DNA of 35,489 bases. Source: Glaciozyma antarctica PI12. Lineage: Eukaryota; Basidiomycota; Microbotryomycetes; Kriegeriales; Camptobasidiaceae. The stretch is from positions 43,825-79,313 of the forward strand of contig KZ627147.1 in assembly GCA_002917775.1 (NCBI GenBank), in the 5' to 3' direction. This document shows, one piece after another, positions 1-35,489 of the stretch. Each line of letters begins with the position of its first letter. Within the stretch, counting starts at the first letter, position 1. A program made the translations under genes and the position numbers. The notes beneath the pieces are model-generated. The model searched no databases. It was given only the letters and a program-made list of their open reading frames with translations, and was not told the origin of the DNA.

Positions 1-714
1 TGNNTTGCGCAGAGTCGGCATCGCGGAGAGGGAACAAGAGGAGAGGAGCGAGCGATTCACGTCTTGAGCTCCTTCCCTCACCTCACCAGCAGGGCGTACG
101 GCGTACCATGTGTTGAGAACTGCTCTGGAAGTGTCCTGCTCGCTATCTGCTTCGTATCCGTACCAGCGGTGAGCACCGCGTGTCTCAGCCCGTGAGTCCC
201 AGCTCCTCTCGTCGCCAGCTCACTCTTCCCTAGCAGCGCAGCAGGCCAAGTCTCCTCGCCTAGACTAGCCTGCCTCACACGGTGCTCTACGCAGGGCTGG
301 CTGGCCGTTCTCAAATTGCAGGGCCTGGCACACGGTCAGCTCGCTCTCTTCGCCCCACCGCCTCCCCTTCCCCAGCTGGTGCACTCGCCAGTCGTCGCCT
401 GCTTTTGCAGATCCTCTGACTACGTTCTACGGTGACTACCCTCCCCTTGCACGGGACAGGCCAAGGCAGGCTGATTGTTCCCGCTTGCGATATTCCCTTT
501 CTCCTCAGGCCAATTCTAGGCCCAGCTCGCGTTTATTTTCTCGGCTCAGGCCCGTGCTTGCGGTGGGGGTTCTGGTGGGGCTCTCGGCTGGGTGATGGGA
601 ACCGACTACGGATACTGGGGCCCCGCTCCCATGATCAAACTGCGCGTTCCACTCTCTCAAGGAAGGAGGGGCTCGCTCTCTCTCTCTCTCGTCCCTCAAC
701 ACCTATCGCCAATC
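1..714. other. Left-edge intergenic region upstream of the MFS gene
   Basis: No gene is supported here. The short open frames on both strands have no recognisable protein, and none joins to the transporter downstream. Positions 3-4 are N. A (CT)n microsatellite lies at about 672-690, some 25 nt before the transporter start codon, so it probably sits in the promoter or 5' untranslated region. Pyrimidine-rich tracts of this kind are common in yeast leaders; that role is an inference. Confidence 0.5.
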
Positions 715-3159
715 ATGCCAACCTCAGCCGAAGCAGCACTCGCACGCCTGAATGTCGAGCTCCTACCAGGGACTGAGATCATGGAGGGTACGTTCCATCG
801 CAACGAGTGCGCAAAGCCGCAACTAACGCGCGTTCCCGCCGCAGACATGGGTGGCCTCCACTTTCAGCACGGTGGCAAGGCCGACGTCGTTCTCGTTCCT
901 CAGCCCAGCTCGTCTCCTCACGATCCGCTCAACTGGACCTTCACGTGGAAGATGATTGCTATTTACAACCAAGCCTGTGAGAGAGCTCCACTGTCTGGCA
1001 ATCTCTCGAAGCTGACCCTCCTCTCCGCTCAAGTCTTCTGCCTTGTGTCGGTCATGGCAGCTCTCAGTCTTTCGCCCATGACGCCCTACCTCATCGAGTC
1101 GTTCGGTGTCGATATCAACCGAGTTACGCTCTACGTAGGTCCACCGCCTCAGTTACTTGCGCCGTTTGCTACCCGTTTTGCTCTCGCAGACCGGTGTTTG
1201 CATCATCACGCTGTGCGTTCCTTTCACTCCCTTCCCAGAATAACGCAGCAACTGATGATTCGGTACCCACAGCGGCTACTCCAACTTCTGGATCGTCCCC
1301 GTCGCCAACGTCTTCGGCCGCCGCTTCGCCTCGCTCCTCTGCGCCGTCCTCTGCATGGTTTCTCTAGTGCGTCAATCCCTTCTCTGAGAGAAAGCAGCCC
1401 GAACTGAATCCACCCGTCTCAGATCTGGATGGCGGTCGCAAAGTCGGACGGCTCTTTCATGGGCGCTCGCGCACTCAACGGTATCGGAGCCGCAGCTAAC
1501 GAGTCCATCATGGTGTGTAGTTTTTCACAAGTCAGCCTACGCGACGCTGACGTTACGCACTGCAGGCCATCGTCGCTGCTGATATCTTCTTCCTCCACGA
1601 GCGCGGTACCTACATGGGCCTCTACTTTGGTGCGTGCCTCGCGACTTCCAAGTGGCTCCTTCGTTAACCTATCCCGCTACGCAGCGTGCTACTTCTCCGG
1701 TCTCTACCTCGGTCCCATCATCTCGGGCGAGATTGCCTCGAAGCTCGGGTTCGTTCCCTCGTTCCGCCCCCTCAAGCGACGTTCGCTCACGCAAAGACTT
1801 TCCGCAGCTGGCGCTGGTTCTTCTGGGTCTGCCTCATTCTCCAAGGTGTCAGCACCGTCGCTCTCGCCGTCGCCTTCCCCGAGACCCACTACGGCGCTCC
1901 CACGATCACTGCCGACGCAGCCTTTGTTGACGTCCTCAAGGCCGATGGCGAGGTCGAGCTCAAGGAAGATTTCGAAGCCGCCGGCTCGTCCAAGGACGCT
2001 CCCGCTGAAATCAGCCACGTCGGCCTCGGTCGACCTTCGAAGGGACAGTTCGCTCTCCTCCACCGCCCGGATCAGTCGCAGGTCAAGCGCATTTGGCAGA
2101 CGATCTACATGCCCTTCCTCGTCATCTTTAACCCCATCATCCTCTGGGCTTCGTGCGTTCTCGGTGGAACCGCCAACTCGATGGTGCGCACGTCTCCCGT
2201 CGTTTTGCACGGATTCAGAGCTGACGACCGTCTTCGCAGCTTGCCGCCAACATCAGCGAGAACATTGCTTTCGCTGGACCTCCTTACAACTTCACTCCCA
2301 GGTGCGTGCCTCGCTTCCTCCTTCTCATCAATCCTAACACCTCGTCGCAGCCAAGTCGGATTGACCAACCTCTCGCTCCTCATCGGTGGCTTCATCGGAC
2401 TTTTCACCGCTGGTACGTCCTCTCGCGCATAAGCTCTTTGCAAGTACACAGCTGACGTCGCTTTGCAGGCCCCTTCTCCGACTGGATCTCGGCGCGCGCG
2501 ACGAAGAAGAACCACAACATTCGCGAGCCTGAGATGTACGCTCCTCCCCTCCCTCCGCTCCACAGCTTCGCTAACCTACTTTCTGCAGGCGATTGGCAAG
2601 TCTCATTCCCTACGGAATCATCTACATCATCGGCATGGTCATCCTGTGCGTGTCCCTCTGCCGCGCGCGATTTCGACTCGAAGCTGACGATTTTGTTCGC
2701 AGTGGTGTTGGACTGAGGGAGGGCTGGCCCTGGCAAGTCGTTATCATCGTCGGATTCGGAGGAATCGGTCTCTCGACGGCTTCCCTCCCCACCATCGCCA
2801 TCACCTACGCCGTTGACTGCGTACGTCCTTCTCCCCGCGCCTTCCCTCGCAATCCTAACCCCACGCGCAGTACAAGCCCATGGCCGGCGAAATTCTCTGC
2901 ATCGCCACCGTCATCAAGAACACTTTCGGCTTCGGTACGTCCTCTACCTACGATCGACCGTACGACTCCTCCTGACGGTTCCTCCGCAGGAATGACCTAC
3001 TGGGTCGTCCCCCTCGCTCTCACCAAGGGCTTCATCAACCCCGTCATGATCCTTTTCGCTCTCACCACCTCCGGCCTTCTCGGTGGCATCGTCCTCTTCT
3101 TCTACGGCAAGGACCTTCGCAGGCTCACTAAGGAGTCGTCGCTCCACCGCTGGCATTAA
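715..3159 (+). CDS. MFS transporter, drug:H+ antiporter (DHA1-like), multi-exon
   Basis: A plasma-membrane secondary transporter of the major facilitator superfamily that moves a small organic compound against the proton gradient; the substrate is unknown. The ATG at 715 opens a short cytosolic N-terminus that carries the DPLNW motif typical of fungal DHA1 carriers just before the first helix. Hydrophobic segments follow across about ten exons: FFCLVSVMAALSLSPMTPYL, a TGVCIITLGYSNFWIVPVA segment followed by NVFGRR (the loop 2-3 signature position), the AANESIM...AADIFF region, AACYFSGLYLGPIISGEIAS, then a long charged central loop (about 1910-2090) and a second helical half ending LLGGIVLFFYGKDLRR. 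The stop is TAA at 3157-3159. Introns are 50-70 nt, for example after MVSL near 1370 and after NSM near 2183. It is followed by a flavin monooxygenase on the same strand, 495 nt downstream, so a role in uptake or export of the aromatic substrate is a reasonable inference. Exact exon edges are by eye. Confidence 0.88.
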
Positions 3160-3654
3160 GTTTCGCCTCGGATAGGAAGATAGGGAGCACGATAGGGCTT
3201 TTGTGTACGGATATAAAGGAATATGGTTTTTGAACCCAGTCTTTGCGAAAGTGAAAGGATTCGCGGACTCTGGAGAGAATCTCAGAACTTGCGCGCTGCG
3301 AGCTTTGCCTCCTCCACACCCTCTGCTTTCTCTGAGGATCTCTGAATTGCCTCTGCAACTGCTTCCATATCTGCAGCTGCGCCTGACGTTGCTTGCTACG
3401 GCTCCCCCGGCACCTCCCCACCTCCGAGGAGTCAGGCGTCTTCTGGGGTCTTGTGCATATGAGCCCAGGTGGGCGCATCGAGCGGAATATGCCCTCCGTA
3501 ACACGTGGAGCGGATACAAGTTCCCCGCGCGCTCGTTATCACCGTCTCCACCAGATTTGAGGTAGCCCACCATAGTCCCGCCCCTGTGCGCGTCGAGCGT
3601 TCTGGGATCGCAAGGCGGTCCATCGCTCACCTCTCCAGCATCACCAGCACCAGC
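3160..3654. other. Intergenic region between transporter and monooxygenase
   Basis: This 495-nt stretch should hold the transporter's 3' untranslated region and the promoter and leader of the monooxygenase. A 241-codon open frame on the minus strand (2944-3669) overlaps the transporter's last exons, has low-complexity composition and matches nothing I recognise, so I treat it as a shadow. No RNA gene or repeat is visible. Confidence 0.45.
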
Positions 3655-5872
3655 ATGAGTATCGATCAAGAGCTACCTACCCTCCATGAAGCACCCGTTG
3701 ATGTGTGCATCGTCGGCGCCGGACCTGTCGGAATGGTGAGTCTCTTCGCTCTCGCGTCGATGTCGAGCTGAGAGCCTCTCCAGATCCTCGCTTTGGATCT
3801 CCAGCACCGCAATAAGGATCTCAAGATCACTATTTATGAGCGCCAGCCTGCGCCTTACCCTCTTCCGCGAGCAGGTGCGCTCTCTCTGTCGTTCTGGCGG
3901 CGCGAGCTGACGCTCCTCACTAGTCTGCCTCGACCACGAATCGCTTCGTCTCCTCTACACGTTTGGACTGGGTCCACGAGTCGAGCCAATTATCCACCCC
4001 TGGCCGAACTTCACGTGGAGGGATGCGGAGAAGAAGAGTGCGTTCGCTCCTCCTCGCTCCTTCGACAGGAACTGACCTTGTGCGCAGTGATCGTTGATTT
4101 GGGATGGAAGGAGATGAGCATTAGTGGACATCACAACACTTCTGGATTCAGCCAGCCTCAGCTTGAGCGCCTGCTTGAAGCTGCGGTCGTTGAGCGTGGG
4201 ATCAAGATTGAGCGAGGGTGGTGTGCGTTGCGTTTCTTCTCTCCTGCCCTATACATCGGTAATCTCCATTATTCTAGCACTGCAAAGCGCCGAGAAAGGA
4301 GCCGACTCCGTCACCGCACACTTCAACAAGTGGACCGCCGCCGCCGGACCCGACTTCGCTTCTGCACGAACTCTCGAAGCCAAGTACCTGGTCGGCTGTG
4401 ACGGTGCCAACTCGGCCGTTCGCAAGATAACTGGCATTGGGATGGTCGACATGGGCTTCACGAGCGACTGGCTTGTGCGTCCTTCCCCCTCGCATCGCTC
4501 GAGACTTGGACTGACGAACGACCAGATCGTCGACATCATTCCCAACGACCCGAAGAAGCTTCCGAAGCAGATGACCGAGCATGGCCCTCACCAGCTTTGT
4601 GATCCAGAGAGGCCAACGACGATCGTACACGGCGGGCCAGGGCGCGAGCGAATCGAGTGAGTGGCTCTGGCTGAGCGAGAAGTTCGAAAGCTGAGAGTGC
4701 TCGCAGGTACATGCGCCTTCCTGGCGAGACGATTGAGGAGCTTCCGAAGAAGGAGAATGTCTGGCGCGTGATGAACAAGTGGGGTCTCACCGAGGTACGC
4801 ATGCTTTCCCTCCCCAATCTCGCACTTTTTGACACGCTGCTGCCCTGCAGGAGAACTGCGTGCTTGAACGAACTGCAGTCTACACTTTCCATGCTCGCTG
4901 GTGCGTCTTTTGCTGTTCGTCTCAACCGCCGCAGCTCATTGAACCACCTTCGCAGGACCGAATCTCTTCAATCCGGTCGCCTCTTCCTCGCCGGAGATGC
5001 GTACGTAGTCGTTCTTCCACTTTTTTTTAGTCGACAGCTATCGACTCACTCTCCCGCAGTGCTCATCTCATGCCGCCCTTCATCGGACAAGTACGTCTCG
5101 CTGCCTCGGCTTCTCTGAAGTATATTCTGACCTCGCTGTTCTCGCAGGGAATGAATTCTGGAATCCGAGACGCCGCTGCACTCGCCTGGAGGCTCGATGC
5201 CGTCCTGAAGGGCAAGTTCAAGCCCAGCGTATTCGACAGCTACTCGCCTGAGCGATTGGGACACATCGAGCAAGTCACCGTGCGTCACTTCCTTTCCCCT
5301 CCACGCTTCACTCGCTGAATTGGTGACTGTCACAGAGGCTCGCTGTCAAGCTCGGCAAAGCAATCTGCGTTACTAGCGCCGACGAAGCCGCAGTCATTCA
5401 CGCTCACTTGCGCTCGGGTACGTCCTTCTCCCTTCGCACCGAGCCCCTCACTAACTCGCTCACAGAGCCGCAACCCGTCATCCACTACCGTCTCGGAAGC
5501 CCAGGTCTTTTCATCGACTCCCAGCCCTCCGCAGGTCTGCTCTCGATGCAGCGCAAGATTCTCAACTCAGCCAGCAAACTCGTCTGGCTCGACACGATTG
5601 CCGAATCCCGCTGGACCCTCCTTAGCAGCCATGGATCGCCTCTCGATTCCCTCTCCTACACTTCCAAGTACTTGCTGGAGAAGATGGGAGGAACGGCGAT
5701 TGATTTGGAGGGAAGGGATGAGACGGGAGCGTACAAGGAGTGGTTTGAGGAGGCGTGCGATGGCGCGGAGGTGGTCCTCATTAGGCCGGATTTCTATGTC
5801 GCGTTTGGGTGCAAGATTGCGGATCTGGAGGAGACGTTTGGGGGGTTCGCGAAGGGGGTTGGGTTGGTTTAG
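3655..5872 (+). CDS. FAD-dependent aromatic-ring monooxygenase (phenol / 3-hydroxyphenylpropionate hydroxylase-like, MhpA type)
   Basis: A class A flavoprotein monooxygenase that would use NAD(P)H and O2 to add a hydroxyl group to a phenolic ring. The ATG at 3655 gives a 20-residue leader and then the dinucleotide-binding motif GAGPVG (about residues 21-26), followed by ITIYERQPAPYPLPRA. The second FAD/NAD(P)H signature, with DG, reads YLVGCDGANSAVRK (about 4382-4425). The third, GD motif reads GRLFLAGDA...HLMPPFIGQGMNSGIRDAAA, spread over three exons (about 4978-5180). A thioredoxin-like C-terminal region with ADFYVAFG-like wording (IRPDFYVAFG, about 5785) closes the protein; TAG is at 5870-5872. 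There are about ten short introns. The sequence resembles bacterial MhpA-type and fungal phenol hydroxylase-like enzymes. It neighbours an FAH-family enzyme and an extradiol dioxygenase, which fits a meta-cleavage pathway. The exact substrate cannot be read from sequence. Confidence 0.9.
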
Positions 5873-6161
5873 TGGGGCGTTTTATTTGCGAATTCAGGGT
5901 CATGTTGCAGGACTGTTTGTGTGCCTGCTGCAGAGGATTCCGACTTGGTGAGCGGTGGTAGAAAGTGGTCTGGCTCAACTTGAAGAGTGGTTGAAGAAGG
6001 AAGACAGATTCTTGGGAGGACGGCGGAGCGAGCAACCGAGCGGGCGAGCGACGTCCTTCCCTTCGCAACCCTCAAATCGCTCCCACTTGTACGTCTTCTC
6101 TCGCAGCTTAGGCACCGAAATAAAGAACAGGGCTGAACGACGCGATTCATATTCCAGACCT

Positions 6162-7486
6162 CTACTCAAACTTGACGATGTTGATGAGCGTACCTGCGTG
6201 AGAAGTGCATCGTCAGACCTGCTCGGCCTTGTAAGAACCGAAGCGAGCTTACCGCAATGAGGGGTAACCTCGACGCGCATATCGTCGCCGTCCTTGAGCA
6301 AGTTGTTGGAGAACCTGCGAGCTGAGCGTCAGCGAGAAGCCGGAGGTGGGAAGCGGAGGGACTCACCATCCGATTCCGCCGGGGGTGCCGGTCTACAAAG
6401 GGAGGTTAGCGAGGAAAAGGCTGAAAATGAACTGTTGACGCACCATGATAATCGTTCCCGCCTTGAGCGTCGTGTTTTGCGAGAGGAAGGAGACGAGCTT
6501 GGGGATGGAGAATATGAGGTCGCTGGCAGGGTCTCTCGTCAGTGAGTATCGAGAGAACGGAAGATAAAGGAACGTACGTCAGCTCAATATCCTGCACGAC
6601 TTTGCCGTTCTTGATTCCTCGAAGGCGGAGAACGCTGGGATCCGGAATGGCGCGACTCGAGACGAGGACGGGGCCGATGGGAGCCATCTTGTCGAATCCC
6701 TTGCCCTAGAACAAGCAGGGGTCAGCAAATCGTACAGCTCTGGGTCGGCTTCAACGCACGAGGCACCACTGGGACGTTGCAATCCTGCGAAAGATAGCTC
6801 AGCGAGGTCGACCGAGGGAGAAATGGGCGGCGAGCGTACTTGTCGGGTCCTCCTTGCCACTTGCGAGCAGACACGTCGTTTGAAGAGCAGTACCCAAGCA
6901 CGTAGCTCAATGCATCTTCTTCTGAGACGTTCCTGCAGGTCTTGCCAATTACAAGAGAGACCTCGCTTTCGAAATCCGCCTGTTCACGTCGGTCAGCAGC
7001 GCATCGCAGGTACAGAATGAGCGAGAGATCGTACCTGGTCGTTCTGCCAGTTCTTGTGCACGACAATGGAGTCGGGGAACGGGCCGGAGAGAGCGGTATC
7101 GGGCTTAAGGAAGAGGATGGGGACCGCAGGGATCGGAAGTCCGGCCTCAGCAGCGTGCTTCTTGTACTGCAGAGCGAGGTGAGCTTGGAGACTGCCAAAT
7201 CTCTGAAACGACGCACGTTGAGTCCGACACAGCGGATAGAGAACGTCTCGTCCTCCGCGACAGGGGAGAGAACCGTCTTGACGGTGAGCACTTTGCCAGT
7301 GAACTTCGCCTCCAAGTCCAAGAGGGAGCTCCCCGAGAGCTCGTTGACCTCGACCTTTTCTCCGGCAAACGTGGCGAGTCCGACGTCGAGCTCAGCGTCG
7401 ACTGGCTCACCGACGTGAACGGCGTCGTCTTCCACCGCGACGAAGCGGATGGCGCGGGACCAGAGAGGCGTGCAAGGGCTGGACAT
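6162..7486 (-). CDS. Fumarylacetoacetate hydrolase (FAH) family protein
   Basis: A metal-dependent C-C hydrolase, decarboxylase or tautomerase fold, as in FAHD1, HpcE and the ring-cleavage-product hydrolases and hydratases. The first exon runs from the ATG at 7486 and ends in CVGLN; the next begins YKKHAAEAGLPIP. The metal site is visible: ADFESEVSLVIGK supplies the E-x-E pair and SSNDVSARKWQ the aspartate. The family motifs SQWCLGKGFDKMAPIGP and TGTPGGIGW follow in later short exons. A final exon, spliced at about 6193 after TPHC, gives GTLINIVKFE and a TAG whose complement is at 6162-6164. The length of about 300 residues is normal for the family. There are eight or more introns. It lies tail-to-tail with the monooxygenase and head-to-head with the dioxygenase remnant, about 85-210 nt away, so a shared promoter is likely. 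In this setting the likely substrate is an open-chain ring-cleavage product (inference); acylpyruvase activity is the alternative. Confidence 0.9.
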
Positions 7487-7570
7487 GGTGCTGGAGCTGA
7501 ACGAGTTTGGTTGAGTGGTTGGAGTAGTGCAACGTCAACCCCTCGAAGCTCTTGGGCGTGTGCCCCGCCA

Positions 7571-8153
7571 GGAAAATTGGTGGGCGCGTTTCGGCGGAGA
7601 GGTCGGCGGAGAGACCTTCACCGACCACCAGTGCGTTCTTCCCCCGTTCCTCGTTTCGCGCATCGCCTCACTAACATCACTCTAGCACTTTCTTCTTCAT
7701 GATCGCGCCATCGCAACACATCCACCACTCGAGTTTCGAAGTCCACGATTTCGACACCCAGGTCCGTCCCACTCGTCTCTTCCTCGCTGATCCAGATGAT
7801 CGCTGATCCAGATGATCGGACACAAGTACCTCGAAGAGAAAGGCTACAAGCTCGAATGGGGTATCGGTAAGCTCTCTCTCTCCACTTCCTCGCAGCGCGT
7901 CCTCATCCTGCGCAGGACGCCACGTCCTTGGCTCCCAGATCTTCGACTACTGGCGCGACCCCGTCAGCGGTTTCGTACGCTCTTTTACTCCTTCCCACTC
8001 GCTGCCGAGGCTAACCTCTCTCGCGCGCAGATGATCGAGCATTACTGCGATGGAGATATCGTCAACAAGCATAATGAGATGAAGAGGTCTGCGGCGAGCG
8101 AAGAGGGGTTGGCGGTGTGGGGTCCTCAGCTCCCGGAGAGTTTCTTGCACTAG
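7571..8153 (+). CDS. Extradiol (catechol 2,3-/2,3-dihydroxybiphenyl-type) dioxygenase, C-terminal domain only; 5'-truncated
   Basis: Five small exons splice cleanly into the second vicinal-oxygen-chelate domain of a type I extradiol dioxygenase, an Fe(II) enzyme that opens catechols next to the two hydroxyls. The exons are about 7571-7630, 7686-7761, 7812-7866, 7915-7974 and 8031-8153. The joined text runs NWWARFGGEVGGETFTDHHT, then FFFMIAPSQHIHHSSFEVHD, then KYLEEKGYKLEWGIGRHVLG, then QIFDYWRDPVSGFMIEHYCD. The three metal ligands expected of the family are present: His in TDHH, His in HHSSFEV and Glu in MIEHY. The N-terminal domain (about 130 residues) is missing: upstream the frame meets a stop at 7512-7514 and then the FAH gene's first exon on the other strand. 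The first in-frame ATG (7700) would drop the first His ligand. It is therefore either a remnant or a gene with an unusual start. The family identity is firm; function is doubtful. Confidence 0.75.
7786..7817 (+). repeat. Perfect 2 x 16-bp tandem duplication spanning a splice acceptor
   Basis: The unit gctgatccagatgatc occurs twice back to back (7786-7801 and 7802-7817). Each copy holds a branch-point-like ctgat and a CAG acceptor. Use of the second acceptor (after 7811) keeps the dioxygenase frame. Use of the first adds 16 nt and shifts it. Confidence 0.9.
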
Positions 8154-8335
8154 ATTTGTACTGGGAATCACACAGCGTTAGTACGTGACTGGACTCCGAG
8201 AAAAGGAGGGAGCGAAGGGAGCGAGACACCAGCGAAGATACGAAGTCTTGCGAGATCCCAAATACACTATCTCTCTCTCAAAGCCCACCGCACACCCTCT
8301 CCCAGCGCATCCCAAAACAGCATAAATTACGTCCC

Positions 8336-11261
8336 CTACCCCACCTTGCTCTCATCCAACTCGCTCAAAATCAGCAACACCTTCGCAAACATATTCCCGA
8401 CTCCCCACTCGGTCGTCTGCTGCACCAACCTCGCTCCCGCCGTCAACAGCTCAATCAAATCCATCCTCCTACTAACGCCATCCACGAACCCCGGTAGCAG
8501 GATCTTGAACGCGAGTACCGATCCACCGGGAGAAGGAGGGAGGTGCTGCCATGCGAAATTGGCGCTGAGGTCGATAGAGGGAGAGGAAGGGGAGTAGGAG
8601 ATGTAGGGGGAGCAGGCGAGGTAGGATGCGAGAGTGAGGACGGCGTGAAAGATAGCGCGAGGGATATGGACGCCCGACTGTCCTAGTACTCTCGCGCTCG
8701 ACACCTGCTGCAGCACCTGTTGCTCTTCGTTAGCGGGCTTCGAGGGACGAGGGAGAAGGGGGGAAAGAACGCACCTGCGCGGCGTAGTACAACGCCTTCC
8801 CCGCCCCCTGCGTCCCACACCATTCCTGCAGCGCATCCCTCGCTTTCGCCGCCTGCACGACCCCGCTCTTCCCCACAAACCGATACAGCAACCCCACATC
8901 GACATACCCCTGCAAACAAAGGCTCTGTACGAGCGCCTCGGTGCACCCGACCTCGTTGTCGAAAGCGTCGAGCGATGAACAGACGCGGTGGATGATGGAG
9001 GAAGCTTCGGGGGGTGGGAGGACGCAGGTGAGTCGGAGAGGGGAGGCGAGGGTGCAGGCTGTTACGGTATTCCGGAAAGTTGAACGAGAGGCGAGGAGGT
9101 GATCGCCTAGCAGCACTGCGATTCGTCAATGAGGAACGCGGGGAGAGGGGGGAGGGACGAACGGAGTTGGGAGAGCCAGGCGGAGGCGGTTGGGGCGGAG
9201 AAGAGGGTGTCAGGACTGACCGTGTTGGGGTCGAAGGAAGAGACGAGCTCGGGGTGGACGGAGCCGGTTCGCATCATCGTTTCGTGCACGATTAGGGCTG
9301 CGGCGGTTCTGGAAGCGGCGTCAGTCGGCGAGTTCGCACAACAACCAGTCAGAAACGTACCGCTGATGAGATTCGTACTTCGCCCATGAGTGCCAGGCGA
9401 GCTCGAGATCTGGTGGCGAGAGCGTCTGGAGGTACGAGGACGACAGTGCAGGGAGCTTCGCCTGCATGTCGACCAGGCTGTTCTGCTGAGTCCACTGCGA
9501 AAATTCGAGTCATTAGTGTCGAGGGAGAAGGCCTGGGAAGCAGAACGCACGGCAACGATAGTCCCGTGGAACGCCTCGCTCGTTAGGTGATGAGCCGCGA
9601 CCTGCCAAAAAAGCCTCGTCAGCGCGCACATAATGACGAGGAGTAAGATGGAAGTACGCCCGACATGAAGCCGTAAGTCTGCCCGAGAACAGCGGTCTGA
9701 ATGATGGCCATCGTCTCGTCCGTTCCTCCTGCGAAGCGAGCATGCCACTGCGATTGAAGTCAGCTCCCAGAATCGCGCGCGCCAATAAGAAGAAAGAACG
9801 AACGCAGCGCATAACGACCTTGTGAAGTTGCTCGTAGATGACTCGACCGCGCGTGATAGCAGAATCTGCGTCGTTCATCAGAAGTCGTTCGAAAGCGCAG
9901 GCCGACGAGCGACTCACCAGTGCCAACGAAAACGGCGCCGACGCTGACCATCGATAGAAGTAGTAGAGGAGGAGTCTCGGAGCGACGGAAGGTCGGCGCA
10001 TGAATGAAGGGGAGGATGTGGTGGAATTTGCGGAAGAAGATGGCGACGCAGCGGTCGACGAAATCGAACGTCGGGCCAAGGACTTCAGCTGGGTCGAGCT
10101 GCTTCCATTCCTGCGTCGAAGAAATCGGCTCAGCTGACGAGGATGAGCAACGAACGAAACGTACCTCGACGACGTGAAGGTTCGAAGCCAACCTCGTCAC
10201 ATCGTTCGCTCCAACCGGCCACGACCTCGTTCCCTCCCTACTCGAATCCCACGTCAACACCCCCCTAACCGCCTGCACACATCTCTCCGACACATGCGCC
10301 AACAAAACATCGCTCCCATCCATCGACAACACCTGCGGCAGCGGTCTCGGACTCGGCGCCGCGCTACTGAGGTGGAAGAAGTCGAACCCGACGGCAGGGA
10401 TAGAGGTATGCCACTGCGAGGGATCCGAATTATCGAGCGTGGCTGCTAGCATCGTCTCGAACTGTAGCGGGTCGAGCCATGGATCCACTCCTGCAGTCGA
10501 ATAGCCTCCGCCATTGCTAGGCTGGAAGAAGGATCCGCCTCCGAAGAGGTCCCCCATGTTCCCTAGTAGTCCTCCTTCGTTCGTTGAGGCGAGGTGGGGG
10601 TCGTAAGTCGCGGGGGAGAAGGAGAAGGGGGACGTTTGTTGAGCGGCGTCGTCCTCCAAGCTGCTATGTACCGATCCCGCATTCTCCGTCGCCGAAGTCG
10701 AGCGTAAGAGGTCCGTGAGATCCGCCTCCGTATCGCGTTGCGGTCGTGTAGCCGGTGCAGAGGAGGGAGAACGATCCCTGCCTGCCAACCAGGTCGGGCA
10801 ACGAATCTCTCCGTTGACGTTCTTTTGCCGCTTGTCGTGTCGCTGGAGAGAGTCGAGTCGAGCGAAGGAGCGACCGCAGCGGGGGCAGAGGAAAGGGCGA
10901 ACGTCGTCGTCTGCAAGGAGTCGGAAGGTAACAACCCGGGGGTCAGCTTCCCAGCTCTCCTTCACCCGCACAAGAAGAGAAAGAGCGTACGCGTAGCGCT
11001 GTGCCGCTGAAGATGCTTTTGAAGAGTAAAGGTTGACTCGCACTGGCTGCACTTGAGGGTACGCTGCGTCGTCGCGGGCTGGGTCAGCGCCCAGTGCCCC
11101 ACAGCGACTACCCCGCGTTTCTCTGGAGGGCGACGGACGGGATTACTGGGCCCAGCAGCGGTTGCAGGATCCGTAGCAGCACGAGGCATCGGTGCCTGCT
11201 CGTCGTTTGAAGGCGTCGGTGTCCAAGGGGAGAACGAAGGGACGACCTTCAGCCGCTGCAA
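8336..11261 (-). CDS. C2H2 zinc-finger transcription factor with fungal-specific (Fungal_trans) domain
   Basis: A nuclear regulator, read from the ATG at 11261 to a TAG whose complement is at 8336-8338. The N-terminus holds two adjacent C2H2 fingers. Finger 1 is CSQCESTFTLQKHLQRHSAT followed by His; that last His codon is completed only after an intron (about 10993 to 10914). Finger 2 starts FLCPRCGRSFARLDSLQRH and has no normally spaced second His, so it looks degenerate or uses a distant Cys. A Gly/Ser/Pro-rich linker follows (about 10400-10750). After it, exons such as FDFVDRCVAIFFRKFHHILP, IHAPTFRRSE and the YKF-like helices of the Fungal_trans (PF04082-type) regulatory domain continue for about 500 residues with some eight introns. 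The C-terminus ends LLILSELDESKVG. It closes the aromatic gene cluster and converges on the dioxygenase remnant, so it is the best candidate pathway regulator (inference). The substrate or ligand is unknown. Confidence 0.85.
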
Positions 11262-11365
11262 CTCTCGCGCGCCGAACTCGCCGAGGCTCTCCTCTCCTCC
11301 TCCGCACGAACAGCCCCAAAAAAATTGAGATTGTTACACGAATACAACACTCCCTCTACGACCAT

Positions 11366-12624
11366 CTAATGCCCATGTCCCACCACTCGACTCAACAAGC
11401 CAGGCGTAACCATCCCACCGACGACCAGCGCCATCCTCGACACCTTCCCCAATCCTCCCTCCTCCTCATTCTCCCTACTCATCACCCCCGTCGCCACGAA
11501 CAAGAAAGTTCCCCCGCTGAACACCAGCACGATCCCCGTCCACCAGCCCATCCCATCTCCGCCCGCGCCAACGAGCGAGAGGAGGAAGTAGGTGACTATC
11601 GCTCCGAGGGGTGCGGCGATTGAGAAGGCGAGGAGGGATTGTCGGGTAAAAGTGGGAGTGCAGGAGGAAGAGAGAAGGAGGGAGGAGAGTGCGAAAGCGG
11701 TCGGAGCTTTATGGAGCATGATGGCGAGGAAGATGAGGAGGTCCAACGAGGAGTGGGATTTCGCGCTGATAGATAGTGCGGAGGCCCCGAGGGAGATCCC
11801 GTCTGCCAGCGAGTGGACGAGGAGTCCTACGACTGTCGAGACGGCGTTTCCGGAATGCGCGTGAGGGAGGGGAAGAGGGGGTGTGGCGGCGTAGTGAGGC
11901 TTCGTGCTCTCCCAGTCGTAGGTCGAGGGGACGTGGTGTAGGCTCGAGGGACGTGAATTGGGGGGAGTGGAAGAGGGGGAGGAGGAGGGGGAGAGTGGTT
12001 CGAGCTCTGAGAGGCCGGTGCCGGTGCGGGAGAAGGAGGGGCGATGTCGAGAGTGCGAGTGTTCGGCGTGCGGGGTTATCGTGTCGATGATGTACCTGCG
12101 TGTGGATAGAGAGGTCAGCTCTGTGAAGCTGAGGCGTAGTTCGTCGTGTGTCCAGCCGTACGCTCGCCAGAGCACCAAGCACGAAGGCAATAACTCGAGA
12201 GCGTGAGCTTGCGACAGCGGCGCCAGCGACCCTCCAGCGCTTCCATAGCGCTTCCATAGCCTAGCAAGGCATCCTCTGTATCTTCAGAAGCTCCTACGGC
12301 CATCTCCAGCCCTCCCCTTCCCCTTAATCCCCGCATCCGTAAACCAGGGAGGTGGTGCGGTACTCACATCAGCAAAAAGCCCCCCAACAGCGCCGCTCCA
12401 ACCCACCCAGACGCCTCCTCCCCCTCCCCCGTAGCCTCATAAACCGCCTCCACCCCCTCGGGAATCACAACCATCAGCGACGCGCCGATGAGGAGTCCAC
12501 GTCCGTAGGTAGAGAGAGTCTCGATACGCTGTGGGGAGAGAGGGAGGAGGAGCGGGGCGAAGGAGGCGAGGAGGGTGGCGAAGAGGATGATGAAGGATAG
12601 CAGGAGTAGCCTGGCCAGTCCCAT
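11366..12624 (-). CDS. ZIP-family zinc/iron transporter, ZIP9 (SLC39A9/Atx2)-like
   Basis: A membrane carrier that brings Zn2+ or Mn2+ into the cytosol, in ZIP9/Atx2 relatives from the Golgi or secretory lumen. Two exons, 12368-12624 and 11366-12095, join at LLM/YIID and give 328 residues. An N-terminal hydrophobic stretch (ARLLLLSFIILFATLLASFA) is followed by a second helix with IGASLMVVIPEGVEA. A cytosolic variable loop of about 90 residues is rich in His, Ser and Pro (AEHSHSRH near its start). Then come the two ZIP signature helices, HSLADGISLGASAL and HKAPTAFALSSLL, which carry the His/Asp metal ligands. Three more hydrophobic segments end in LLSRVVGHGH. The length and the early EGVEA motif match the ZIP9 branch. 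The single intron is 272 nt, longer than is usual here. The start is head-to-head with the first BTB copy, across a GA repeat and the assembly gap. Confidence 0.9.
12236..12257 (+). repeat. 2 x 11-bp tandem duplication inside the ZIP intron
   Basis: The unit agcgcttccat occurs twice in direct succession (12236-12246 and 12247-12257), with the next three bases agc repeating the unit start. It lies within the 272-nt intron of the ZIP gene, so it does not affect the protein. It is small and probably a replication-slippage event. Confidence 0.8.
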
Positions 12625-13015
12625 CTTGAAGAGGCGGAGGCGGTGGAGAGAGAGAGAGAGGTGGTTGGTGGTGAGTGTNNNNNNNNNNNNNNNNNNNNNN
12701 NNNNNNNNNNNNNNNNNNNNNNNNNNNNNNNNNNNNNNNNNNNNNNNNNNNNNNNNNNNNNNNNNNNNNNNNNNNNNNNNNNNNNNNNNNNNNNNNNNNN
12801 NNNNNNNNNNNNNNNNNNNNNNNNNNNNNNNNNNNNNNNNNNNNNNNNNNNNNNNNNNNNNNNGAGAGAGAGAGAGAGGGTTGTGGGTTCGAGGTATTGG
12901 GCCTGAGAGAGAGAGAAGAACCGCAGAAACTAGAAAGCGGAGAGAATCAGGTTGTCGTCCTCCCTCGGCCTGGTTACGACTCGACTGCTTCCTTTTTCCC
13001 TCTCGTTCGCCCCGA
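12625..13015. other. Shared ZIP/BTB promoter region with assembly gap in a GA microsatellite
   Basis: Between two head-to-head genes. It contains a run of GA repeats at about 12648-12660, 185 N at 12679-12863, more GA repeats immediately after the gap (12864-12878) and another short run at 12906-12915. Repeats of the same dinucleotide on both gap edges suggest the missing piece is a longer GA microsatellite that the assembler could not close. No gene is visible in the sequenced part. Confidence 0.8.
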
Positions 13016-14306
13016 ATGAGTGCAGCCAGGCCGGTTAAGAAGCGCGTACGAGAGCCCGACGCTCCAGCAGCCCCCGTCCCAGGATCCACCTCGATACGCT
13101 TCTGCTCAAGTGATGCTGATCTCGTCCTCATCTCCTCCGAATGAGTCGGCGCAAAGGGAAATAGATAGACGTAAGCTGATCAGCGCTTGCAGTGAGATCA
13201 AGTTCAGGACTCACCGCGCCAACCTCCTCTCCTGTTCGTCCGCGAGCTCCCCTCCCCTCCTCCACTTCCCTGCGTCGTGCACGCGGCTAACACCCCCTCG
13301 CAGCTTCCAAAGTCTTTCTCGACATGTTCGACACAGGCTCCTCCACCTCTTCAGAAGTTCCGATCATTCAGCTCGAGGAGACGGCCGTCGTACTCGAGGC
13401 GATCCTGCCGCACTGCTATCCGGAACGAGTGGACGACCTCAAGCTCTCGTCGAAGAGCTTCCCCGAGGCGTGGGGAGTGATCAAAGCGCTCGACAAGTAC
13501 TTTGTGAGCTTTCAGTATCGCTGCCGAGCTGAGCCAGCGCTGACCCTGCACAGATCTGGCGAGGAATTGACGCGTTTCGCCTGGCGTTGGGACTGGAGTG
13601 CGCGACTGCTTCTCGCTCAAGTGGTCCAGGCTGCTGCCTTGGCTCTAGTTTGGCCGCCAATTCCACCATTGGAATCGTCGAGAACGCTGTTGCCGCCTTC
13701 GCCTTTGCGGAACACTTTGGCCGCTACCCAACTCTCAGCAAGAATGCCGCAGGATGCATCGCTTTGAGCTGGCACCGCAGACCCACTTCGGTCACGAAAG
13801 TTATTTCTGAGACCAATTCCTTCTTCGCATTCCAATCGGGGAGTCTCATCTCGCTCGTCAGTCCTCTCGTTCCTCCTTCTGACGGAGATTGACTGTACCC
13901 CCTCTCAGATGAATTTCCTCGGCCTTCGTGAAGACTTCATCGCTCACGCCGTTAAATCAGCCTCTGAAAGCCTCGCGGTGATGTGCTCAGCTGGGTGCAG
14001 GACGTCAGAGACGCTACTTCGGGCTTGGACGGAATCCTTCACGGCGATTCGATTCAGCGCCGAGGGCGCCGAATGAACCCTGGCAGAGTGGTTGCCAGGT
14101 GGAGATTTCGCGGACCTGGGTTGCGACACGTGCGGTGCGGACCATCGGTACGCGATGGAAGTCCCCCTCGAGAGTATGAGAAGTCTGCCCGAGTACGAAC
14201 CGATGGCTCGTCGTCTTTTCTCACTCTTCTGCAAGCCGTTCTAACTTACAATGCAGATCCCTTTGCATTGGACCCGCTCCGAAACGCGCAAGGCAAACAG
14301 CTGTAG
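13016..14306 (+). pseudogene. BTB/POZ-domain family gene, copy 1 (decayed)
   Basis: A BTB/POZ protein-interaction gene. Exon 1 (13016-13140, 125 nt) encodes a basic start (PVKKRVREPDAPAAP) and then RFCSSDADLVLIS, the first BTB strand. Later exons continue with IKFRTHRANLLSC, SKVFLDMFDTGS, IQLEETAVVLEAILPHCYPE and VIKALDKYF, then an EHFGRYPTLSK motif and a C-terminal Cys-x-x-Cys region (GCDTCGADH) ending LPEYEP. Compared with its two sisters it has several lesions. The first donor reads AT instead of GT at 13141-13142, there is no GT donor after LLSC, an in-frame TGA follows the codons for AEGAE (about 14074), and the last donor reads GC. The end coordinate is approximate. Copies 2 and 3 keep intact first and last donors. 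It is probably a pseudogene, although minor-class splicing or a polymorphic allele could rescue parts of it. Confidence 0.65.
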
Positions 14307-14555
14307 TTGTACCATCGCCGTCGGCTCCTCCCAAAACTGCTCGCTCCTCGGCTCCCGAAGTCTCTGCTTTCGATTCCTAGCTTTCTCGCTCTTTACCTCA
14401 CGTCCAACGTACTTCACGTCGCCGTCTCCAGCCTTGCTTGCGCGACTGCTTTCGTATCGAGCGAGCTCCCAGCCTCTCTGCTCCGACCATCTTCTGCCTC
14501 CTTCCGTTCTCGCTACAGTCGCTTCGACTCCTGCTCCCTCCTCAAGACCGCCACT

Positions 14556-15000
14556 ATGATCCCCTACCACGTCATCCACCACACCGAGGGGGAGCACGCT
14601 CACACCGTTGAAACAAGTGCGTCCTCTCCCCGCGTTTGTCGCCCTCATCGCGCTGACGAGCACAGCAGTTGAGACTCCGTACGCTCTCCCCTCCCTTTCC
14701 CTCCTCAACTGCCCAACTACCAATTAACACTGCTCAGCATCACCGCACCCTCCTCAGCCGAGACAGCGTGCGTCCTCCCCTCCCCCCCTCCCGCCGTGAG
14801 CTGACCACCTCCACAGTCTCGCGCCAGAGCACCACCACAGCCACCTCATCCTTCTCCACCATATTGAGCACGCGCATCACGGCGACAAGGGTCAGCACGC
14901 GCATCACGATGACAAGGAGCAGGAGCAGAAGAAGGAGGGGGAGGAGCGCGTGCAGAAGAAGGACGCGCCTTGGGGAGCTTCGGGGCTTGAGAAGGAGTAG
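14556..15000 (+). CDS. Small histidine-rich protein of unknown function, four exons including a 10-nt exon
   Basis: I do not recognise this protein. The exons 14556-14616, 14669-14678, 14738-14767 and 14817-15000 total 285 nt, a 94-residue protein ending in TAG. Each intron is 50-60 nt with GT (GTGCGT or GTACGC) and AG ends. The splice is supported because only it joins three frames into one His-rich reading. Seventeen of the 94 residues are His. They are grouped as HVIHH near the start, EHAH, PEHHHSHLILLHH, and a duplicated EHAHHGDK/QHAHHDDK pair. The C-terminus is highly charged (KEQEQKKEGEERVQKKD) and ends APWGASGLEKE. No signal peptide or membrane helix is evident. His clusters of this density suggest binding of Zn, Ni or Cu (inference). 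A ZIP transporter gene lies 2 kb to the left, beyond the BTB copy. It is convergent with the GAF-domain gene. Confidence 0.6.
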
Positions 15001-15313
15001 GAGGGCTTGGAGAGGTGTTATTGATGTGGTTTGTGCGTTTGTGCGACTCGGTGTCGGGTCGCTGCTCGCTCGCTCGGCTCGGCTCCTGTTCCTCGCTAGA
15101 CTTGCTCTGGAATGCTGGATCTCGTTCCAACTCTCGCGAGTTGAATCTCGCCGCCAGCGAAGTTGTTATCCTGCTCCCGATCGTAGCAGTGCGGGAGCGA
15201 GAATTGAGGAGCCAGGTCAAACTGAACGAAGGCGCCAACGCCTCAACGACTCCTCGCTCCTCCCACAGCGTACCACGTACTAGATGCATTGCTTACAGTA
15301 CTGCAAAAACCCT
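15001..15313. other. Convergent intergenic region
   Basis: This 313-nt space between the 3' ends of the His-rich gene (+) and the first GAF gene (-) should carry both 3' untranslated regions. Overlapping open frames on both strands are compositional and match nothing known. No repeat or RNA gene is visible. Confidence 0.4.
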
Positions 15314-17302
15314 CTACAACCTCCTAACAAAAGCCTCCAACCCCTCCGCAAACCTCACCCCCTCCCTCATCGCCCCCCTCCGCACCTCTCTCCCCCTCAC
15401 AAAGCCTCCCATCACATAACCCGTCCCCTCCCCCTCCAGCACGGGCACCAACATCCCTCCTGCCTCTGAGGCGTGGTACCTCAGTCCGCCTTCGGGACAG
15501 TGGAGAGCTTTGAGATGGAGAGGGACGTCGAAGGATGGGGAGGAGGGGAGGTTGTGTGATGCGATGAGTCGGATCGCCGTCGTCGTCGGGGAGGGGGTGA
15601 GAGAGGGGGAGGGAGAATCAAGAGCGACGAGGTAAGCGATTGAGAGGTCTAGATTCTCGCAAAGCATCTGCATCGCCATATCGAGGATGCTTTGGAGGTC
15701 GGGGTCGAGGGGTCGCGGAGGCAAACGTTCGGGGGGCGTAGAAAGAGGGAGAGGCAGGAGGGAGGAGGGGAGAGGCTGGGGAGGAGGTCCGTCGAAGATG
15801 TGGGAGCCGAGAGGGTCGGGGATCGCTTCGTCGCGTTCGGCGATCCAGTGAGCGATCTCTTTGGAGGCTTGTTCGGCGGAGAGGTAGCTGGAGGAACGGA
15901 GTGAGCTTGGAGGTGGGAGAGGGGAGGAAGGGACTAACAGTTGGTCTAGCAGGTCCTGAGGATCCTCGTTCCGCCGTCGCCGGTCGTCTGCGACGGATAG
16001 CGTGCCAATGATGATGCCAGTACCGACTGATTTGAGAGCGGCGGGAGCGTAGATGGGAACTCCAACGTAGAATCGAACGCCGAGAGCGACTGAGAGATCC
16101 GCATGAGCGAACCTGCGAGCAAGAAATCAGCAACTCGGACTCCAGACCGCTCGAGGAACGACTCACCTCCAATCCTTCTCCGTATCGAGCACGACGAGCT
16201 CCCTCCCTCCATTCAGGATCGTATGGGCGCAAATCGATGCCTTCCTCGACAATCCCTCGACGTGATCTGGCAATCCAGCTGTCGCAAGGAAGCGCTGCTT
16301 CTCCCCGTCAAGCACCGAGATCATCGCGAACCTCGCTCCAAACACCTCCTTCACCTGTCCGACGATATTCCAGAGCCCCGAATGGTCCTTCATGGACGAG
16401 GTGGAGGTGAGGCCGACGCTGAAGGAGGTACCGACGGTCGAGATGGAGGAGCGATGGCTGAAATACGAGTCTGAGCGAGCCGAGGATAAGCTGGAGGGAG
16501 TGAGGGAGGGGAGGGACGGGGAAGGGGAGGAGAATGTGGAAAAGGACGCCGAGGAGAGCGTGCGCATGGTGGAAGGTTGGCGGGCGCGAGCGCGTCGTCC
16601 GAAGAGGTCGAGACGCGTGACGGTGCGTTGGCGATCCGCTTCGTTTGGAGGGTAAGGGGCTTCAAAGAGCATGTTGTCGTAGGCGTTGGGCGTGTGGGGG
16701 AGGTCGGAGAGGAGAGGGACGGAGGAGCTCGAGGAGGGCGGCGGGGGAGGGTTCTGAATGTCGATGGAGCCCTTTGAGGAGGGTTAGCTCCCGTTCCTCA
16801 CACGCAAAAGACGACGCGGACGAACCTCTGCATACGCGGCGTTGTACTCTGCCCAATCCCTCAGCTCATCCCTCCGCAAAAGGGTCGCAGGAACTCTCCG
16901 ACTCGCCGGTTTGAGCCCGTCCCCTTGCCCCTGGCACGCGTAATTGATCGTCGGCGGAGACTTGTCCTCCTCCTTGACGCTCTTACGCAAGCCGAGAGAC
17001 GAGAAGACGCGTCTGATCGACGCGCGCGCCTTGCCCTTCGGCGGTGTAACGGTCGAGGAGAGGGGGAGGGATGCTGAGCTGGCGGAATGGAAGGCGCGTG
17101 ATGAGAGGAACGGGGAGAAGGCGGGGGACGGAGGAGGTCGAGAGGCGCTCGGGCGAAGGGTGGAGGTTGATGCTGTACGAGAGGGGATATGGGGGTGTTG
17201 TCGAGACGTGGGTGAGTCGTGATGGTTCGACGAAGGCGTCAGGTTGGACGACGACGCGCGTTGAGAGTACAGAGGCACAGCTGAAGGAATGTAGGTGGTC
17301 AT
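15314..17302 (-). CDS. GAF-domain protein, copy A (sensor-like, unknown ligand)
   Basis: A cytosolic protein with a GAF small-molecule-binding domain and no visible kinase or cyclase. The N-terminal about 200 residues from the ATG at 17302 are Ser/Pro-rich and basic (KGKARASIRRVFSSLGLRKS). A short spliced exon starts GSIDIQNPPPP, after an intron at about 16776-16826. The GAF domain begins near LWNIVGQVKEVFGARFAMIS (about 16365), continues CAHTILNGGRELVVLDTEKDWR and, after an intron, FAHADLSVALGVRFYVGVPI and GTGIIIGTLSVADD. A second, GAF-like C-terminal region follows (DLQSILDMAMQMLCENLDLS and GGMLVPVLEGEGTGYVMGGF) and ends AFVRRL, TAG complement at 15314-15316. An upstream in-frame ATG at 17506 is possible but would leave only 33 nt after the TBCE stop and include an 18-bp tandem duplication, so I prefer 17302. 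A paralogue lies at 31523-33303. Confidence 0.78.
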
Positions 17303-17310
17303 GAAGGGGG

Positions 17311-17350
17311 TCGTTAATCGTGTTCGTGGCGTTAATCGTGTTCGTGGCGA
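17311..17350 (-). repeat. 2 x 18-bp tandem duplication upstream of GAF copy A
   Basis: On the plus strand the unit gttaatcgtgttcgtggc occurs twice in direct succession, about 17315-17350. Read on the minus strand it would encode RTRLTP twice if the upstream ATG (17506) were used. With the preferred start at 17302 it lies in the 5' leader. Confidence 0.8.
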
Positions 17351-17539
17351 GGAGTTGATGAGCGAAGGCAAGCAGGAAAGTTCAAAGTAGTCGAAGGTTC
17401 TCCCCGTGAAGGTTTGTCGCGTCGCCCCCATCACAACACGCGACCAATTAGTGATCGACTCGAGATCGTCGATACTCGCTGTCCTCGCTGAGCTCTCGAA
17501 CGTCAAGCTTGCACAGCTATAGCTCTCCCGAACGCACCT

Positions 17540-19695
17540 TCACCCCACCCGCTCGACGCACACCTCGTCCCCATCCAGCAATCCCCACCACGCGACCTGC
17601 CGACCTTCCTCGCTGGGCGAGATTTCCACGCGAGGATGATCAGCGTCCTCGTCCGCAGCGTTGGGTTGCAGCAAAGCGACGAGGCGGAACTGGGACGCTG
17701 GAAGGGGCTGCTTGAGGAGGCGCGAGATGTGGGTTCGGAGGAGGCGGGTCGGGAGAGTGGGGAGGACGGAGAGGGTTGCTGGTTCGCTCGAGAGGTCGGA
17801 TGTGATGCGTAGGTCTGCGCCGAGGTCAGCGCGAGGTGACGGGGCCGCCCAGGGATGTGCGTACGGATGAGCTTGCTCTTGAGCGTGACGACTTTCTTCG
17901 CGGCGGGTGGTGATTGTCCATATTCTGCGCAGCCAGACGTTCAGCTTCGACGGCTTTGCAGACGAGGGAGAGGCGCTCACTCTGCAGGAGCTCGAGATAC
18001 CTAGGATGTCGAATCGCTCGCTCCTCTGCTCCCAAATCCTCCTTCCCGACACAGGAAATGTAAAACAATTCTGCGTCCTCCTTCTGCGTCGGCGTGATCT
18101 GCACCCCATCATCAGCCGGCGTCGCATCCGAGCACCATCGGGAGCGCACCTTCGTCCCCTCCAGCACGCTTAACCGCGCGATCCTCGCCAGCAAGATCAT
18201 CGCTCATCTATAACTACCTGACGCCTGCGAAAAACGCATCAGCTCAGCTCCCGCGCCCCATCGCAGAACACGCTTCGCCCGCACTCCCCCCAGCCCGAGC
18301 CGAAGAAGCGGCTGTGAATGAAACTGCGCGAAACACACCTTCGAAAAGCGGGTTCTCGCCGATCCAGATCCCTTCGAGAGCAGGCAGCGAGTTGAGGGCA
18401 TCGACGTCCGCCCAGGATTTCAGCGCGTTGTTCGCGAGGCTGAGGTGGCGAAGCTTGCGGAGCGCAGGCGCGGTGGATGATGGATATGGTATTGACGAGA
18501 ATTGGTTCGAGGAGAGGATGAGTCGGTTTAATCTGCGTCAAGGGACGTGAGGTTCATTCGTTCGTTTTTAGTTCAAGAGGAGGGAAGGATAGACTGGGAG
18601 GAGGGGAGGACGCACGAGGGGAGAGGAGCTAGGGAGGTTACGAGGTCTGGCCAGCTGGTGAGGAGGTTCGCGTGGAGATTGAGAGATTCGAGGGCGGAGA
18701 AAGCGTCGGCGGGAGGGTTTGGAGGAGGAGCGAGCGAAGAGAGAAGATTCGAGCCAAGCTCGAGCTCTTTCAAGGCGGGAAAAGAAGGTGAGAGCAAGAT
18801 CATCTGGGGATTGCGTAAGTGGGATAGCAGGAAGAGTGAGAGCGCACATGCCTCGGCCCAGGAGACGAGAGTCTTGTTGAGGTGCAGCGAAGTGAGGTGC
18901 GCGAATCCAGGGCGCGCCGGCGGTTCAGTGAGAGGTGCGAAGCGATTTGAGCTGCGACGAGGATTAACTATGCTCGCCCTCGGTCTCGGAAAGGCAGCTC
19001 ACTTGGCGTAGAGGCTTCTCAGCGTCGGTAGGCAATCCGATATCTCAGCCAGCGCCTCGAAGCTCGGTACCAACGAATATGAGAGATTCAGCAGCTCGAT
19101 CCCTGCGCGTCGTTCATCAGCTTCCGTCTCCCTCGCCGTACGCACCAACTCACGCTCAAGCTCTTGTCCCACCGCCTCCCGCTCCTCCTCACTCCCAGCT
19201 CCATTCACTCCCTCCCACTCGAGCCCCACATCCCGCAACCTCCCCAGCTGCCGGAACTTGTCTCGAATCTTGACGAGCGAGACCACCTCGACGTCAAAGT
19301 TGGAAGCAGTGCTATAGAACGTGCTCGCTTCGTCCTCGCCTCCCTCGTCCTCGTCGAGGTACTTATTCCGCAAAGCCTGGCGAAACGAGGTGCCGAACGA
19401 GAGGCCCACTGCATGAGGTCTTATGAACGACCCAGCTCCCTCCACCCTGCGTACGCGCATCAGCTCCCTCCCAAGCTCCCACACCTCAGAACGCACCGAC
19501 AAGAGAAGTACCGCGTCCCCTCATGCACGCCCCCATGCTTCCCGCGCGCTGGATCGTCCCATTCGACTCCGAACCAGATACCGGGCGTGGGAGGGATCGT
19601 TCCGGCGTAGAGGATCGTTCCGAGGTAGGTTGTGGAGAAGGCGATTCGGGCTGGGAGGAGTCGATTATGGCTGGGAGGGTCGGGAGGAGGATCAT
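17540..19695 (-). CDS. PAC2: Tubulin-folding cofactor E (TBCE/Pac2/Alp21): CAP-Gly, LRR, ubiquitin-like
   Basis: A cytosolic chaperone that, with cofactors C and D, assembles and takes apart the alpha/beta-tubulin dimer. The order of domains is diagnostic. First is a CAP-Gly domain with [10 protein letters not shown] and the GKHGGVH signature (about 19530-19640), spliced into [21 protein letters not shown] charged segment follows, then leucine-rich repeats ([67 protein letters not shown]), and a C-terminal ubiquitin-like domain ends [13 protein letters not shown], stop TGA complement at 17540-17542. One oddity is at the start. The only nearby ATG (19695, good CCACC context) is out of frame with the CAP-Gly exon: the reading [13 protein letters not shown] must shift by one base to reach [11 protein letters not shown], and no GT-AG intron fits between. 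An indel error or real frameshift is likely. The gene is head-to-head with BTB copy 2. Confidence 0.88.
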
Positions 19696-19913
19696 GGTGG
19701 GAGCTCAGTGGGGGCGAGGGTGACGGGTGGCAGGAGTCAAGCAGGGACGTGGGCGGGAATCTGCTGAGCTGGAGAAGAGCCTAAGGAGACCGAGGTGAGC
19801 CTACGCGCAGGGTCGGAGGGGAAGAGGTGCTCCGACAGGCGCGCTGCTCCTTGTCCTCCTCTCACTCGCTCCGACGGTCAACTCTGCTCGTTCCCACCTC
19901 TAGCTACGTTCAA

Positions 19914-21156
19914 ATGTCCGCTGTAAAACCCACCAAGAAGCGCGCGCGTGCTCCCGAAGCAGCTGAGGCGCCCGTCCCTGGATCGACCTCGAAACGCTTC
20001 TGCTCGAGCGACGCTGATGTGGTCCTTATCTCCTGCGAGTGAGTACTCCCAGGCTAACTGTACGTACGACGAGTGCTTACGCGATACCCTACGAACAGCG
20101 AAGTCAAGTTCAGGACTCACCGCGCCAACCTCCTCGCCTGTTCGCGTCTCCCTCTTCGTCGGCGTTGAGCGCAGCTGACCGCTTCGCTACAGCCTCGACC
20201 GTGTTCCAAGATATGTTCGAAACGGGTTCGTCGGGAGCGGAAGCAGCACCAGTGATCCAGCTCGAGGAGACGGCTGCTATGCTCGAAGCGATCCTGCAGT
20301 TCTGCTATCCTCAGCCGGTCGACGATCCCAAGCTGGTGAACCCCTGGGAATCGGACTGGGCAATCATCAAGACATTGGACAAGTACTTTGTGCGTTGGTT
20401 CTCATCTCCAGCAGAGGCCACGAACCTGACGCGCGTTTTCAAAGCTTTGGCGAGGGATCGAAGCCTATCGGACGGCATTCGAGATCGCGTAAGTCGGCTT
20501 TGCGCTTGCGAGGCAGGTCGCTAACGCTGTGTTTTTATGCGCAGAATCGCCTCTCCATCTACCCCCTGCGACCTTGACCTCTACGCCTTCGTCTTCGCCG
20601 AGCATTTCGGTCGCTACCCCTCGCTCTCGAAGCTGGCCGCCACAAAGCTTGTAGCAAGGCCCCTCAAGGCCATTCCATAAAAGCTGTTGATTGCATCGCA
20701 GCTCTTCGAAATCCCTCTCCGCAGCGTTCTCTCCCTCGTGAGCTGCTCCTGCCAGCGATGATTCCGACAACTGACGCGGCCTTCAGATGCGGTTCCTCAC
20801 TCGTCACGACGATACCACTCGGGAGGCACACGTGCTGGTCAACAGAACACTCACGACCGAGTTGTATCACTTCTCACCTTGCAGCACGGCGAATGCGATC
20901 CGAGATGACTGGGAGTACAAAGTCGACTACGCCGCGACGCCGAAAGACGTCCAAGTGACTATGAACGAGTGGCTACAGGATGGAGCATTCTCAGAGGAAG
21001 CCTACCGCTGCAAGGAATGTCGCGCTGCTTACCGGGCGGCGCTCGAGGCCTTGTACGAAACGCTGCAGGACGACCTCCCCGTTTATGAGCCTCTGGTTCG
21101 TCCCCTCCTTTGTCCTTGAGTCCTAATCTTCACTTACACGCCCTCTTCCACAGTAG
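19914..21156 (+). CDS. BTB/POZ-domain family protein, copy 2 (possibly interrupted)
   Basis: A probable adaptor for protein-protein interaction; no partner is known. Exon 1 (19914-20038, 125 nt) encodes a basic KKRARAPEAAEAPVPGSTS leader and RFCSSDADVVLIS. The first donor is an intact GTGAGT. The BTB domain continues VKFRTHRANLLAC, STVFQDMFETGSSGAEAAP, IQLEETAAMLEAILQFCYPQ, AIIKTLDKYF and LWRGIEAYRTAFEIA. A family-specific C-terminal half follows: FVFAEHFGRYPSLSKLAAT, MRFLTRHDDTTREAHVLV and a Cys pair in AYRCKECRAAYR, ending VYEPL. After the last intron the next codon is TAG (21154-21156). Between KLAATKL and LFEIPLRSVLSLV, an exon segment that is coding in copy 3 has an in-frame TAA (about 20678); it can be excused only by a 51-nt intron with a weak GTAGCA donor. 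The gene is therefore either decayed or has acquired a new intron. Confidence 0.65.
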
Positions 21157-21569
21157 AGCTACGCATCTTTGCTACCCAACCTTTCAACCCGTTGAGCTTT
21201 CGCTGCAATACCCCTCTTCGACGCTTGCGCTAGCAACAACGCTTTCTCGCTCGAATCTTCCTAGAGCGTTCAACTATCTGCTTCTGCCTCCCCGGCCTGG
21301 AGGACTGAGGAGGGGACTCGCTTTTCGCTGCGAGGAGAGGAGCAATGCGAGCGGGTTTCTCCTCCTCGTCCCTCGCTCAGCGTAGCTCATTTCCCAAGTC
21401 ATTCTTCTTGACCAGTATACACCTCGAGAACTCTCCTTAGCGCCAGAAGCAAGCGCGCCCCTCCATTCCCCGTGGACTCACGACTCAAAATCCCGACTCG
21501 AGTCGAGTCAGGGCGGCCCTCTCACGCAATTCTCCAGCCGCCCGTTGACTCTTGCTTTTCGAGCTCACC
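21157..21569. other. Intergenic and 5' leader region upstream of ADE12
   Basis: This 413-nt stretch lies between the end of BTB copy 2 and the proposed ADE12 start. A short inverted GACTCGAGTC-type palindrome occurs at about 21491-21502 (cgactcgagtcgagtc). No ATG continues in frame into the ADE12 coding exon without a stop. The promoter and transcription start should lie here; no specific element can be named with confidence. Confidence 0.4.
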
Positions 21570-23860
21570 AGTCAGTCCTAGTCCCTCCCCTCCTCCCCCC
21601 AGGCGTACGAGCTAATCCAGCTATACACAGTGAGCATACCTACGCCTGAGCAGGGCGTTCGCGTCGTTCTCGGATCTCAATGGGGTGACGAAGGTTCGTT
21701 CCTCCCTTTCCGCCTCCCCACCCCGCTCCCCCGCTCCTCCCCCTCCTCCACCGTGCTCTCCAGCCACTCCAGAACGACTCTGAGGACGAGGAAGAGCCGG
21801 CGCTAACCCCATCTCGTTTTGGGTGACGAACAGGCAAAGGCAAGCTCGTCGACATCCTCGCCGCTGAGGTCGACATCTGCGCCCGCTGCGCCGGTGGAAA
21901 CAATGCTGGACACACGATCGTCGCTAATATCGAGGGCGTCAGGACCAAGTTTGACTTCCACCTGCTCCCCAGTGGTGAGTTTTAGGCTTTTTCGGTTCGA
22001 GGGCGGGTTGGGGAAGGGAGGTGGAGATGGTGCTGGAGGGAGGGCCAGGGAGGAGGTGGGTGTTGTTGGGTGGACGGAGGGAGCTGAAGTGCTGGTGGTG
22101 TGGAGGAGGACGGGGAGAGTGGAGAGGAAGACGACGAGCGTGGCTGGTCCTCTCCCTCTCCTCGAGATGCCGGGAGGGACGCAGGACTGAGCCAAGGCAG
22201 CGGTGGGGCTTGCCTGCGGGCTTTTGTGTGACACCAGTGCGCTGGGATTCTGCGGCTTCCTGGTCGGCTCGAGACCGCCTCAGCTGCTCACGACAGCTGG
22301 TTGTAGAAGCGTCAGCGCAGCACAGCTTTGCTGCCCTCACAGGGCAGCAGGGGATGCTCGGCTCGATCGCTTCCATTGTCATTGTGGCTGCCAGCAGCGT
22401 TTGAAGCTCGCTGCTTCGTCGTCTTCGCAAGCAGCGAACTGCAGTAGGCATGGTCGCCAGGTTGGAGGGTAGCCATGGGTTGCTGCTTTTCCACCGGCAC
22501 TACTCGAACTGCTGCCCGGGCGAAGAGCTCGTGCGAAGCTTCGCCAGTTTCAAACACGCAGAGGAATCACGAGCTAACTTCCTCCCTAGGCCTTGTCAAC
22601 CCCGAGTGCACGGCGTTCATCGGTTCCGGAGTCGTCGTCCACGTTCCTGCGTTCTTTGAGGAGCTCGACACGCTCGAGAAGAAGGGTGAGCTTGTTCTTT
22701 GCTCTCCCTGCCTGCTTCCACGCTGATGAGACGACTCCTAGGCCTCAACTGCGACGGCCGTCTCTTCATCTCGGACCGCGCGCACCTCGTCTTCGACTTT
22801 CACCAGATCGTCGATGGCCTCAAGGAGGTCGAGCTTGGCGGATCGTCGATCGGAACGACCAAGAAGGGAATCGGACCAGCGTACTCGTCCAAGGCGTCCC
22901 GCAGTGGACTCCGCGTTCACCACCTCTTTGACGAGGAGCTCTTCGCGACCAAGTTCAGGAGTCTCGTTGAGGGCCGCTTCAAGCGCTACGGCAACTTCGA
23001 GTGCGTTCTTCTCTCGAGCGAACGAGGAAGAAAGGAGCTGATGCGGTCGTGTGGCAGGTACGACACTGAAGGCGAGATCGTTCGCTACAAGGCTCTCGCG
23101 GCCCGCCTCAAGCCTCACGTCGTCGATGGACCTACCTTCCTCCACAAGGCCATGGCAGCGAACAAGCGCATCCTCGTCGAGGGCGCCAACGCTCTCATGC
23201 TCGACCTCGACTTTGGAACGTACCCCTACGTCACCTCGTCGCCTACTGGAATCTCTGCAGTCTGCACTGGACTGGGATTGCCTCCTAAGGCGATCGGTCA
23301 GGTCGTTGGAGTCGTGAAAGCCTACACTACGCGCGTAGGATCGGGACCTTTCCCTACCGAGCAGCTTAACGTGCGTTCCTTTCTCTTTCGCCTCTTCCGC
23401 GCGGTAGCTGACGGCTCAATCACAACAGTCCGTCGGTGTTCACCTCCAGGAAGTCGGAGCCGAATGGGGCGTCACGACCGGTCGTCGTCGTCGCTGCGGC
23501 TGGCTCGACCTCGTCGTCCTCAAGTACTCGAACCTTATCAACGGCTACACGGCTCTCAACCTCACCAAGCTCGACATTCTCGACGCTCTCCCCGTGCTCA
23601 AGATCGCCGTCGCGTACCACCTCGACGGCAAGCCTCTCGAGGCCTTCTTTCCCGCCGACCTCGAGACGCTCGCCAAGGTCGAGGTGCAGTACGTTGAGAT
23701 GCCTGGATGGGAGACGAGTATCGAGAAGGTGGAGAAGTACGAGGACCTCCCTGAGAACTGCAGGAAGTACGTCGAGTTCATCGAGGAGTTTATTGGGGTC
23801 AAGGTCGGGTGGATCGGAGTCGGACCGGCGAGGGAGTCGATGATTACCAAGGCGCTATAG
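21570..23860 (+). CDS. ADE12: Adenylosuccinate synthetase (AMP biosynthesis)
   Basis: The cytosolic enzyme that joins IMP and aspartate with GTP to make adenylosuccinate, the first committed step to AMP. The P-loop reads [14 protein letters not shown], joined over an intron (21694-21833). Other family signatures are [31 protein letters not shown] (aspartate/GTP region), [18 protein letters not shown] and [14 protein letters not shown], followed by [20 protein letters not shown]. The C-terminus ends [15 protein letters not shown] at 23858-23860. The start is unusual. No ATG precedes the P-loop exon in frame, but if the A at 21570 is joined to TGAGCATACC at 21631 by removing a 60-nt GTCAGT...CTAAT...ACACAG intron, the reading is [15 protein letters not shown], which fits the family. 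The next intron, 21975-22589, is 615 nt, about ten times the local norm. Other introns are 50-70 nt. Confidence 0.93.
21975..22589 (+). other. Unusually long (615-nt) ADE12 intron with strong hairpins
   Basis: It is bounded by GTGAGT and a GCTAAC...CTAG acceptor that join AGT-G to GC-CTT in the family-conserved SGLVNPE. Its interior is G-rich at the 5' end and then carries hairpin-forming sequence at about 22315-22352: gcagca...tgctgc, followed at once by ctgccct/cac/agggcag. It may host a small RNA or just be a long intron; no C/D or H/ACA boxes could be confirmed by eye. Confidence 0.55.
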
Positions 23861-24483
23861 GATAGATGGAGGGGGAGATGAAAACAAGACGAGGTATTCA
23901 TATCACTTGAGCAGCGAGCATCGCAGCCGACAGAGAGCAAAGGCGCCGAGTCGCCCGCACGCCTCGAGATTTGTGCGCGAAGTCCTTCCGCTGCCCTCTG
24001 CCCACCAACTCGTCCTCGACACGACTACGAAGAAGGCGTACGCCCCATCTTACCTTCCTACACTCCTCCACTCTCGCTCGACTCTCGGCAAGAGCCCAGA
24101 GGTCTCTTTCTCCCAACTCGATTCAGTGCAAACGCGTTTTCGCGTTCGTCCGGCAGTTCTCCTCCAGTGCTAGGGCTACGACGAAGCCTGTTGTTGGTGC
24201 AGATTGTTTGAAGAGCAGGTGAGTCGGGATGGTGCTGCTGGAAGAGCTGGGGAGGGTGGGGCGCTGGGGAGGGTGGGATGGTGAAGAGGAGGAGGAGGAA
24301 TGGTGCAGGTCCAGGGCTACGCCGCCAGCTCACGGGGGAGTACGTCGAGACTTTCAGGACTATTAGGGAGTGAGATCGGTAGCCTGGAGCTGGCTCAGCA
24401 GCTACAACCTCGCCACAGAAGCTCAAGCTGACTCTTGCTCCTCCTCTCCTCGCAGACCATCCACCGCCTCACCTCAGCCCACT
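23861..24483. other. Intergenic region between ADE12 and RRP6
   Basis: A 623-nt region on the same strand as both neighbours. It should hold the ADE12 3' end and the RRP6 promoter and leader. The sequence near 24218 (AGCAGGTGAGTCGG) and AG sites just before 24456 would allow a leader intron, but this is only a possibility. Open frames here are short and not recognisable. No repeat or RNA gene is seen. Confidence 0.4.
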
Positions 24484-27400
24484 ATGACTTCCGCCATGGC
24501 TACCGAGCTTCCCGACCTCCTCGAATCTCTCCAAAGCGCTCTCCTGGCCCCTACTACCGCCGCCGCCGCCCTCCCCGACGCCTCGGACCTCGTCTTTGAG
24601 CGCACCCTCTCCCGCCCTCTCGCCCGCAAACTGGACGCCGAATCGACTCGTATCCTCGCGCTCGTTAGCAGTGTGCTCCAGTGGAGCGAAGGGGAGCAGG
24701 GGGGCAAGGAGCTGGACGGGGAGATGATCCGCGAAGGAGTGTATGGAGACGTCGTTGAGCGCGTCGAGGTTCTCCTCGAGCGTGCAGACGATTCGATCGA
24801 GAAGCACCTCGGGATAGGAAAGCACAAGGCCGGCGTCGGAGCCATCGGCGCCAAACCCGTCGTCGAGGCGCCCAAGAACGACAAAGGTGCTCTCCCTTCG
24901 CACCTCCTCCATGCGCCCGACCTCCCTCGCCCTCAACGCCTCTTCTGCCCCCGCCTCATCCTCCCTCGACCTTCCCTCGATGCCGGATCTCCCCCTCCTC
25001 TTTGGAAGCCAGTCCTCACGACCAAGCCTCACGCCCTGTCGACGGACTCCTGGCTCGCAGTAGAGCTCTTCACTCCCCCCTCCCCCGGCTCTCTCGCCCC
25101 CACCCCTCCGGCCCGAACTCGCTACGCACACCCTTACGCCGTCGAGCTCGCTGCTCTCCAGCCGCCTGCGACATATTTTGAGGCCCCTGAGCAGCCGGCT
25201 GCGGTCAGCAAGACGAGCTTTGCGGACACGCCGTTCGAGTGGGTTGGAGATGTCGCGGCGTTGCAGAGGATGGTGTTAGGGAGATTAGTGAAGTGCGTGA
25301 AGGAGGGATTGACGGATCTTGCGGTGGATTTGGAGCATCATGATTTGAGGAGCTGGAGCGGGGTGACTTGCTTGATTCAGGTGAGTTGACGTGTGCGATG
25401 GGAGGAAGCTGGAGCTGATGCACCTTCGTTTCCAGCTGAGTACGAGGAGGAAGGACTACGTGATCGACGCTCTCGATCCTGCAGTGCGAGAGGCTCTCGA
25501 GGGCCTCAACGAGTTCTTCGCGAACCCCGAGTGGATCAAGGTGAGCCCGTTCGGTGGAGCTCTCGAAAACTTCCGCTTGCTCATGCGATCATCTGGCAGG
25601 TGTTCCACGGCGCCGCATCGGATGTCATCTGGCTTCAACGCGACTTTGGCCTCTACCTCGTCGGACTTTTCGACACCTACCACGCGACGCACGTTCTCGG
25701 TTCGTTCGTCCCTCTCCCGTGTACGCGCTATCCTAACCGTCTTGCATTCAGGATTCGCCGGGCACAGTCTCGTGTCCCTGCTCACGATGTACACCGACTT
25801 TCAGGCCGACAAGCGGTACCAGCTCGCCGACTGGCGAATCCGGTACGTTCTCGATTCTCAATTCCGCAAGACCGTCTCGCTGACATCCGCACAGCCCCGT
25901 CCCCGAGGAGATGCTCCACTACGCTCGCTCCGATACGCACTTCCTCCTCGCGATCTACGACCACCTCCGTCTCGCTCTCCACGCCCGCGCCGCCAACCCT
26001 CTTCCCGCCATCGAAGCTCTCCCCACCCCAGTCGACACCGACGCCATGGCAGTCGACGAGCCCGTCCCCGCAACGGCGCACGACCTCCTCTCGACCGTCT
26101 TCACTCGCTCGACCGAAACGGCCTCGTCAGTCTTTGAGATCGCTCCTTACGATTTCGAGACGGGCCTCGGCGACGGAGGCTGGCGCGCTCTGCTCAACAA
26201 GTGGCGCCACGGGCGCGACTACGATACGGCAGTCGCAGTACCTACTCTCCCGATCAAGACGGGCTGGGGACCCGGCGAACTTCGTCTTGAAGTCCTTCGC
26301 GCGGTGCATGCATGGCGTGAGAAGCTCGCGAGGGAGGAGGACGAGGGAGTTCGCTGGGTCCTCAGTAACGGAGGCGTCTGGGCCGTCGTGGAGAAGTTGC
26401 CGACGAACGCGGTCGAGGTGATGGGCGCGTTGGGGACCGTCAGGGGAGCGGCGGGCGAGTTTGTGAGGGCGAGGAAGGAGGATTTGGCCCGCGTGGTGAG
26501 GGGAGGCGTTGGAGGGGGTTACGGTGGGCGGGGGGAAGGAGGGGGAGGAGGGGGAGGAAGAAAAAGAGGGTCGAGGTGGTGGGAGTGAGGGGGGAGGCGG
26601 CGGTCGAGCCTGCTGTTGCGCCCATGGCGGGGCTGTGGGATGCTCCGCTCGTCGCAGCGTCGGTGGTGGAGTCGGTCGAGGCGGCTGCGACGAAGGCGAA
26701 GGGATTCGGATTCGCGGCGGTACGAGCTGCGACATCATCGTTCTTTGGTCGAGGACCGGTCGCGAAGAAGGAGGAGCCGGTCGTCGCCGTCAAGCCTGCA
26801 TCGTCGATCGTCGCGGCGAGGAGCTCGTTCTTCGGAGGAGGGTCGAAGCCCAAGGCCCAGGTCGTCGAGCAGCCGGTCGCTTCGACGAGCGAGTCAAAGG
26901 CACAGGCTGTCGCGCGAATTCACGCGTCGCTTGTTCTTGGAGGTGGATTGGCCAACGCGCGTTCTCCCTTGCTCTCCCCCGTGGCTCCAGCTAATCTTAT
27001 CGCACAGTCTCTTCGCTCCCACGCCGTCCCGGCTCCTGTCCCCATCGTCAAGGAAGCTCCCGCCGCTCCCGCCGCCCCGCCCGCGAACCTCGCCGCCGCC
27101 TCAATGGACCACTCCTACGTCCCCCTCTCCGGTCGCATGCCCAAACCGGCCGACACTCTCACCACTTCCTCCGCCCCCGCCCCCGCCCGCGCTCCCAAGC
27201 CCTCCGACGTGATCGTCGTCTCCTCGCTCGCCGACAAGCCCAAAAAGCGCAAGTCGACGGACCAGGGAGCGCAGGAGTCGCCGAAGAAGCGCAAGGGGAA
27301 GGGGAAGGAGAAGGTCGCCAAGCAGGCGCAGCCGGTGCTGCAGCCGTTCGATTATGATGCGCATGAGCAGTATTCTCGACTCGCATCCCGAGGCGAAGAA

Positions 27401-27548
27401 GACGTTTGCGGGCGGGAAGAAGGAGAAGAAGAAGGAGGGAGCGAGCAGGACGAAGGGCTTCGAGGTCGACACGAGCGACTTTAGGAAGACGCCGAGGGTC
27501 AACAACCAGAGCAAGAGGGGGAACGTATCGCAGAGCTTTGCGAAGTAG
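24484..27548 (+). CDS. RRP6: Nuclear exosome 3'-5' exoribonuclease Rrp6/EXOSC10
   Basis: A nuclear RNase of the DEDD-Y type, attached to the RNA exosome, that trims rRNA, snoRNA and cryptic transcripts. The ATG at 24484 starts an N-terminal PMC2NT-like region (to about residue 140). The exonuclease core follows in short exons: [20 protein letters not shown] (first D and E), [32 protein letters not shown] (second Asp), [20 protein letters not shown] and [20 protein letters not shown] (Tyr and last Asp). An HRDC-type helical region (about 26260-26420) follows. A 65-nt intron (26496-26560) then joins EDLARV to KKRVEVVGV. The C-terminal tail has two SSFFG repeats, a lysine-rich nuclear-type stretch ([10 protein letters not shown]) and QPFDYDAHE. 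The last about 60 residues ([10 protein letters not shown]...NVSQSFAK) are one frame off from the preceding tail, shifted at about 27350-27375 with no fitting intron, so an indel is likely there. Confidence 0.92.
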
Positions 27549-27723
27549 ATATGGTGCAACGAGGGTCGAGATCCACCGCGACGCGACATAGTGTGGGGAG
27601 GAAGGGTTCGCTCGCTCTCTCGTTTTGACACTTCTCTACTCGCTGTCTCTGGTCTGTCGCTTCAGAAGCTGGTCAGCTGGCCAGGCTAGCTTCCCCTGCG
27701 TACGCCCCTTCGCGTAGACTCAC

Positions 27724-27848
27724 TTGGACGAGATCAGCACCAGTTCGGCATCGCTCGAGCAGAAGCGCCGTGAGGTGGATCCTGGGACTGGGGCCCCCGC
27801 AGCGTCCGGCTCTCGCCTGCGCTTGTTGAAAAGCCAGGCTGCACACAT
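27724..27848 (-). pseudogene. Isolated first exon of the BTB/POZ family, inverted
   Basis: On the minus strand an ATG (27848) opens 125 nt that match exon 1 of the three full copies: a basic NKRRREPDAAGAPVPGSTS leader, then RRFCSSDAELVLIS. It ends at an intact GTGAGT donor (27723 down). The exon has the same length and phase as in copies 1-3. No second BTB exon follows; within about 75 nt the sequence runs into the region just past the end of RRP6. Base matches (for example cccaggatccacctc) look closest to copy 1. It faces copy 3 head-to-head, so the two first exons form an inverted repeat separated by about 140 nt. It is best read as a leftover of an inverted, partial duplication. Confidence 0.7.
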
Positions 27849-27988
27849 TTGCAGCGGATAGCAGAGTCGACGAGTCGAGGAGTCAAGGGGAGGAGGTCAA
27901 GGGGAGGAGATGGCGCGGAGTTGTCTCTTCTTCTCTCCCCTCTGCTCCTCTGCTCCTCTGCTTCCTGCACCTCGGTGCTGGACACCAA

Positions 27989-29243
27989 ATGGCTACCCAC
28001 AGGTCCTCCAACAAGCGTGCTCTTACGGCCGACGCAGCGGAAGCGCCTGTGCCTGGATCCACCTCGCCACGCTTCTGCTCGAGCGATGCAGACCTCGTCC
28101 TCGTATCGTCCGAGTGAGTCTGCGCGAAGGAGAGCACACGGCACAGCGGCTGACTATCTCCTGCAGCGACATCAAGTTGAGGACCCATCGCGCCAACCTC
28201 CTCGCCTGCTTGCTTCTCCTCGCCTCTTTCGCGGCCTCACGAAGCTGATCCTGACCCTTCACAGCGTCGAAAGTCTTCCTCGACATGTTCGACACCGGTA
28301 CCAACGCGGCGGAGTCAATGTCCCTCGTTCAGCTCGAGGAATCGGCCCTCGTGCTGGAAGCGATCTTGCCCTACTGCTACCCCGAGGCTGTGGACGACGT
28401 TAAGCTCGACTTCCCTGCGAGTTGGGCTGTTATCAAGGCGCTCGACAAGTATTTCGTACGTTCCCATCATCGCGAGCCTACATTTCTTCAAGCTGACCTT
28501 CTCCACTCAGATGTGGCGAGGGATCGAAGCCTATCGCCAAGCTTTCAACACCGCGTACATCCTCGCATCCTCGCCTCCGTGGCAGGAACTAACGCCAGCT
28601 TTGATTACAGAGTTCAAGCTGCCCTGGCTACTCCCGACTTACATCTCGTCTTCGCCGAGCACTTTGGTCGGTACCCGAATCTGAGCAAAGCTGCCGCACA
28701 CGCCCTTGCGAGCAGAGCTCCTCAGACGCCGGTCGACTATCACCAGTACCTTTTTATTGCAGACTCTCTTCTCGACGTTTCTGCTCGAAGCCTACTCTCC
28801 CTGGTGCGTATCCCCTCCCGCCGCCGAGCGTCTCGCGCTAATCTTCCTCTGCCCTCGCCAGACTGGCTTTCTCAGTCACCGAGAATTAACTATAGATCTT
28901 GGTCAGGAGGACTGCGAGGAAGGCTTCTTAGAGCTGCTGTGCGAGGAGAGTTCCTGCGTTACGGGACCGGAACTTCTCCAATGGTGGATCAACGCACGGC
29001 GCACCCTCTACAGTCTCGACTACGTCAAGCGCGCTCAAGATGGCTGGCTGCCGTCGGGAGAATGTTCTCATCTGGTCAAGCCCGTGTGCGACCGTTGTCG
29101 GCTGGCGCACCAACTCACTCTCGGTCGGTTGCAAGATCACCTCAGTCGTCTTCCCGAATACAAACCCCTGGTGCGTCGTGTACTCTCTCGATGCAAGGCT
29201 TGGCTAACGCTCTGTGGCTTCGCAGGCAGTTCCGGATGAGTGA
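27989..29243 (+). CDS. BTB/POZ-domain family protein, copy 3 (best preserved)
   Basis: A probable adaptor protein; function unknown. Exon 1 (27989-28113) encodes MATHRSSNKRALTADAAEAP and PGSTSPRFCSSDADLVLVSS. It ends at an intact GTGAGT donor and is joined to IKLRTHRANLLAC. The BTB domain goes on SKVFLDMFDTGTNAAE, VQLEESALVLEAILPYCYPE and VIKALDKYF. The family-specific half has MWRGIEAYRQAFNTA, LVFAEHFGRYPNLSKAAAHA, DSLLDVSARSLLSL, TGFLSHRELTIDLGQEDCEE and a Cys cluster in SGECSHLVKPVCDRCRLAH. It ends LPEYKPL and, after the last intron (GTGCGT...CGCAG), AVPDE-TGA at 29241-29243. No in-frame stop was seen. The weak point is the intron between LLAC and SKVF, where the acceptor (CACAG) is clear but there is no GT donor in the 75 nt before it. 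Confidence 0.72.
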
Positions 29244-29638
29244 CGGCAATGCATTCGGTTGCGGGCTTTATGGCGTTCTCGCGATGGAACGAGCTCCAGA
29301 ATCCTGCTTGTTTCCTGCTCCTTTCAGAGAGAGACGGTGGAGCAGATCACAGCGGTCGAGCAGAACGTTGAGCGCACGAAAAAGCTGGGGGACGACGCAG
29401 AGGGAGTGGCGACAAGTGATACGTTGTTACAATACCGCTCTCGTTCGACCAAGCCGTTCCAGCTCCTGCACGTCCTCCTGCGCCTCACCTCTACAGAGCC
29501 TCGGACGATAGCTGCAGCAAAACCGAACGAGAATCAGCACCCTCCTCCTCTCGCAGCAGCCACGCCGACATACCTCGCTCCTCGCGTCCAGCCCAAGCGT
29601 TCCGTCCTCCGAATCCATCATCGTAACAGCCACGGCGT
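29244..29638. other. Convergent intergenic region between BTB copy 3 and COX16
   Basis: This 395-nt space holds two 3' ends. A short plus-strand reading near 29335-29440 (VEQITAVEQNVERTKKLGDD) has coiled-coil-like composition but no start, splice support or recognisable family; it may be part of the BTB copy's 3' untranslated region. Nothing else is visible. Confidence 0.35.
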
Positions 29639-30657
29639 CTACTTCTTGGCGACCGGTAGCTCTCCCCACTCCTTCTGCCCCGGCAGCCTCTCCACCCTCT
29701 TGTTCTCAAACGTATCCAACTCCCCCAGCTGATCCCCCGTCGCCTGCAGCCTCTGCATACGCACATCAGCCCCCCTCCTCCTGCAGCAAGAAAGAGCGAC
29801 GCACAAAGTACTCCTCGCGAACATCAAACTTCCTCCGACCCTTCTTCATCCCCAGCTCCTCCTCCCTCGAAACAGCGTGCACTTTCTCGTCCCGCAGGTC
29901 GTACCGCGTTTGAGTGAGCTTGGAGAGACCGAAGGAGGCGACGACCATGGTGGCGAGGAAGGGGAGGCCGAAGAAGGCGAAGGGGTGCTTGCGGAAGGAG
30001 GTGGTGAGGGCGGAGCTGGAGAGGGGTTAGCGGCGCTTCCTAAAAGTAGGAACGCTGGGACGAACTGGACACGGAGCGCCGGTGCTACGTACGACCTTAG
30101 CAGGGGTCACCCGTCTCGAAGGAAGACGGAGGACACCCGCAGGAGGACAGGCGCCGCTCCATATCACGACTCAGGCCGGGCGCTCTGGGCACAGAGACTG
30201 ATGTAAGATGAGGAAGTCGTGCTTCGCTCCAGCAGGCCGTCCCACTCTCTCTGGCAGAGAGAGCAAGGGCAGCCCACGACAAGCCGTCATACCCCCCATC
30301 CTATGTACACTTCCGTCCTCCTCCTCACGAAGGCAGCTTTGCCGACTCGAACGACGGGCTTGGGTACAGCCTAAAACGGCCCCCCAGGGCTAACCCTCCC
30401 AGCGCTGCTCCCACCTGCTGAACCTCTCGGTCCCACCGAGCCGCTGCCTCCTCCCCCGCCGTCTCCCTCCACCTCACCACCGCCGCCCCCAGCCCCCTAA
30501 ACAAGCCAGCGGCGGCATCCACACGGCTACCGCGAGATCCAGCCCCCGGCAGCCCCTTCCGACCCAGCACTTCCGCCACCATCCCCGCCGCCGATCCAAC
30601 CCCGAACGACGCCACTCACGGGTTGAGGGACCGCTTGGAGAAGTTTGCGCTCGCCAT
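29639..30657 (-). CDS. COX16: Cytochrome c oxidase assembly factor Cox16
   Basis: A small mitochondrial inner-membrane protein needed to assemble cytochrome c oxidase (complex IV), where it helps bring Cox1 and Cox2 modules together. Exons 30620-30657, 29805-30015 and 29639-29752 total 363 nt, 120 residues. Exon 1 is only MASANFSKRSLNP and joins SALTTSFRKHPFAFFGLPFL. One membrane helix follows (FLATMVVASFGLSKL), then the family-typical QTRYDLRDEKV, EEELGMKKGRRKFDVREEYF and, over a 52-nt intron, RLQATGDQLGELD...ENKRVERLPGQKEWGELP. The length and the EEYF/ERLPGQ-EWG motifs match Cox16. The intron between exons 1 and 2 is 604 nt, far above the local norm, though both splice sites (GTGAGT and CTAAC...CCAG) are good. 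The gene is divergent from the second GAF gene, with 865 nt between them. Confidence 0.9.
30016..30619 (-). other. Unusually long (604-nt) COX16 intron
   Basis: Read on the minus strand it starts GTGAGTGGCG right after the Asn codon of exon 1 and ends gctaacccctctccag. Its first 300 nt contain a 96-codon frame rich in Gly, Ala and Arg that I judge non-coding. A perfect 8-bp hairpin (ctctctct/ggc/agagagag) lies at about 30245-30263. No known RNA gene could be recognised. Confidence 0.55.
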
Positions 30658-31522
30658 GACTGCTGATCTGGTGGGCGTGCGAGAGAAGGAGAAGCTGGGG
30701 GTTGTGCTGGTTCGCCTCGGTGGTTGATGGACAAGAGGGAACGACTCGTTCTCGCGGGCGTTCTCCTCTCCTTCCTGCGCCTCCTTCCGCGCCTCTTCTT
30801 CCGCTATCTCGCAGTCCCTAGGCGACGCTTGAAACAAGAGAACCCCTCGACTCGCCCACGGCGCTCAAGAATCATCCGACTGCTAGCTCATCCCTCGATC
30901 CTCCGCTCCTCTAGCGTGGGCTTTCCAGCGACTCTGCTCTCTTCCCTCTCCTTCGCAGACGTACGCGCCCCACTACGGCCTCACAGAGCGATAGATACGT
31001 TGCGGCTTTTCAACTGAAACGACTTGCGAAACCACGGCCGCCGAGGATCCCTCTGAGCTTCGACTTTCGGTTCTCTCGATGTTGCGAGGTGAGCTCTGTA
31101 CTGCTCAACTGACGCGCCCGCACCGGAGTTTAGCGCGTGCCCAAGCAAGCCGCAACTCAAGAACAACGGGACTTTCGCGACGGGATGAAGAAGGCTCGCT
31201 CGGTATCGCCCAGGAGGCGCTCTTCACGGATTTCTGTGCAGTGTTGACTGCAACTACAGACAACAAGTGGCCCTTCCCTAGCAGTGAGCTCGCTCGACCA
31301 ACTTCAAGCGAGCGGAACGATTTCCGATTGCGGCGTCGTCGAAGAGGATCTGCGCTCCCCGCACGTGGAATTGTCTCGCTCCTCCGCAACTCCTTTCCTT
31401 AAGCTCTGGAACAGCGACTACTGCGTGGCAGGCATGTTTCCGCTAATGAGCCTGGCTCCAGCTTTCGGCCACCAGTTCCTTCTCCCTCTTACTCCCTCTT
31501 CCTCCCCCTTGCCTGAGACGCC
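30658..31522. other. Divergent intergenic region between COX16 and GAF copy B
   Basis: An 865-nt region that should contain two promoters facing away from each other, and perhaps a leader intron for the GAF gene (AG sites near 30958 and 31283 and GT sites nearby). Several 60-150 codon frames are present, but none has recognisable content, and they overlap one another on both strands. No repeats are seen. Confidence 0.4.
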
Positions 31523-33303
31523 ATGCCGCCACAGGCCCGCCCCCTCCCTGATCGTGAGGCCTCCACCTCCACCGCCCCTCCTCCCGTCGCCTCCGGATCC
31601 CGACTCAAACGCCGTGCCGCTCCTCCTCCTCCTCTCGACCCCGCCCCCATTCCAATCCCACCTCGCCGCCTCTCCCGCAGTGCCCGCTCCGCCAAACCCT
31701 CCCATTCGCCTCCTCTCTCCCCGGACGCGCATCGACTGCTGATCATGGGACCTCCGCGAAGAGGATCGACGGGGGACGGGGGAGGCGACGATAGTGGAGA
31801 AGGGGTTGTCGGCGATTGGGCTACAGTTGCGTAGGTCTTCGCTCGCTGCGATGGGAGTGCTGGTGAGCACTAGTTCGGTGATTACGACGTCGAAGGAGTC
31901 GCCGCTGGTATGGGGGGAGAACCCCTTTGCTAAGGACTACTTTGCTGCGTCCACCGAGGTGCGCGCTTTATCCCTCCCCATTTTCGAGCAACAGCTGACT
32001 CGCTCGCAGAACGAAAACCTCGACGAATCCCCTCTCTCACCATCTTCGTTTATCCGCACTCCAGAAGTCTTCCCCACCACCCTCACCTTCCTCTCCGACT
32101 CCACCTCCCTCGCCAGCACCTCCCTCCCACGACGTCCCTCCGCCATCTCCCACCCTTCCTCCAGCTCCTTCCATCCTCCTATCCCACCACCTCATCCACC
32201 CTCCCCAAATCTCCCAGCTCTTCAAGCCGTTGTCCGTCGCGCGCGAGATTTCTTTGGTACCAAGATCGCCGTCCTCACGATTGTTCGAGAGGACGGACCG
32301 GCCGTGCTGGTGACGATGGGCGTTCCGGAAGAAATTGAGAAGGAGATGAGAGGGACGCATTACTGCTCGACGGCGGTGCTGAGCAACGGCGAGGAATTTG
32401 TGGTGCTGAATCCACACGAGGATTGGAGGTGCGTCGTTTTTCGCTTCTGAGGCGATGGTAGCTGAGCGTGTGTACAGATTCGAGAACAACGTCCTGGCGT
32501 CGGGCTTGGATGCGCGGTTCTACGCCGGTACGTTCTCCTCGTCAAGCCAGCAGCGACCTCGCTGACCCCTTCGCAGGCGCTCCACTCTTCTCCCAAACCT
32601 CTTTCGACGTTTATGGCAACCCCAAAGCGATCGGAACCCTCTGCATCGTCGACGATAAACCCCACGCGTCCTTCTCTTACACCAAGCGAGCTCAGCTGTG
32701 CGTCCTTCCCCTCTCTCGCTGCCGACCCGACTGACGGGATTGATTGACAGTCGCGACATGGCCGCCCAAGCTTCTGCAGATATTTACTTCGCCTCCCACG
32801 CATCCAAACCCGCTCTCAGTCTCCCCACCCCTCCCCTCTCCCCAATCACCCACGGCCCCTCCTCCTTCCCACCTCCTCCCTCCTCCTTCCCTCCTCCTCC
32901 TCCTCGATCCCTCCGTACCTCATCCCTCGACCCTCTCTCCCCCTCCCTCCAAAAAATCTTCGACGTCGTCACCCGCGGCCTCGCACACCGCCTCTCCCTC
33001 GACCTCGTCTACCTCGTCTCCCTCCGTCCTTCGCTGGCCCTCCTTTCGAGATATTCAACTGATGAGGCGCCGGAGGGGTTCAACACGGCGTTGCATGAAG
33101 AGGTGATGAGTGCTATTGGTGGCGGAGTGAGGTATTTGAATCCGTGTGCGGGGGAAGGGGAGTATGCGAGTGGGTTGTTGGTGCCGGTTGGAGAGTTGGT
33201 GTTGGGCGGTTTCACGAAGAGTGAGGGGAGGGAGTTGGGGGAAAAGGAGTTGAGTTTGTTTGAGAGGGTTACGGAGGGGTTGAGAAGGTACATTGTTGTT
33301 TAA
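31523..33303 (+). CDS. GAF-domain protein, copy B (paralogue of copy A)
   Basis: A cytosolic GAF-domain protein of unknown ligand. The ATG at 31523 opens a Pro/Ser/Arg-rich leader (RPLPDREASTST, KRRAAPPPPLDP). An intron that I place at 31680-31761 restores the frame into EATIVEKGLSAIGLQLRRSS and AAMGVLVSTSS; a start at 31851 (MGVLVSTSS) is the alternative. The GAF domain runs VVRRARDFFGTKIAVLTIVR, CSTAVLSNGEEFVVLNPHED, then over introns ENNVLASGLDARFYAGAPLF and AIGTLCIVDDKPHASFSYTK, and RDMAAQASADIYFA. After a Pro-rich linker, a second region (IFDVVTRGLAHRLSLDLVYL, YASGLLVPVGELVLGGFTKS) ends GLRRYIVV, TAA at 33301-33303. The order and wording follow copy A closely (FVVLNPHEDWR against LVVLDTEKDWR; FYAGAPLF against FYVGVPIY). 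No output domain is visible, so it may act by dimerising with a partner. The first-exon model is uncertain. Confidence 0.77.
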
Positions 33304-33404
33304 TCGTATGTGAGCTAGCGAGGCGACCGAGCGAGGCTGGAGCAGAGGTGGAGAGCAGCGCTTCGAGCAGAGGAGCGTCCAACAACCGCTCATTGCACAT
33401 ACTC

Positions 33405-34017
33405 CTAAGGTCCCTTGACAGCGCTCTTCCCCTCCTCCACCATCATCCCCACTCCCGTCGCAGTCCCCTCACGCCAATTCCGCACCACATGCATCACCAC
33501 ACCCCCCGCGACACCGAACGCCGCTCCCCCTCCGACGACCCACGGCACCGGTGCGCGCTTCAGCAGCACCGTAGTCGTCACCAACTGCACTCCATCAGCT
33601 CCTCTCCTCTCAAGAAAGGACGCGAACTCACACTCCCCAACACTCCTCCAATAACACTCCAGTCGTCCACCCTCCGCTGGCCGACATTATACCTCATTCT
33701 CTCAGCCCTATCCCTCGCGCCCTCAAAATCCATCCCATACATCCTCCCCGCTCCCAGCGCAGCCCCCACCGAGCCCCCGAGGACGAACGTCGATAAGAAG
33801 GTGTTGCGAAGGAAAGGAGAAAGGCGGAAAGAGCGCTTGTACACGCTGTGGGCTAGGAGGAGGGGAGGGGTGAGGAGGGAGAACATCTGGACGCCTAGTG
33901 TGGTGGGGAGTTAGCTCGGGAGATGGGGGAGGAGGAGGAGGTACCTTTGTAGGTCGAGTGGAGGAGGATGGCGCGCTGGTCGATTGGGTTCGGAGCTAGG
34001 GGTGCTGGGGCGGACAT
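33405..34017 (-). CDS. Small multi-pass membrane protein, conserved-looking, function unknown
   Basis: Three exons give about 171 residues. Exon 1 from the ATG at 34017 reads MSAPAPLAPNPIDQRAILLH and STYKG, spliced into VQMFSLLTPPLLLAHSVYKR. A second hydrophobic segment with small residues follows (LSTFVLGGSVGAALGAGRMYG), then a charged stretch (DFEGARDRAERMRYNVGQRR) and VDDWSVIGGVLGS. The last exon starts LVTTTVLLKRAPVPWVVGGG and continues AAFGVAGGVVMHVVRNW, ending GKSAVKGP, TAG complement at 33405-33407. The Gly-rich helices and basic loops resemble mitochondrial inner-membrane proteins of the Tim17/22 style in composition only; I cannot assign a family. It is convergent with GAF copy B, 101 nt away. 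Confidence 0.7.
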
Positions 34018-35331
34018 GGCTGCTTGAGTTGGCGCGAGTCGGCGTTGTGGGAGGAGAGCAACCCAGGCGAAGTCGAAGCGGAACTGACGCCTCACCGCTT
34101 CGTCTCCTGCCACTCGCTCTCGACTTCAGCTTGCGCCCTGGCCAGTACGCAGGGAGGACTAGATACTGCTCACCGTGGAGGGAACGCGGGGCGAGCTGGG
34201 TGCGCGGTGAGTGGTTCGGTCGGTCGGTCGTGTGGGGTGGGCGAATGGGAGGGGAGGAAGGACTGCTGGCCGCGTGGGCTCGCTGCAGCAAAGGCGGAGC
34301 TTGGCTGGTCAGGCGCTGCTCCGTGTACGACTGGACGGCCGGATGGAGCTCTCAGGCTGAGGACTCGGCTCGCGGACTGGAGCAGCACACTTGCACCCTT
34401 GCGAATGGTCTTTGCTCTTGTTGAGTAAGGAAGGTTGCTAGGACGAGGGCGAGGATCCTCCAGACCGCGTCCGTCCTGTGGCTGCTTTATGAGGACGGTG
34501 GGGGTTCGGATGGTGGCTTCTCGGCCGTGCGAGCTGGCCTTCCTCACTTCCACAGTGGGAGACGCCGCTTGCTGCGAGGTAAGGGATCCCATTCGGAACG
34601 ACGTGTTGTTGTGAGGCGAGTGCACAGTTGGTTTGGGCCTCTAAGGCGGAGGAAGCAACCCTCGCGCGGGCTGCCCTCCTTTCCTCCAGGCTGGGAAGGG
34701 AGCGCATCTGCTTGTTCTGAGTTCGTTTCGCCGGAAACTAAGCTGTCGTATCTAGGTACCTCCCGGCGGCCTCTACAGCCGAACTTGCGGAGGGTGGAGA
34801 ACAAGTCCCTGCTAGCGAGCCGTTCTTCCTCTCCGCCGAGAGGGAGGTATCGCTTGCTGAAGCGGCGGACTTCAAACTCCACTCTCATTCATATTGGGTC
34901 AGCGTCTACCCCGGTGTTCTACACATCCCCCGCGTTGACGATTCGGAACGCCGACTCGATGGCAAGGCGTGGCGGTACTTGCCAGGCTTCAGCGAAGGCT
35001 TTTCCCGACTGCAAGGAACCGGCTCTGCTGTACTCACTGGTCAGAACAGGCGTGCCGCTCCTCGTCGAAAGGCTTTCGAGCTCGTTCACCGAGATGCGAA
35101 GCGAAAGACGGCCGAGTTTGCTCGGCCGAATCTGGGCAGGCGCTTCCCTTTCTCTGCGCAGGTCCCTGCTCGTCCTTCTCCAACGCCCCAGCTCCGACTC
35201 TCTCCCAGTAAACCCTGCATCCCGCTTCTACCCCAGCTTCACCCAAGACTCCAACAGCACCCGTGCGTCTCCTCTCTGCGATCTCGCCCGCTGATCCCTA
35301 ACCTCTCCCTTCTCTCAGCGCACTTGCCACC
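34018..35331. other. 1.3-kb region without an assigned gene; holds an unrecognised coding-like frame
   Basis: Between a minus-strand gene start and a plus-strand gene start. From about 34756 (just after a TCTAG acceptor-like site) to about 35160 (a CAG|GTCCCT donor-like site) the plus strand has one open frame with balanced, protein-like composition, for example TAELAEGGEQVPASEPFFLS, ADFKLHSHSYWVSVYPGVLH and LDGKAWRYLPGFSEGFSRL. An earlier stretch in the same phase, 34583-34735, reads QLVWASKAEEATLARAALLS and ends in TGA. I recognise no family and cannot build a complete gene with a start and stop. It may be internal exons of an unknown gene, a decayed gene, or chance. A longer 255-codon frame (34527-35294) in another phase has poorer composition. 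Confidence 0.4.
34756..35161 (+). CDS. Possible internal exon of an unrecognised protein
   Basis: This is the coding-like frame mentioned in the intergenic entry. It is open for about 135 codons, has no repeats, uses acidic, aromatic and aliphatic residues in ordinary proportions (YWVSVYPGVLHIPRVDD, GTGSAVLTGQNRRAAPRRKA, FELVHRDAKRKTAEFARPN), and is bounded by plausible AG and GT sites. No domain is recognised. No upstream exon with an ATG could be joined without meeting a stop. Confidence is low, and the minus strand is also open over the first part. Confidence 0.25.
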
Positions 35332-35489
35332 ATGACTCCCACTCGTCGAACCCCCCGTTACGACTCCGTACGTCGCCCCACACTCCTGCCAAGAGCCACC
35401 ATTAACCTCCATCTCAACAGCCACCGAAACCAACCCCACGTGCGCACGCCCCCTCCCTCCCCGCCTCCCTCCGATCTCACTGACTCCTT
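35332..35489 (+). CDS. First exons of a gene that runs off the right edge (partial)
   Basis: An ATG in a good context (ttgccaccATG) starts MTPTRRTPRYDS. A GTACGT donor follows, then an AACAG acceptor near 35420 and a very short second exon (PPKPTP), ending at a GTGCGC donor. The rest lies outside the window. The basic, Pro/Thr-rich start tells nothing about function. Confidence 0.45.
   Translation, partial: MTPTRRTPRYDSVRRPTLLPRATINLHLNSHRNQPHVRTPPPSPPPSDLTDS

Follow-up and report, generated by a model that had tools for sequence, protein, structure and literature searches.

We asked which kind of aromatic ring cleavage is encoded in a 35,489-nucleotide stretch of the Glaciozyma antarctica PI12 assembly (the window) and whether the gene set is complete; in fungi, aromatic ring opening is generally attributed to the ortho route. 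Spliced gene models and Pfam searches bore out the five adjacent genes and the families named in the initial annotation, an MFS carrier, a FAD monooxygenase, a FAH-family hydrolase, a dioxygenase and a C2H2/fungal-specific regulator, with the dioxygenase present as a fragment only (Table 1). Introns are GT-AG in all models and 47-80 nt long. Aligned with the solved relatives PDB 1gtt and 8gsr, the FAH hydrolase keeps the E-x-E, D and H..E positions, which we take to be the metal ligands (E-x-E...D) and the catalytic dyad (H..E). In the regulator, one C2H2 model lies barely above its Pfam cut-off and two lie beneath. Telomere repeats are found at the contig start, ~44 kb from the window.

Table 1. 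Features of the locus, in window coordinates
Feature	Position	Strand	Details
MFS carrier	715..3159	+	16 exons, 538 aa; introns GT-AG, 49-60 nt; PF07690 (MFS_1) E 2e-33
Group A FAD monooxygenase	3655..5872	+	13 exons, 527 aa; PF01494 (FAD_binding_3) E 9e-57
FAH-family hydrolase	6162..7486	-	9 exons, 297 aa; PF01557 (FAA_hydrolase) E 2e-56, 191 bits
C-terminal remnant of type I (VOC) extradiol dioxygenase	7608..8153	+	112 aa over 5 exon pieces
16-bp perfect tandem duplication	7784..7815	+	Spans 3' splice site of the remnant's second intron; read by eye against the model
C2H2 zinc-finger and fungal-specific transcription factor	8336..11189	-	10 exons, 775 aa; PF04082 (Fungal_trans) E 5.5e-12, zf-C2H2_4 2e-6

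The annotated extradiol dioxygenase domain held up in part: its homology to the family is real, but only a C-terminal fragment is present and the first iron-ligand histidine is gone. A tblastn search of 72,556 plasmid records gave matches to the remnant in 108, with query coverage of 80% or more in 95, and the best match (51% identity, E 4e-32) is far beyond chance. Identity to the C-termini of bacterial VOC proteins is 46-51%, and the homology to type I (VOC) extradiol dioxygenases lies in the metal-binding C-terminal module. The HsaC, HpaD, BphC and catechol 2,3-dioxygenase models all matched below cut-off, and Pfam gave no match to the remnant at E 0.01. In the alignment with bacterial homologues, the equivalents of the ligand-2 His and ligand-3 Glu are kept (numbered as in the BphC scheme), and the RLGH-type ligand-1 His and the N-terminal ~2/3 are absent from the model; the protein is incomplete and has two of the three metal ligands (two His, one Glu). 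The piece has ~112 residues against 309-497 aa, counted from the first ATG, GTG or TTG, in all 80 bacterial frames compared (the best 80 of at least 577). In 72 of these 80 comparisons the match starts at modelled-frame residue 27 (position 7608, GETFTDHH codons); in five it starts at residue 25 or 29, and in three, with few identities, at residues 1-4. Since the start points vary, the homology fades somewhere in 7530-7608. The frame contains no upstream ATG, its first ATG being at 7699, and an in-frame TGA occurs at 7512, with 26 bp between it and the FAH start (7486). Reading frame and splice sites of the remnant are intact and GC3 is 0.77, while its CAI of 0.717 falls inside the range of 62 slices of intact genes (0.448-0.854) and above 0.500, the 97.5% value for random synonymous codons; these features point to a recent loss or to continued use of the remnant. 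The 16-bp duplication creates two possible acceptors 16 bp apart, of which one keeps the frame and the other shifts it.

A second dioxygenase copy was not found in the 20-Mb genome, where the remnant query matched only four exon pieces of its own locus and a full-length bacterial VOC query, with E allowed up to 5, matched no other locus. An N-terminal VOC profile found nothing in the six frames of the window or in 12 other pieces of the genome, a result that is weak for short exons. Its sensitivity limit is given by a C-terminal profile made only from bacterial rows, which found two window exon frames (E 3e-13 and 8e-9) and missed one remnant exon (E 0.26, filters off); the C-terminal profile run alongside the first N-terminal search had included the yeast row. 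The free space between gene models amounts to 495 bp (3160-3654) and about 290 bp (5873-6161). A nested gene carrying the 5' dioxygenase exons upstream of FAH was thought unlikely, the N-terminal profile being negative there, a search that short exons could escape. In the assembly, the dioxygenase gene is without its 5' two thirds and has no other copy that we could find. The pathway therefore probably either ends after hydroxylation or depends on an unrelated enzyme for its completion. The working meta-cleavage set of the initial annotation is therefore unsupported, as both the N-terminal ~2/3 and the ligand-1 histidine are lost, and the stretch 3655-8153, which had been proposed for a transcript assay, contains no complete ring-cleavage gene.

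A candidate aromatic catabolism cluster, as first proposed, is nevertheless a reasonable description, given the resemblance to a bacterial set of hydroxylase, extradiol dioxygenase and C-C hydrolase. Among the best 80 of at least 577 bacterial VOC loci, a FAH gene is nearby in 74 and a monooxygenase in 61, and FAH lies within 1.5 kb on the same strand in 73. This adjacency of the three enzyme families holds in the yeast window. Orthology of the whole set is only putative, because 64 of the 80 loci are from Actinomycetota, with FAH proteins mostly 26-34% identical to the yeast FAH; with E. coli MhpA as the query, 61 of the 80 loci are likewise recovered, so that the adjacency concerns the monooxygenase family broadly rather than the yeast enzyme itself. 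One of eight genomes with such VOC loci contained a monooxygenase match at E 1e-60. Separately, a scan of viral_contigs returned a single match (41%, E 4e-7). In our preferred reading, the yeast cluster corresponds to the bacterial monooxygenase-VOC dioxygenase-FAH set, and its most likely targets are rings with meta-placed hydroxyls (resorcinol type).

A tree of the monooxygenase, built from 31 of 77 candidate rows and rooted on MhpA, places the yeast enzyme in a 14-row clade (support 100/99) with proteobacterial enzymes. Its companions comprise six VOC+FAH-linked rows, five linked to maleylacetate reductase and intradiol dioxygenase, one linked to intradiol dioxygenase and citryl-CoA lyase, and one Paracoccus row. 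The clade mixes VOC+FAH-linked and intradiol-linked enzymes, and the exact place of the yeast enzyme in it is unsure because of its long branch (1.95) and odd composition. These neighbours, with their VOC+FAH or intradiol/maleylacetate links, suggest a resorcinol-type substrate.

Taken as a whole, the best explanation, which we consider probable, is a catabolic gene cluster, subtelomeric in a red-yeast-like basidiomycete, that is built like the bacterial monooxygenase-VOC-FAH set and whose dioxygenase has lost its 5' two thirds. The MFS carrier would import the compound, and the FAD monooxygenase, by its family and tree position, would use NADPH and O2 to hydroxylate it next to a ring hydroxyl, which would yield a catechol of the hydroxyquinol or pyrogallol type. 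Ring opening would then fall to a type I extradiol dioxygenase; the FAH enzyme, by its family, would hydrolyse the resulting acylpyruvate or beta-diketone acid, and the C2H2/Fungal_trans protein would control the gene set.

The monooxygenase could alternatively be a flavonoid C8-hydroxylase of the FdeE/IfcA/RgF8H type, in which case the dioxygenase was of the FdeC/IfcB type, FAH splits the ring-opened product, and hydroxylated flavonoids would accumulate in the strain. Rhodotorula glutinis is reported to C8-hydroxylate flavonoids, with only flavonoids as inducers among the compounds tested (PMC9422121), and a review describes its conversion of chrysin to norwogonin and on to an A-ring-cleaved pyranone (PMC8232110). 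FdeE/FdeC and IfcA/IfcB are described as pairs of a FAD monooxygenase and a glyoxalase-type enzyme (PMC11069340), and the RgF8H authors name the search for an fde-like gene arrangement as a next step (PMC9422121). Also in agreement, the genome gives no second match to the window monooxygenase at E 1e-3, apart from two other loci that match it weakly and in part, and no VOC relative besides the remnant was found there. However, the genome holds further FAD_binding_3 proteins; near their loci (nine stretches of 9-10 kb), the cluster's FAH, MFS and dioxygenase piece had no match at E 1e-3. FdeD is described as a Rieske protein and not a FAH enzyme (PMC8552027), for which reason FAH was dropped as an FdeD counterpart. 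At the numbers of the reported RgF8H residues R224, W254 and K369 (PMC11303751), the window enzyme has E, L and V, which leaves orthology to RgF8H unsupported at equal residue numbers, where numbering may differ. The enzyme does carry GxGxxG at 21 and a GD motif at 309, with the F motif absent; the GxGxxG and GD motifs are common in this enzyme class and thus argue only weakly for the flavonoid type. On balance, we regard such an activity as unlikely. More doubtful still is the wider proposal that red-yeast flavonoid A-ring catabolism is encoded at this locus, with its own carrier, hydroxylase, VOC enzyme, FAH and regulator, and that the 5' loss turned a degrader into a mere flavonoid C8-hydroxylator. 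If so, complete orthologues in strains that do open the ring, R. glutinis for example, would rank with the first eukaryotic extradiol enzymes known to cleave flavonoid rings.

It is improbable that the dioxygenase is intact in nature and its truncation an assembly or strain artefact. The intact frame and codon bias of the remnant would fit, as would the gaps in the assembly (N runs at 12679-12863 and ~10.5 kb upstream of the window), but no N run lies near 7500-7610 and the neighbouring FAH gene is intact, with its start only 121 bp from the break. Moreover, the N-terminal part was not found elsewhere by either the VOC query or the N-terminal profile, the latter being weak for short exons.

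An mhp-type pathway for 3-hydroxyphenylpropionate or phenol, to which the initial annotation had pointed, is very improbable and was rejected. The monooxygenase passes NCBIfam NF004829 (435 bits, cut-off 390), a subfamily named after MhpA, but E. coli MhpA also passes this broad model (411), which makes the name uninformative. The MhpA equivalog NF004827, in contrast, gives the yeast enzyme 179 bits against a cut-off of 966 and 1288 for E. coli MhpA, and MhpA falls outside the supported clade that holds the yeast enzyme. The VOC piece has no relationship to MhpB, which occurs in none of the best 80 of at least 577 VOC loci; E. coli MhpB, MhpC and MhpD, compared with the four enzyme and carrier proteins of the window, gave nothing better than E 0.1.

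VOC sites are built from two modules, and least plausible of all is a working single-module VOC protein (~99 aa from ATG 7699) that self-pairs to rebuild the metal site as a new minimal enzyme or metabolite-binding protein: the ligands His and Glu survive, as do frame, splicing and codon bias, but plain loss of the 5' part accounts for the same facts and the 16-bp duplication at the splice acceptor hints at decay.

The preferred reading, a yeast locus organised like a bacterial extradiol set but with a truncated dioxygenase, would provide concrete candidate genes for the ring openings seen in Rhodotorula cultures. The R. glutinis hydroxylase (RgF8H) is already known, and the literature examined does not tie these ring openings to genes; the titles and abstract starts searched, with most subscription journals outside this scope, gave no description of such a yeast cluster. 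From the truncated dioxygenase, such strains are predicted to go no further than the hydroxylated compound, a point of relevance to hydroxyflavonoid production and to growth tests based on a meta-pathway model.

Among known systems, plasmids of Rhodococcus qingshengii J1-2 and Burkholderia cenocepacia CMCC(B)23006 carry the same three enzyme families as the yeast locus. VOC, FAH and monooxygenase genes are consecutive in Rhodococcus; in B. cenocepacia, FAH, VOC, a hypothetical gene, a regulator, an MFS carrier and the monooxygenase lie within 6 kb, carrier and regulator being shared with the yeast, and the annotated VOC frame is also short (161 aa). The yeast set differs from the bacterial ones in its introns, divergent arrangement, fungal regulator and truncated dioxygenase. 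The E. coli mhp pathway has a monooxygenase distantly related to the yeast one (28% identity). The 2,4-dinitrotoluene pathway is likened by description and not by sequence, and unlike the yeast it has a nitro-aromatic substrate and an initial multi-component dioxygenase. DntD is a VOC and DntG a FAH protein. For meta cleavage of 2,4,5-trihydroxytoluene, DntB, DntD and DntG are described as acting in order as monooxygenase, trihydroxytoluene oxygenase and bifunctional isomerase/hydrolase (PMC10602510). The fde (Herbaspirillum) and ifc (Variovorax) systems use a FAD monooxygenase and then a glyoxalase-type ring-cleaving enzyme, as at the yeast locus (PMC11069340), whereas their descriptions name no FAH step to match the yeast FAH gene. 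The RgF8H host, R. glutinis, is itself a red yeast with the same chemistry (PMC9422121, PMC8232110).

The initial annotation described a five-gene set with an extradiol dioxygenase domain and interpreted it as a candidate aromatic meta-cleavage cluster. Gene models for all five were built manually, with every intron GT-AG (see table). Four of them are complete and supported by Pfam, but the dioxygenase is a truncated piece without a Pfam match at E 0.01. Its NCBIfam matches, to HsaC, HpaD, BphC and catechol 2,3-dioxygenase, are weak and fall far short of the cut-off. Among 72,556 plasmid records searched by tblastn, 108 encode relatives of this piece, from the type I extradiol dioxygenase (VOC) family; the best is 51% identical across 98% of the query. 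Both the described gene set and its catabolic interpretation hold in part: the locus looks like a bacterial gene set in fungal, intron-rich form, with its key enzyme truncated.

Genes of the cluster and neighbouring frames, in window positions
Feature	Position	Strand	Model	Support
MFS carrier	715..3159	+	538 aa, 16 exons	Pfam agrees
FAD monooxygenase	3655..5872	+	527 aa, 13 exons	Pfam agrees
FAH-family hydrolase (FAH)	6162..7486	-	297 aa, 9 exons	Pfam agrees
Dioxygenase piece	7608..8153	+	112 homologous residues, 5 exon pieces	bacterial relatives
Regulator	8336..11189	-	775 aa, 10 exons	Pfam agrees
ZIP zinc transporter frame, adjoining the cluster	11366-12283	-		PF02535
Adenylosuccinate synthetase frame, downstream	22690-23694	+		domain match
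Frame with PMC2NT and HRDC domains typical of exosome-type exonucleases, downstream	24367-26585	+		domain match

The host genome comprises 19.98 Mb in 18 contigs, with the window at G000:C2:43825-79313. Genome size, G+C and intron style, like the initial annotation, suggest a red-yeast host. Because contig C2 starts with CCCTAA telomere repeats, the cluster, at a distance of about 44 kb, is subtelomeric. Directly upstream of the window lies an N run of about 10.5 kb with an inverted repeat on both sides (window 28-274 and 9153-9369 of L007, the host DNA to the left). The repeat aligns over 247 bp at 80% identity and may represent element ends or an assembly feature. A further N run (12679-12863) lies beyond the ZIP transporter frame.

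The dioxygenase lacks its N-terminal part. The bacterial VOC frames measure 309-497 aa in all 80 comparisons, with a median match start at residue 234. On the yeast side it starts at residue 27 of the modelled frame (the GETFTDHH codons) in 72 of the 80 and at residue 25 or 29 in five; in the remaining three, all Pseudomonas, it extends with few identities to residue 1-4, which places the break somewhere in 7530-7608. The 121 bp between the FAH start codon and 7608 carry a TGA in frame and lack an in-frame ATG. Aligned bacterial proteins carry three motifs, R[LV]GH, HxxFEV-type and EH, whose residues we take, after BphC, to be the first, second and third metal ligands; the yeast piece keeps the second and third. 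Searched against its own genome, the remnant matched no other place, and a full-length bacterial VOC protein matched this locus only, at E up to 5. An N-terminal VOC profile built from five bacterial rows gave no match in the window, nor in 12 further pieces of the genome. The C-terminal control run alongside included the yeast row in its profile; a control from bacterial rows alone recovered two remnant exon frames (E 3e-13 and 8e-9) and missed a third, short one (E 0.26, filters off), which limits the N-terminal negative. The remnant is free of decay, as its codon adaptation (0.717) and GC3 (0.77) resemble those of intact genes. One of its splice acceptors is present twice, owing to a 16-bp tandem duplication at 7784-7815.

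The same enzyme families are found together in bacteria. On a Rhodococcus qingshengii plasmid VOC, FAH and monooxygenase genes are consecutive, and 6 kb of a Burkholderia cenocepacia plasmid hold genes for FAH, VOC, a hypothetical protein, an FCD regulator, an MFS carrier and the monooxygenase. On another plasmid of this species the VOC gene is about 6 kb from a FAH-monooxygenase-MFS group; VOC-FAH also occurs on a Paraburkholderia plasmid, there without this monooxygenase alongside, and further Burkholderiales show FAH-VOC-monooxygenase. The annotated VOC frame of the 6-kb locus (L010 1450-1935) is itself short, at 161 aa, which makes this the second set of the kind with a shortened dioxygenase; N-terminal-like sequence was read by eye upstream of it, in a different frame.

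Genome contigs were scanned for stretches encoding a VOC relative, and the best 80 of at least 577 were analysed. Their flanks contain a FAH relative at 74 loci and a monooxygenase relative at 61, all of which also have FAH. FAH lies within 1.5 kb of VOC on the same strand at 73 loci; the monooxygenase lies within 1.5 kb at 33 and within 4 kb at 57, on the same strand at 56. The yeast MFS carrier matched at one locus. Among E. coli queries from the 3-hydroxyphenylpropionate (mhp) pathway, MhpB matched at none of these 80, MhpC at 12, MhpD at four and MhpF at three. MhpA likewise matched at 61, so the adjacency to VOC concerns a broad monooxygenase family. Since 64 of the 80 loci are from Actinomycetota, they do not sample all bacteria. 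Six loci (L024, L027, L058, L067, L068 and L083) had neither FAH nor monooxygenase in the examined flanks, some of them short, and the VOC enzyme may therefore occur in other settings too, Microcystis among them. The yeast monooxygenase found a match at E 1e-60 in one of eight whole genomes with such VOC loci, and at E 1e-75 in two of 300 genomes of a Burkholderiales sample.

For the monooxygenase, a tree of 31 of 77 candidate rows was rooted on E. coli MhpA, the enzyme to which the initial annotation had likened it. The yeast sequence falls inside a 14-row clade (support 100/99), with MhpA and actinobacterial enzymes outside; given its long branch and odd composition, we trust only this large clade. 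Six rows of the clade have VOC and FAH neighbours, five are accompanied by maleylacetate reductase and a dioxygenase annotated as intradiol (in one case assigned by eye), one by an intradiol dioxygenase and citryl-CoA lyase, and the stretch around a Paracoccus row contains 3-oxoadipate-pathway genes but lacks any for ring cleavage. Maleylacetate reductase and intradiol dioxygenase form the usual lower route from hydroxyquinol, and from these neighbours we infer a resorcinol-type substrate.

The proposed pathway would begin with import, followed by hydroxylation next to a ring hydroxyl, extradiol ring opening and hydrolysis of the acylpyruvate-like product by FAH. DntB, DntD and DntG offer a precedent for hydroxylation, opening and hydrolysis in this order (PMC10602510). 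Judged from the assembly, the opening step appears to be missing, so that in this strain the hydroxylated product should stall or autoxidise.

A flavonoid as the substrate seems unlikely to us, though it has some precedent in fungi. RgF8H of Rhodotorula glutinis hydroxylates flavanones and flavones at C8, of the compounds tried only flavonoids induced the activity, and for future study its authors propose that the yeast genome may hold a gene arrangement like the bacterial flavonoid A-ring pathway fde (PMC9422121). A review describes conversion of chrysin by R. glutinis via norwogonin to a pyranone without the A ring (PMC8232110). Similar naringenin intermediates are reported for Penicillium rubens, whose authors found no syntenic cluster (PMC10755750). 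FdeE/FdeC and, in the second such bacterial pathway, ifc, IfcA/IfcB are pairs of a FAD monooxygenase and a glyoxalase-type enzyme (PMC11069340). However, RgF8H residues R224, W254 and K369 (PMC11303751) correspond to E, L and V here in an equal-number comparison, in which the numbering may differ, and FdeD is described as a Rieske protein (PMC8552027).
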